From Kineococcus siccus (GTDB lineage Bacteria; Actinomycetota; Actinomycetes; Actinomycetales; Kineococcaceae), in assembly GCF_009906795.1 (NCBI RefSeq), contig NZ_JAAALN010000002.1, positions 16,674 through 80,673 on the forward strand: a stretch of DNA of 64,000 bases, in the 5' to 3' direction. The translations under genes and the position numbers were made by a program. Below are positions 1 to 64,000 of this stretch, one piece after another. Each line of letters begins with the position of its first letter. Positions within the stretch are counted from its first letter, which is position 1. A model generated the notes under the pieces. The model made no database searches and had not been told where the DNA came from. It saw only the letters and a list, made by a program, of their open reading frames with translations.

Positions 1-370
1 GGTAGCGGCGCGCGCCCCCCGCGCGGTACCCCGGGGGCAGGTAGACGTAGGTGGTGCTGGGCGGGACGCGCAGCGCGGGCGACCCGATCCGCACCGTCTG
101 CACGACCCCGCCGGCGGTGCCGACGCGGCCCGTGACGAGGAAGCCCAGCGCCTGCGGCGTCGGCACGTACGCCGAGAGCGCGTTGGCCACGGTCGCGGCG
201 GCGAGGACGGTCGCGAGCAGCGCAGGGGCGAGCAGCCGTCGCCACCACCGGCGCCGCACGACGAGGACGGCCAGCAGGCCCGCCGCGAGGGCGCACGCGC
301 CGGCCGCCAGCGGCCAGGAGTCGAACCACCCGCTGCCCGGCGCGAGCTCGCGGAGCACCTCGGGGCTCAC
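1..370 (-). CDS. Membrane-anchored alpha/beta-hydrolase (esterase family), C-terminus cut by window edge
   Basis: The reading frame opens at a GTG at 370-368 and stays open to base 1, so about 123 N-terminal residues are visible. Two hydrophobic segments (about residues 20-38 and 46-68) are followed by an extracytoplasmic stretch ending in VPPSTTYVYLPPGYR. That pattern precedes the nucleophile region of secreted esterase-D-like hydrolases. The catalytic residues lie outside the window, so the class is inferred from this motif and the layout. Its GTG overlaps the TGA of the upstream membrane gene by 4 bases, so it is the third gene of a coupled operon and may act on envelope lipids or their ester-linked groups. 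Confidence 0.7.
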   Translation of the reverse strand, partial: MSPEVLRELAPGSGWFDSWPLAAGACALAAGLLAVLVVRRRWWRRLLAPALLATVLAAATVANALSAYVPTPQALGFLVTGRVGTAGGVVQTVRIGSPALRVPPSTTYVYLPPGYRAGGARRY

Positions 371-1209
371 CTCCGCCCCGCCCGGGCGGTCCCGCGTTCG
401 CGGCCGGCCGGCGCCTCGGCGAGCACCGCGGCGGGGGCGCCGGCCAGGACGAGTGCGGCGCCGAGGACCGCGACGACCGCGACGACGGCCGCGGCCAGCC
501 AGCCCTTCCGGACGCCGTCGCCCAGGAGCAGGGCGCCGAGCACCGCGGGGACGACGACCTCCACGGCCCACAGCAGGGCCGTGGCCGCCCCGACCGACCC
601 GCGCTCCAGGGCCGCCGCGTACGCCCAGGTGCCCACGGCCCCGGCGACCAGGACGGTCCAGGTCAGCGGCCGCGTCACCAGCGCGGTGAGGCCGCCGTGC
701 AGGTCGACGGCGCGCGCGGCCAGCGCCGCGACGGAGTAGGCGAGCCCGGCCAGGACCGCGAGGGCCGCGGACGGGGCCCGGCGCAGCAGCGGCGCCGCCA
801 CCCCCAGCAGCACCGCCCCACCCGCGAGGGCGGCGACCGCGGCGCCACCGGCGCGCGGGGCCGCCTGCTCGCTGCCCGCGCCCCCCACGACGGCGAGCGC
901 CGCGACCATCGCGAGCACCGCCACGACGTCGCGGCGGCGCAGCACGGCCCGCAGGAGGACCCGGGCGAGCACGACGGTCAGCGCGAGCGACCCCGCGAGC
1001 AGCGCCTGCACCGCGAAGGCGGGCAGGCGCCGCAGCGCCAGCAGGGACAGCAGCCAGGAGACGCCGTCCGCCCCGAGGCCCGCGAGGTAGGCCGGGGAGC
1101 GCAGCAGGTCGCGGGGCGAGGCGCCGCCGCGCACGCCGACCGCCTGCAGGACCGACCCGGCGGCGTAGCCGACGGCGGCGAGCACGGCCGCGGCCAGCGC
1201 GGTGCTCAC
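367..1209 (-). CDS. DMT/EamA-like integral membrane protein
   Basis: The 280-residue protein has about nine hydrophobic segments from end to end and a short Arg-rich C-terminus. Length and topology fit the drug/metabolite transporter superfamily, whose members include exporters and the small ArnE/F-type lipid flippases. No substrate motif is visible. The GTG at 1209 overlaps the stop of the upstream aminoacyl-lipid synthase gene, and its own stop overlaps the start of the downstream esterase gene, so translation is probably coupled through all three. A role in moving an aminoacylated lipid across the membrane is my inference from context; a general metabolite exporter is the alternative. Confidence 0.7.
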   Translation of the reverse strand: MSTALAAAVLAAVGYAAGSVLQAVGVRGGASPRDLLRSPAYLAGLGADGVSWLLSLLALRRLPAFAVQALLAGSLALTVVLARVLLRAVLRRRDVVAVLAMVAALAVVGGAGSEQAAPRAGGAAVAALAGGAVLLGVAAPLLRRAPSAALAVLAGLAYSVAALAARAVDLHGGLTALVTRPLTWTVLVAGAVGTWAYAAALERGSVGAATALLWAVEVVVPAVLGALLLGDGVRKGWLAAAVVAVVAVLGAALVLAGAPAAVLAEAPAGRERGTARAGRR

Positions 1210-2930
1210 CGCGCCGTCGCGGCGGTGCGCGCCCCGAGGAAGCGGCCGACGACGGGCAGGTCCGCGAGCCCCTCGGCCCCGGCGATGGTCAGGCCCTGGG
1301 CCGCCGAGAACTCCACCGAGTCCAGGACCACGTAGCGCGGCACCCACTGCGGGTCGTACTTGGCGTTGAACCGCCACAGCGACTCGATCTGGGCGCTGTG
1401 CGAGAGGGCGTGCAGCGCACGGCGTCCCAGGTCGGCGCCGCGGCCCTCGCGCTCGCCCGCGACGACCTCGCGCAGCACGGCGAAGTTCAGCCCGAGGCCC
1501 CGCATGCCCCGCTCGGCGAGGTGCTGCGCGGTGGCGACGATGAGCAGGTCGGTGAGGCCGTTGGGCACGTCCTCGGCCGTGGAGCGGCGCATGACGTCGA
1601 GGGAGTAGCCGTCCACGGCGGCCGCCGGGACCCACTGCACGAACCCCGCGGCCCGCCCGTCGGCGAAGCGCGCGACGCTCACCAGGACGCCCGTGTCGGC
1701 CGGGTCGAACATCCGCGAGAGCGTCATGGAGTACCCGCGCTCGGCCTCGCCGCGGCGGCTGTCCCCGCTGAGCCCCTCCAGGTCGGCCCGCTCGGCGTCG
1801 GTGAGGGACGGGCCGTCGTGGAACGTCACCGTGACGCCGGCCTTCTGCACGCGGTTGACGGCGCCGCGCAGGCTCTTCATCGCCTTGCCCTGCAGCGAGA
1901 ACGACTGGCAGTCCAGGACGGCCTCGTCACCCAGGTACACGGGCCGCAGGCCCGTCGCCTCGTACAGCGGCAGCCACTCGGTGCCCGCGCCGACGACGGC
2001 CACCGACCAGCCGTGCCGCTCGACGTGCCCGAGGAACTCGGTGAGCAGCGCGCCGCGCCGGTCGGGCGGGCCGATGGGGTCGGGGGAGACGAGGCACACG
2101 CCGTTGCGCACGCTGTGCGCGACGACGCCGTCCTCGGCGAAGAAGAAGTCCTTGTCGTCGCGCAGGGCGAAGTAGTCCAGCGTGCCGCCGCCCCAGCGGG
2201 CGACGACCTCGCGGGCGCGCTCGCGCTCGGTCCTGCGCTCCGCGGCGGAGAGGCGGACCGCGGCGCGCGGGCCGAGCAGGACGGCCAGCAGCAGGACCAG
2301 CAGGCTGAGGCCCAGGATCAGCAGGGTCGGGCTGAGCAGCGGGTCCACGAGCGACCCGCCCCGGCCGTGCAGGTGCGGCAGCGGCGACCGGCGGTCGCCC
2401 ACGAGGCGCTCGACGACGGCGCGGACGGTCTCGCCGGGGTGGCGCTCCGCCCCCACGCCGACGACGAGCGCGGCCGAGACCAGGAGGGTCGTCAGGAACC
2501 CGGCGACGAGGACCCGGCCGGCGCGGCGCGCCCGGGCCGCCGAGGGCAGCACGGGGAAGGCGCGCACGCGGGTCGCGAGCCACGTGGCGACGCCGAGGTC
2601 GAGCAGCGCCTCCTCGCCGTCGACGCCCTTGAGCAGGTGCAGCACGGCGGAGGTGAGCAGGAGCGCCACGGTGACCGCCCACGCGAGGCGGAGCCCGCGG
2701 CGCAGTCCCGCGGCGAGCGGCAGCAGGGCCACCGAGACCGGGACCAGGACCGTGCGGGCGCCCAGGGGCACCCCGAGCGGCAGGACCTCGAGCAGGGGGC
2801 CGAAGCGGTCCCGCAGGGGCGGGGTGAGGGCGGAGACCAGTCCGAGGACCGCGACGACCCCGACGAGGACGGCGGCGGCCCGGCGGGTCCGCTCGCGCCG
2901 GGCGCGGCCGGCGAGCAGGGGAGGGAGCAC
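1206..2930 (-). CDS. DUF2156 / phosphatidylglycerol lysyltransferase-like (MprF/LysX-type) membrane protein
   Basis: The protein has 574 residues. Roughly residues 15-220 hold five or six membrane segments, and residues 230-560 form a cytoplasmic GNAT-like domain of the DUF2156 family. Visible family signatures are the acidic stretch around SRRGEAERGYSMTLSRMF and the later block YSLDVMRRSTAEDVPNG. Relatives transfer an aminoacyl group from charged tRNA to phosphatidylglycerol or diacylglycerol at the inner leaflet, which lowers surface charge. The membrane part is much smaller than the 14-segment flippase region of full MprF. It is first in an operon with a DMT protein and an esterase. The amino acid used cannot be read from sequence. 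Confidence 0.82.
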   Translation of the reverse strand: MLPPLLAGRARRERTRRAAAVLVGVVAVLGLVSALTPPLRDRFGPLLEVLPLGVPLGARTVLVPVSVALLPLAAGLRRGLRLAWAVTVALLLTSAVLHLLKGVDGEEALLDLGVATWLATRVRAFPVLPSAARARRAGRVLVAGFLTTLLVSAALVVGVGAERHPGETVRAVVERLVGDRRSPLPHLHGRGGSLVDPLLSPTLLILGLSLLVLLLAVLLGPRAAVRLSAAERRTERERAREVVARWGGGTLDYFALRDDKDFFFAEDGVVAHSVRNGVCLVSPDPIGPPDRRGALLTEFLGHVERHGWSVAVVGAGTEWLPLYEATGLRPVYLGDEAVLDCQSFSLQGKAMKSLRGAVNRVQKAGVTVTFHDGPSLTDAERADLEGLSGDSRRGEAERGYSMTLSRMFDPADTGVLVSVARFADGRAAGFVQWVPAAAVDGYSLDVMRRSTAEDVPNGLTDLLIVATAQHLAERGMRGLGLNFAVLREVVAGEREGRGADLGRRALHALSHSAQIESLWRFNAKYDPQWVPRYVVLDSVEFSAAQGLTIAGAEGLADLPVVGRFLGARTAATAR

Positions 2931-3028
2931 GCACAGCAGAGTGCGCCCGTTTCCTCAGCCGGGACCGGGATCCGGCGGCATCCACCGGCAACTCCCAGGT
3001 GACGGTCAGGCAGCGGGCCCGTCGCGGA

Positions 3029-3943
3029 TCAGGCGGGGACGGGCACGGGCCGGCGGCGGCCGCGCAGCGCGTCGGTCGACAGCAGCAGCAGCGCGACCCA
3101 GACCAGGGCGAACCCCGCCCACTGCGACGCGGCCATCCGCTCGCCGAGCACGAGCGCGCAGCCGAACTGCAGCACCGGGGTCAGGTACTGCAGCAGCCCG
3201 ATGGTGCTGAGCGGCACGCGGCTGGCGGCGACCGCGAAGAGGACGAGCGGGACGACCGTCGTGACGCCCGTCAGCGCGAGCAGCAGCGTGTGCCCGGGCC
3301 CCTCGGTCGTGAAGGTGCTGCCGCCGGTCGCCGTGAGGACGGCCACGGCGGCGGCGGCGGGGACGCCGAGCAGCAGGGTCTCCACCGACAGGCTCGTGAT
3401 GGCGTCCACGCCCTTGCCGTCGGCCCCGGCGACCTGGCCCAGCCGGTTCTTCATCAGCCCGTAGGTGGCGAACGAGGCCGCGAGGAGCAGTGCGATCCAC
3501 GGCGGCCGGCCCAGGTCCACCGTGATGACGGTCACGGCCACCGTGCCCACCGCGACCGCGACCCACTGCAGGCGCCGCAACCGCTCGCGCAGCACGACGA
3601 CCCCGAGCAGGACGGTCACGAGCGGGTTGACGAAGTAGCCCAGCGAGGCCTCGAGGACGTGCCCCGAGGCGACGCCGTGCACGTAGACGCCCCAGTTCAC
3701 GGCGATGACGACGGCGGCGACGGCCAGCAGCCCGCGCTGGCGGGGGCTGCGCAGCACGGCCGCCACGGCGCCCCAGCGGCGCAGCGCGGTGAGCAGCACC
3801 AGGCACACCAGCAGCGCCCACAGGATGCGGTGGGCCAGCACCTCGACGGCCGGGGCCGGCGCGAGCGCGTGGAAGTAGAAGGGGAAGACGCCCCAGATGC
3901 CGTAGGCGATCGCACCGGCCACGAGTCCCCGGCGCTGTTCCAC
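3029..3943 (-). CDS. rarD: RarD-type EamA transporter
   Basis: This is a ten-segment membrane protein of about 304 residues. The opening GAIAYGIWGVFPFYFHAL and the internal stretches NWGVYVHGVASGHVLEASLG and YFVNPLVTVLLG are characteristic of the RarD subfamily of EamA transporters, where the two halves are EamA repeats. The family is named for chloramphenicol sensitivity in pseudomonads, but its physiological substrate is not settled. I chose the GTG at 3943 because the extra 16 residues from an ATG at 3991 are Arg/Gly-rich and not family-like; this start is not certain. The gene stands alone, divergent from the ferredoxin-NADP reductase operon. Confidence 0.85.
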   Translation of the reverse strand: MEQRRGLVAGAIAYGIWGVFPFYFHALAPAPAVEVLAHRILWALLVCLVLLTALRRWGAVAAVLRSPRQRGLLAVAAVVIAVNWGVYVHGVASGHVLEASLGYFVNPLVTVLLGVVVLRERLRRLQWVAVAVGTVAVTVITVDLGRPPWIALLLAASFATYGLMKNRLGQVAGADGKGVDAITSLSVETLLLGVPAAAAVAVLTATGGSTFTTEGPGHTLLLALTGVTTVVPLVLFAVAASRVPLSTIGLLQYLTPVLQFGCALVLGERMAASQWAGFALVWVALLLLSTDALRGRRRPVPVPA

Positions 3944-4018
3944 CCCCGCATCGTCGCAGCCGCGGCGCGCGCCACGAGAGCTGCCTCTCACCCGACGGGC
4001 CGCGCGCCCGGGCGGCGT

Positions 4019-4024
4019 TAGGCT
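4019..4024 (+). promoter_or_regulatory. Possible -10 element for the fpr-etfBA operon
   Basis: TAGGCT, a common actinobacterial -10 form, lies in the rarD-fpr divergent gap, about 70 bases before the fpr GTG. No convincing -35 hexamer is visible, so support is the -10 match and position only. Confidence 0.3.
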
Positions 4025-4096
4025 TGGCTCACCCCGATCTCCGCGACCGCTCCGGCGCGCAGGTCACGACGCGAGACGAGAGGTTCCCGACACCCC

Positions 4097-5524
4097 GTGA
4101 GCACGCAGCCCTCCGCGAGCCCGCAGCGGCCCCTCCGCGTCGCCGTCGTCGGGGCCGGCCCGGCCGGGATCTACGCGGCGGACATCCTGTCCAAGGCCGA
4201 CGTCGACGTGTCGATCGACCTGTTCGAGCGGCTCCCCGCCCCCTTCGGCCTCGTGCGCTACGGCGTCGCCCCGGACCACCCCCGCATCAAGCAGATCGTC
4301 GTGGCCCTGCAGAAGGTGCTCTCGCGCGGGGACATCCGGCTGCTCAGCAACGTCGACTACGGCACCGACCTCACGCTCGAGGACGTCCGCCGCTTCTACG
4401 ACGCGGTGATCTTCTCCACGGGCGCGATCCGCGACGCCCCGCTGCCGCTGCCGGGCGTGGACCTGGAGGGCTGCTTCGGCGCCGCCGACTTCGTCTCCTG
4501 GTACGACGGGCACCCCGACCACCCCCGCGAGTGGCCCCTGGACGCGACGAGCATCGCGGTCCTCGGCGCGGGCAACGTCGCGCTCGACGTGGCCCGCATG
4601 CTCGTCAAGCACGCCGACGACCTGCTGCCCACCGAGATCCCGCAGAACGTCTACGACGGCCTGCGCGCCTCGAAGGCGACCGACGTGCACGTCTTCGCCC
4701 GCCGGGGCCCCGCGCAGGTGAAGTTCTCGCCGCTGGAGCTGCGCGAGCTCGGGCACGTGCGCGACGTCGACGTGATCGTGCACCCCGAGGACTTCGAGTT
4801 CGACGAGGGCTCGATGGCCGCGATCCAGGGGTCGAACCAGACGAAGCAGGTCGTGAAGACCCTCACGGACTGGACGCTGAAGGAGGGCGACGGCACCGCC
4901 TCGCGCCGCCTGCACCTGCACTTCCTGCACGCGCCCAAGGAGGTCGTGGGCGCGGACGGCCGGGTGACCGGCCTGCGCACCGAGCGGACCCGCCTCACGG
5001 GCGACGGCACCGTGGAGGGCACGGGCGAGGTGCACGACTGGGACGTCCAGGCCGTCTACCGCGCCGTGGGCTACTTCGGCTCCCCGCTGCCCGGGCTGCC
5101 CTTCGACGACCTCGCGGGCGTCATCCCCAACCAGGAGGGCCGCGTCCTGACGCCCGAGGGCGAGCACCTGGCCGGGGTCTACGCGACGGGCTGGATCAAG
5201 CGCGGGCCCGTCGGGCTCATCGGGCACACCAAGTCCGACGCCACCGAGACGATCCGCCACCTGGTCGAGGACGTGACCGCCGAGGGCGCGCAGCGGAGCG
5301 CCACCGACCCCGACCCCGACGCGGTGGTGGACTTCCTGCGCGGCCGCGACGTCGACGTGCTGACCTGGACCGAGTGGGAGGTGCTCGACGCCTACGAGCG
5401 CCTGCTGGGCGCGCCGCACGGCCGCGAGCGCATCAAGGTCGTCTCCCGCGAGGACATGGTCCGCTACTCCCGCGAGGCCATCGCGGCCGCGCACGACGCG
5501 AGCGTCGGCGGGGGCGGGGCCTGA
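4097..5524 (+). CDS. Ferredoxin/adrenodoxin-type NADP+ reductase (FprA family)
   Basis: This 475-residue cytosolic flavoprotein passes electrons between NADPH and ferredoxin. Residues 14-30 carry the FAD dinucleotide fold motif VAVVGAGPAGIYAAD. The next part, FERLPAPFGLVRYGVAPDHP, is diagnostic of the adrenodoxin reductase/FprA family. A second Rossmann motif, VLGAGNVALDVARML, near residue 155 binds NADP. The late block GWIKRGPVGLIGHTK closes the FAD site. Length is usual for the family. etfB starts on the base after its stop, so the reductase and the electron-transfer flavoprotein are likely co-transcribed and may share an electron-transfer route. Confidence 0.93.
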   Translation: MSTQPSASPQRPLRVAVVGAGPAGIYAADILSKADVDVSIDLFERLPAPFGLVRYGVAPDHPRIKQIVVALQKVLSRGDIRLLSNVDYGTDLTLEDVRRFYDAVIFSTGAIRDAPLPLPGVDLEGCFGAADFVSWYDGHPDHPREWPLDATSIAVLGAGNVALDVARMLVKHADDLLPTEIPQNVYDGLRASKATDVHVFARRGPAQVKFSPLELRELGHVRDVDVIVHPEDFEFDEGSMAAIQGSNQTKQVVKTLTDWTLKEGDGTASRRLHLHFLHAPKEVVGADGRVTGLRTERTRLTGDGTVEGTGEVHDWDVQAVYRAVGYFGSPLPGLPFDDLAGVIPNQEGRVLTPEGEHLAGVYATGWIKRGPVGLIGHTKSDATETIRHLVEDVTAEGAQRSATDPDPDAVVDFLRGRDVDVLTWTEWEVLDAYERLLGAPHGRERIKVVSREDMVRYSREAIAAAHDASVGGGGA

Positions 5525-6340
5525 GTGCGCGTCGTCGTCTGCGTCAAGCACGTCCCGGACATCCAGTCCGAGCGCACCTTCCGCGAGGACGGGCTGCTGC
5601 GCCGAGGCGGTGACGACGACACCCTCAACGAGCTGGACGAGGACGCCCTCGAGGCCGGGCTCCGGCTCGTCGAGGCGCACCCGCCCGCGCACGGGGAGGA
5701 CCCGCACGACGTCGTCGTGCTCACCGTGGGGCCCGCGTCCGCGGTCGAGGCGCTGCGCCGCGGCCTGGCCATGGGCGCGACCACGGCCGTGCACGTGCGG
5801 GACGACGCGGTGGCCGGCTCGGACGCGATCGCGACCGCCCGCGTGCTCGGCGCGGCCGTCGCGACGCTGCACGAGGAGGCGCCCGTGGACGTCGTCGTGG
5901 CCGGCATGGCGGCGCTCGACGGCCTGACCTCCCTGGTGCCGGCGGCCCTGGCCGCCGTGCTGGGCTGGCCGCAGCTCACGCTCGCCGACCGCGTCGACGT
6001 GGATCCGGCCGCGCGCACCGTCGTGGTGCGCCGCGAGACGTCCGCGGCCACGGAGACGCTGCGGGCCGCGCTGCCCGTCGTCCTGTCGGTCACCGACCAG
6101 GCGTTCCGGGCCCGCTTCCCCGCGTTCACTGGCATCCTGGCGGCGCGCAAGGCCCCCGTGCGCGTCCTGGACCTGGCGGCGCTGGGCGTCGACCCCGCGA
6201 CCGTGGGCCTCGACGGGTCCACGACGCGCGTGCTGCACACCGCCCCCCGCCCCGAGCGCCCCGACCGGGTCGTCGTCACCGACGACGGCTCGGCGGCCGT
6301 GGCGCTCGCGGACTACCTGGCGCAGAAGGGCTTCGCGTGA
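5525..6340 (+). CDS. etfB: Electron transfer flavoprotein beta subunit
   Basis: The protein has 271 residues and opens with [14 protein letters not shown], the standard EtfB start, followed by [15 protein letters not shown]. The adenine-nucleotide-binding region contains [13 protein letters not shown], and the middle carries the subunit signature around [10 protein letters not shown]. EtfB binds AMP and, with EtfA, accepts electrons from flavin dehydrogenases such as acyl-CoA dehydrogenases. It abuts fpr directly upstream and overlaps etfA by 4 bases, so the subunits are made together. It contains an Asp/Glu-rich stretch near residues 25-45 within the normal family length. Confidence 0.93.
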
Positions 6341-7332
6341 CGGACACGGTCCTCGTCCTGGTCGACCACGAGGGCGCCCGCGTGCACCCGACGGCGACGG
6401 AGCTGCTCACGCTGGCCCGCTCGCTGGGCGACGACGTGCGCGCCGTCTGGCTCGACGACGGCGCCGCCCCCGACGCCGCGGCGCGCGAGCTGCTGGGCCG
6501 CTTCGGCGCCGTCAGCGTCCTGCCCGTGCGCGTGACGGGCGCGGACCCGCACCTGACCGCGACCGTCGTCGACGGCCTCCTGGCCGCGCTCGAGGCCGCC
6601 CCCGCGCGGCTGCTGCTGCTGGGCTCCACCTTCGAGGACCGCGAGGTCGCGGCCCGGCTGGCCGTGCTGGCGCACGGCGGCGTGGTGACGGGCGCGACGA
6701 GCGTCGTCGCGGACGCCGACGGCCGCGTCGTGGCGGGCAAGGAGGTGCTGGCCGGGTCCTGGTCCAGCCGGTGCGCCGTGACGGGCGACGTCGCGGTCGT
6801 CACCGTCAAGCCCCACTCCACGCAGGCCCTGCCCGTCGAGGCCCCCGTGGCCGCCGCGGCCGCGGACCCGCTCGTCGTCGAGGCGGGCCCCGCGGCCCGC
6901 GCGGTCGAGGTCACCGGGCGCGAGCCGCGGCCGGCGTCGGACCGCCCGTCCCTGGCCGACGCCGAGGTCGTCGTCGTCGGCGGTCGCGGGACGAACGGGG
7001 ACTTCGCGCCGCTGGAGGAGCTCGCCGACGTCCTCGGCGGTGCCGTGGGCGCCACCCGCGTCGCGACCGACGAGGGCTGGATCGGCCACGAGGCGCAGGT
7101 CGGGCAGACGGGCGTGACCATCAGCCCGCGCCTCTACATCGGCGCCGGCGTGTCGGGGGCGGTCCACCACCGCGGGGGCATGGACGCCGCCGTCACCGTC
7201 GTCGCCGTCAACGAGGACCCGGACGCCCCGATCTTCGAGTTCGCCGACTACGGGATCGTCGGCGACCTCACCGAGGTCGTCCCGGCGCTGACGCAGGAGC
7301 TGCGGCGGCGCCGAGGCGCCGCCACCTCCTAG
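6337..7332 (+). CDS. etfA: Electron transfer flavoprotein alpha subunit
   Basis: The 331-residue partner of EtfB has an N-terminal nucleotide-fold domain (about 1-190) and a C-terminal FAD domain. The FAD domain shows [40 protein letters not shown] and a stretch ending [20 protein letters not shown], which are the FAD-binding signatures of EtfA. The GTG start overlaps the etfB stop. Its TAG stop shares the four bases CTAG with the stop of convergent pdxY, so the two genes have no intergenic DNA and no separate terminator is visible. Confidence 0.94.
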
Positions 7333-8180
7333 CGGACGCGCTCCGCCCGGAACTGCAGGCGGGGGTGCGCGAAGACGTCCTGCGCCTCGACGATGCGCAT
7401 CTCGCGCTCCCCCGAGGCGAGCGTCGCCGCGAGGAGGTCGAAGACGCTGGAGACGGTGTGCTCGAGCGCGGTCGCGGCGTCGCCCGTGCGGCGCAGGTGC
7501 GCGGCGAACAGCGCCGCGGTGACGTCGCCGGAGCCGTTGGCCTTGAAGGGCAGCAGCGGGGTGGCCAGGAGCCACGCGCCGGTCGCGTCGACGACGGCCG
7601 TCTCGATCGTGCCCTCCTCGCGGTCGGGGCGCTCGACGCTGGTCACGAGCACGGTCGAGGGGCCCGCGGCGCGGGCCAGGTCGGCCGCGGCGAGCGTGGA
7701 CTCGAGCGTCGTCGGCTCCGTGCCCGTGAGGTAGCCGAGCTCGAACTGGTTGGGGCAGATGACGTCCGCGACGGGCACCACGCGGTCGCGCAGCAGCGCG
7801 GGGATCTCCGGCGCCACGAAGCACCCGGACCGGGCGTTGCCCATGACGGGGTCGCACACGTACACGGCCGCGGGGTTGGCGGCCTTGACGCGGCGGACCG
7901 CGTCGACGATCACGTCACCGATGCCGGTGCCCCCCTGGTACCCGGACAGCACGACGTCGATCGTCGGGAACACCCCCCGCTCCTCCACGCCGGTGATGAC
8001 GGCGGCGACGTCCTCCGCGGACATGACGGGCCCGCGCCACGCGCCGTAGCCCGTGTGGTTGGAGAAGTTCACGGTGTGGACGGGGACCACTTCGACGCCC
8101 ATGCGCTGCAGGGGGAACGTCGCCGCCGAGTTGCCGACGTGGCCGTGCGCGACGGCCGACTGGATCGAGAGGACCTTCAC
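7329..8180 (-). CDS. pdxY: Pyridoxal/pyridoxamine kinase
   Basis: The 283-residue ribokinase-fold enzyme phosphorylates B6 vitamers with ATP. Signatures are MKVLSIQSAVAHGHVGNSAA at the start, the substrate-site stretch VNFSNHTGYGAWRG, YVCDPVMGNARSG, and the catalytic FKANGSGDVTAALFAAHL in which the GSGD aspartate is the expected base. Length is typical of PdxY. It is followed upstream on the same strand, with a 4-base gap, by a small monooxygenase-fold gene that would be transcribed first. Its stop overlaps etfA on the opposite strand. PdxK-type specificity cannot be excluded. Confidence 0.9.
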   Translation of the reverse strand: MKVLSIQSAVAHGHVGNSAATFPLQRMGVEVVPVHTVNFSNHTGYGAWRGPVMSAEDVAAVITGVEERGVFPTIDVVLSGYQGGTGIGDVIVDAVRRVKAANPAAVYVCDPVMGNARSGCFVAPEIPALLRDRVVPVADVICPNQFELGYLTGTEPTTLESTLAAADLARAAGPSTVLVTSVERPDREEGTIETAVVDATGAWLLATPLLPFKANGSGDVTAALFAAHLRRTGDAATALEHTVSSVFDLLAATLASGEREMRIVEAQDVFAHPRLQFRAERVR

Positions 8181-8184
8181 CGGC

Positions 8185-8481
8185 TCAGAACCCCTCGAGC
8201 GGGGTGAGCTTCGTCAGGACCGGCGGCGAGGCCAGCACGCTCCCGAGCTGCGACGCCCCGTCGGGGGTCGAGCGCCACACGCGGTAGGCCGAGTCGTGCT
8301 CCAGCGACTCCCACGTCTCGACCAGCACGACGTGCGTGGGGTCGGTCGCGTCGACCAGCACGTCGACCCCGAGGAACCCGTCGAAGGCCCGCGTCGCGAC
8401 GAGGGTCTCCGCGATCACCCGCGGGGCGTCGGCGACGGCCTCGGGCTTGAGGGTCAGCTCGAGCAGGGACGTGATGGCCAT
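8185..8481 (-). CDS. Antibiotic-biosynthesis-monooxygenase (ABM) fold protein
   Basis: This 98-residue protein has the ferredoxin-like alpha/beta layout of ABM proteins: a first strand MAITSLLELTLKP, a helix, then VVLVETWESLEHDSAYRVW, the usual ABM core in which the WES motif and following residues line the pocket. Members include quinol monooxygenases and heme-degrading enzymes as well as proteins of unknown role. No heme ligand can be assigned. A strong Shine-Dalgarno (GAGGAG) precedes its ATG. It probably forms a two-gene operon with pdxY, but no functional link is obvious. Confidence 0.75.
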   Translation of the reverse strand: MAITSLLELTLKPEAVADAPRVIAETLVATRAFDGFLGVDVLVDATDPTHVVLVETWESLEHDSAYRVWRSTPDGASQLGSVLASPPVLTKLTPLEGF

Positions 8482-8525
8482 GGGTGCTCCTCGTCGACGG
8501 GGGTGTGAGGGCGAGACTAGGGCCC

Positions 8526-9449
8526 GTGACGCTGCACCGCCTGGAGCCCGCCCGCGACCTCGTGACCGACGCCTTCGACCCCGGCCTGGCCCCGGTCCTC
8601 ACGGTGGACCCGGGCGACGAGCTCCTCGTCCGCACGCTGGACGCGGCGGGTCACGTCCGGCGGCAGGAGTTCCCGGGCCAGCGCGCCGAGCGCCTCCTGC
8701 CGGCCGCCGGCGGGCACTGCCTCGCGGGCCCGGTCGCCGTGCGCGGGGCGCAGCCCGGTGACGTCGTCGCGGTGCAGCTGCTCTCGCTGCGCCCGGACGA
8801 CTGGGGCTGGACGGTGGCCGGGGCCCGCGACACCCCGCTGAACCGCCGGCTCGCCACCACCGAGGAGGTGTGGCTGCTGTGGGACGTCGACGCGGACGCG
8901 GGGACCGCCCGCAACCAGTTCGGCCTCCTCGTGGACACCGCGCCCTTCCTCGGGGTGGTCGGCACGACCCCCGCCGAGCCGGGCCGGCACTCCACCGTCC
9001 CCCCGCGCCCGGGGACCGGGGGGAACGTGGACTGCCGCGCGCTCGTCGCCGGCAGCACCCTGCACCTGCCCGTGCAGGTGCCCGGCGCGCTGCTGTGCCT
9101 GGGCGACGGGCACGCGGCCCAGGGCGACGGCGAGGTCGGCGGCACCGCCCTCGAGTGCGGCATGACGACCCGGCTGCGGGTCGACCTCGTGCGCGAGCCC
9201 CCGGTGCCGGGCGTGCACGCGACGACCCCGTCGGAGCGGATCACCTTCGGCTTCGGCACCGACCTCAACGCGGCCACGGAGGACGCGCTCGACGCGATGG
9301 TCACGTGGATCGCGGCCGACCTCGGCGTCGGGCGCTCGACGGCGCTCGCGCTGGCCAGCCCGACCGTCGACCTGCGCATCACCCAGGTCGCGAACGAGAC
9401 GTGGGGCGTGCACGCCGTCCTGGCGCACGACGCGCTGCGCCGCCGTTGA
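8526..9449 (+). CDS. Acetamidase/formamidase family protein
   Basis: The protein has about 307 residues and matches the FmdA/AmdA hydrolase family: an N-terminal half with PGDVVAVQLLSLRPDDWGW, a central metal-site region with PRPGTGGNVDCRALVAGSTL, and LCLGDGHAAQGDGEVGGTAL, in which Asp and His residues bind the catalytic metal. The family hydrolyses short amides to ammonia and acid. I chose the GTG at 8526 because earlier residues are not family-like; a GAGACT hexamer seven bases upstream suggests a leaderless transcript. It stands alone, divergent from the ABM gene, so the natural substrate is not indicated. Confidence 0.86.
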   Translation: MTLHRLEPARDLVTDAFDPGLAPVLTVDPGDELLVRTLDAAGHVRRQEFPGQRAERLLPAAGGHCLAGPVAVRGAQPGDVVAVQLLSLRPDDWGWTVAGARDTPLNRRLATTEEVWLLWDVDADAGTARNQFGLLVDTAPFLGVVGTTPAEPGRHSTVPPRPGTGGNVDCRALVAGSTLHLPVQVPGALLCLGDGHAAQGDGEVGGTALECGMTTRLRVDLVREPPVPGVHATTPSERITFGFGTDLNAATEDALDAMVTWIAADLGVGRSTALALASPTVDLRITQVANETWGVHAVLAHDALRRR

Positions 9450-9542
9450 CGCGCCAGGAACGCCCGGACCGCGCGGGGCGTTGGCACCCTCGCCACCCGA
9501 CAGCAGCGCCGGGCTCCCGTGAGCGACGAACGAGAGGGCCGG

Positions 9543-10418
9543 ATGCACCGCCACTTCAACGGTCTGAAGACCGCCGCGCTGTTCGGCGCGATCTGGGCCG
9601 TCCTGCTGCTGGTCGGGGGCGTGCTCGCCTCCGCGGCGCGCAGCCCCGGGATCATCCTGGTGTTCGCGGTGCTGGGGATCGCCACGTCCGCCTACGGCTA
9701 CTGGCGCTCGGACGCGCTGGCGATCCGGGCCATGCGGGCCCGTCCCGTGTCGGAGGCCGAACAGCCTGCGCTGCACCGCACCGTCCGTGAGCTGTCGACC
9801 ACCGCGCGGCAGCCCATGCCCCGGCTGTTCGTGTCGCCGACGATGGCCCCGAACGCCTTCGCGACGGGCCGCAACCCCGAGAACGCGGCCGTGTGCTGCA
9901 CCGAGGGCATCCTCCAGCTGCTCGACGAGCGCGAGCTTCGGGGAGTCCTGGGGCACGAGCTGATGCACGTCTACAACCGCGACATCCTCACGTCGTCGGT
10001 CGCGGGCGCCCTCGCGGGCGTCATCACGTCCGTCGCGCAGTTCGGCATGCTCTTCGGCGGCGGCCGCGACCAGGAGGGCCGCAGCAACCCCCTGGCGCTG
10101 CTGCTGCTCGCGCTCGCGGCGCCGCTGGCCGCCTCCGTCATCCAGCTCGCCATCTCGCGGACCCGCGAGTACGACGCCGACGAGGACGGCGCGAAGCTCA
10201 CGGGGGACCCGCTGGCCCTGGCGTCCGCGCTGCGCAAGCTCGAGCTGGGCACCCGGCAGCTGCCGCTGCCGCCCGAGCGCGAGCTCGTCAACGCGAGCCA
10301 CATGATGATCGCCAACCCCTTCCGGGGCGGACCAGGCGTGGCGCGGCTGTTCTCGACGCACCCGCCCATGGCCGAGCGCATCGCCCGCCTCGAGGCCCTG
10401 GCCGGCTACCGCCGCTGA
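9543..10418 (+). CDS. htpX: Membrane zinc metalloprotease HtpX
   Basis: This is an M48B membrane protease of about 291 residues in membrane-protein quality control. Two N-terminal membrane helices (about 10-50) precede the catalytic domain with HELMH (HExxH zinc motif), a hydrophobic hairpin around ALAGVITSVAQFGM, and the third-ligand region SRTREYDADEDGAKLTG. The C-terminal FSTHPPMAERIARLEAL is also conserved. I prefer the ATG at 9543, with a GAGAGGG ribosome-binding site and the family-like opening MHRHFNGLKTA, over a GTG at 9519. The gene is monocistronic and convergent with the following hydrolase gene. Confidence 0.92.
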   Translation: MHRHFNGLKTAALFGAIWAVLLLVGGVLASAARSPGIILVFAVLGIATSAYGYWRSDALAIRAMRARPVSEAEQPALHRTVRELSTTARQPMPRLFVSPTMAPNAFATGRNPENAAVCCTEGILQLLDERELRGVLGHELMHVYNRDILTSSVAGALAGVITSVAQFGMLFGGGRDQEGRSNPLALLLLALAAPLAASVIQLAISRTREYDADEDGAKLTGDPLALASALRKLELGTRQLPLPPERELVNASHMMIANPFRGGPGVARLFSTHPPMAERIARLEALAGYRR

Positions 10419-10445
10419 CGGGCGGTCGCCGGCCGGGGCCGCGGC

Positions 10446-11378
10446 TCAGCCGAGCGAGGCCTCGATCCAGTCCAGCGCAGCGCCCCACACGGGCTCACCC
10501 GGGAACAGCGGGTCCCCGTGGGTCGCGCCCTCGATGAGCCGCAGCTCGACCTGGTCGCCCGCGGCGACCGCGAGGTCGGTGAACTCCTGCGCCTGCGACG
10601 GCGGCACGGTGTCGTCGGCCAGCCCGTGCAGCACGAACAGCGGCATGCCGATCGGGACCAGCCGCGCCGGGTCGCCGAGCGCGTAGTGGTCGCCCACCTC
10701 CTCGGGCGTGCCGGCGAAGACGTTGACCACGTTGGGGTCGCTCGCCGCGAGCGTCGTCGGGTGCAGCACACCGGACATCGACCCGGCGAACAGCGGCACG
10801 ACGCGGGGGTCGGAGCCCGGGGCGCCCGACGGCAGCCGCCGGCGCGCTGCGGTCCACATGGCCAGGTGGCCACCCGCGGAGTGGCCCATGACGAGCAGGC
10901 GCGAGGCGTCGACGCCCTGGGCGTCCTGCGCCTCGGCCGCCTGGTCCAGCGCGGTGGCCACGTCGGTGAACGTCCCGGTCCAGCCGCCGCCGTCGTCCAC
11001 GCCGCGGTAGTCGAGGTTGAGCACGGGCCAGCCGCGCCCGACGAGGTCGGCCACGAGGTTGTCGACGTTGCTGCGGTCGGTGCCGACCTGCCAGGCCCCG
11101 CCGTGCACGAGCGCCACGATCCCGTCGCGGCGGTCGCCCTCGGGCAGCCACAGGTCCGAGACCTGCCGGGGGTGCTCGCCGTAGCGGTAGACCGTGCGCT
11201 GCGACTCCTGCAGGCCCTGCGGCAGCGTCGGCGAGCCGTCGATGCGCTCGGGCGTGCTCGGCGTGGCGCTGGGCGTCGGGGTCGGCTCCGGCTCGGGCTC
11301 CTGCGCCGAGCAGGCGCCGGCGAGCAGCGCCGCCCCCGTGAGCAGCGACCCGTGCAGCACGCTGCGGCGGGCGGTCAC
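10446..11378 (-). CDS. Tat-exported lipoprotein alpha/beta hydrolase
   Basis: The 310-residue precursor begins [20 protein letters not shown] followed by Ala-Cys-Ser, so it has a twin-arginine motif and a lipobox-like cysteine near residue 23. A Pro/Thr/Glu linker follows. The hydrolase domain shows ALVHGGAW (oxyanion HGG motif), MGHSAGGH with the nucleophile Ser, [14 protein letters not shown] with the acid Asp, and GATHGDPLF with the catalytic His. This matches the BD-FAE/hormone-sensitive-lipase-like group of surface esterases; substrate unknown. Its GTG overlaps the yajQ stop by 4 bases, so a surface lipoprotein is translationally coupled to a cytosolic protein. Confidence 0.85.
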
Positions 11379-11866
11379 CGGTAGTTGACGAACTGGAGGG
11401 CGACGTCGAGGTCGGCGCCCTTGAGCAGCGCGATGACCTCCTGCAGGTCGTCCCGGTTCTTGGAGCTCACCCGCATCTCGTCGCCCGTGATCTGCGTCTT
11501 GACGCCCTTGGGCCCCGAGTCGCGGACGATCTTGCCGATCTTCTTCGCGACGTCCTGCTCCAGACCCTCCTTGAGGGTCGCGGTGATGCGGTACTCCTTG
11601 CCCGACGGCGCCGGGTCGCCCGTCTCGAGCGCCTTGAGCGAGACGCCCCGCTTGATCAGCTTGGTCTGCAGCACGTCGAGCACGGCCTTCACGCGGTCCT
11701 CGGAGCTGGCGACCATGAGGATGGCCTCGCCGCTCCAGCGGACGTCCGCGTCGGTCCCCTTGAAGTCGTAGCGCTGCTGGATCTCCTTCGCCGCCTGGTT
11801 CAGGGCGTTGTCGACCTCCTGGCGGTCGATCTTGCTGACGACGTCGAACGACGACTCGCTGGCCAC
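11375..11866 (-). CDS. yajQ: YajQ/UPF0234 family nucleotide-binding protein
   Basis: The protein has 163 residues. It opens [20 protein letters not shown] and continues [23 protein letters not shown] and [24 protein letters not shown] blocks typical of YajQ, which folds as two ferredoxin-like repeats. Family members bind nucleotides or RNA, and some have been described as cyclic-di-GMP effectors; the role here is not known. The GTG at 11866 has a GAGGAGG ribosome-binding site. It is first of a two-gene unit with the Tat lipoprotein hydrolase and divergent from the tRNA cluster. Confidence 0.9.
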
Positions 11867-11958
11867 GCGGGAGCCCTCCTCGGTGCGGTGTCCCGGGTGC
11901 GTCCCCCGGGGTCCCTCCGCCCGGCGCACCGGTGGCGCGCAGCACGCGGAGGAGTTGC

Positions 11959-11964
11959 TATCCT
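11959..11964 (+). promoter_or_regulatory. Possible -10 of the tRNA-Tyr gene
   Basis: TATCCT sits 28 bases before the mature 5' end of tRNA-Tyr in an otherwise GC-rich gap. No consensus -35 is visible at the right spacing. Confidence 0.35.
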
Positions 11965-11992
11965 CTCACCGCACCTGCTTCGCCGGGTGCAC

Positions 11993-12073
11993 GGCGGGTT
12001 GCCCGAGCGGCCAAAGGGAGCGGATTGTAAATCCGCCGGCACAGCCTACGTTGGTTCGAATCCATCACCCGCC
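11993..12073 (+). tRNA. tRNA-Tyr (GTA)
   Basis: Acceptor GGCGGGT pairs with ACCCGCC. The anticodon arm GCGGA-TTGTAAA-TCCGC presents GTA, and a long variable arm, expected for class II tRNA-Tyr, lies before the T arm with TTCGAAT. The 3' CCA is not encoded (the next bases are ACG), so a CCA-adding enzyme must finish it. Confidence 0.95.
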
Positions 12074-12083
12074 ACGTCGCGAA

Positions 12084-12115
12084 GCGACCCGGAGCCGTCT
12101 GCGGCTCCGGGTCGC
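12084..12115 (+). terminator. Hairpin terminator after tRNA-Tyr
   Basis: A perfect 14-bp stem (12084-12097 with 12102-12115) closes a TCTG loop just downstream of tRNA-Tyr. There is no T-run, as is usual for GC-rich actinobacterial terminators. A TAGGCT hexamer at 12122-12127 then provides a possible -10 for tRNA-Thr. Confidence 0.75.
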
Positions 12116-12152
12116 GGCGTGTAGGCTCTCCGAGCGTCACGCGACGTGACCG

Positions 12153-12224
<72 letters not shown>

Positions 12225-12261
12225 CGCAGCACCGGCGGGCTCCTGCCCGGCGGGACCGCGG

Positions 12262-12335
12262 GGCGGAGTAGCTCAGTTGGTTAGAGCGAACGGCTCATAA
12301 TCGTTAGGTCGCCGGTTCGAGTCCGGCCTCCGCTA
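12262..12335 (+). tRNA. tRNA-Met (CAT)
   Basis: The anticodon loop CTCATAA gives CAT. The acceptor stem begins GGCGGAG and closes with a G-U first pair rather than the C-A mismatch of initiator tRNA, so this is most likely elongator tRNA-Met. A lysidine-type tRNA-Ile cannot be fully excluded by eye, but a tRNA-Met directly before rpmG is the usual actinobacterial arrangement. CCA is not encoded. Confidence 0.9.
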
Positions 12336-12343
12336 CCCCAGAG

Positions 12344-12368
12344 ACGGCCGCCCCCCGTGGGCGGCCGT
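12344..12368 (+). terminator. Hairpin terminator after tRNA-Met
   Basis: A perfect 10-bp stem (12344-12353 with 12359-12368) and five-base loop follow tRNA-Met by eight bases and separate it from rpmG. Confidence 0.65.
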
Positions 12369-12400
12369 TCCACGTGCCCCGGGCACCACGCCCGGGCGCG

Positions 12401-12406
12401 TACCCT
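12401..12406 (+). promoter_or_regulatory. Possible -10 of rpmG
   Basis: TACCCT lies about 65 bases before the rpmG GTG and just after the tRNA-Met terminator. No recognisable -35 is present. Confidence 0.35.
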
Positions 12407-12471
12407 GGGCCGAGATCGCGGCGCGTCGCTCGTCGCCCGCCGGACCGAGAACCTGAGAGAGGCACCCAGCC

Positions 12472-12639
12472 GTGGCCAAGACGACTGACGTCCGCCCGAA
12501 GATCACGCTCGCCTGCACGGAGTGCAAGGAGCGGAACTACATCACGAAGAAGAACCGTCGGAACGACCCCGACCGGCTCGACCTCGCCAAGTTCTGCCCG
12601 CGCTGCGGCAAGAAGACCACGCACCGCGAGACCCGCTGA
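12472..12639 (+). CDS. rpmG: Large-subunit ribosomal protein bL33 (zinc form)
   Basis: This 55-residue basic protein of the 50S E-site region begins [19 protein letters not shown]. Two CxxC pairs (CTEC and CPRC) form the zinc ribbon, so this is the zinc-dependent paralogue type; a cysteine-free copy, if present, lies elsewhere. The GTG at 12472 is preceded by GAGAGAGG. The position after tRNA-Met and before the MaoC pair matches other actinobacteria, including the rpmG2-hadAB region of mycobacteria. Confidence 0.96.
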
Positions 12640-12653
12640 CCTCTCCGCCCCGC

Positions 12654-13115
12654 GTGGCCGCCCCCACCGTCGACGAGTCCTTCCAGGGCCGGGTGTACCC
12701 GGCCCGTCCGGCGGGGACCGTCACCGCCGACGCCGTGCGGGCCTTCGCCCGCGCGGTGCACGCCGCGGACCCCGTCCACCACGACGCGGCCGCGGCGCGT
12801 GCGGCGGGGTACGCCGACGTCGTGGCGCCGCCCACGTTCGCGGTGACGCTGGCGCAGCGCGCCGAGGCCGTCTTCGTCGAGGACCCGCAGGCGGGCATCG
12901 ACTTCTCGCGCGTCGTGCACGGCGAGGAGCAGTTCGTCCACCACCGCCCCGTCGTGGCCGGTGACGAGCTCACCGCGGAGCTGCACGTCGACCGCGTCCG
13001 CGTGGTCCGCGGCAACGCCATGGTCACCACGCGCGTGGAGCTCGCGGCCGCCGACGGTCCCGTCTGCACCGTGACGTCCATGCTCGTGGTGCGCGCCCCG
13101 GAGGAGCAGCCGTGA
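12654..13115 (+). CDS. MaoC-fold dehydratase, HadA-like subunit
   Basis: The protein has 153 residues with the FAS1-type dehydratase layout: an N-terminal helix-strand region DESFQGRVYPA, then AADPVHHDAAAARAAGYADV and VAPPTFAVTLAQ, and the hot-dog strands EEQFVHHRPVVAGDEL. In mycobacteria the equivalent HadA recruits substrate for HadB, which carries the catalytic dyad in (3R)-hydroxyacyl-ACP dehydration. The GTG at 12654 lies 15 bases after rpmG, and its stop overlaps the next gene by 4 bases, as expected for subunits of one heterodimer. The acyl substrate in this organism is not indicated. Confidence 0.82.
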   Translation: MAAPTVDESFQGRVYPARPAGTVTADAVRAFARAVHAADPVHHDAAAARAAGYADVVAPPTFAVTLAQRAEAVFVEDPQAGIDFSRVVHGEEQFVHHRPVVAGDELTAELHVDRVRVVRGNAMVTTRVELAAADGPVCTVTSMLVVRAPEEQP

Positions 13116-13534
13116 CCGTCGCCTTCGACGCGGCCGGCGTCGGGACGACCCTGCCCGCCACCCGCTTCGAGCTGACCCGCGCCGACCTCCGGGCCTACGC
13201 CGAGGCCAGCGGGGACCGGAACCCCATCCACCTCGACGCCGACGTCGCCCGGTCGGTGGGGCTGCCCGACGTCATCGCCCACGGCATGCTCACCATGGGT
13301 CTCGGGGGCTCGGTCGTCACCGCCTGGGCGGGGGACCCGGGAGCCGTCGTCTCCTACGCGACCCGCTTCACCCAGCCGGTCGTCGTGCCCGCCACGGGGG
13401 CCGCCGCCGTCGACGTCACGGGGACCGTGGTCGCCGTCGACGCGGCCGCCCGCACGGTGGCCGTCGACCTCACCGTCACGAGCGCCGGCGTCAAGGTCCT
13501 GGGCCGGGCGCGAGCGGTCGTCCGGCTCCCGTGA
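13112..13534 (+). CDS. MaoC-fold dehydratase, HadB-like catalytic subunit
   Basis: The 140-residue hot-dog protein carries the hydratase-2 motif ASGDRNPIHLDADVARSVGL, whose Asp and His form the catalytic dyad, followed by PDVIAHGMLTMGL. It probably pairs with the preceding HadA-like subunit to dehydrate (3R)-hydroxyacyl thioesters. The ATG-less GTG start overlaps the upstream stop, and its own stop overlaps the MFS transporter start, so four genes from the HadA-like gene to murB are chained by 4-base overlaps. Confidence 0.87.
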   Translation: MTVAFDAAGVGTTLPATRFELTRADLRAYAEASGDRNPIHLDADVARSVGLPDVIAHGMLTMGLGGSVVTAWAGDPGAVVSYATRFTQPVVVPATGAAAVDVTGTVVAVDAAARTVAVDLTVTSAGVKVLGRARAVVRLP

Positions 13535-14757
13535 GCACGGCCGCCGTCCCGCGCGACGCGCTGCGCGCCCGCACCGCGGTCTACGCCGCCTTCGCCGTCA
13601 ACGGGTTCGCGCTGGCCTCCTGGGTGGCCCGCATCCCCTCGGCCCGCCAGGCGCTCGACCTGACGCCGGGCGACCTCGGGCTGCTGCTGCTGGCCGGCTC
13701 CTTCGGCTCGGTGGCCACCATGCCCGTCGCCGGGGCGGTCGTCATGCGCCTCGGCCGCGCCCGCACCGTGACGGCCGCCGGCGCCACCGTCGCCTCCGGC
13801 CTGGCCCTGCTGGCCCTCGCGGTCGACGGCCTGGCGGACGTCTGGCTGGCCGGCGCGGCGCTGGTCGTCGTGGGCGCGGGCATCGCGGCCTGGGACGTGG
13901 CCATGAACGTCGAGGGCGCGGCCGTGGAGCGGCGGCTGGACCGGGCGATCATGTCGCGCTTCCACGCCGCCTTCAGCTTCGGCACGGTCCTCGCGGCCGG
14001 CCTCGCGGTCCTGCTCGTGCGCGCCGGGGTCCCCACCTGGCTGCACCTGTCGGTCGTCGCCGTGCTCGCCGCGAGTGGCGCGGCCCTCGCCGCCCGCGCC
14101 TTCCTGCGCGCGCCCACCGCGGCCGAGACCGCGGAGGCCTCCCGGGGGATCGGCCTGCGCCGGGCCTGGCGCGAACCCCGGACCCTGCTCATCGGGCTCA
14201 TGGTGCTGTGCATGGCGTTCGTCGAGGGCAGTGCCAACGACTGGCTGGCCGTGGCCCTCGAGGACGGGTACGGCACCTCCACCGACGTCGGGGTCGCCGG
14301 CTTCGCGGTGTTCGTGACGGCCATGACCGCGGGCCGGCTCCTGGGTCCCGTCCTCCTCGACCGCCTCGGGCGGGTGGTGGCCCTGCGCGCGTGCGCGGCG
14401 CTGGCCGTGGCCGGCGTCCTGCTCTTCGTCCTCGCACCGTCGGTGCCCCTCGCGGTCGTGGGCGCGGCCTGCTGGGGCGTGGGCGCCTCGCTCGGGTTCC
14501 CCCTCGGCATGAGCGCCGCCGCCGACGAGGAGGTCAACGCGGCCGCCCGGGTCAGCGTCGTGTCCTCGGTCGGCTACGCGGCGTTCCTCGCCGGCCCCCC
14601 GCTGCTGGGGCAGCTGGGCGACCGGGTCGGCGTCCTGTCGGCCCTGCTCGCGGCGGCCGTGGCCGCGGCCGTCGCCCTCGTGCTCTCCGGCGTGGCGCGC
14701 CCGCACGCCGACGGCACCGAGCTGAGCTCGGCGCGGACCCCCGCGCGGTCGTCGTGA
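13531..14757 (+). CDS. Major facilitator superfamily transporter
   Basis: This 408-residue protein has about twelve hydrophobic segments in two halves. It starts FAVNGFALASWVARIPSARQ, has GDLGLLLLAGSFGSV before the second segment and WDVAMNVEGAAVERRLDRAI in the first half, a pattern seen in YbjJ-like MFS proteins found beside murB in other actinomycetes. No substrate can be deduced. It is coupled by 4-base overlaps to the HadB-like gene upstream and to murB downstream. Confidence 0.85.
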   Translation: MSTAAVPRDALRARTAVYAAFAVNGFALASWVARIPSARQALDLTPGDLGLLLLAGSFGSVATMPVAGAVVMRLGRARTVTAAGATVASGLALLALAVDGLADVWLAGAALVVVGAGIAAWDVAMNVEGAAVERRLDRAIMSRFHAAFSFGTVLAAGLAVLLVRAGVPTWLHLSVVAVLAASGAALAARAFLRAPTAAETAEASRGIGLRRAWREPRTLLIGLMVLCMAFVEGSANDWLAVALEDGYGTSTDVGVAGFAVFVTAMTAGRLLGPVLLDRLGRVVALRACAALAVAGVLLFVLAPSVPLAVVGAACWGVGASLGFPLGMSAAADEEVNAAARVSVVSSVGYAAFLAGPPLLGQLGDRVGVLSALLAAAVAAAVALVLSGVARPHADGTELSSARTPARSS

Positions 14758-15833
14758 GCGCCGTGGCGCTCGCGGACCTCACGACCTTCCGGCTGGGCGG
14801 GCCGGCGCGCCGCTGCGTCGAGGCGCGCACCGAGACCGAGCTGGTGGACGCGGTCGCCCACGCCGACGCGGCGGGGGAGCCGCTGCTGCTCGTGGCCGGC
14901 GGGTCCAACCTCCTGGTCGCCGACGAGGGCTTCGACGGCACCGTCGTGCGGATCGCGACGTCCGGGGTGCGCTTCGGCAGCGAGGACGTGTGCAGCGGCT
15001 CGTTCGTCACCGCGGCCGCGGGCGAGGACTGGGACGCGTTCGTCGCGACCGTCGTCGAGCGCGGCTGCGCGGGCGTCGAGGCGATGGCGGGCGTGCCCGG
15101 CTCGGTGGGCGCGACCCCCGTGCAGAACGTCGGCGCGTACGGCCAGGAGGTCTCGCAGACGCTCGCGAGCGTGCGGACCTACGACCGCGTGGACCGCCGG
15201 GTGCGCACGCTGGCGGCCGGCGACCTCCGGTTCGGCTACCGCACGTCGCTGCTCAAGACCTCCCGCGTCGCGCTCGCCGGCCCGCACGCCGAGAGCCGCT
15301 ACGTCGTGCTCGACGTCACCTTCCAGCTCGTCCTCGCGGGTGGCGTCTCGGCCCCCGTGGCCTACCCCGAGCTGGCCCGCGCGCTCGGCGTGGAGGTCGG
15401 TCAGCGCTCGACCGTGACCGCCGTGCGCGACGCCGTCCTCCGCCTGCGCGCCGCCAAGGGCATGGTCCTCGACCCCGCCGACCACGACACGTGGAGCGCC
15501 GGGTCCTTCTTCACCAACCCCGTCCTGACCGAGGAGGAGGCCGCCGCGCTGCCCGCGGGGGCACCGCGCTTCGGCGCCGGCGCCGACCCGGAGGGGCGGC
15601 CGCTGGTCAAGACGAGCGCGGCCTGGCTCATCGACCGCGCCGGGTACGCCAAGGGCCACGGCTCGCCCGGGCCGGCGACCCTGTCGACCAAGCACACGCT
15701 CGCGCTGACCAACCGCGGCGACGCGCGCACGGCCGACGTCCTGGACCTGGCCCGCGAGGTCGCCGCCGGGGTCGAGCGGGCCTTCGGCGTGCGGATCGTC
15801 AACGAGCCCGTGCTGGTGGGCTGCTCGCTCTGA
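14754..15833 (+). CDS. murB: UDP-N-acetylenolpyruvoylglucosamine reductase
   Basis: MurB (359 residues) reduces UDP-GlcNAc-enolpyruvate to UDP-MurNAc with NADPH and FAD in peptidoglycan precursor synthesis. Visible landmarks are LTTFRLGGPARR, the FAD motif VAGGSNLLVADEGF, GVEAMAGVPGSVGATPVQNV, the YRTSLLK substrate loop, and AGSFFTNPV with the catalytic serine, followed by KTSAAWLIDRAGYAKGHG. The length and presence of the YRxS loop indicate a type I enzyme. It starts with a GTG inside the MFS stop. Its last 35 bases overlap the 3' end of a GntR gene on the other strand. Confidence 0.95.
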   Translation: MSAVALADLTTFRLGGPARRCVEARTETELVDAVAHADAAGEPLLLVAGGSNLLVADEGFDGTVVRIATSGVRFGSEDVCSGSFVTAAAGEDWDAFVATVVERGCAGVEAMAGVPGSVGATPVQNVGAYGQEVSQTLASVRTYDRVDRRVRTLAAGDLRFGYRTSLLKTSRVALAGPHAESRYVVLDVTFQLVLAGGVSAPVAYPELARALGVEVGQRSTVTAVRDAVLRLRAAKGMVLDPADHDTWSAGSFFTNPVLTEEEAAALPAGAPRFGAGADPEGRPLVKTSAAWLIDRAGYAKGHGSPGPATLSTKHTLALTNRGDARTADVLDLAREVAAGVERAFGVRIVNEPVLVGCSL

Positions 15834-16191
15834 CGGCGAGGGCGCCGCGCACGACGTCCAGGGCCTGCTCCGGGGTCAGTCCCGAGCTCAGGGCCCGCTC
15901 GACGAAGCCCTCGGCCGCCCACCGCACGTCCTCCTCGACGCGGGCGGCCCGCGCCACGACCGTGCCGGTGCGCCGCCGGGAGACCACGGTGCCCTCCGCC
16001 TCGAGCTCGCGGTAGGCGCGCTGCACCGTGCCGAGGGCCAGGCCGAGGTCCGCGGCCAGCGTCCGGGCGGCGGGCAGCCGGTCGCCCGCCGCGAGCGCCC
16101 CGGTCGTCGTGAGCGTCGTGACCTGGCGGCGCAGCTGCTCGTAGACGGGGACGGCGGAGGCGGCGTCGACGACGACGCGCAGCTCGCTCAC
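15799..16191 (-). CDS. GntR-family regulator, YtrA-type (short)
   Basis: The 130-residue protein has a winged helix at about residues 10-75: VPVYEQLRRQVTTL, DRLPAARTLAADLGLALGTV and QRAYRELEAEGTVVSRRRTG, the classic GntR DNA-binding pattern. The short C-terminal helix region (about 80-120) lacks a ligand domain, as in the YtrA subfamily, which usually controls adjacent membrane-protein genes. Its GTG overlaps the stop of the upstream membrane gene. It ends inside murB on the opposite strand. A palindromic site upstream of the pair is a likely autoregulatory target. Confidence 0.88.
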   Translation of the reverse strand: MSELRVVVDAASAVPVYEQLRRQVTTLTTTGALAAGDRLPAARTLAADLGLALGTVQRAYRELEAEGTVVSRRRTGTVVARAARVEEDVRWAAEGFVERALSSGLTPEQALDVVRGALAVRASSPPARAR

Positions 16192-17084
16192 GCGCGCACC
16201 GCGCGGGCCGGGACGAGCAGGACGGCCAGGGCCGCCAGCGCGAGGACGGCTCCGGCGAGGGCCACCGCCGTGCTCGTGGTCGTCCACAGCGCCCCGGGCC
16301 CGTCGGTGTGCCAGGTGCCGTCGACGGCCCAGTGGACGTCGAGGCCGCGCGCCGCGAGTCCGCCGAGCACCAGCAGCGCCGCGGCAGTCGCGGCCGTGGC
16401 CGCGGTCGAGACGCGGAGCACCCGGTGCGCGGCGGCCCGGCGCAGCGTCCCGTCGGTCGCGGCGTCGGCGCCCGCGGCGGCGGGCCGGTGAGGCACCCGG
16501 ACCAGCAGGGCCGCCGTGAGCAGGGCCACGACGAGCACGCCCACGGCGATCGGCGCGGCGTAGAAGGCGCCGGGGAACGGCCCGCGGGTCGAGGCCGCGA
16601 GCCCGTCGGCGGCCCGCCAGCCGATCGCCCGTCCGGTGCCGTCGGCGAGGAGCGTGCCCGCGACGCACACGAGGAGAGCCACGGCGACGCTCGCCGCGTA
16701 GGCCAACAGCAGGCCGCGCGGCGCGTCGGCGCGCACGGACCGCACGGCGAGCCGCGCGCTGCGCACGCGCTGCCGCGGTCGCGGCCAGGTGAGCTCGCCG
16801 ACGAGGAGGACGAGAGCGTGCGCGGCCGCCGCGGCCAACGGCGTGACGGCCACGAGCTGGGTGCGGCGCAGGCTGTCCTGGGGCAGGGACGTGCCGACGA
16901 CGAGCAGGGTGCCCGCGACCGCCAGGGCGGCGAGCGCGAGGGCTGCACCGCGCCGCCGGGCCGCGGCCACCGGCAGCGGGAGCCGCCCCGCGGGGACGCG
17001 GCGGGCGAGCAGGAAGCCGGCCACACCGGCTCCGCCCACCAGCAGGAGCAGCAGCGGGGCGGCGAGCAGCAGCGGTCCGAACAC
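16188..17084 (-). CDS. Polytopic membrane protein of unknown function, partner of the GntR gene
   Basis: I do not recognise the family. The 298-residue protein has about seven or eight hydrophobic segments and an unusual hydrophilic section, residues near 240-270, with HWAVDGTWHTDG between segments, faintly like the HWxxxG element of DUF1648 proteins. I chose the GTG at 17084 because a perfect GAGGAGG sits five bases upstream; upstream ATGs at 17144 and 17129 lack a ribosome-binding site and would add a non-hydrophobic leader overlapping the palindrome. It is co-transcribed with the YtrA-type regulator, which suggests a stress-induced membrane function. Confidence 0.7.
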   Translation of the reverse strand: MFGPLLLAAPLLLLLVGGAGVAGFLLARRVPAGRLPLPVAAARRRGAALALAALAVAGTLLVVGTSLPQDSLRRTQLVAVTPLAAAAAHALVLLVGELTWPRPRQRVRSARLAVRSVRADAPRGLLLAYAASVAVALLVCVAGTLLADGTGRAIGWRAADGLAASTRGPFPGAFYAAPIAVGVLVVALLTAALLVRVPHRPAAAGADAATDGTLRRAAAHRVLRVSTAATAATAAALLVLGGLAARGLDVHWAVDGTWHTDGPGALWTTTSTAVALAGAVLALAALAVLLVPARAVRA

Positions 17085-17117
17085 GAAGGCCTCCTCGGTC
17101 GGGTCGAGGACCCGGTC

Positions 17118-17141
17118 ATTGACTCGACTCATTGAGTCAAT
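17118..17141 (-). promoter_or_regulatory. Palindromic operator candidate for the GntR/membrane operon
   Basis: An AT-rich island in GC-rich DNA holds a 13-bp palindrome with a central T (GACTCATTGAGTC, 17126-17138). It sits inside a wider inverted repeat ATTGACTC-N8-GAGTCAAT (17118-17141). It lies 34-57 bases before the chosen start codon, the expected place for an operator of the regulator encoded second in the operon. A TTGACT within it could also act as a -35. Confidence 0.6.
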
Positions 17142-17159
17142 CATCTGGCGAGGCCCGTG

Positions 17160-18206
17160 TCAGCCGATCGCCGAGACGGCCAGGGCCTGGCTCAGCCAGG
17201 CGTCGACGTCGGTGAGCAGCCGCGCCTTGGTGGCCGCCGGGGCGCGCGAAGCGGTGATCGACCCCCGCGCGAGGCCGGCGAGCGCGGCGTCGTCGAGGCC
17301 GTGGTCCTCGCGGGCGCTGCGGTACTGCTCGACCAGGCGCGGGCCGAAGAGCAGCGGGTCGTCGGCGCCCAGGGCGAGCGTCGCGCCGGCGGCGAGCAGG
17401 CGCCGCAGCGGCACGCCGGCGAGCTCCGAGTACACGCCGAGGGAGACGTTGCTCGTCGGGCAGACCTCGAGCGCGACCCCCGCGTCCACCAGCCGCGCCA
17501 GCACGGCCGGGTCCTCAGCGCTGCGCACGCCGTGGCCCAGGCGGTCGGGCCGCAGCGTCCGCAGGGTCTCGGTCACGTGCGCGGGCCCCAGGAGCTCCCC
17601 GGAGTGGGGGACCGCGGCCAGCCCGGCGCGGCGGGCGATGGCGAAGGCGCCCGCGAACTCGGCCGTCGTCCCGCGCCGCTCGTCGTTGGACAGCCCGAAG
17701 CCGACGACCGTGCCGGGGCCTTCGCCCGCGTAGCGGGCCGCGAGCCGGGCCAGGACGCGCGCGTCCAGCGGGTGCCGCATCCGGCTGGCCGCGACGACGA
17801 CGGCCACGCCGGTCCCCGTGAGCTCGCTCGCCTCCCGGGCCGCCGCCAGGACGATCTCCAGGGCCGGGGTGATCCCGCCGACGTGCACCGCGTAGGAGGT
17901 CGGGTCGACCTGCAGCTCCAGCCAGCGCGACCCCTCCGCGGCGTCGTCGGCCGCGGCCTCCAGGACGATGCGGCGCATGTCCTCGGCCGTGCGCACGCAC
18001 GCGCGGGCGGCGTCGTAGAGCCGCTGGAAGCGGAACCAGCCGCGCTCGTCGGGCGACAGCGTCACCATCTGCTGCCCCGTCAGGGCCGACGGCAGGCGCA
18101 CGCCGTTGCGCTGCGCCAGGTCGACGAGCGTCGTGGGCCGCATGGACCCGGTGAAGTGCAGGTGCAGGTGCGCCTTGGGCAGGGTGTCGAGCGGACGCTG
18201 CGTCAC
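17160..18206 (-). CDS. add: Adenosine deaminase
   Basis: This 348-residue purine-salvage enzyme converts adenosine to inosine. It shows PKAHLHLHFTGSM (HxH zinc ligands), an SRMRHPLDARVLARLA helix, VPHSGELLGPAHV (the His and catalytic Glu region), RLGHGVR and EVCPTSNVSLGVY, and GADDPLLFG with the final Asp pair. The family motif HAGE appears here as HSGE, a variant also present in some ADA-like proteins, so adenine or another aminopurine could be the substrate. It starts with GTG at 18206. Only 75 bases separate its stop from the membrane gene downstream. Confidence 0.85.
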   Translation of the reverse strand: MTQRPLDTLPKAHLHLHFTGSMRPTTLVDLAQRNGVRLPSALTGQQMVTLSPDERGWFRFQRLYDAARACVRTAEDMRRIVLEAAADDAAEGSRWLELQVDPTSYAVHVGGITPALEIVLAAAREASELTGTGVAVVVAASRMRHPLDARVLARLAARYAGEGPGTVVGFGLSNDERRGTTAEFAGAFAIARRAGLAAVPHSGELLGPAHVTETLRTLRPDRLGHGVRSAEDPAVLARLVDAGVALEVCPTSNVSLGVYSELAGVPLRRLLAAGATLALGADDPLLFGPRLVEQYRSAREDHGLDDAALAGLARGSITASRAPAATKARLLTDVDAWLSQALAVSAIG

Positions 18207-18259
18207 AGCGAGCGAGTCTGCCAGCGCGGAGCGTGGCGCGGAGGGATGGGTGGCGGACC

Positions 18260-18286
18260 GGCCGAGGCGGTCAGACCGCCTCGGCC
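18260..18286 (-). terminator. Hairpin terminator overlapping the aspC stop codon
   Basis: A perfect 12-bp stem (18260-18271 with 18275-18286) encloses a 3-base loop. On the minus strand the aspC TGA (18273-18271) lies at the loop, so the final codons form one arm and the trailer forms the other. Confidence 0.65.
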
Positions 18287-19518
18287 AGCAGCTGCTGCAC
18301 GCGCGTGACGCCCTCGACGAGGTCGTCGTCGGCCAGCGCGTAGGAGAAGCGCAGGAACCCGCTGGGGCCGAAGGCCTCCCCGGGCACCACGGCGACCTCG
18401 GCGTGGGCGAGGACCAGCTCCGCGAGGACGGCGGAGGAGGTGATCGGGGTCCCGCGCAGCGTGCGGCCGATGAGCCCCTCGACCGAGGGGTAGGCGTAGA
18501 ACGCGCCCTCCGGCAGCGGGCAGGAGACCCCGTCGACCGCGTCGAGCATCCCGACGATCCGCCTGCGGCGGCGGTCGAAGGCCGTGCGCATCTCCGCCAC
18601 GGCCTCGAGGTCGCCCGTGAGCGCGGCCACGGCCGCGCGCTGGGAGACGTTGGCGACGTTGGAGGTGAGGTGCGACTGCAGGTTGGCGACGCCCTTGACC
18701 AGGTCCGGCGGGCCCACGAGCCAGCCCACGCGCCAGCCCGTCATGGCGTAGGTCTTCGCGACGCCGTTCAGCACGACGCACCGGTCGGCGAGCTCGGGCA
18801 CCTCCACGGGCATCGAGGCGGCGCGGGCGCCGTCGTAGACGAGGTGCTCGTAGATCTCGTCGGTGACGACCCAGAGGTCGTTCTCGAGCGCCCAGCGCCC
18901 GATGGCCCGCACCTCCTCGGGGGAGTAGACGGCCCCGGTGGGGTTGGACGGGGAGTTGAACAGCAGCACCTTCGAGCGCGGTGTCCGCGCCGCCTCCAGC
19001 TGCTCCACGCTCACGCGGTAGCCCGTCTCGGGGCCCGCGAAGACCTCGACGCAGCGCCCGCCGGCCAGGCGGGCCGCCTCGGGGTAGGTGGTCCAGTAGG
19101 GCGTCGGCAGGACGACCTCGTCGCCCGGGTCCAGCAGCGCCGCGAAGGTCTCGTAGACGGCCTGCTTGCCGCCGTTGGTCACGAGGACCTGCGACGCCGC
19201 GACCTCGTAGCCGGAGTCGCGCCGCGTCTTGGCGGCGATCGCCTCGCGCAGGACCGGCAGCCCGCCCGCGGGCGTGTAGCGGTGGTTGGCCGGGTCCGTG
19301 CACGCCGCCACGGCGGCCTCGACGATCGCGGCCGGGGTGGGGAAGTCCGGCTCGCCCGCGCCGAAGCCGATGACGGGGCGCCCGGCCGCCTTCAGGGCCT
19401 TGGCCTTCGCGTCCACCGCCAGGGTCGCGGACTCGGCGATGCCCGCGACGCGCGCGGACACGCGGGCCCGCGGGCCGGCGGCCGGGGTCGTGGACGTGGG
19501 GGCGCTGGAGGCGGTCAC
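18271..19518 (-). CDS. aspC: Pyridoxal-phosphate aminotransferase, aspartate type (class I)
   Basis: This 415-residue fold-type I aminotransferase interconverts aspartate and oxaloacetate or related amino/keto acids. Signatures include [60 protein letters not shown] and the PLP-lysine segment [15 protein letters not shown], ending with a C-terminal arginine block FLRFSYA. The subgroup resembles the Bacillus-type AspC/AspB rather than the E. coli type. The GTG start at 19518 faces away from tRNA-Trp. Its stop codon is embedded in its terminator hairpin. Confidence 0.92.
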
Positions 19519-19603
19519 GCGCCCATCGTGGCACCGGGCCCCGCCGGGCGGCAGCCCGCCGCGGGCCCGGCGTGCTGGTTCGACGGCCCGCCGGTCCGTC
19601 GCC

Positions 19604-19609
19604 TAGACT
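19604..19609 (+). promoter_or_regulatory. -10 element of the tRNA-Trp/secE-nusG unit
   Basis: TAGACT lies 60 bases before tRNA-Trp. A weak TTCGAC (19579-19584) with 19-base spacing could be the -35. The same -10 hexamer precedes rplK and rplJ. Confidence 0.5.
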
Positions 19610-19668
19610 CCCCGACGGCGGGTTGCACCGCCGTGGTGACGCACGCCCCAGGGGGTGCCGAGCCGCTC

Positions 19669-19741
19669 AGGGCAGTGGCGCAATTGGTAGCGCACCGGTC
19701 TCCAAAACCGGCGGTTGTGGGTTCGAGTCCCTCCTGCCCTG
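19669..19741 (+). tRNA. tRNA-Trp (CCA)
   Basis: Acceptor AGGGCAG pairs with CTGCCCT, the D arm contains GGCGCAATTGGTAGCGC, the anticodon loop TCTCCAAAA gives CCA, and the T loop is TTCGAGT. The discriminator is G and the 3' CCA is not encoded. Position just before secE is the standard actinobacterial order. Confidence 0.97.
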
Positions 19742-19812
19742 CGAGCAGCACCGTGTCCGTGCCGGACGCGACCGCACGACGAGCACCGGAGACGGTGGGG
19801 AGCAGGGTCGAC

Positions 19813-20052
19813 GTGAGCGAGACGACGAAGACCGAGGAGGACCACGCCTCGGCCAAGCGCCGCACGGGCGTGCTGCTCTTCCTGCGCCAGGTCGTCGAGG
19901 AGCTGCGCAAGGTCGTCTGGCCGACCCGCCGCGACCTGCTCAACTACACCGCGGTCGTCCTGGTCTTCGTCGTCGTGATGATGCTCTTCGTGTCCGCGCT
20001 GGACTACGGCATCGGCAAGCTCGTCCTGCTGGTGTTCGGGTCCGGTTCCTGA
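19813..20052 (+). CDS. secE: Preprotein translocase subunit SecE
   Basis: The 79-residue single-span SecE stabilises SecY in the SecYEG channel. A charged N-terminus precedes the conserved amphipathic helix LRQVVEELRKVVWPTRRDLL, followed by one membrane helix (about residues 46-66). The GTG at 19813 is preceded by a GGGGAG stretch; the open frame extends far upstream but without family character. It is followed 36 bases later by nusG, the usual secE-nusG pair. Confidence 0.95.
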   Translation: MSETTKTEEDHASAKRRTGVLLFLRQVVEELRKVVWPTRRDLLNYTAVVLVFVVVMMLFVSALDYGIGKLVLLVFGSGS

Positions 20053-20088
20053 CGCGACCACCGAACCCGAAGGAAGCAGGCAAGCACC

Positions 20089-20988
20089 GTGTCCGAGCGC
20101 CCGACCGAGGTCGGCGACCCGTTCGTCGCCACGCAGTCCTACGACGCCGACGACCTGGCCGCTGACCACGAGGCCGACGTCGAGGCCGCCCAGGAGCAGG
20201 CCGCGGACACCCCGGACCTGCCTGTCGAGGACTTCGAGGCCGAGGCGCCCGGCGCCGAGGCCGCGGCCGAGGCGGACGTGCTCGACGCCGTGGCCCCCGA
20301 GGGCGCCGAGACGGCCGAGGACGTGGCCGGTGACCCCGACGCCGCCGTCGAGGACGCCGTCGTCGAGGACGCCGCCGAGGAGGAGGTCGACGAGGCCGAG
20401 GAGTTCCGCAAGCAGCTGCGCCGGATGCCCGGCGAGTGGTTCGTCATCCACAGCTACGCGGGCTACGAGAACCGCGTCAAGACGAACCTCGAGACCCGCA
20501 TGACCTCCCTCAACATGGAGGACTACATCTTCCAGGTCGAGGTCCCCATGGAAGAGGTCGTCGAGGTCAAGAACGGCCAGCGCAAGAACGTCCGGCGCGT
20601 CCGGATCCCCGGCTACGTCCTCGTCCGCATGGACCTCACCGACGAGTCGTGGGGCGCCGTGCGCCACACACCCGGCGTGACGGGCTTCGTGGGCAACACG
20701 CACCAGCCCGTGCCGCTGTCCAACGACGAGGTCTTCTCGATGCTGGCCGCGACGCTCACGCCGAAGCAGGCCAAGACGGCCGACGGCAAGCCCGTGGCGG
20801 CCCAGCCCGAGCGCGTCGTCGACTTCGAGGTCGGCGAGTCGGTCACCGTCATGGAGGGGCCGTTCGAGACCCTCCCGGCGACCATCTCGGAGATCTCCGC
20901 GGACCGCCAGAAGGTCACCGTGCTCGTCTCGATCTTCGGCCGCGAGACCCCGGTCGAGCTGAGCTTCAACCAGGTCGCCAAGATCTGA
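20089..20988 (+). CDS. nusG: Transcription termination/antitermination factor NusG
   Basis: The 299-residue protein binds RNA polymerase and, through its KOW domain, Rho or ribosomal protein S10. Residues 1-105 are a low-complexity Ala/Glu/Asp extension. The NGN domain starts at about 112 with [17 protein letters not shown], contains [12 protein letters not shown] and TGFVGN, and is followed by a short linker insert rich in Lys/Ala. The KOW domain (about 245-299) has [20 protein letters not shown]. Acidic N-terminal extensions are known in actinobacterial NusG but not in E. coli. A hairpin starts ten bases after the stop. Confidence 0.95.
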
Positions 20989-20997
20989 CCCGCCGCA

Positions 20998-21032
20998 CGA
21001 GAGGACCCCGGCCACCGGCCGGGGTCCTCTCG
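20998..21032 (+). terminator. Strong hairpin terminator after nusG
   Basis: A perfect 16-bp stem (20998-21013 with 21017-21032) with an ACC loop begins ten bases after the nusG stop. Its 3' arm is also the first copy of the 17-bp tandem array that follows. Confidence 0.85.
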
Positions 21033-21156
21033 CGTGCGGGGTCCTCTCGCGTGCGGGGTCCTCTCGCGTGCGGGGTCCTCTCGCGTGCGGGGTCCTCTCG
21101 CGTGCGGGGTCCTCTCGCGTGCGGGGTCCTCTCGCGTGCGGGGTCCTCTCGCGTGC
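21021..21156 (+). repeat. Eight perfect tandem copies of a 17-bp unit between nusG and rplK
   Basis: The unit GGGGTCCTCTCGCGTGC repeats without a mismatch at 21021, 21038, 21055, 21072, 21089, 21106, 21123 and 21140, with a ninth start (GGGG) at 21157. The first unit contains most of the 3' arm of the nusG terminator, so every unit can pair with its 5' arm (21000-21009). The array ends 22 bases before the rplK -10 element. Perfect identity suggests recent expansion or copy-number slippage. Confidence 0.97.
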
Positions 21157-21178
21157 GGGGCGCCCCCGGCGCCTCGCG

Positions 21179-21184
21179 TAGACT
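21179..21184 (+). promoter_or_regulatory. -10 element of rplK-rplA
   Basis: TAGACT is followed by GCTGCCACCG, nearly identical to the sequence at the rplJ promoter (TAGACT-GGTGCCACCG at 22609). Seven to eight bases downstream is the expected start of a leader of about 85 bases. No clear -35; the expected position coincides with the end of the tandem array. Confidence 0.6.
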
Positions 21185-21274
21185 GCTGCCACCGGCCTCA
21201 ACCCCTCGTCGCCCGATCCGCGGGCACCGATACGGCCGGCACGCCCCGCACCGGGGCCCGACGGAAGGACACGC

Positions 21275-21706
21275 ATGCCCCCCAAGAAGAAGGTCTCCGG
21301 CCTCATCAAGCTGCAGATCAAGGCCGGCATGGCGACTCCCGCCCCGCCGATCGGTCCCGCGCTCGGTCAGCACGGCGTGAACATCATGGAGTTCTGCAAG
21401 GCGTACAACGCCCAGACCGAGGCCCAGCGCGGGAACGTCATCCCCGTCGAGATCACGGTCTACGAGGACCGCTCCTTCACCTTCATCACGAAGACCCCGC
21501 CAGCCGCGGAGCTCATCAAGAAGGCCGCCGGCGTCGACAAGGGCTCGGGTGAGCCCCACGTGAAGAAGGTCGCGAACCTCACGCAGGCCCAGGTCCGCGA
21601 GATCGCCGAGACCAAGCTGCAGGACCTCAACGCCACGGACGTCGAGATGGCCTCGCGCATCATCGCCGGCACCGCCCGGTCGATGGGCATCACCGTCTCC
21701 GACTGA
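21275..21706 (+). CDS. rplK: Ribosomal protein uL11
   Basis: The 143-residue L11 binds 23S rRNA at the GTPase-associated centre and is the target region for thiopeptides. It starts [19 protein letters not shown] and shows the proline-rich N-terminal [19 protein letters not shown] and the rRNA-binding C-terminal domain ending in [21 protein letters not shown] ribosome-binding site precedes the ATG. With rplA it forms a two-gene unit; L1 commonly represses this pair in bacteria. Confidence 0.97.
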
Positions 21707-21715
21707 CGCACCACC

Positions 21716-21740
21716 CCCGGCCGGGCCCGGCCCGGCCGGG
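21716..21740 (+). other. GC-only hairpin between rplK and rplA
   Basis: An 11-bp stem (21716-21726 with 21730-21740) of G and C only with a 3-base loop lies nine bases after rplK. No T-run follows and rplA has no promoter of its own that I can see, so this may be an attenuator or a mRNA-processing or L1-binding structure. Confidence 0.5.
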
Positions 21741-21807
21741 CACCCAGTGGCAGGGCCGCGCGCGGCCCGACCGACCACGACTCCCTCTCACCCCCCCAGG
21801 AGCAGAA

Positions 21808-22524
21808 GTGAAGCGCAGCAAGGCCTACCGCGCCGCCGCCGAGAAGATCGACGGCGACGCCCTCTACGCCCCCCTCGACGCCGTGAAGCTCGCCCGCGAG
21901 ACCTCCACGACGAAGTACGACGCCACCGTCGAGGTCGCCTTCCGCCTCGGCGTGGACCCGCGCAAGGCGGACCAGATGGTCCGCGGCACCGTCAACCTGC
22001 CGCACGGCACCGGCAAGACCGCCCGCGTGCTGGTCTTCGCGACCGGTGACCGCGCCGCGCAGGCCGAGGCCGCCGGCGCCGACATCGTCGGCGGCGACGA
22101 GCTCATCGACGAGGTCGCCAAGGGCCGCCTGGACTTCGACGCCGCCGTCGCGACGCCGGACCTCATGGGCAAGGTCGGCCGCCTGGGCAAGGTGCTGGGG
22201 CCCCGCGGTCTCATGCCGAACCCGAAGACGGGCACGGTGACGATGGACGTCGCCAAGGCCGTGACCGAGATCAAGGGCGGGAAGATCGAGTTCCGCACCG
22301 ACAAGCACGCCAACCTGCACTTCGTCATCGGCAAGGCGAGCTTCGACGACCGCCAGCTGGTCGAGAACTACGCCGCGGCGCTGGACGAGGTGCTGCGGCT
22401 CAAGCCGTCCGCGTCGAAGGGCCGCTACCTCAAGAAGGCCACCGTCACCACGACGATGGGCCCGGGCATCCCCGTGGACCCGACGCTGGTGAAGAACCTG
22501 GCCGAGGACCCCGCGACCGTCTGA
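21808..22524 (+). CDS. rplA: Ribosomal protein uL1
   Basis: L1 (238 residues) forms the mobile L1 stalk that guides deacylated tRNA from the E site, and in many bacteria represses its own mRNA. It begins [20 protein letters not shown] and contains the signature [20 protein letters not shown] and the C-terminal [13 protein letters not shown]. The GTG start has an AGGAGCAGAA ribosome-binding site. A 12-bp terminator hairpin follows. Confidence 0.97.
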
Positions 22525-22548
22525 GGACGCCGCACCGCTCGCCGACCG

Positions 22549-22576
22549 GGGCGGGACCGCAGCCGCGGTCCCGCCC
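22549..22576 (+). terminator. Hairpin terminator after rplA
   Basis: A perfect 12-bp stem (22549-22560 with 22565-22576) with an AGCC loop follows rplA by 24 bases and is followed by TCGTCG. It separates rplKA from rplJL. Confidence 0.75.
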
Positions 22577-22608
22577 TCGTCGCGTCCGGGGGGGCCTGCG
22601 CGCGCGTG

Positions 22609-22614
22609 TAGACT
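22609..22614 (+). promoter_or_regulatory. -10 element of rplJ-rplL
   Basis: An extended -10 TGTAGACT is followed by GGTGCCACCG, matching the rplK promoter at 15 of 16 positions. It lies 205 bases before rplJ, at the start of the L10 leader. Confidence 0.6.
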
Positions 22615-22621
22615 GGTGCCA

Positions 22622-22818
22622 CCGAAGACCGCCGGTCGCTGCCGCAGTCCTCTGGACGTCGGCAGCAGAAGGTCCCGTGCACGCGGGCGACCTGCGCAGG
22701 TGAGCAGAGCTCCAGCCGTCCTCTCCGAGGTCCGGCCCGACGCCCCCGCGCACCTGCGCCGGGGCGTCTCGTGCGTCCGGGCCCCGACCGGATCCCCCGA
22801 TGAGTGAGAGGAGGGCCC
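22622..22818 (+). promoter_or_regulatory. rplJ leader RNA (L10 leader) with competing hairpins
   Basis: The long leader contains a 7-bp stem 22638-22644/22660-22666 with an inner TCC/GGA stack, then a terminator-like hairpin 22739-22746/22761-22768 that continues as GCGC-ACCT-GCGC. Bases 22694-22702 are perfectly complementary (9 nt) to 22751-22759 inside that hairpin, so the two structures exclude one another. This is the architecture expected for autogenous control by L10 or L10-L12, known as the L10 leader in many bacteria. The family assignment is from position and structure, not a covariance search. Confidence 0.65.
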
Positions 22819-23406
22819 ATGGCACGGGCTGACAGGGCAGCTGCCGTCAAGGAGATCACGGCGCTGTTCACCGGTTCCAACGCTGCGGTGCTCACCGAGT
22901 ACCGGGGTCTGACCGTCGCGCAGATCACCGAGCTGCGTCGATCGCTGGGTCGCGAGACGACCTACGCGGTGGTGAAGAACACGCTCGCCAGCATCGCGGC
23001 GAAGGAGGCCGGAGTCTCGGCCTTCGAGGGGCAGCTCTCCGGCCCCACCGCGATCGCCTTCGTGACCGGTGACCCGGTCGAGGCGGCCAAGGGCCTGCGC
23101 GACTTCGCCAAGGCCAACCCCCAGCTGGTCGTCAAGAGCGGTCTCCTCGACGGTCGCGCGATCAGCGCCGCCGACGTGGCCGCGCTCGCGGACCTCGAGT
23201 CCCGCGAGGTGCTGCTCTCCAAGGTCGCGGGTGTCCTCAAGGCCACCCAGTCCAAGGCGGCAGCGCTCTTCCAGGCGCCCCTGTCCAAGACCGTCCGCAC
23301 CGTGGACGCGTTGCGGGAGAAGGTGGCCGAGGGTGCTCCCGCGGCCGCCGAGGCGCCCGCGGAGGCCGCCGAGCCGGCCGTCGCCGAGGAGACCGCGGAC
23401 GCGTGA
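22819..23406 (+). CDS. rplJ: Ribosomal protein uL10
   Basis: The 195-residue L10 anchors L12 dimers at the base of the ribosomal stalk. It begins [20 protein letters not shown], contains [20 protein letters not shown] and YAVVKNTLA, and ends in an Ala/Glu-rich tail after the L12-binding helix, typical of actinobacteria. The ATG at 22819 follows GAGAGGAGGG; an in-frame ATG 15 bases earlier would put the ribosome-binding site inside the gene. It is 72 bases from rplL. Confidence 0.96.
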
Positions 23407-23478
23407 GCGCCCGCCCAGCTGACAGCACCACCCCCCGCACCACCCAGACGCACCCCTGACGAGGAAGGACCGCCCACC

Positions 23479-23862
23479 ATGGCGAAGCTCAGCACCGACG
23501 ACCTGCTCGACGCGTTCAAGGAGCTCACGCTCATCGAGCTGTCGGAGTTCGTGAAGAAGTTCGAGGAGACCTTCGACGTCACCGCGGCCGCCCCCGTGGC
23601 CGTCGCCGGCGTCCCCGGCGGCGGCGCCCCGGCCGCCGAGGTCGAGGAGCAGTCCGAGTTCGACGTCGTCCTCGAGGCCGCCGGCGAGAAGAAGATCGGC
23701 GTCATCAAGGAGGTGCGCGCGCTCACGAGCCTCGGCCTGAAGGAGGCCAAGGACCTCGTCGACGGCGCCCCCAAGCCCGTCCTGGAGAAGGTCGCCAAGG
23801 ACGTCGCCGAGAAGGCCAAGGCGCAGCTTGAGGCCGCCGGCGCCACCGTCACCCTCAAGTGA
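23479..23862 (+). CDS. rplL: Ribosomal protein bL12 (L7/L12)
   Basis: The 127-residue stalk protein recruits translational GTPases. The N-terminal dimerisation helices are [20 protein letters not shown]; then an Ala/Val/Pro hinge (about residues 38-55); and the C-terminal factor-binding domain contains [20 protein letters not shown] and [12 protein letters not shown]. Length and layout are normal. The ATG follows a GAGGAAGGA ribosome-binding site. An attenuator-like hairpin lies 38 bases downstream. Confidence 0.97.
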
Positions 23863-23899
23863 CACCCCGCTCCGCGGCCTGAGGGCTGCGGAGCTCCGC

Positions 23900-23933
23900 C
23901 AGGGGCGGTCGGGCTGCGGCCCGGCCGCCCCTG
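23900..23933 (+). terminator. Attenuator/terminator hairpin between rplL and rpoB
   Basis: A 15-bp stem (23900-23914 with 23919-23933, one G-T pair) and TGCG loop follow rplL. In many bacteria partial termination here sets the stalk-protein to RNA polymerase ratio. The rest of the 392-base gap (23863-24254) holds the rpoB promoter candidate and a leader of about 100 bases; I see no gene in it. Confidence 0.7.
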
Positions 23934-24117
23934 CGCGCGTCCGGGGGGCCACCCGGGCGACACGCCGTCCACAGCCGCGGCCCGGTCCCTTGACGCGGCG
24001 GGCCGCGGGGGACATCCTCATCACCGGCTGTCGATCCGCCGTGGTTCCCCGCGACACCGTCGTCGCACCGGGGGGGCCGGCGCCGGAGGGCGTCCGGTGC
24101 TCCGCCGGGAGGGGGGC

Positions 24118-24147
24118 TTGGACAGTCCTGCCCTCGTGGGGTACCCT
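24118..24147 (+). promoter_or_regulatory. rpoB promoter candidate
   Basis: TTGGAC (24118-24123) and TACCCT (24142-24147) are separated by 18 bases, inside the longest non-coding gap of the rif region, about 100 bases before the rpoB start. A second TTGACG at 23990 lacks a good -10. Confidence 0.6.
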
Positions 24148-24254
24148 GCTGTTTTGCGCTGCCCAGCGTCATATGACCGGATGTCGACCAGTGGGACGTC
24201 CGAGTGGGACCGGGTAGTGCACGTCACGTTCGCAGGCCCGTGGAAGGACCCCTC

Positions 24255-27737
<3,483 letters not shown>

Positions 27738-27862
27738 CGGGCGTGGGCCGCAGGTGAAGCGCACCTGCGGCCCGCACCGCCGGCCAACGGAGCCCCCGGG
27801 ACGTCCCGGGCGGGTTCCACGGAATGTCAGACCTCTCAGCACACGACAGAAAGAAGATCACG

Positions 27863-31756
<3,894 letters not shown>

Positions 31757-31764
31757 CGCCCTCC

Positions 31765-31807
31765 GGCACCGCCCGTCCCCCGCTGCGTGCGGGGGACGGG
31801 CGGTGCC
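31765..31807 (+). terminator. Strong terminator after rpoC
   Basis: A perfect 19-bp stem (31765-31783 with 31789-31807) with a TGCGT loop begins nine bases after the rpoC stop. It is the longest perfect hairpin noted in the window. Confidence 0.9.
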
Positions 31808-31838
31808 GCGGTGGGGGAGAGGGTGGCCACGAGCCGTT

Positions 31839-31867
31839 TTGACCCTCCCCAGCCCAGCGGGTAGATT
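31839..31867 (+). promoter_or_regulatory. rpsL operon promoter
   Basis: TTGACC (31839-31844), a 17-base spacer and TAGATT (31862-31867) form a near-consensus vegetative promoter 170 bases before rpsL. The surrounding CCGTTTTGACCCT and GCGGGTA are identical to those of the rplM promoter. Confidence 0.8.
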
Positions 31868-31934
31868 CGTGTCCGCTTGACATGAGTGTGCCCGCACGCA
31901 GTCGACAGGACGTCGACGTGAGGGCCCTCACCTT

Positions 31935-31962
31935 GAACGACACGCCCGACCTCGTGGGTCGG
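31935..31962 (+). promoter_or_regulatory. rpsL leader element shared with rpsJ leader (copy 1)
   Basis: This 28-nt stretch, GAACGACACGCCCGACCTCG followed by TGGGTCGG, matches the rpsJ leader at 27 of 28 positions. It ends in a hairpin CCGACC-loop-GGTCGG and lies 74 bases before the rpsL start. Position and conservation suggest a mRNA regulatory element for ribosomal protein operons. Confidence 0.75.
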
Positions 31963-32036
31963 CACAAGCGTGTAGCGCCGGCTCACGACGAGCAGCGCAG
32001 GCCGACACACCAGATCGAACGGATTACGGAGACAGG

Positions 32037-32411
32037 GTGCCCACCATCCAGCAGCTGGTCCGCAAGGGCCGGGAGGACAAGGTCGTCAAGACCAAGACCC
32101 CCGCTCTCAAGGGCAGCCCCCAGCGCCGCGGTGTCTGCACCCGCGTGTACACCACGACGCCGAAGAAGCCGAACTCCGCGCTCCGCAAGGTGGCGCGCGT
32201 GAAGCTCACGAGCGGCATCGAGGTCACGGCCTACATCCCGGGCGTCGGCCACAACCTCCAGGAGCACTCGATGGTCCTGGTCCGCGGCGGACGTGTGAAG
32301 GACCTCCCCGGGGTCCGGTACAAGATCGTCCGCGGTTCGCTCGACACGCAGGGTGTCAAGAACCGCAAGCAGGCGCGCAGCCGCTACGGCGCGAAGAAGG
32401 AGAAGAGCTGA
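32037..32411 (+). CDS. rpsL: Ribosomal protein uS12
   Basis: The 124-residue S12 lies at the decoding centre. It begins [30 protein letters not shown] and [12 protein letters not shown] keep the lysines (K43 and K88 in E. coli numbering) whose change causes streptomycin resistance, so the gene looks sensitive-type. It starts with GTG after a GGAGACAGG ribosome-binding site. Its stop overlaps the rpsG start (TGATG). Confidence 0.97.
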
Positions 32412-32881
32412 TGCCCCGCAAGGGCCCCGCACCCAAGCGTCCCCTCGTGGTGGACCCCGTCTACCAGTCCCCGCTGGTGACGCAGCTCGTCAACAAGATC
32501 CTCCTCGACGGCAAGAAGTCGGTCGCGGAGAGCATCGTGTACGGCGCGCTCGAAGGTGCTCGCGACAAGACCGGCGGCGACCCCGTCGTGGTCCTGAAGC
32601 GCGCGCTCGACAACGTCAAGCCGGCCCTCGAGGTCCGCTCCCGCCGCGTCGGCGGCTCGACCTACCAGGTGCCGATCGAGGTCCGCCCGAGCCGTTCCAC
32701 GACGCTCGCGCTGCGCTGGCTCGTCGGCTACTCCCGGCAGCGTCGCGAGAAGACGATGACCGAGCGCCTGCTCAACGAGATCCTCGACGCGTCCAACGGC
32801 CTCGGTGCCGCGGTGAAGCGCCGCGAGGACACCCACAAGATGGCCGAGTCGAACCGGGCCTTCGCGCACTACCGCTGGTGA
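32411..32881 (+). CDS. rpsG: Ribosomal protein uS7
   Basis: S7 (156 residues) nucleates assembly of the 30S head and contacts E-site tRNA. It begins [40 protein letters not shown] and [16 protein letters not shown] are family signatures, and the C-terminal [17 protein letters not shown] helix is intact. One-base overlap with rpsL implies coupling. In E. coli S7 represses the str operon; that is unknown here. Confidence 0.97.
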
Positions 32882-32943
32882 CCCCGGCGGCGTCCGCACC
32901 TCGCCGACTCACCCCCTCGATCCCAGGGAAGAGGCAGTAAACC

Positions 32944-35046
<2,103 letters not shown>

Positions 35047-35110
35047 GAACCTCGGCAGGGCACGGCGAACACCATCTGGGCCACCACACGGTGGGCCGGA
35101 CACCCACCCA

Positions 35111-35129
35111 CCCGATCCACCGGGTCGGG
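35111..35129 (+). other. Short hairpin in the fusA-tuf gap
   Basis: An 8-bp stem (one G-T pair) with a 3-base loop, CCCGATCC-ACC-GGGTCGGG, lies 31 bases before the tuf GTG. Its arms resemble the CCGACC/GGTCGG hairpin of the rpsL and rpsJ leader elements, but the flanks differ. Confidence 0.45.
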
Positions 35130-35160
35130 GAAGAAGCTATGAGTCCGAGGAGGACACCCA

Positions 35161-36354
<1,194 letters not shown>

Positions 36355-36394
36355 GCTGATCCGGTCCGCTCCGGCGGGCCGGTCGCCGCGTGCG

Positions 36395-36424
36395 CAGGGC
36401 CCCACCGTCCGCGGTGGGGCCCTG
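36395..36424 (+). terminator. Terminator after tuf
   Basis: A perfect 12-bp stem (36395-36406 with 36413-36424) and six-base loop 40 bases after the tuf stop close the str operon. Confidence 0.85.
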
Positions 36425-36567
36425 TTCGCGTGGTGAGGCACCAGGACGAGGCGCCCCCGGGGCGCCCACTCCTGCTGCGTCGCACCGGGATCCGGCGGCC
36501 GTGCAGCCGCACGGGGCACCGGGCCAGCCGGGCGCCTGGAGCGTCCGGCGGGGCCCGAGGACGGCGA

Positions 36568-36598
36568 TTCGACGTACCGACGGTGCGTCTGCCAGAAT
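36568..36598 (+). promoter_or_regulatory. Possible S10 operon promoter
   Basis: TTCGAC (36568-36573) and CAGAAT (36593-36598) with a 19-base spacer are the best AT-richer pair in the gap, about 330 bases before rpsJ. The match is modest. Confidence 0.4.
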
Positions 36599-36835
36599 GG
36601 TCGGCGCTGCTGTGCTCACGTCAGGTGTTCGCGCTGCCCCCCGGGGCGACGCGCAGGACGCCGGAGGGGGCGGGCAGCCGCGAACGTCGAACGTCTCGAA
36701 CGGGCGGCGGACGGTTCACCGGGGTCCTGCGGGAGCAGGGCCTTGCGGGCCGGCAGGGAGACCTGAACAGGACAGGACCACACCGGGCACCGGGGGTGGG
36801 GCTGGGTCGGGAACCGCGCAGTCCTCTGCGCGAGG

Positions 36836-36863
36836 GAACGACACGCCCGACCTCGGGGGTCGG
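36836..36863 (+). promoter_or_regulatory. rpsJ leader element shared with rpsL leader (copy 2)
   Basis: This copy differs from the rpsL leader element at one position, in the hairpin loop (G for T), so the CCGACC/GGTCGG stem is preserved. It lies 65 bases before the rpsJ ATG. Confidence 0.75.
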
Positions 36864-36928
36864 AGCCCCGAGGCTCCGCGCCGCTCGCGAGTCAGTAGCG
36901 GGACGAAGAGAGAGAGTCAGACGACGCC

Positions 36929-37237
36929 ATGGCGGGACAGAAGATCCGCATCCGGCTCAAGGCCTACGACCACGAGGTCATCGACAGCTCGGCGCGCAAG
37001 ATCGTCGACACGGTGACCCGTACCGGCGCTTCGGTCGCCGGGCCTGTGCCGCTGCCGACGGAGAAGAACGTCTACTGCGTGATCCGCTCGCCGCACAAGT
37101 ACAAGGACAGCCGCGAGCACTTCGAGATGCGCACGCACAAGCGCCTCATCGACATCATCGACCCCACGCCGAAGACGGTCGACTCGCTCATGCGACTCGA
37201 CCTCCCCGCGGGTGTCGACATCGAGATCAAGCTCTGA
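36929..37237 (+). CDS. rpsJ: Ribosomal protein uS10 (NusE)
   Basis: S10 (102 residues) sits in the 30S head and doubles as NusE, bridging NusG to the ribosome. It begins [20 protein letters not shown] and has the long loop [20 protein letters not shown] that inserts into the head. It opens the S10 operon of eleven genes ending with rpsQ. rplC starts 13 bases later. Confidence 0.97.
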
Positions 37238-37250
37238 GGGACTGCAGACG

Positions 37251-37910
37251 ATGAGCGACAGGCAACAGCGAGGGGTGCTCGGCACCAAGCTCGGCATGAC
37301 CCAGTTGTGGGACGAGGCCAACCGCCTCGTGCCCGTGACGGTGGTCCGCGTCGAGCCCAACGTCGTGACCCAGGTCCGCACCGCGTCCACCGACGGCTAC
37401 GAGGCCGTGCAGCTGGCCGCCCAGGTCGTCGACCCGCGCAAGGCGAACAAGCCCTCGACCGGGCACTTCGACAAGGCCGGCGTCGCGCCGCGCCGCCACC
37501 TGGTCGAGCTGCGCACGTCCGACGCCGGGCAGTACACCGCCGGCCAGGAGGTCACCGTCGAGGTGTTCACCGCCGGTGAGACCGTCGACGTCGTCGGCAC
37601 CACCAAGGGCAAGGGCTTCGCGGGCGTCATGAAGCGCCACGGCTTCCACGGCGTCGGCGCCTCCCACGGTGCGCACCGCAACCACCGCAAGCCCGGTTCG
37701 ATCGGTGGCTGCGCGACGCCCGGTCGCGTGTTCAAGGGCATGCGCATGGCCGGCCGCATGGGCGGGGCCCGCCAGACCACCCAGAACCTGACGGTCCACG
37801 CGATCGACGCGGAGAAGGGTCTGCTGCTCATCACGGGCGCGGTCCCCGGCCCCCGCGGCGGCGTGGTCCTCGTCAAGAACGCGTCCAAGGCGCGCACGAA
37901 GGAGGCCTGA
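37251..37910 (+). CDS. rplC: Ribosomal protein uL3
   Basis: L3 (219 residues) reaches toward the peptidyl-transferase centre. Start [20 protein letters not shown] follows a short Gln/Arg leader; the central extension has [18 protein letters not shown] sequence ([20 protein letters not shown]) and [17 protein letters not shown] chose the ATG at 37251; an in-frame ATG upstream overlaps rpsJ and lacks family sequence. Confidence 0.97.
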
Positions 37911-37914
37911 GCAG

Positions 37915-38613
37915 ATGACCACGACGATCGAGGCCACCGAGCCCATCACCGTGCCGCTGCGGACCGCCGACGGCGGGACCAACGGCACCGTCGAGCTGCC
38001 GGCCGAGCACTTCGGCCGCCAGGTCAACGTGCCCCTGATCCACCAGGTCGTGACGGCGCAGCTCGCCGCCGCCCGCCAGGGCACGCACGCGGTCAAGCGC
38101 CGCGGCGAGGTCCGCGGTGGCGGCAAGAAGCCGTACAAGCAGAAGGGCACCGGCCGCGCCCGCCAGGGTTCGCTGCGCGCGCCGCAGTTCACCGGTGGTG
38201 GCGTGGTGCACGGCCCCAAGCCGCGCGACTACTCGCAGCGCACGCCCAAGAAGATGATCGCCGCGGCTCTGCGCGGGGCGCTCTCCGACCGGGTCAACCA
38301 CGACCGGGTGCACGTCGTCGAGGGCCTGGCCCTGGGTGACGTGCCCTCCACGCGCACGGCGTCGAACCTCATCGCCACCATCAGCGGGCGCAAGCACGTG
38401 CTCGTCGTCGTCCGCCGCGGCGACGAGGTGGCCGAGAAGAGCCTGCGCAACATCGCCGGCGTCCACGTCCTCGTGGCCGACCAGCTCAACACCTACGACG
38501 TCATGGTGTCCGACGACGTCGTGTTCACCCGCGACGCGCTCGACGCGTTCGTGGCGGGTCCCCTCCGGTCGGCGACCGCGGTGGCCTCGGAGTCGGAAGG
38601 GAGCACCCTGTGA
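37915..38613 (+). CDS. rplD: Ribosomal protein uL4
   Basis: L4 (232 residues) lines the exit tunnel; in E. coli it also represses the S10 operon. It has the loop [20 protein letters not shown] and [20 protein letters not shown], the conserved tunnel extension, and an extra N-terminal leader of about 15 residues ([20 protein letters not shown]). Four bases separate it from rplC and its stop overlaps the rplW GTG. Confidence 0.96.
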
Positions 38614-38921
38614 GCGCCATCGGCGGCACGCAGAAGGACCCGCGCGACATCCTCATCGCGCCGGTCGTCTCGGAGAAGAGCTACGGGCTCATCGACGAGG
38701 GCAAGTACACGTTCATCGTCGACCCCGGCGCGAACAAGACCGAGATCAAGATCGCCGTCGAGAAGGTCTTCGGCGTGAAGGTCTCGTCCGTGAACACCGC
38801 CAACCGCCAGGGCAAGACCCGGCGCACGCGGAACGGGATCGGCAAGCGCAAGGACACCAAGCGGGCCATCGTGACGTTGCGCGAGGGCACGATCGACATC
38901 TTCGGCGGCTCGGCCGCCTGA
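38610..38921 (+). CDS. rplW: Ribosomal protein uL23
   Basis: L23 (103 residues) sits at the tunnel exit and docks trigger factor and SRP. It shows [40 protein letters not shown] and the basic [20 protein letters not shown] loop. The GTG overlaps the rplD stop by 4 bases. Confidence 0.96.
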
Positions 38922-38967
38922 CCGGCGACCGTCGCAGACCACCATCGAACCCGAGGACTGACGCACC

Positions 38968-39807
<840 letters not shown>

Positions 39808-39821
39808 GGAGTCTGATCACC

Positions 39822-40103
39822 ATGCCTCGCAGCCTGAAGAAGGGCCCCTTCGTCGACGACCACCTTCAGAAGAAGGTGGACGTCCAGAACGAAGCGGGCA
39901 CCCACACCGTCATCCGGACCTGGTCCCGCCGTTCGGTCATCACGCCGGACTTCCTGGGCCACACGTTCGCGGTGCACGACGGCCGCAAGCACGTCCCCGT
40001 CTTCGTCACCGAGGCGATGGTGGGGCACAAGCTCGGCGAGTTCGCGCCCACGCGCACGTTCCGCGGTCACGAGAAGGACGACCGCAAGGGGCGTCGTCGC
40101 TGA
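39822..40103 (+). CDS. rpsS: Ribosomal protein uS19
   Basis: S19 (93 residues) lies in the 30S head next to S13. Begins [20 protein letters not shown], with [20 protein letters not shown] and [19 protein letters not shown], all conserved. It starts 14 bases after rplB. Confidence 0.98.
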
Positions 40104-40183
40104 CCACCGAGTCGGCACGCACGTCAGCCCGAGCAAGTGATCGAACGCCAGTCACGAGACTGAGACCAGAAGGCAGGACAGGG

Positions 40184-40564
40184 ATGGAAGCCAAGGCGCA
40201 GACGCGGTACCTCCGCGTCACGCCCCAGAAGGCGCGCCGAGTCGTCGACCTGATCCGGGGCAAGAAGGCCAACGAGGCCGTCGCCGTGCTCTCGTTCGCC
40301 CCCCAGGCGGCCGCCGAGCCGGTGCTGAAGCTCGTCGAGAGCGCGATCGCCAACGCGCGGTTCCTCGCCGACAAGCACTCTGAGGCGTTCGACCCGAACG
40401 ACCTCGTCGTGCAGAGCATCTCCGTGGACGAGGGGCCGACGATGAAGCGCTTCCGTCCCCGCGCCCAGGGTCGGGCGGGACGCATCCTGAAGCGCACGAG
40501 CCACATCACCGTGGTCGTCGCGCCCGCGGTTCCGGGCGCCAAGAAGACGAGGAGGACCCGCTAG
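40184..40564 (+). CDS. rplV: Ribosomal protein uL22
   Basis: L22 (126 residues) has a globular domain and a beta hairpin lining the exit tunnel. [20 protein letters not shown] and [20 protein letters not shown] (the tunnel hairpin) are intact. The 80-base gap before it carries no clear structure. Its TAG stop shares one base with the rpsC GTG. Confidence 0.97.
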
Positions 40565-41412
40565 TGGGACAGAAGGTCAACCCGCACGGGTTCCGACTGG
40601 GCATCACCACCGACCACAAGAGCCGGTGGTTCGCGGACTCGACGAAGTCGGGTCAGCGCTACGCCGACTACGTGAAGGAAGACGTCGCGATCCGTCGCCT
40701 CATGTCCAAGGGCATGGAGCGGGCCGGCATCTCCAAGGTCGAGATCGAGCGGACGCGCGACCGCGTGCGCGTCGACATCCACACCGCCCGGCCGGGCATC
40801 GTCATCGGCCGTCGCGGCGCGGAGGCCGACCGCATCCGCGGGGAGCTCGAGAAGCTCACCGGCAAGCAGGTGCAGCTGAACATCCTCGAGGTGAAGAACC
40901 CCGAGGTGGACTCGCAGCTGGTGGCCCAGGGCATCGCCGAGCAGCTCGCGAGCCGCGTCTCGTTCCGCCGCGCGATGCGCAAGGGGATGCAGACGTCGCT
41001 GCGCTCGGGCGCCAAGGGCATCCGGGTCCAGTGCTCCGGCCGTCTCGGTGGCGCGGAGATGAGCCGCTCGGAGTTCTACCGCGAGGGCCGTGTGCCGCTG
41101 CACACGCTGCGCGCGAACATCGACTACGGCTTCTACGAGGCCAAGACGACCTTCGGCCGCATCGGCGTGAAGGTCTGGATCTACCACGGCGACGTCACCA
41201 GCCGTGAGCTCGCCCAGTCGCAGGCGGCCGCCCCGCGCGCGCCCCGGCGCCCTGAGCGCGGTGACCGACCCGAGCGCGCCGGTGCCCCCCGGCGTCGTCC
41301 CACCGAGACCAGCGCGCCCGTGGCCGAGGCCGCGGCCGGCGCTGCCGCGCCCACCGGTGAGGCGGCTGCCCAGCCGGTCACCGGCAAGGGCTCGAACGGA
41401 ACGGAGGCCTGA
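40564..41412 (+). CDS. rpsC: Ribosomal protein uS3
   Basis: S3 (282 residues) lines the mRNA entry channel and contributes to helicase activity. Begins [20 protein letters not shown]; the KH domain carries [20 protein letters not shown]; the C-terminal domain has [20 protein letters not shown]. Residues from about 215 form an Arg/Pro/Ala-rich tail of about 65 residues, longer than in E. coli and common in high-GC actinobacteria. Confidence 0.97.
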
Positions 41413-41415
41413 GTC

Positions 41416-41835
41416 GTGCTCATCCCACGGCGAGTCAAGCACCGCAAGCAGCACCACCCCACGCGGCGTGGTGCGGCTTCCGGCGGCACCCGCGTGACGT
41501 TCGGCGAGTACGGGATCATGGCGGTGGAGGGTGGCTACGTCACCAACCGCCAGATCGAGTCCGCTCGTATCGCCATCACCCGCCACATCCGTCGTGGCGG
41601 CAAGGTCTGGATCAACATCTACCCGGACCGGCCGCTCACCAAGAAGCCCGCCGAGACCCGCATGGGTTCCGGCAAGGGCTCGCCGGAGTGGTGGATCGCG
41701 AACATCAAGCCCGGACGCGTCATGTTCGAGCTGTCGTTCCCCAACGAGAAGACCGCTTCGGAGGCGCTCACCCGCGCCATCCACAAGCTGCCGGTCAAGT
41801 GCAAGATCGTGCGTCGTGAAGGCGGTGAGGCGTGA
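41416..41835 (+). CDS. rplP: Ribosomal protein uL16
   Basis: L16 (139 residues) supports A-site tRNA accommodation. Signatures: [40 protein letters not shown] and [20 protein letters not shown] with the conserved basic loop. GTG start three bases after rpsC; its stop overlaps the rpmC ATG by one base. Confidence 0.97.
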
Positions 41836-42083
41836 TGTCCGTCGGGACCAAGGGCCTCGGCCCGGACGAGCTGCGCGAGTTCGAGGACGCGAAGCTGGTC
41901 GAGGAGCTCAAGAAGGCGAAGGAAGAGCTCTTCAACCTGCGCTTCCAGTCGGCGACCGGTCAGCTGGAGAACAACAGCCGGCTCCGCGCCGTCAAGCGGG
42001 ACATCTCCCGCATCTACACGACGATGCGTGAGCGCGAGCTCGGCATCACCGAGGCGCCGATCACGAAGGAGGCTGCTGAGTGA
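41835..42083 (+). CDS. rpmC: Ribosomal protein uL29
   Basis: L29 (82 residues) is a helical hairpin near the tunnel exit beside L23. Core motifs are [20 protein letters not shown] and [21 protein letters not shown] use the ATG at 41835, one base into the rplP stop; a GTG three bases earlier is also possible. N-terminal residues [20 protein letters not shown] extend it slightly beyond the E. coli length. Confidence 0.95.
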
Positions 42084-42361
42084 GCGAGCAGAGCCCCGAG
42101 ACGACGACCGACCGCGGGCAGCGCAAGACGCGTCGCGGCTACGTCGTCAGCGACAAGATGCAGAAGACCGTCGTCGTGGAGGTGGAGGACCGCGTCAAGC
42201 ACCCCCTCTACGCGAAGGTCATCCGCCGCACCACCAAGGTCAAGGCGCACGACGAGGTCTCGTCGGCGGGTGTGGGCGACCTCGTCCTCATCGCCGAGAC
42301 CCGGCCGCTGTCCGCGACCAAGCGCTGGCGCGTGGTCGAGGTCCTCGAGCGCGCCAAGTGA
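42080..42361 (+). CDS. rpsQ: Ribosomal protein uS17
   Basis: S17 (93 residues) binds 16S helix 11. After a polar leader, [20 protein letters not shown] and [19 protein letters not shown] match the OB-fold family. GTG start overlapping rpmC by 4 bases. It is the last gene of the S10 operon: a hairpin follows directly. Confidence 0.97.
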
Positions 42362-42362
42362 C

Positions 42363-42397
42363 CTCAGGCGCCCCGGCTGCGGCCGGGGACGCCCGAG
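42363..42397 (+). terminator. Terminator/attenuator between S10 and spc operons
   Basis: Inner stem CCCCGGC (42371-42377) pairs with 42382-42388, and outer arms 42363-42370 and 42390-42397 pair with one mismatch and a one-base bulge. The hairpin starts two bases after the rpsQ stop. Confidence 0.65.
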
Positions 42398-42476
42398 ACG
42401 AGTCCATGTCCGTTCCGCCAGGCTCGCCGTCCGGCCAGACCGCACGGCGAGAACCGGCGCGACGAAGGAGTAGAGA

Positions 42477-42845
42477 GTGATCCAGCAGGAGTCGCGGCTC
42501 AAGGTCGCCGACAACACGGGTGCCAAGGAGATCCTTTGCATCCGCGTGCTCGGCGGCTCCGGCCGCCGCTACGCAGGCATCGGTGACGTGATCGTGGCCA
42601 CGGTCAAGGACGCGATCCCCGGTGGCAACGTCAAGAAGGGCGACGTCGTCAAGGCGGTCATCGTCCGCACCAAGAAGGAGCGTCGGCGCGCCGACGGTTC
42701 CTACATCCGCTTCGACGAGAACGCGGCCGTCATCCTCCGGGCTGACGGGGACCCGCGGGGTACGCGCATCTTCGGGCCGGTCGGCCGCGAGCTGCGCGAC
42801 AAGAAGTTCATGCGGATCATCTCGCTGGCTCCGGAGGTGCTCTGA
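42477..42845 (+). CDS. rplN: Ribosomal protein uL14
   Basis: L14 (122 residues) forms part of the intersubunit bridges. Begins [20 protein letters not shown]; contains [20 protein letters not shown] and the conserved C-terminal [23 protein letters not shown] start preceded by GAAGGAG. It opens the spc operon after a 115-base gap. Confidence 0.98.
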
Positions 42846-42847
42846 CC

Positions 42848-43219
42848 ATGGGGAAGATCAGGATCAAGAAGGGTGACCTCGTGCAGGTGATCACGCGCGT
42901 GCGTGGTCGTCGCAACGAGGACGGCACCAAGACCTCCGACCTGGGCAAGCAGGGCAAGGTCCTGGAGGTCTTCGCCGACACCGAGCGCGTCCTCGTCGAG
43001 GGCGTCAACCAGATGAAGCGCCACACGAAGGCGCGTCCGGGCGTCGCCGGTGGCATCGAGGTCCGCGAGGCCCCGCTGCACATCAGCAACGTCCAGCTCG
43101 TCGACCCGGAGACGGGCAAGCCGACCCGCGTCGGCATCCGCACCGAGTCCGTGGAGCGCGACGGTCGTCAGAAGACCCAGCGGATCCGCGTCGCCAAGCG
43201 TTCCGGCAAGGACATCTGA
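42848..43219 (+). CDS. rplX: Ribosomal protein uL24
   Basis: L24 (123 residues) is an assembly initiator with a KOW motif. [20 protein letters not shown] and [20 protein letters not shown] form the KOW region; [20 protein letters not shown] follows. Slightly longer than E. coli L24, as in other actinobacteria. It lies two bases after rplN and overlaps rplE by one base. Confidence 0.97.
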
Positions 43220-43791
43220 TGACGACTGAGACCACCACCGCCCGCCCGCTGCCTCGTCTGAAGCAGCGCTACCGGGACGAGATCAAGAGCGCGCTGCAGA
43301 CGCAGTTCGAGTACGGCAACGTCATGCAGATCCCCGGCCTGGTCAAAGTCGTGGTGAACATGGGTGTCGGCGAGGCTGCGCGCGACTCCAAGCTGATCGA
43401 CGGCGCGATCCGCGACCTGACCGTCATCACGGGGCAGAAGCCCCAGGTGACCAAGGCCCGCAAGTCCATCGCGCAGTTCAAGCTCCGCGAGGGCATGCCG
43501 ATCGGTGCGCACACCACGCTGCGCGGCGACCGCATGTGGGAGTTCGTCGACCGCCTCGTGTCGCTCGCGCTGCCGCGCATCCGCGACTTCCGCGGTCTCT
43601 CGCCGAAGCAGTTCGACGGCAACGGCAACTACACCTTCGGTCTCAACGAGCAGTCCATGTTCCACGAGATCGACCAGGACCGCATCGACCGGGTCCGGGG
43701 CATGGACATCACCGTCGTGACGACGGCGAAGACCGACGAGGAGGGCCGTGCGCTGCTCCGCGCGCTGGGCTTCCCCTTCAAGGAGAACTGA
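43219..43791 (+). CDS. rplE: Ribosomal protein uL5
   Basis: L5 (190 residues) binds 5S rRNA in the central protuberance. Key blocks: [40 protein letters not shown] and [20 protein letters not shown]. Complete. ATG inside the rplX stop codon. Confidence 0.97.
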
Positions 43792-43793
43792 CC

Positions 43794-43979
43794 GTGGCGA
43801 AGACCGCTCTGATCATGAAGGCTGCGCGCAAGCCGAAGTTCGCGGTGCGCAGCTACACCCGCTGCCAGCGCTGCGGGCGACCGCACGCGGTGTTCCGCAA
43901 GTTCGGCCTGTGCCGGATCTGCGTCCGCGAGATGGCGCACGCCGGCGAGCTGCCCGGCGTGACGAAGAGCAGCTGGTGA
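43794..43979 (+). CDS. rpsN: Ribosomal protein uS14, zinc form (type Z)
   Basis: This 61-residue S14 carries [20 protein letters not shown], the two CxxC pairs of the zinc-binding short form. The gene is too compact for the cysteine-free long paralogue. The GTG lies two bases after rplE, so coupling is likely. An 82-base gap to rpsH follows. Confidence 0.97.
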
Positions 43980-44061
43980 CCTCTCTGTACACGACGACGC
44001 CGCAGGTCCGGACCACGTCCCGTGGTCTGGAAACCCCGGTGAGGAAGGGCGGACGAGCCCG

Positions 44062-44460
44062 ATGACGATGACCGACCCCATCGCGGACATGCTGACCCGT
44101 CTGCGCAACGCCAACTCGGCGTACCACGACACGGTCTCCATGCCGTACAGCAAGCTGAAGTCGCACATCGCGGAGATCCTCCAGGCCGAGGGCTACATCG
44201 CCTCCTGGACCGTCGAGGACGCCGAGGTCGGCAAGAAGCTGACGATGAACCTGAAGTTCGGCCCGAACCGCGAGCGCTCGATCGCCGGCCTGCGCCGCGT
44301 GTCGAAGCCCGGCCTCCGGGTCTACGCGAAGTCGACCAACCTGCCGCGCGTGCTCGGTGGCCTGGGCGTGGCGATCCTGTCCACGTCCTCGGGGCTGCTG
44401 ACCGACAAGCAGGCCAACAAGAAGGGCGTGGGTGGGGAAGTCCTCGCCTACGTCTGGTGA
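44062..44460 (+). CDS. rpsH: Ribosomal protein uS8
   Basis: S8 (132 residues) organises the central domain of 16S rRNA; in E. coli it represses the spc operon. Begins [20 protein letters not shown]; contains [20 protein letters not shown] and the C-terminal [20 protein letters not shown]. The ATG at 44062 follows AAGGGCGG; a second ATG at 44068 is possible. Confidence 0.97.
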
Positions 44461-44473
44461 GGGAGGAGGACTC

Positions 44474-45013
44474 ATGTCGCGCATCGGTCGACTTCCGATC
44501 CCCGTCCCCGCCGGCGTGGACGTGACCATCGACGGCTCCACCGTCACGGTCACGGGCCCCAAGGGCACGCTCGCGCACACCGTCGCCGACCCGATCACGG
44601 TCGAGCGGCCGGAGGACGGCGTCCTCCGGGTGGTGCGTCCCGACGACGAGCGCGCGTCGCGCTCGCTGCACGGGCTGACGCGGACGCTCATCAACAACAT
44701 GCTCGTCGGCGTCACCGAGGGCTACGTCAAGCGCCTCGAGATCGTCGGCACCGGTTACCGCGTGGCCGCCAAGGGCTCGGACCTCGAGTTCGCCCTGGGC
44801 TTCAGCCACCCGGTGGTCGTCACGGCTCCCGAGGGCATCACGCTGGCCGTCGAGAACCAGACCCGGTTCTCCGTGGCGGGGATCGACAAGCAGCAGGTCG
44901 GCGAGGTCGCCGCCAACATCCGCAAGCTGCGCAAGCCCGACCCGTACAAGGGCAAGGGCGTGCGGTACGCGGGCGAGGTAGTCCGCCGCAAGGTCGGAAA
45001 GGCTGGTAAGTGA
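44474..45013 (+). CDS. rplF: Ribosomal protein uL6
   Basis: L6 (179 residues) has two related domains near the factor-binding site. [34 protein letters not shown] and the C-terminal signature [20 protein letters not shown] are all present. ATG at 44474 with a GGGAGGAGGA ribosome-binding site. Confidence 0.97.
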
Positions 45014-45393
45014 CGATGGCTCTCTCCACGCAGCGCACCACCAAGGGCAAGTCCGCGTCGCTCAAGCGCCGCCACACCCGCGTGCGCAAGAAGGTCGTCG
45101 GCACCGCCGTGCGGCCGCGCCTCGTCGTCACGCGGTCGACCCGGCACGTCTTCGTGCAGGTCATCGACGACGCGGCCGGCCACACGCTGGCGTCCGCCTC
45201 GACCATGGAGGCGGACCTGCGCGGCTCCACCGACGACAAGTCGGCGAAGGCCAAGCAGGTCGGTCAGCTCGTGGCCGAGCGCGCCCGGGCGGCCGGCATC
45301 GAGGCCGTGGTCTTCGACCGCGGCGGCAACCGCTACGCGGGACGTGTCGCGGCCATCGCCGACGGCGCCCGCGAAGCCGGACTGGCCCTGTGA
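45010..45393 (+). CDS. rplR: Ribosomal protein uL18
   Basis: L18 (127 residues) binds 5S r[43 protein letters not shown] and [20 protein letters not shown] are typical. I chose the GTG at 45010, seven bases after GGAAAGG and overlapping rplF by 4 bases; an ATG at 45016 is the alternative. Confidence 0.95.
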
Positions 45394-45433
45394 GGGCGAC
45401 GACCGTGACCGCAGCAGAGAAGAGGAACGTCTG

Positions 45434-46084
45434 ATGCCTGGACCCCAGCGCCGAGGCGCCGGTGGCACCGGCGCGGCCGGCGGAGCCGGCGGCAACGACC
45501 GAGGAGGCCGTGACGGCGGCCGCCGCGACGGCGGGCGCGGTGACGCCCGCGGCGGTCAGGGCGACCGCAGCAACTTCGTCGAGCGCGTCGTGACCATCAA
45601 CCGCGTGGCCAAGGTCGTCAAGGGCGGCCGTCGCTTCAGCTTCACGGCCCTCGTGGTCGTGGGCGACGGCGACGGCACCGTCGGTGTCGGCTACGGCAAG
45701 GCCAAGGAGGTGCCCGCGGCGATCGCCAAGGGCGTCGAGGAGGCCAAGAAGAACTTCTTCAAGGTGCCCCGCATCCAGGGCACCATCCCGCACCCCATCC
45801 AGGGTGAGAAGGCGGCCGGCGTGGTCATGCTGCGCCCCGCCTCCCCGGGTACCGGCGTCATCGCCGGTGGTCCGGTGCGCGCCGTGCTCGAGTGCGCGGG
45901 GATCCACGACGTCCTGTCGAAGTCCCTGGGCAGCGACAACGCGATCAACATCGTGCACGCGACGATCGAGGCCCTCAAGGGCCTCGAGCGCCCGGAGCAG
46001 GTCGCGGCGCGCCGCGGCCTGACCGTGGAGCACGTGGCCCCGGCCGCGATGCTGCGCGCCCGTGCCGCGGGGGTGGGTGCCTGA
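45434..46084 (+). CDS. rpsE: Ribosomal protein uS5
   Basis: S5 (216 residues) acts in decoding accuracy and lines the mRNA entry. The first 45 residues are a Gly/Arg/Asp-rich extension, then [20 protein letters not shown] and [39 protein letters not shown] continues the S5 fold. ATG at 45434 follows an AGAAGAGGAA ribosome-binding site. Stop overlaps the rpmD start by one base. Confidence 0.97.
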
Positions 46085-46266
46085 TGGGCAGGATCAAGGT
46101 GACCCAGGTCAAGTCGGGCATCGGCGGCAAGCAGAACCAGCGGAACACGCTGCGCAGCCTCGGGCTGCACAAGATCGGGCAGAGCGTCGTCAAGGACGAC
46201 AAGCCCGAGTTCCGCGGCATGGCGAACACGGTGGCCCACCTGGTCACCGTCGAGGAGGTGGACTGA
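46084..46266 (+). CDS. rpmD: Ribosomal protein uL30
   Basis: L30 (60 residues) is a small peripheral 50S protein. [20 protein letters not shown] and [20 protein letters not shown] define it; ends in an acidic VTVEEVD. It shares one base with the rpsE stop and is followed after one base by rplO. Confidence 0.96.
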
Positions 46267-46267
46267 C

Positions 46268-46729
46268 ATGGCCGGCACTCCGGGCGAGCACGTCCTGAAG
46301 GTGCACCACCTGCGTCCCGCGCCCGGCGCGAAGACCGCCAAGCAGCGCGTCGGCCGTGGTGAGGGCAGCAAGGGCAAGACCGCCGGTCGAGGGACCAAGG
46401 GCTCGAAGGCGCGCTACCAGGTGCCCGCCGGGTTCGAGGGCGGGCAGATGCCCCTGCACATGCGCCTGCCGAAGCTGCGCGGGTTCAAGAACCCGTTCCG
46501 CGTCGAGTACCAGGTCGTCAACCTCGACAAGCTCGCGTCCCTCTTCCCCGAGGGTGGCAGCGTGTCCGTGGACGACCTCGTCGCCAAGGGCGCCGTGCGC
46601 GACGGGCACCTCGTGAAGGTGCTCGGCACGGGCGAGGTGGGCGTGGCCCTGCAGGTCAGCGCCCACAGGTTCTCCGCGTCCGCCGTGGAGAAGATCGCCG
46701 CAGCGGGTGGGTCCACCACCGCGCTGTGA
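46268..46729 (+). CDS. rplO: Ribosomal protein uL15
   Basis: L15 (153 residues) is a late assembly protein with a basic N-terminal extension. [40 protein letters not shown] and [20 protein letters not shown] match the family. It ends the spc ribosomal block: a strong hairpin follows before secY. Confidence 0.97.
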
Positions 46730-46764
46730 GCGGCCCGCAGCACTGATCGACCCCGCAGGACGTC

Positions 46765-46803
46765 CGCGGCGGTAGCGACGAGTGATCGTCCGCTACCGCC
46801 GCG
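46765..46803 (+). terminator. Strong hairpin terminator between rplO and secY
   Basis: A perfect 13-bp stem (46765-46777 with 46791-46803) is extended inward by ACGA/TCGT across a one-base bulge to a GTGA loop. TCGTCGTTCTGG follows. It separates secY from the ribosomal genes. Confidence 0.8.
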
Positions 46804-46822
46804 TCGTCGTTCTGGGGGGCGG

Positions 46823-46828
46823 TAAGGT
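46823..46828 (+). promoter_or_regulatory. Possible -10 of secY-adk-map
   Basis: TAAGGT lies about 20 bases past the rplO terminator and about 100 bases before secY. No -35 consensus is evident. Confidence 0.4.
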
Positions 46829-46925
46829 CTCCACCGTGGTCGGCGCCCGCCGCCGGCCACCGCACCACCGTCCGTCAGTCCCCAGTCCGCCCCTGCGTGC
46901 CGCAGGGCCGGTGCAGGAGGTTCGA

Positions 46926-48227
46926 GTGCTCACCGCATTGGCCCGGGCGTTCCGCACGCCGGACCTGCGCCGCAAGCTGCTGTTCACGCTCGGCATCATC
47001 GTGCTCGTCAGGGTCGGCTCGTTCGTGCCGACCCCGGGCGTCGACTACTCCGCCGTGCAGCAGTGCATCGCGCAGGCCGAGACCGGCAACAGCCTGCTCG
47101 GCCTGGTCAACCTCTTCTCCGGCGGCGCACTGCTGCAGCTGTCGGTCTTCGCGCTCGGGATCATGCCGTACATCACGGCGAGCATCATCATCCAGCTGCT
47201 CACCGTGGTCATCCCGCGCTTCGAGGAGCTGAAGAAGGAGGGCCAGCAGGGCACCACCAAGCTGACCCAGTACACGCGCTACCTCACGATCGCCCTGGCG
47301 GTCCTGCAGTCGACGACCTACGTGTCGATCGCGCGGGACCCCACGCGGCTGTTCCAGACCAACTGCACCGCGCAGGTCGTCCCCGACCAGAGCGTGCACG
47401 TCATCGCCCTGATGGTCCTGACGATGACCGCGGGCACCGGCCTGGTGATGTGGCTGGGCGAGCTCGTGACCGAGCGGGGCGTCGGCAACGGCATGTCGCT
47501 GCTGATCTTCGTGCAGATCGCGTCGGGCTTCCCCACGTCCCTGTGGGCCATCCAGCGCGAGCGCGGCTTCCTGACCTTCGCCGCGGTGATCCTCATGGGC
47601 CTCGTCGTGGTGGCGGCCGTGGTGGCCGTCGAGCAGTCGCAGCGCCGCGTCCCCGTGCAGTACGCCAAGCGCATGATCGGGCGCCGCATGTTCGGCGGCT
47701 CGAGCACCTACATCCCGCTGAAGGTCAACATGGCCGGCGTCATCCCGGTCATCTTCGCGTCCTCGCTGCTGTACCTGCCGGCGCTGCTGGCCCAGTTCAA
47801 CGACCCGAACGACGGCTGGGTCATCTGGATCGACACCTACCTGGTGCGCGGCGACCACCCGCTCTACATGGCGCTGTACTTCCTGCTCATCATCTTCTTC
47901 GCCTTCTTCTACGTGGCGATCACGTTCAACCCGGACGAGGTCGCCGAGAACATGCGCAAGTACGGGGGCTTCATCCCCGGGGTGCGCGCGGGGCGTCCGA
48001 CGGCCGAGTACCTCGACTACATCCTCACCCGCATCACCCTGCCGGGGGCCCTGTACCTCGGTCTGGTCTCGCTCCTGCCGCTCATCGCGCTCGTGGCCTT
48101 CAACGCCAACCAGAACTTCCCGTTCGGCGGCACGTCGATCCTCATCATCGTCGGCGTGGGTCTCGAGACCGTGAAGCAGATCGAGAGCCAGCTCCAGCAG
48201 CGCAACTACGAAGGGTTCTTGCGATGA
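46926..48227 (+). CDS. secY: Preprotein translocase subunit SecY
   Basis: SecY (433 residues) is the ten-span protein-conducting channel. Start LTALARAFRTPDLRRKLLFT and LIIVLVRVGSFVPTPGVDY-type first helix; plug region LLGLVNLFSGGALLQLSVFA; MPYITASIIIQLLTVVIPRF; the cytoplasmic loop with GVRAGRPTAEYLDYILTRIT. GTG at 46926 follows GTGCAGGAGG; the open frame upstream is not family-like. Stop overlaps adk. Confidence 0.97.
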   Translation: MLTALARAFRTPDLRRKLLFTLGIIVLVRVGSFVPTPGVDYSAVQQCIAQAETGNSLLGLVNLFSGGALLQLSVFALGIMPYITASIIIQLLTVVIPRFEELKKEGQQGTTKLTQYTRYLTIALAVLQSTTYVSIARDPTRLFQTNCTAQVVPDQSVHVIALMVLTMTAGTGLVMWLGELVTERGVGNGMSLLIFVQIASGFPTSLWAIQRERGFLTFAAVILMGLVVVAAVVAVEQSQRRVPVQYAKRMIGRRMFGGSSTYIPLKVNMAGVIPVIFASSLLYLPALLAQFNDPNDGWVIWIDTYLVRGDHPLYMALYFLLIIFFAFFYVAITFNPDEVAENMRKYGGFIPGVRAGRPTAEYLDYILTRITLPGALYLGLVSLLPLIALVAFNANQNFPFGGTSILIIVGVGLETVKQIESQLQQRNYEGFLR

Positions 48228-48835
48228 GCCGTCTCGTCCTCCTGGGTCCCCCCGGCGCCGGGAAGGGCACGCAGGCCAAGCGCCTGGCGGCCCGCCTCGC
48301 CGTGCCCGCGATCTCGACGGGCGACATCTTCCGCGCCAACGTCGCGCAGGGGACCGAGCTGGGCCTGTCGGCGAAGGAGTACATGGACGCGGGCAAGTAC
48401 GTGCCGGACTCGGTCACCAACCTCATGGTCCGCGACCGGCTCGCCCAGCCCGACGCGACGGGCGGCTTCATCCTCGACGGCTACCCGCGCACGACCGACC
48501 AGGTCCGCGAGCTGGACGACATGCTCGCCGAGGCGGGGACGTCCCTGACCGCCGTGCTGGAGCTGACCGCCGACACCGACGAGCTGGTGCGCCGCCTCAC
48601 GCTGCGCGCGGGCACCGAGGGCCGCAGCGACGACGCGGAGGGCGTCGTGCGCACGCGCCAGCAGGTCTACCTCGAGCAGACCGCGCCGCTGGTGGAGGTC
48701 TACTCGACCCGGGGCCTGCTGCACAGCGTCGACGGGCTGGGTGCCGTCGAGGAGGTCACGGCGCGGCTCGAGCAGGTGCTCGCGCAGGCGGCGGACGCCG
48801 ACGCTCCGCCCGCCGGCGACGCGCAGGCCGGCTGA
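48224..48835 (+). CDS. adk: Adenylate kinase
   Basis: Adk (203 residues) interconverts AMP, ADP and ATP. P-loop LLGPPGAGKGTQAKRLA, AMP-binding STGDIFRANV and DGYPRTTDQV are visible. The LID region is short (LRAGTEGRSDDAEGVVRTRQ), without the zinc-binding long LID, as in other actinobacteria. The C-terminus has an Ala/Asp-rich tail of about 15 residues. It overlaps secY by 4 bases. Confidence 0.97.
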   Translation: MSRLVLLGPPGAGKGTQAKRLAARLAVPAISTGDIFRANVAQGTELGLSAKEYMDAGKYVPDSVTNLMVRDRLAQPDATGGFILDGYPRTTDQVRELDDMLAEAGTSLTAVLELTADTDELVRRLTLRAGTEGRSDDAEGVVRTRQQVYLEQTAPLVEVYSTRGLLHSVDGLGAVEEVTARLEQVLAQAADADAPPAGDAQAG

Positions 48836-48845
48836 GCGGGCGCCC

Positions 48846-49658
48846 GTGTTCGGACGCGACCGGGTCGAGCTGAAGACGCCCGAGCAGATCCGCGCCATGC
48901 GCCGGGCCGGGCTGCTGACGCGCGCGGCCCTCGACGCCGCCCGCGACGCGCTGCGGCCCGGGGTCACCACCGACGAGCTCGACGCCGTCGCGGCCGAGGT
49001 CATCCGCGCCGGCGGCGGCACGTCGAACTTCCTCGGCTACCACGGCTACCCGAAGACGCTCTGCATCTCCGTCAACGAGGTCGTCGTGCACGGCATCCCC
49101 GGCGGCCGCGTGGTGCAGGAGGGGGACGTCGTCTCCATCGACGGGGGCGCGGTCGTCGACGGCTGGCACGGCGACTCGGCGTTCACGCAGATCGTGGGCG
49201 AGCCGCGCGACGCGGGCGACGAGGAGCTCGTCGAGATCACCCGGCAGGCCATGTGGCGGGGGATCGCCGCGCTGGACCGGCGCGGCCGCGTGGGCGACGT
49301 CGGCGCGGCCGTGGAGGACGCGGTCGACGGCCGGCTCGCGATCGTCGACGGCTACACGGGCCACGGCATCGGGACCGCGATGCACCAGGCGCCCGACGTG
49401 CTGAACCACCGCGACCGCGACCGGGGGCCGAAGGTCCGTCCCGGCCTGTGCCTGGCCGTCGAGCCCATGTGCACGCGGGGCACCACCGAGACCGACGTCC
49501 TCGCCGACGAGTGGACGGTCGTCACGACCGACGGTTCGCGCGCCGCGCACTGGGAGCACACGGTCGCCGTGCTGCCGGAGGGCCTCTGGGTCCTCACCGC
49601 GACGGACGGGGGAGCCGCGGAGCTCGGCGCCCTCGGGGTCACCGTCCCCGCGCAGTGA
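48846..49658 (+). CDS. map: Methionine aminopeptidase, type I
   Basis: MetAP (270 residues) removes N-terminal methionine. Metal ligands are visible in SIDGGAVVDGWHGDSAFTQI (first Asp pair), GHGIGTAMHQAPDVLNH (His), and CLAVEPMCTRG (Glu), with a final Glu in HWEHTVAV. No N-terminal zinc-finger extension. I use the GTG at 48846, ten bases after adk; product FGRDRVELKTPEQIRAMRRA. Confidence 0.95.
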   Translation: MFGRDRVELKTPEQIRAMRRAGLLTRAALDAARDALRPGVTTDELDAVAAEVIRAGGGTSNFLGYHGYPKTLCISVNEVVVHGIPGGRVVQEGDVVSIDGGAVVDGWHGDSAFTQIVGEPRDAGDEELVEITRQAMWRGIAALDRRGRVGDVGAAVEDAVDGRLAIVDGYTGHGIGTAMHQAPDVLNHRDRDRGPKVRPGLCLAVEPMCTRGTTETDVLADEWTVVTTDGSRAAHWEHTVAVLPEGLWVLTATDGGAAELGALGVTVPAQ

Positions 49659-49720
49659 CTGCGCCGCAGCACCTCGCCGCATCGCGCCCGCCCGGATTTC
49701 GTCTGCGGCTCGCCGTCGCG

Positions 49721-49726
49721 TAGGCT
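49721..49726 (+). promoter_or_regulatory. -10 element of infA
   Basis: TAGGCT lies 85 bases before infA. A weak TTTCGT (49697-49702) 18 bases upstream may be the -35. The gap 49659-49810 suggests infA starts its own transcription unit. Confidence 0.5.
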
Positions 49727-49810
49727 TGACCGTCGGTCCGTCATGCCTCCTCCGCAGCCGTGGTGGGGGACCGCGGGCCACGATCCGACACCGACGGAAA
49801 AGCGGAGGAC

Positions 49811-50032
49811 ATGCCGAAGAAGGACGGCGTCATCGAGATCGAGGGCACCGTGGTCGAAGCTCTGCCCAACGCGATGTTCCGCGTCGAGCTGAGCAACGGG
49901 CACAAGGTGCTGGCCCACATCTCCGGGAAGATGCGGCAGCACTACATCCGCATCCTCCCCGAGGACCGGGTGGTCGTCGAGCTCAGCCCTTACGACCTGT
50001 CCCGCGGGCGCATCGTCTACCGCTACAAGTGA
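49811..50032 (+). CDS. infA: Translation initiation factor IF-1
   Basis: IF-1 (73 residues) is the small S1-fold factor that occupies the A site. [20 protein letters not shown] and [20 protein letters not shown] and the C-terminal [15 protein letters not shown] are identical in style to other actinobacterial IF-1. The ATG at 49811 follows GGAGGAC. Confidence 0.98.
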
Positions 50033-50075
50033 CCGAACTGGCCGCGAGCCGCGTGCCCGCACGACCGGAGACACG

Positions 50076-50189
50076 ATGAAGGTCAAGCCGAGCGTCAAGA
50101 AGATCTGCGAGAAGTGCAAGGTGATCCGCCGACACGGACGTGTCATGGTCATCTGCGAGAACCTGCGCCACAAGCAGCGCCAGGGCTGA
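50076..50189 (+). CDS. rpmJ: Ribosomal protein bL36 (zinc form)
   Basis: L36 (37 residues) is the smallest ribosomal protein; it begins [20 protein letters not shown] and ends [10 protein letters not shown]. The CxxC, later Cys and His form a zinc ribbon. The ATG follows CCGGAG. It lies between infA and rpsM as usual. Confidence 0.97.
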
Positions 50190-50269
50190 CGCAGCAGCAC
50201 CTGCGCACGTCGCGTCCCGCGACGGCGCACCATCGCAGCACCCGTCGGGAGCACCGCTCCTGACGACAC

Positions 50270-50308
50270 CCCCGGTCGGAGGCCGGGGACCCGCCCGACG
50301 AGGGCGGG
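50270..50308 (+). other. Two hairpins in the rpsM leader
   Basis: Adjacent stems 50270-50276/50282-50288 (7 bp with one T-G pair) and 50290-50296/50302-50308 (perfect 7 bp, GACGA loop) lie within the 164-base rpmJ-rpsM gap, about 45 bases before rpsM. They may be a terminator or a translational regulatory structure; in E. coli this leader is bound by S4. Confidence 0.5.
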
Positions 50309-50353
50309 GCCGGTGCTGCGGCAGACCTCCGCGAAGACAAGGGACCACCCCGC

Positions 50354-50734
50354 ATGGCACGTCTCGTCGGCGTCGACCTCCCCCGCGAGAAGCGGCTGGA
50401 GATCGCGCTCACGTACATCTTCGGCGTCGGTCGCACCCGCGCCAAGGAAACGCTGGCCGCCACTGGCGTCAGCCCCGACCTCCGCGTCCGCGACCTCTCG
50501 GACGAGGACCTGGTCGCCCTGCGCGACCACATCGAGGGCAACTACCGCGTCGAGGGTGACCTCCGGCGCGAGGTGGCCGCCGACATCCGCCGCAAGGTGG
50601 AGATCGGCACCTACCAGGGTCTGCGGCACCGCCGCGGTCTGCCCGTGCGCGGGCAGCGCACCAAGACCAACGCCCGCACCCGCAAGGGCCCGAAGCGCAC
50701 GGTCGCCGGCAAGAAGAAGGTCGGCCGCAAGTAG
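50354..50734 (+). CDS. rpsM: Ribosomal protein uS13
   Basis: S13 (126 residues) contacts P-site tRNA and the intersubunit bridges. [20 protein letters not shown], the helix-hairpin-helix start [20 protein letters not shown] and [24 protein letters not shown] basic tail are conserved. ATG preceded by AAGGGA. It opens the alpha operon. Confidence 0.97.
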
Positions 50735-50818
50735 CGCTCGCGGCCCCGCTCGGGCCGCCCGGGTCGCCCGCCGACCCGCCCTCGATCTCAGTCCTCGAGT
50801 CCCAGGAGTACGGACACC

Positions 50819-51226
50819 ATGCCTCCCAAGAGCCGCCAGGCCACGGCGGCGCGCAAGCCGCGCCGCAAGGAGAAGAAGAACGTCGCGCACGGCCACGCGC
50901 ACATCAAGAGCACGTTCAACAACACGATCGTGTCGATCACCGACCCCACGGGTGCGGTGATCGCCTGGGCCTCGGCCGGCCAGGTCGGCTTCAAGGGTTC
51001 GCGCAAGTCGACCCCCTTCGCCGCGCAGATGGCGGCCGAGGCCGCGGCCCGTCGCGCGCAGGAGCACGGCATGCGCAAGGTCGACGTCTTCGTCAAGGGC
51101 CCGGGCTCGGGCCGCGAGACCGCGATCCGGTCGCTGCAGGCCACGGGCCTGGAGGTCGGCGCGATCCAGGACGTCACCCCCAGCCCGCACAACGGCTGCC
51201 GGCCCCCCAAGCGCCGGCGCGTCTGA
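50819..51226 (+). CDS. rpsK: Ribosomal protein uS11
   Basis: S11 (135 residues) lines the 30S platform near the E site. [40 protein letters not shown] and the C-terminal [13 protein letters not shown] are standard. In most bacteria rpsD follows; here a hairpin and rpoA follow instead. Confidence 0.97.
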
Positions 51227-51237
51227 CCCGGTGACGA

Positions 51238-51260
51238 CCCCGGCGGTGCTGCCGCCGGGG
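51238..51260 (+). terminator. Hairpin after rpsK
   Basis: A perfect 9-bp stem (51238-51246 with 51252-51260) and TGCTG loop start 12 bases after rpsK, where rpsD would be expected. It may terminate or attenuate before rpoA. Confidence 0.55.
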
Positions 51261-51369
51261 CCGTCGCACGATCGACCCAGTTCACGATCGAGCCAGACCC
51301 CGTCGGTGGACCGATGCTGACGGGCGTGCGGGGCGTCATATGGCGGACGCCCGCGGGAAGGAACCCTCC

Positions 51370-52383
51370 GTGCTGATCGCACAGCGCCCCACCCTCACCG
51401 AGGACGTCGTCGACGAGTACCGCTCGCGGTTCGTCATCGAGCCTCTGGAGCCGGGCTTCGGCTACACCCTCGGCAACTCGCTGCGCCGGACGCTGCTCTC
51501 CAGCATCCCCGGTGCGGCCGTGACGAGCCTCCGCATCGACGGCGTGCTGCACGAGTTCACCAGCGTGCCCGGGGTGAAGGAGGACGTCACCGAGATCGTC
51601 CTCAACATCAAGAACCTCGTCGTCTCCTCGGAGCACGACGAGCCCGTCGTCATGTACCTGCGCAAGCAGGGTCCCGGTGCGGTCACCGCTGCGGACATCG
51701 CGCCCCCCGCGGGCGTCGAGGTCCACAACCCCGACCTCCACATCGCGACCCTCAACGGCAAGGGCAAGCTCGAGCTGGAGCTGACCGTCGAGCGCGGGCG
51801 CGGCTACGTCTCCGCGGCCCAGAACAAGTCCGGCGAGCAGGAGATCGGGCGCATCCCGATCGACTCCATCTACTCGCCGGTCCTCAAGGTCACCTACAAG
51901 GTCGAGGCGACCCGCGTCGAGCAGCGCACCGACTTCGACCGCCTCGTGGTCGACGTCGAGACCAAGCACTCGATCAGCCCGCGCGACGCCGTGGCCTCGG
52001 CCGGCAAGACGCTCACCGAGCTGTTCGGCCTGGCGCGCGAGCTCAACGTCGAGGCCGAGGGCATCGACATGGGCCCGTCCCCGACCGACGCGGCGCTGGC
52101 CGCCGACCTCGCGCTCGAGATCGAGGCGCTGGACCTCACCGTCCGCTCCTACAACTGCCTCAAGCGCGAGGGCATCCACTCGGTCGGCGAGCTGGTCTCG
52201 CGCAGCGAGGCCGACCTGCTGGACATCCGCAACTTCGGGCAGAAGTCCATCGACGAGGTGAAGGCCAAGCTCGTCGGGATGGGCCTGCACCTCAAGGACT
52301 CCCCGCCCGGGTTCGACCCGAGCGCCGTCGTCAACGACTTCGAGGAGGACGACCAGTCCTTCGCCGAGGACGAGCAGCTCTAG
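51370..52383 (+). CDS. rpoA: RNA polymerase alpha subunit
   Basis: Alpha (337 residues) dimerises to nucleate RNA polymerase. The N-terminal domain shows [20 protein letters not shown] and [20 protein letters not shown]; the C-terminal DNA-binding domain has [21 protein letters not shown] sequence, here [20 protein letters not shown], then [20 protein letters not shown]. The GTG at 51370 follows GGGAAGGAA; an ATG 30 bases upstream lacks support. Confidence 0.97.
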
Positions 52384-52446
52384 CCGTCCGCCACCCCGTC
52401 ACCCCCTCGCCGGGGGTGGTGGGAGACACCGAGGAGATCGACAACC

Positions 52447-53034
52447 ATGCCCACCCCCACCAAAGGTGCGCGGCTCGGCGGCGGGCCGGCCCACCAGCGG
52501 CACATCCTGGCCAACCTGGCCACGCAGCTCTTCGAGCACCGCAGCATCACGACCACCGAGGCCAAGGCCCGGCGGCTGCGGCCCTACGCCGAGCGGCTGA
52601 TCACCTTCGCCAAGCAGGGTGACCTCGCGTCCCGCCGTCGCGTCATGCGCACGGTCAAGGACAAGGGCGTCGTCCACGAGCTCTTCACCGACATCGCCCC
52701 GGCGATGTCCGAGCGCTCGGGCGGCTACACCCGGATCGTCAAGATCGGGCCGCGCCGCGGTGACAAGGCCCCCATGGCCGTGATCGCGCTCGTCCTCGAG
52801 CCGGTCAGCGCCAAGCAGGCCACCGTCCGCGAGGCCGAGCAGGCCGTCGTCGCCGCCGCGCCCGTCGCGGCGGAGGAGACCGTCCCCACCAAGGCCCCGG
52901 CCACGGAGGAGGCGGCCACCGCCGACGTGACGACCGGTGCGGACGACACGGTCGAGACCCCCGCGGTCGAGGCCGGCAGCGTCGAGCAGCCGGACACCCT
53001 CCCCGACGCCGCGGACACCGAGGGCAAGGCCTGA
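52447..53034 (+). CDS. rplQ: Ribosomal protein bL17 with C-terminal extension
   Basis: L17 (195 residues) binds at the tunnel exit. Core: [40 protein letters not shown], and [20 protein letters not shown] up to about residue 118. The remaining 75 residues are an Ala/Glu/Thr/Val-rich acidic tail with no known fold, longer than in many relatives. It is 63 bases after rpoA. Confidence 0.95.
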
Positions 53035-53051
53035 GCGCCTCCCTCGATCCC

Positions 53052-53939
53052 GTGGACGAGCCCGCCCTCCCCGACACCGGGGACGGCGGGCTCGTCCGCG
53101 TGCGCCTGGACCTGGGCTACGACGGCACGGCCTTCGCGGGCTGGGCCGAGCAGCCCGGGCTGCGCACCGTGCAGGGCGTCCTGACGGGCGCGCTCGCCCG
53201 GGTGCTGCGCATGGACCCCGCCCCCCGGCTCGTGGTGGCCGGGCGCACCGACGCGGGGGTGCACGCGCGCGGCCAGGTCGTCCACGTCGACGTCCCGCGC
53301 GCCGCGTGGGACGCCGCGCCCGGCCGCTCCGCGGTGGCGCCCGCGCAGGCCCTCGTGCGGCGGCTGGCGGGCGTGCTGCCGCCCGACGTCCGGGTGCACG
53401 CCGCCCGGCTCGCCCCCGCGGGGTTCGACGCCCGCTTCTCGGCGCTGCGCCGCCGCTACGCCTACCGGGTCTGCGACGACCCCGCGGGGGCCCCGCCCCT
53501 GCGCCGGCTCGACGTGCTCGCCGTGCGCCGCCCGCTCGACGTCGCCGCCATGGACGCCGCGGCCGCGCAGCTGGTCGGCCTGCACGACTTCGCGGCCTAC
53601 TGCCGGCCCCGCGAGGGCGCCACGACCGTCCGGACCCTGCTGCGCTACGGCTGGCGCCGCGACGACGGCGACGACCGCCTCGTCGTCGCCGACGTGCAGG
53701 CGGACGCCTTCTGCCACTCGATGGTGCGCGCGCTGGTCGGCGCCGCGCTCGCCGTGGGGGAGGGCCGTCGCCCCGTGGCGTGGCCCGCGCAGGTGCTCGC
53801 CGCGGCGGTGCGCGACCCCGCGGTCGCGGTGGTCGGGCCGCACGGGCTCTGCCTCGAGGAGGTGGCGTACCCGCCGGACGACGAGCTGGCCGCCCGCGCC
53901 CGCGAGGCCCGCGCGGTCCGGACGCTGCCGCCCCGCTAG
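53052..53939 (+). CDS. truA: tRNA pseudouridine synthase TruA
   Basis: TruA (295 residues) makes pseudouridine 38-40 in tRNA anticodon arms. After an acidic leader, [20 protein letters not shown], the catalytic Asp loop [33 protein letters not shown] and [20 protein letters not shown] are visible. The gene lies 17 bases after rplQ, the conserved order, so it is likely expressed with the alpha operon. Confidence 0.95.
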
Positions 53940-54012
53940 CCGCGCGCGCGGCGACACCCCGGTGTGCGCCCCTGCCGCACCGCCCGCGCCCGGCGTCGGG
54001 CACGCTGGGAGC

Positions 54013-54513
54013 GTGCCCACGCTCGTCGTCGTCCGCCACGCCAAGGCCGACACGCCTCCCGGACTGCAGGACATCGCGCGGCCGCTGTCGGCGCGCGGGC
54101 GCGCCGACGCCGAGGAGGCCGGGCGCTGGCTCGCCTCCGCGGTCGGGGCGCCGGAGCTCCTGCTCACCTCGCCGTCGCGGCGCACCGAGGAGACGACGGC
54201 GCGGCTGCTCGGCACCTGGGGCGCCGACCCCGTCGTCGTGGACGAGGAGCGCCTCTACGAGGCCTCGCTGGGCGACCTGCTGCGGATCGTGCGCGGCCTG
54301 GACACCGAGAGCGCCGAGGCCACGGTCGTGCTCGTGGGGCACAACCCCGGGGTCAGCGCGCTCGTGGAGGCCCTGACGGGGGAGGTCCAGCAGCTGCGGA
54401 CCTGCCAGGTCGCGGTCGTCGCCGTCGAGGGCGCGTGGGCCGACGCCGACTCGACGTCCTGCGCGCTGCGCAGCACCCACACCGCCCGGGCGGAGGGCTC
54501 CGCCTCCTCCTGA
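54013..54513 (+). CDS. SixA-type phosphohistidine phosphatase
   Basis: The 166-residue histidine-phosphatase-superfamily protein has the N-terminal VVVRHAKAD (catalytic RHG-type His) and GHNPGVSALVEALTG with the second His, and the characteristic DIARPLSARGRADAEEAGRW. SixA removes phosphate from phosphohistidine proteins; the target here is unknown. GTG at 54013 is six bases after CACGCT, consistent with a leaderless mRNA. Confidence 0.85.
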   Translation: MPTLVVVRHAKADTPPGLQDIARPLSARGRADAEEAGRWLASAVGAPELLLTSPSRRTEETTARLLGTWGADPVVVDEERLYEASLGDLLRIVRGLDTESAEATVVLVGHNPGVSALVEALTGEVQQLRTCQVAVVAVEGAWADADSTSCALRSTHTARAEGSASS

Positions 54514-54590
54514 GCCTGCGCGGTGGGTGCCCCGGGGGCCGGCGCGGGAAACCGGTTCGGCCCGCGGGCGCGGGGCGGCACACTCCTGGT

Positions 54591-56285
54591 GTGGGTCACG
54601 TCGACGTCCAGGCCGTCAGTCACGAGCTCCCCGACGGCAGGCCGCTGCTGTCGGAGGTGAGCTTCCGCGTCGCCGACGGCACCACCAGCGCGCTCGTGGG
54701 CCCCAACGGGACGGGCAAGACCACGCTGCTGCGCCTCATCGCGGGCGACCTGCCGGTCCAGTCCGGCGCCGTCGCCCGCAGCGGGGGGCTCGGGGTCATG
54801 CGCCAGTTCGTCGGCTCGCTGCGCGACGACACCTCGGTGCGCGAGCTCCTGGTCTCGGTCGCGGCGCCCCGCCTGCGCGAGGCCGCGGCGGCCGTCGACG
54901 CCGCGGAGCTCGCGATGCTCGAGACCGACGCGGAGCGCGAGCAGCTGCGCTACGCCCACGCGCTGGCCGACTTCGGCGACGCGGGCGGCTACGACGCGGA
55001 GGTGCTGTGGGACTCCTGCACGACGGCGGCCCTGGGCGTCGAGTTCGACCGCTGCCAGCACCGCCTGGTCCGCACGCTGTCCGGGGGCGAGCAGAAGCGG
55101 CTCGTGCTCGAGGCCCTCCTGCGCGGCGACGACGAGGTGCTGCTGCTCGACGAGCCGGACAACTACCTCGACGTGCCCGGCAAGCGCTGGCTCGAGCAGC
55201 AGCTGCGCGAGACGCCGAAGTCGGTGCTGCTGGTCAGCCACGACCGGGAGCTGCTCGCGGCCGCCGCCGACCGGATCGTCACCCTGGAACCGGGCGCCCT
55301 GGGCGCCGTGGCGTGGGTGCACGGCGGCTCCTTCGCGACCTACGGCGCGGCCCGCACGGCCCGCGGCGAGCGCCTGGAGGAGCTGCGCCGGCGCTGGGAC
55401 GAGGAGCGCGTCAAGCTCCGCACCCTCGTGGTCACGCTGCGGGAGAAGGCGAAGTTCAACGACGGGCTGGCCTCGCGCTACGCCGCGGCCCAGACCCGGC
55501 TGGCCCGGTTCGAGGAGGCCGGGCCGCCGCAGGCGCCGCCGGCCGCGCAGGACGTGCGGATGCGGCTTCGCGGGGGGCGCACGGGCAAGCGCGCCGTGGT
55601 CTGCGAGCGCCTGGAGCTGTCGGGGCTCATGCGGCCCTTCGATGCCGAGCTGTGGCTGGGGGACCGGGTGGCCGTGCTGGGCGCCAACGGGTCGGGCAAG
55701 TCGCACTTCCTGCGGCTGCTCGCGGCGGGCGGCAGCGACCCCGACCTCGAGCACCAGCCGGTGGGCGAGGAGGACGGCGGCACACCCGTGGCGCCCGTCG
55801 CGCACACCGGGTCGGCCCGCCTGGGCGCCCGCGTGCGGCCCGGGTGGTTCGCCCAGACCCACGAGCAGCCGGCCCTCGCGGGCCGCACGCTGCTCGAGGT
55901 CCTGCACCGGGGGACGACGCACCGCAGCGGGATGGACCGCGAGACGGCGTCGCGGGCCCTGGACCGCTACGGCCTCGCAGGGGCCGCCGAGCAGCGCTTC
56001 GAGCACCTCTCCGGCGGCCAGCAGGCGCGGCTGCAGATCCTGCTCCTGGAGCTGTCCGGGGCGACGCTGCTGCTGCTCGACGAGCCCACCGACAACCTCG
56101 ACCTGCACTCCGCCGAGGCGCTGGAGGAGGCGCTGGCGGCCTTCGAGGGCACGGTCGTCGCCGTGACGCACGACCGGTGGTTCGCGCGCGGCTTCGACCG
56201 CTTCCTCGTCTTCGGCGAGGACGGCGGCGTGTTCGAGGCACCCGAGCCGGTCTGGGACGCTGGTCGGGTCCTCCGGGCCCGCTGA
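54591..56285 (+). CDS. ABC-F family ATPase (ribosome-associated or antibiotic-resistance type)
   Basis: The 564-residue cytosolic protein has two ABC domains and no membrane segment. Domain 1: Walker A LVGPNGTGKTT, signature LSGGEQKRLV, Walker B LLLDEPDNYLD. A charged linker (about residues 255-330) follows. Domain 2: LGANGSGKSHF, LSGGQQARLQIL, LLLDEPTDNLD. ABC-F proteins act on the ribosome, either as translation factors or as ribosome-protection resistance factors; the linker that sets specificity cannot be typed by eye. A CACACT hexamer six bases before the GTG suggests a leaderless transcript. Confidence 0.9.
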   Translation: MGHVDVQAVSHELPDGRPLLSEVSFRVADGTTSALVGPNGTGKTTLLRLIAGDLPVQSGAVARSGGLGVMRQFVGSLRDDTSVRELLVSVAAPRLREAAAAVDAAELAMLETDAEREQLRYAHALADFGDAGGYDAEVLWDSCTTAALGVEFDRCQHRLVRTLSGGEQKRLVLEALLRGDDEVLLLDEPDNYLDVPGKRWLEQQLRETPKSVLLVSHDRELLAAAADRIVTLEPGALGAVAWVHGGSFATYGAARTARGERLEELRRRWDEERVKLRTLVVTLREKAKFNDGLASRYAAAQTRLARFEEAGPPQAPPAAQDVRMRLRGGRTGKRAVVCERLELSGLMRPFDAELWLGDRVAVLGANGSGKSHFLRLLAAGGSDPDLEHQPVGEEDGGTPVAPVAHTGSARLGARVRPGWFAQTHEQPALAGRTLLEVLHRGTTHRSGMDRETASRALDRYGLAGAAEQRFEHLSGGQQARLQILLLELSGATLLLLDEPTDNLDLHSAEALEEALAAFEGTVVAVTHDRWFARGFDRFLVFGEDGGVFEAPEPVWDAGRVLRAR

Positions 56286-56327
56286 GCGCGCCCGGCCCGT
56301 CACCCCGCCCCGCGCGTCCGCACCGTT

Positions 56328-56357
56328 TTGACCCTGCGGGCACCCGGCGGGTAACGT
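56328..56357 (+). promoter_or_regulatory. rplM-rpsI promoter
   Basis: TTGACC (56328-56333), an 18-base spacer and TAACGT (56352-56357) lie about 95 bases before rplM. The CCGTTTTGACCCT context and GCGGGTA before the -10 are identical to those of the rpsL promoter. Confidence 0.75.
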
Positions 56358-56451
56358 GACTGGCCGTTGCGCCCACGCAGTGCCTGCCCATCCCGGCGGC
56401 CCCGAGCGGGGGCCATGTCCGGACATCGTCTCGAGGAGTTGGGCTAGTCCC

Positions 56452-56895
56452 GTGCGCACGTTCACCCCGAAGCCAGGCGACATCGACCGCCGTTGGCTCG
56501 TCATCGACGCCGAGGACGTCGTGCTCGGGCGCCTCGCGTCGCAGACCGCGATCCTCCTCCGTGGCAAGCACAAGCCGACCTACGCACCGCACGTCGACGG
56601 TGGCGACCACGTCATCATCGTCAACGCGGCGAAGGTGGCCCTGACGGGCTCCAAGCGGGACCAGAAGCTGGCGTTCCGCCACTCCGGCTACCCGGGCGGC
56701 CTGCGCGCCACGTCGTACACCGAGCTCCTGGAGAAGAACCCGGAGAAGGCCGTCGAGAAGGCCATCCGCGGGATGATCCCCAAGAACTCGCTGGGCCGTC
56801 AGGTCCTGTCCAAGCTCAAGGTCTACGCGGGCCCCGAGCACCCGCACGCGGCCCAGCAGCCCGTGCCGTACCAGCTGACCCAGGTCGCGCAGTGA
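56452..56895 (+). CDS. rplM: Ribosomal protein uL13
   Basis: L13 (147 residues) is an early 50S assembly protein. [20 protein letters not shown] start, [20 protein letters not shown], and [20 protein letters not shown] are conserved. Family length is matched with the GTG at 56452; the frame extends upstream without family sequence. It is paired with rpsI 35 bases downstream. Confidence 0.97.
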
Positions 56896-56930
56896 GCACT
56901 GCGCCCACTGCGAACTGACTGAGGAGAATC

Positions 56931-57431
56931 GTGGCCGAGTACACATCCGAGAACGCCGTCGAGGACATCACCGAGTCCGACGACTTCACGGGCACCTACA
57001 CCTCCGAGTCCGCGCAGCCGCGGACCGGTGGGTCGAGCATCATCGCGCCCGGTGCGGCGACCGGCCGGCGCAAGCAGGCCATCGCCCGCGTGCGCATCGT
57101 CCCGGGCACGGGCCGCTGGGTCATCAACGGCCGTGAGCTGGACAACTACTTCCCCAACAAGGTGCACCAGCAGCTCGTCAACGAGCCGTTCCGGGTCACC
57201 GAGCTGGAGAGCTCCTTCGACGTCATCGCCCGCATCCACGGCGGCGGCTCGTCCGGCCAGGCCGGCGCCCTGCGCCTCGGCGTGGCCCGCGCGCTGAACG
57301 CGATCGACCTCGAGGCGAACCGCCCGTCGCTGAAGAAGGCCGGGTTCCTGACCCGCGACCCGCGCGCCATCGAGCGCAAGAAGGCCGGGCTCAAGAAGGC
57401 CCGCAAGGCGCCTCAGTTCAGCAAGCGCTGA
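56931..57431 (+). CDS. rpsI: Ribosomal protein uS9
   Basis: S9 (166 residues) reaches the P-site tRNA with its C-terminal tail. The first 40 residues are an acidic Thr/Ser extension common in actinobacteria. Then [40 protein letters not shown] and the basic [12 protein letters not shown] tail with terminal KR that contacts tRNA. GTG follows GAGGAGAA. A terminator follows. Confidence 0.97.
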
Positions 57432-57467
57432 TCGCGTCCGCGCACCGCGCGGAGCCTCAGCACCGCC

Positions 57468-57499
57468 AGACGGCCCCGGGGGCGACCCCGGGGCCGTCT
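57468..57499 (+). terminator. Terminator after rpsI
   Basis: A perfect 14-bp stem (57468-57481 with 57486-57499) with a GCGA tetraloop, followed by TTGG, lies 36 bases after rpsI. Confidence 0.88.
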
Positions 57500-57564
57500 T
57501 GGCGTTCCGGCACCTGACGCTCAGCACGTCCGGCCACCCGGCCGGGCAGGAGGAGGACGACGCC

Positions 57565-58914
57565 GTGGGGCGCATCTTCGGGACCGACGGCGTGCGCGGG
57601 GTCGCCAACGTCGACCTGACCGCCGAGATGGCCCTGGGCCTGTCGGTCGCCGCGGCCGGCGTCCTGGGCGCCCGCTCCGGGCGGACCCACGCCCTGGTCG
57701 CGCGCGACCCCCGCGCGTCGGGGGAGTTCCTCTCGGCCGCCGTCGTGGCCGGTCTCGCCAGCGCGGGCGTGGACGTGCGCGACGTGGGTGTCCTGCCGAC
57801 CCCGGCCCTCGCGCACCTCGTGGGTCTCGCGGGCAGCGACTTCGGCGTGATGCTGTCGGCGTCGCACAACCCGATGCCCGACAACGGCCTGAAGATCTTC
57901 GCGCGCGGCGGCACCAAGCTGCCCGACGACGTCGAGGACGCCGTCGAGCGGGCCTTCCGCGACGGCACCGTGCGGCGCCCGACCGGCGCCGACGTGGGGC
58001 GCGTCGAGCGCGGTGCGGCGGTCGAGGCCGCCGCCGCGGACGCCTACGTCACGCACGTGCTGGCGTCGCTGCCGCACTCGCTCGCGGGGCTGCACGTCGT
58101 CGTCGACTGCGCCCACGGCGCGGCCAGCGCGATCGCCCCCCGCGTGCTCGCCGAGGCCGGCGCCCGGGTGACCGCGCTGGCCGCGGAGCCGGACGGGCTG
58201 AACATCAACGACGGCGTCGGCTCCACCCACCTCGGCCCGCTGCAGGCCGCCGTGGTGGCGCACGGTGCCGACCTCGGCGTCGCGCTCGACGGCGACGCGG
58301 ACCGCTGCCTCGCTGTGGACGCCGCCGGCGAGGTCGTCGACGGCGACCAGGTCATGGCCGTCCTGACCCTCGCGCTGAAGCAGCGCGGCGAGCTCACGGG
58401 CGACACGCTCGTCGCCACCGTCATGAGCAACCTGGGGCTGCGCCTGGCCATGGAGCGCGAGGGCGTGCACCTGGTCGAGACCGCGGTCGGCGACCGCTAC
58501 GTGCTCGAGGCGCTCACGGCGGGCGGGTACGCCATCGGCGGGGAGCAGAGCGGGCACGTCGTGCTGCCCTCCCACGCGACCACGGGCGACGGGGTGCTCA
58601 CCGCGCTGCAGCTCGCGGGGCGCATGGCCGAGACCGGCCGGACTCTCACTGACCTCGCGGGCGTCGTGCAGCGGCTGCCGCAGGTGCTCGTCAACGTCCG
58701 CGGTGTGGACAAGGCCCGGGCCGCGGACGACGAGGCCCTGGGCGCGGCGGTCGCCGCCGCCGAGCGGGAGCTCGCGGGTCTCGGCCGCGTGCTGCTGCGA
58801 CCGTCGGGGACGGAACCGCTCGTGCGGGTCATGGTGGAGGCCGCCGAGCTCGGCCACGCCCAGGACATCGCGGACCGGCTCGCGGTCGTGGTCCGGGACC
58901 GCCTCGCCCTCTGA
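57565..58914 (+). CDS. glmM: Phosphoglucosamine mutase
   Basis: GlmM (449 residues) converts glucosamine-6-phosphate to glucosamine-1-phosphate for UDP-GlcNAc. [18 protein letters not shown] start, the catalytic-serine loop [17 protein letters not shown], the Mg loop [12 protein letters not shown] and phosphate site [12 protein letters not shown] are visible. GTG at 57565 follows CAGGAGGAGGA. It complements glmS about 2.3 kb downstream; the two lie together in many actinomycetes. Confidence 0.96.
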
Positions 58915-59001
58915 CGTCCGCCACGGCGCGCTCGGCCGCGGGAGGACCCGCCCGCGGGAAAACCCGTGGCGCGGCCCGGCGCCCGGCGGTTTCCTGGGCG
59001 G

Positions 59002-60105
59002 GTGCACATCGAGGTGACGTCGACCCAGGACCCCGGCCGCGCGGCGTGGCTCGCGGAGTTCTTCGACCGCTGGTACGTCGCACGCCTGGCCGGGGAGTCG
59101 CACGACCGAGCCGACCCCGCGGCGTGGCAGCCCGCGGAGCTGCGGGCGGAGTTCGAGCACGGCCCCGAGGACGAGGTGCTGCACTGGCTCGTCGCGCTGG
59201 AGGACGCCGACGACGGGGACGGAGCCGGGTCGGGCGGGCGCGGACTGGGGTCCGCGGAGGTCCGCATGCCCGTGCTGGACAACACCCACGTCGCGGCCGT
59301 GACGATCGCCGTCGCCCCCGAGGCGCGCCGCAGGGGGGTCGGCACGCGCCTGCTGGCCGCGGCGGCGGACCTGGCCGCGGCGTCCGGGCGCACCGTCCTG
59401 CGCACGGAGACCGAGCGTCCCGTCGAGGCTCCCGAGGACACGTGGCCGGGCTCGATCGCGCTGCAGCGCTGGGGGTTCGTGCCCGGGCTCGTCGAGGCCC
59501 GGCGCCAGCTCGCGCTGCCCGTGCCGCCGGACGCGCTCGACGCGCTCGAGGCCTCGGCGCGCCCGCACGCCGCCGGCTACCGCTGGTGGGCCTTCGCGGG
59601 CCCCGTCCCGGAGCCGGACGTCGTGGCCATGGCGGGCCTCATGGCCCGCATGAGCACCGACGCGCCGCAGGGGGACCTGACCGTCGAGCCCGAGGTGTGG
59701 GACCCCGCCCGCGTGCGGGCCGCGGAGGCGATGCGCACCGCCCAGGGGCGCCGGACGTGGACCGCGGTCGCCGCCGACGCCACGGGGACGCTGGTCGGCT
59801 ACACCATGCTCGTGCAGTCGGCGCACGAGCCGGAACGGCTGCTGCAGTGGGACACCCTGGTCGTGGCCGAGCACCGCGGGCACCGGCTGGGCATGCTGCT
59901 GAAGGTCGCCGCCCTGCGCGCGGCCGTGGCCGACGCGCCCGAGGCGCGCCGCGTGAGCACCTGGAACGCCACGACGAACGGGCCGATGATCGCGGTGAAC
60001 GAGGCGCTGGGGTTCCTGCTGGACGAGCTCTGCGAGGAGGGCGAGGTGGGCGTCGAGGACGTCCGGTCCCGCCTCGCCGTGGGGCCGGAGGGGCTGCGGC
60101 GCTAG
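59002..60105 (+). CDS. Tandem GNAT acetyltransferase
   Basis: The 367-residue protein has two GNAT domains. The first (about 20-170) carries the acetyl-CoA signature [20 protein letters not shown]; the second (about 200-340) carries [20 protein letters not shown] and ends with [20 protein letters not shown]. The double-GNAT plan resembles mycothiol synthase (MshD), but I see no feature that proves mycothiol specificity. It sits between glmM and coaA and shares a CTAG stop with convergent coaA. Confidence 0.8.
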
Positions 60106-61127
60106 AGCTTGCGCAGCCGCAGCCGGCGCACCGAGTGGTCGGAGTCCTTGGCCAGCACGAGCGTCGCGCGGGCCCGCGTCGGCCGAACGTTCTCGACGAG
60201 GTTCGGTTCGTTGATGGTGTGCCAGATGCGCTGCGCCCGCGTCACGGCCTCGGAGTCGGTGAGGTCCGCGTAGCGGTGGAAGTAGGACTCCGGGCGGCTG
60301 AAGGCCGTCTGGCGCAGGCGCAGGAACCGCGAGACGTACCAGTTCCGGACGTCGTCGGTGCGGGCGTCGACGTACAGCGAGAAGTCGAAGTAGTCGCTCA
60401 CCGTCACCCCCTGGGTGCCGTCGGCGCGGACCCGCGCGGGCTGCAGCACGTTCAGCCCCTCGACGATGAGGACGTCGGGCTGCCGGACGACGACCTCGGC
60501 GCCCTCGACGATGTCGTAGGTCAGGTGGGAGTAGACCGGTGCCCGCACCTCCGGGGCGCCGGACTTCACCGCGGACACGAAGCGCAGCAGGGCCCGGCGG
60601 TCGTAGGACTCGGGGAACCCCTTGCGGTGCAGGATGCCCCGCCGCTCGAGCTCCGCGTTCGGCAGGAGGAACCCGTCCGTGGTGATGAGCTCCACGCGGG
60701 GGGTCTCGGGCCAGTGCGACAGCAGCTCGCGCAGGATGCGCGCGGTCGTCGACTTGCCCACGGCCACCGACCCGGCGACACCGATGACGAACGGCGTGCG
60801 CGCCGTCCGCTCCCCGAGGAACGTCGACGTGGCCGCGTGCAGGCTCCCGGCCGCGCGGTCGTACAGCGTCAGCAGCCGCGACAGGGGCAGGTACACCTCC
60901 TCGACCTCGCGCAGGTCGATGCGGTCGCCGAGGCCACGCAGCCGCGCGACGTCCTCGGCGGTCAGGGTCAGGGGCGTCGAGCGGCGCAGCCGGCTCCAGG
61001 CCGCGCGGTCGAGCACGACGTAGGGGGACGGCTCGCGCGCGGCGGCGCGGTCGGCCGGCTCGCCGGGGGTCTGCTCGTGCGGCCCCGCGCCCAGCGGTGC
61101 CCCGTGCGCCGGACCAGCGGTGCTCAC
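60102..61127 (-). CDS. coaA: Pantothenate kinase, type I
   Basis: CoaA (341 residues) catalyses the first step of coenzyme A synthesis. The P-loop [54 protein letters not shown] and the C-terminal [20 protein letters not shown] are diagnostic. A GTG start lies six bases after TAGCGT (minus strand), consistent with a leaderless mRNA. An extra Pro/Gly-rich N-terminal stretch of about 30 residues precedes the fold. It is divergent from glmS. Confidence 0.95.
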
Positions 61128-61133
61128 GGCGGC

Positions 61134-61139
61134 ACGCTA
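61134..61139 (-). promoter_or_regulatory. -10 element of coaA, likely leaderless
   Basis: TAGCGT on the minus strand is followed by six bases (GCCGCC) and the coaA GTG, the spacing expected for a leaderless transcript. Confidence 0.5.
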
Positions 61140-61225
61140 CCGGGTTGGCCCCCGCCCCTCCGCGGACCGGCCCCGCCCGCCGTGCGGGCGGCCGCGCGGT
61201 CGCGGGTGCGGGGGGCCGCCGCCCG

Positions 61226-61231
61226 TACGCT
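61226..61231 (+). promoter_or_regulatory. -10 element of glmS, likely leaderless
   Basis: TACGCT ends seven bases before the glmS ATG and no ribosome-binding site intervenes, placing the expected transcript start on or next to the A of the ATG. Confidence 0.5.
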
Positions 61232-61238
61232 GGTGGCC

Positions 61239-63101
61239 ATGTGCGGAATCGTCGGTCACGTCAGCTCCGAGCGGGCCGGGGCCCCCGACGGCACCGCCGT
61301 CGTCCTCGAGGGCCTGCGCCGCCTGGAGTACCGCGGCTACGACTCCGCGGGCATCGCCGTCGTCACCGCGGCCGGGCTCGACGTCCGCAAGCGCTCCGGC
61401 AAGCTCGTGAACCTCGTCGAGGCCCTCGACCTCGACCCGCTCCCCGCGTCGACGACGGCCATCGGGCACACGCGCTGGGCCACCCACGGCGGCCCGACCG
61501 ACGCCAACGCCCACCCGCACGTGGACGCGGCGGGCACCGTCGCGGTCATCCACAACGGCATCGTGGAGAACTTCGCGACCCTGCGCGCCGAGCTCCTCGA
61601 CGCCGGCACGCCCTTCACGAGCGAGACGGACACCGAGGTCGTCGCGCACCTGCTCGGCGCGGAGCTGGCCCGCACGCAGGACCTCACCGAGGCCGTGCGG
61701 CTCGTCTGCGCGCGGCTGGAGGGGGCGTTCACGCTGCTCGCCGTGCACCGCGGGGACCCCGGCACCATCGTCGGCGCGCGCCGCAACTCCCCCCTCGTCG
61801 TCGGGCTGGGGGAGGGGGCCAACTACCTCGGCTCCGACGTCGCGGCGTTCATCGCGCACACGCGCGAGGCGCTGGAGCTCGGCCAGGACCAGGTCGTCAC
61901 CATCACGCCCGACACGGTCACCGTCACGGGCTTCGACGGCCGCCCCGCGGAGGGCCGCCGGTTCCACGTCGACTGGGACGCCTCGGCCGCGGAGAAGGGC
62001 GGCTTCCCGAGCTTCATGGCCAAGGAGATCCACGACCAGCCGCAGGCCATCGCGGACACGCTGCTGGGCCGCGCCGACGCCGCGGGACGCCTCGTGCTCG
62101 ACGAGATGAGCATCTCCGAGGCCGAGCTGCGCTCGGTCGACAAGATCGTCGTCATCTCCTGCGGCACCTCGGCCTACGCCGGGCAGGTCGCGAAGTACGC
62201 CATCGAGCACTGGTGCCGGATCCCCGTGGAGGTCGAGTACTCCCACGAGTTCCGCTACCGCGACCCGGTCGTGGACCAGCGCACGCTCGTCGTGGCGATC
62301 TCGCAGTCGGGCGAGACGATGGACACCATCATGGCCGTCCGGCACGCCCGCGAGCAGGGCGCGCGCGTGCTCGCGATCTGCAACACCAACGGCTCGACGA
62401 TCCCGCGCGAGTCGGACGCGGCGCTGTACACGCACGCGGGCCCGGAGATCGCGGTCGCCTCCACCAAGGCGTTCCTCGCGCAGATCACGGCGTGCTACCT
62501 CCTCGGCCTGTACCTGGCCCAGCTGCGCGGCAACAAGTTCGCCGACGAGATCGCCGAGGTCATGGCCCAGCTGCAGGAGATCCCCGGCCAGGTGCGCCAG
62601 GTGCTCGACGGCCTGGAGCAGGTCCGCGAGATCGCCCGGTACATGGTCGACACCCGCTCGGTGCTGTTCCTCGGCCGGCACGTCGGCTACCCCGTCGCGA
62701 TGGAGGGCGCGCTGAAGCTCAAGGAGCTCGCCTACATCCACGCCGAGGGTTTCGCGGCCGGCGAGCTCAAGCACGGGCCGATCGCGCTCGTCGAACCCGG
62801 TCAGCCGGTCTTCGTGGTCGTGCCGTCGCCGCGCGGGCGGGACTCGCTGCACGCCAAGGTCGTCTCGAACATCCAGGAGGTCCGGGCCCGCGGGGCGCGC
62901 ACCCTCGTCATCGCCGAGGTCGGGGACACGGCCGTCGAACCCTTCGCCGACGTCGTCATCCGGATCCCCCGCACCTCCACGCTGCTCTCGCCGCTGCTGG
63001 CCGTCGTGCCGCTGCAGGTGTTCGCGTGCGAGCTCGCCACCGCCAAGGGCCTCGACGTCGACCAGCCCCGCAACCTCGCGAAGTCCGTCACCGTCGAGTG
63101 A
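61239..63101 (+). CDS. glmS: Glutamine-fructose-6-phosphate aminotransferase
   Basis: GlmS (620 residues) makes glucosamine-6-phosphate from fructose-6-phosphate and glutamine. [10 protein letters not shown] places the catalytic Cys directly after the removed Met; the glutaminase domain has [15 protein letters not shown] and HTRWATHG. Two SIS domains follow with [16 protein letters not shown] and [18 protein letters not shown], and the C-terminus ends KSVTVE. No glmS ribozyme is possible in the 100-base gap, consistent with an actinobacterium. It supplies GlmM. Confidence 0.97.
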
Positions 63102-63168
63102 GCCCACCCCGCCGCCGGGGACCGGGCGCCGCCGTGGGACGGTGGCGGCCTGCCGGAGGGGGACGCGC

Positions 63169-63522
63169 ATGATCGTCGGGATCGGGATCGACGTGGTCGA
63201 CGTCGCGAGGTTCGTGCGCCAGATCGAGCGCACACCACGCCTGCTGGACCGGTTGTTCGGCGACGGTGAGCGCGGGCTGCCCGCGGAGTCGCTGGCCGCG
63301 CGGTTCGCCGCCAAGGAGGCCGTGGCCAAGTCGCTCGGCGCGCCCGTGGGCCTGGTCTGGACCGACGTCGTCGTCGCCCGCGAGGACGGCCACCGCCCCG
63401 AGATCGTCGTGCGGGGCAGCGTCGCGCGCCGCGCCGCCGAGATGGGTGTGGAGACCTTCCACCTGTCGCTGTCCCACGACGCCGGGATCGCCTCGGCCAT
63501 GGTGGTCGCCGAGGGGCGCTGA
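63169..63522 (+). CDS. acpS: Holo-[acyl-carrier-protein] synthase
   Basis: AcpS (117 residues) transfers 4'-phosphopantetheine from CoA to acyl carrier protein. [20 protein letters not shown] and [18 protein letters not shown] carry the Mg-binding Asp and Glu. [17 protein letters not shown] closes the fold. ATG at 63169 has GGAGGGGGA. It uses the CoA made by the coaA pathway and is 67 bases after glmS. Confidence 0.95.
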
Positions 63523-63549
63523 GCCCCCTCCGGTGCCAGGCTCGGACGC

Positions 63550-64000
63550 GTGATCACCGCTCACCGCGTCGCCGACGTCCGGGCCGCCGAGGCCGTCGTC
63601 ACGGCCCGCGTGCCCGCGGGCACCCTCATGCAGCGTGCTGCCGCCGCGCTGGCCGCCGAGTGCGCCGCGCTGCTGCGCGACCGGGCCGGGGGCGTGGCGG
63701 GGCGCCGGGTCGTCGTGCTCGCCGGCGCGGGCGACAACGGCGGTGACGCCTTGTTCGCCGCGGCCCGCCTGGCGCGCCGCGGCGCCGGCGTCCTGGTGCT
63801 GCGGACCGCGGAGCGCGTGCACCCCGAGGGCCTCGCCGCGGCCCGTGCGGCGGGCGCCCGGACCGCCCCGGCCCCGGCGGAGGACTGGGCCGGGGCCCTC
63901 GCGGGCGCGGACCTGCTGATCGACGGCGTCGCGGGCATCGGCGGGTCGGGCGGGTTGCGGCCGGCCCTGCGCGCACTCCCGGCGGCGGCCGCAACCCGCC
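63550..64000 (+). CDS. nnr: NAD(P)H-hydrate epimerase (YjeF N-domain), cut by window edge
   Basis: The frame opens at GTG 63550 and runs off the window (150 residues visible). ITAHRVADVRAAEAVVTARV and GTLMQRAAAALAAE begin the protein, and the signature VVLAGAGDNGGDALFAAARL matches the YjeF_N epimerase that repairs NAD(P)HX. A C-terminal kinase domain would be expected beyond base 64000, as in bifunctional Nnr. CAGGCT ends seven bases before the GTG, again a leaderless-type arrangement. Confidence 0.85.
   Translation, partial: MITAHRVADVRAAEAVVTARVPAGTLMQRAAAALAAECAALLRDRAGGVAGRRVVVLAGAGDNGGDALFAAARLARRGAGVLVLRTAERVHPEGLAAARAAGARTAPAPAEDWAGALAGADLLIDGVAGIGGSGGLRPALRALPAAAATR

Follow-up and report, generated by a model that had tools for sequence, protein, structure and literature searches.

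A 17-bp tandem array, probably a lineage-specific minisatellite grown from a hairpin arm, between nusG and rplK of Kineococcus siccus

Bacterial minisatellites and variable-number tandem repeats consist of short units repeated perfectly head to tail in intergenic DNA; their copy number differs among relatives and slippage is their likely source. The array described here, eight identical 17-bp units between nusG and rplK of K. siccus, resembles them in each of these respects and departs from the usual case in that what is repeated is an arm of a hairpin conserved at the junction of core genes. It belongs to the known minisatellite kind, and its birthplace, a hairpin arm, is unusual. A comparable actinobacterial case is provided by Mycobacterium tuberculosis, in which, according to an excerpt of one study, tandem repeats in the promoters of dop, lpdA and cysG vary in copy number within populations (PMC12817950). 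In both cases a tandem repeat precedes a gene and might act as an expression dial; however, the M. tuberculosis unit is described in that excerpt as promoter sequence (PMC12817950), whereas here the unit consists of hairpin-arm sequence and the array does not include the –10 element. The hairpin itself is like an intrinsic terminator in being a strong, GC-rich stem–loop directly after a gene, with a conserved position and compensatory changes, but unlike one it has no U-tract. Among the matches listed from the open-licence literature, as represented by titles and the beginnings of abstracts, there is no account of the amplification of a terminator arm, which is weak evidence of absence.

The window is the whole stretch of DNA that was analysed, 64,000 nucleotides of a K. 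siccus contig, and its features around the array are collected in Table 1. The L1 product encoded downstream is, like NusG and L11, identified by an NCBIfam equivalog, and the best four matches of NusG among named genomes are from Kineococcus species, with K. rubinsiae first (89%). The closest genome in our genus sample (G007), the spacer of which is identical to that of K. rubinsiae locus L009, is referred to below as the sister.

Table 1 Features of the nusG–rplK junction (window coordinates)
Feature	Position	Strand	Assignment or remark
nusG	20089..20988	+	NCBIfam TIGR00922 equivalog, E 2e-60
Post-nusG hairpin, perfect 16-bp stem, 3-nt loop, without U-tract	20998..21032	+	
Tandem array, 8 identical 17-bp units CGGGGTCCTCTCGCGTG and a partial ninth (CGGGG)	21020..21160	+	
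Seven extra units relative to the sister, 119 bp; boundary arbitrary within the period	21037..21155	+	
Putative rplK –10, TAGACT	21179..21184	+	Without recognisable –35
rplK leader; start guessed from the –10	21190..21274	+	First ~60 bases strongly conserved in the genus
rplK (L11)	21275..21706	+	NCBIfam TIGR01632 equivalog, E 1.3e-61

The units, GGGGTCCTCTCGCGTGC, begin at 21021, 21038 and so on up to 21140, form eight identical copies that end at 21156 and contain no A at all. Read in the register CGGGGTCCTCTCGCGTG, the array spans 21020–21155 plus CGGGG, which gives 8.3 copies with 100% matches and a TRF score of 282. At periods of 5–60, the longest self-match run in the window is 124 bases, at period 17; over the same periods, 100 resamples of the window under a first-order Markov model reached a maximum of 17. 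Both unit size and identity (17 bp, 100%) fall within the range of minisatellites (units of about 10–100 bp, high identity). An earlier sequence-only reading had described a 16-bp stem, eight perfect 17-bp repeats and a gap of 22 bases between the end of the array and the TAGACT at 21179–21184, all of which we confirmed on the sequence.

That reading had also held that a repeat scattered widely, with no link to terminators, would speak against its proposal. Throughout the whole genome, the 17-mer has eight exact matches, all inside the array, and no match with 0–1 mismatch outside it, so that close copies occur only here. Five matches have two mismatches, of which one is the hairpin’s own 5′ arm and four lie outside the locus. 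At up to three mismatches, 99 matches were found genome-wide compared with 36 for the reversed pattern, an excess larger than the eight copies. After the array, the strongest tandem repeat in the window (54118–54183, score 74) comprises 2.1 copies of a 32-bp unit that begins with the dyad GCCGGAGCGCCGGC.

The stem arms of the hairpin, CGAGAGGACCCCGGCC (20998–21013) and GGCCGGGGTCCTCTCG (21017–21032), are perfect reverse complements separated by the loop ACC, and the core has a folding energy of –36.2 kcal/mol, as expected of the stable GC-rich stem–loop of an intrinsic terminator. A hairpin stands straight after nusG in 11 of the 11 genus genomes (14–21 pairs, –32 to –44 kcal/mol). With these genomes aligned by plain MAFFT, both sides are altered with pairing kept in 6 of 9 consensus pairs and the other 3 are invariant; of the 99 pair cells, 10 are broken or contain a gap. 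Because it is conserved in every genome and carries compensatory changes, the hairpin is likely to be under selection. The name ‘terminator’, given to it in the sequence-only reading, holds for the stable hairpin after nusG but not for a U-tract: there is 1 T in the 8 bases 3′ of the stem (at most 3 in any of the 11 genomes), and a scan of 20900–21400 returned no canonical terminator. Mycobacterial polymerase is said, in work by Czyz from 2014, to require a U-tract, and NusG reportedly assists at weak terminators. The hairpin may stop polymerase alone, stop it with the help of NusG or serve only in the protection of the 3′ end; ‘terminator’ and ‘promoter’ are likely to be fitting names at this locus.

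Our genus sample comprised 11 genomes, one per species and including the window’s own, and all 11 nusG–rplK spacers were read. The array is present in the window’s own genome only; the other ten have a single hairpin and no tandem copies in this spacer. A pattern of two units, searched with a tolerance of three mismatches, matched 1 of 12 family genomes, again the window’s own. Named genomes contributed 80 nusG loci (four from Kineococcus), of which 78 gave parsed spacers, and none of these contains a tandem repeat scoring more than 42, compared with 282 for the array. In Kineosporia, 3 of 5 loci (L014, L029 and L077) have spacers of just 32–34 bases without a strong fold.

Comparison with the sister, which has one copy where K. 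siccus has eight, specifies what was gained. Between the perfect stem and the –10, the sister has 27 bp and K. siccus 146 bp, a difference of 119 bp or 7 × 17. When seven units (119 bp) were deleted in a script, the remaining 167 bases were colinear with the 164 of the sister, and thus exactly seven units were gained. The single unit of the sister differs at two neighbouring positions; as all eight local units share the local version, they were amplified or homogenised after the split from the sister. Selection or gene conversion could be an alternative cause of the identity of the eight units.

Two further proposals of the sequence-only reading are supported by these results: that the array is an amplified 3′ arm of the hairpin, which unit 1 contains, and that it arose by slippage, the natural source of exactly seven units gained in a single lineage. 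In the sister, CGGGG occurs at each end of the one unit, the two occurrences being spaced by exactly 17 bp, and the first duplication would, to judge from this arrangement, have used that pair. Direct repeats of 5 bp at 10–30-bp spacing occur in 9 of the 11 nusG–rplK spacers of the genus, and being so common they make the CGGGG seed permissive rather than proof. Further growth would be expected once identical units were present, as such units should slip easily. We place at roughly 77% the probability that the array is a lineage-specific minisatellite, likely generated when strand slippage duplicated the hairpin’s 3′ arm, and is predicted to leave both the hairpin and the probable promoter of rplK intact. 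It is likely to be recent, probably near-neutral and otherwise an ordinary minisatellite.

At whatever copy number, the periodicity of the array would keep the hairpin complete at the left edge and the unit nearest the promoter constant at the right edge. As both edges are preserved at any length, growth should cost little and add distance only. The transcript is predicted to fold on copy 1 at any copy number, and the sole physical change predicted is that the hairpin would lie 146 instead of 27 bp upstream of the –10. The array would thus be a clean example of a minisatellite that is born from one arm of a conserved hairpin and grows while that hairpin and the following promoter-like site stay unbroken. 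With hairpin ends taken from RNAfold boundaries, on which the relatives’ gaps rest because a perfect-stem search overlooks the wobble-containing hairpins of several of them, the hairpin ends 23–44 bp before the –10 in the ten relatives, compared with 143 bp here. RNA polymerase probably has a footprint large enough to cover a promoter from a hairpin at 23–44 bp, and in the ten relatives a polymerase halted at the U-poor hairpin is expected to overlap the rplK promoter; in K. siccus it would sit about 120 bp farther away. This short arrangement is predicted in all ten relatives examined, and if distance mattered, the locus would offer a simple measure of the effect of polymerase halting at a gene end on a promoter 23–44 bp downstream. 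Polymerases that remain on the DNA after release of the RNA, and then restart at nearby promoters, are described in an excerpt of another study (PMC6978380), and the distance between hairpin and promoter could therefore matter either way.

The putative –10 is TAGACT in 9 of the 11 genus genomes, and TAAGAT or TACACT in the others; no sigma-70-like hexamer pair was found in 20900–21400. Downstream of it, the rplK leader is nearly invariant at 21190–21246 in the 11 genus genomes and contains an internal hairpin (GCCCG-ATCCG-CGGGC). Double changes were seen in 0 of its 10 pairs, the segment being too invariant for covariation; it is possibly an autoregulatory site for L1 or L11. An Rfam search of 20900–21400 at E ≤5 gave 10 matches, all under the gathering score and 8 of them microRNA families, with no ribosomal-protein leader at 21190–21246 among them. 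On the minus strand, an open reading frame of 575 amino acids (19603–21330) crosses the array with a phase that rotates from unit to unit (RERTPHARGPRTREDPA repeats) and is probably a chance product of high-GC DNA. The idea that the array’s own RNA forms a special rod was considered and rejected: seven units fold at –73.4 kcal/mol, a value equalled or bettered by 149 of 400 shuffled 17-mers repeated seven times.

Several other explanations of the array were weighed. The sequence-only reading had suggested that the 5′ arm of the nascent transcript pairs with any of the eight copies, which would make termination redundant, delayed or leaky, and an 11-nt complement of the 5′ arm is indeed present in each unit. 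Equilibrium folding speaks against the suggestion: the probability of pairing for the 5′ arm is 0.999 with copy 1 and no more than 1.4e-7 with copies 2–8, and forcing the arm onto another copy costs 11.2–17.3 kcal/mol. Copy 1 is also transcribed first; its stem closes on a loop of 3 nt with 16 perfect pairs, compared with 13 pairs for the other copies, and partial transcripts adopt the copy-1 fold at every length folded from 47 nt. Given this dominance of copy 1, redundant or delayed pairing is not expected, and we regard the suggestion as highly improbable. Selection for a tuning repeat, the copy number of which would set rplK–rplA output either by the distance separating the promoter from a halting polymerase or by way of the DNA in front of that promoter, is a better candidate, although an unlikely one. 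It would give a meaning to the move of the hairpin end from 23–44 bp before the –10, where a polymerase could cover the promoter, to 143–146 bp, and the excerpt on M. tuberculosis reports copy-variable tandem repeats in promoters (PMC12817950); against it, the array occurs in just 1 of the 11 genus genomes and its unit carries no promoter elements, the –10 at 21179 lying 22 bases beyond the array. Slightly less probable again is a self-preserving spacer dial, in which slippage of the hairpin’s own 3′ arm would shift the nusG hairpin and the rplK promoter apart, leaving both untouched, and so free the L11–L1 promoter from polymerases halting after nusG, copy number would tune the output of ribosomal proteins, and a like mechanism could operate at other junctions such as rpsB–tsf.

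An error of assembly, in the copy number or in the array as a whole, seems improbable to us. The genome is a draft of 495 contigs, so the count of eight may be off, and a perfect array of 141 bp is difficult for short reads. The flanks of the array are nevertheless colinear with the sister, and a tandem repeat is more likely to be collapsed by an assembly error than expanded, as an excerpt concerning one M. tuberculosis assembly indicates (PMC12817950). Of the same very low order of probability as pairing with any copy is a series of binding sites for a regulator. The unit is perfectly repeated upstream of a likely promoter, but the genome holds no other site at 0–1 mismatch and only the four two-mismatch sites outside the locus, and the unit is fully explained as a hairpin arm. 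The spacing, moreover, puts successive units out of helical phase, 17 bp being about 1.6 helical turns.

With regard to the minisatellite reading, short near-perfect arrays (at least 97% identity, at least 2.5 copies, unit of at least 8 bp) are an ordinary feature of the genomes sampled: 4 were found in 427.8 kb of the K. siccus genome, including the present array, and 8 in 400 kb of G009, another genome of the genus. The nusG–rplK array has the top score of these 12 (282, followed by 216) and is thus of unusual length; a 5-bp repeat excluded by the cut scores 325. Below the cut, the K. siccus sample has two arrays of 95–96% identity, with 6.7 and 5.8 copies of 18 bp, and in G009, where 14 arrays reach at least 95% and 8 at least 97%, CCACG ×36 falls outside the cut. 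A second array of the same genome (L114:3059–3110, that is, G000:C478:3059–3110) has 3.2 copies of the 16-bp unit CCTGATCGACCACCGT and is situated between the hairpin after rpsB and tsf (rpsB, S2, was read by eye; tsf matches TIGR00116). The rpsB–tsf spacer was read in 3 of the 11 genomes (K. siccus, the sister and G001), and the array is absent in the sister and in G001. For array region L106, the sister has two short matches only; for L105, the flanks are about 1 kb apart in the sister compared with 141 bases here. In G009, one 20-kb segment (L128, G009:C1:350001–370000) is dense in short arrays, including CCACG ×36 and 12-mers in 9–10 copies.
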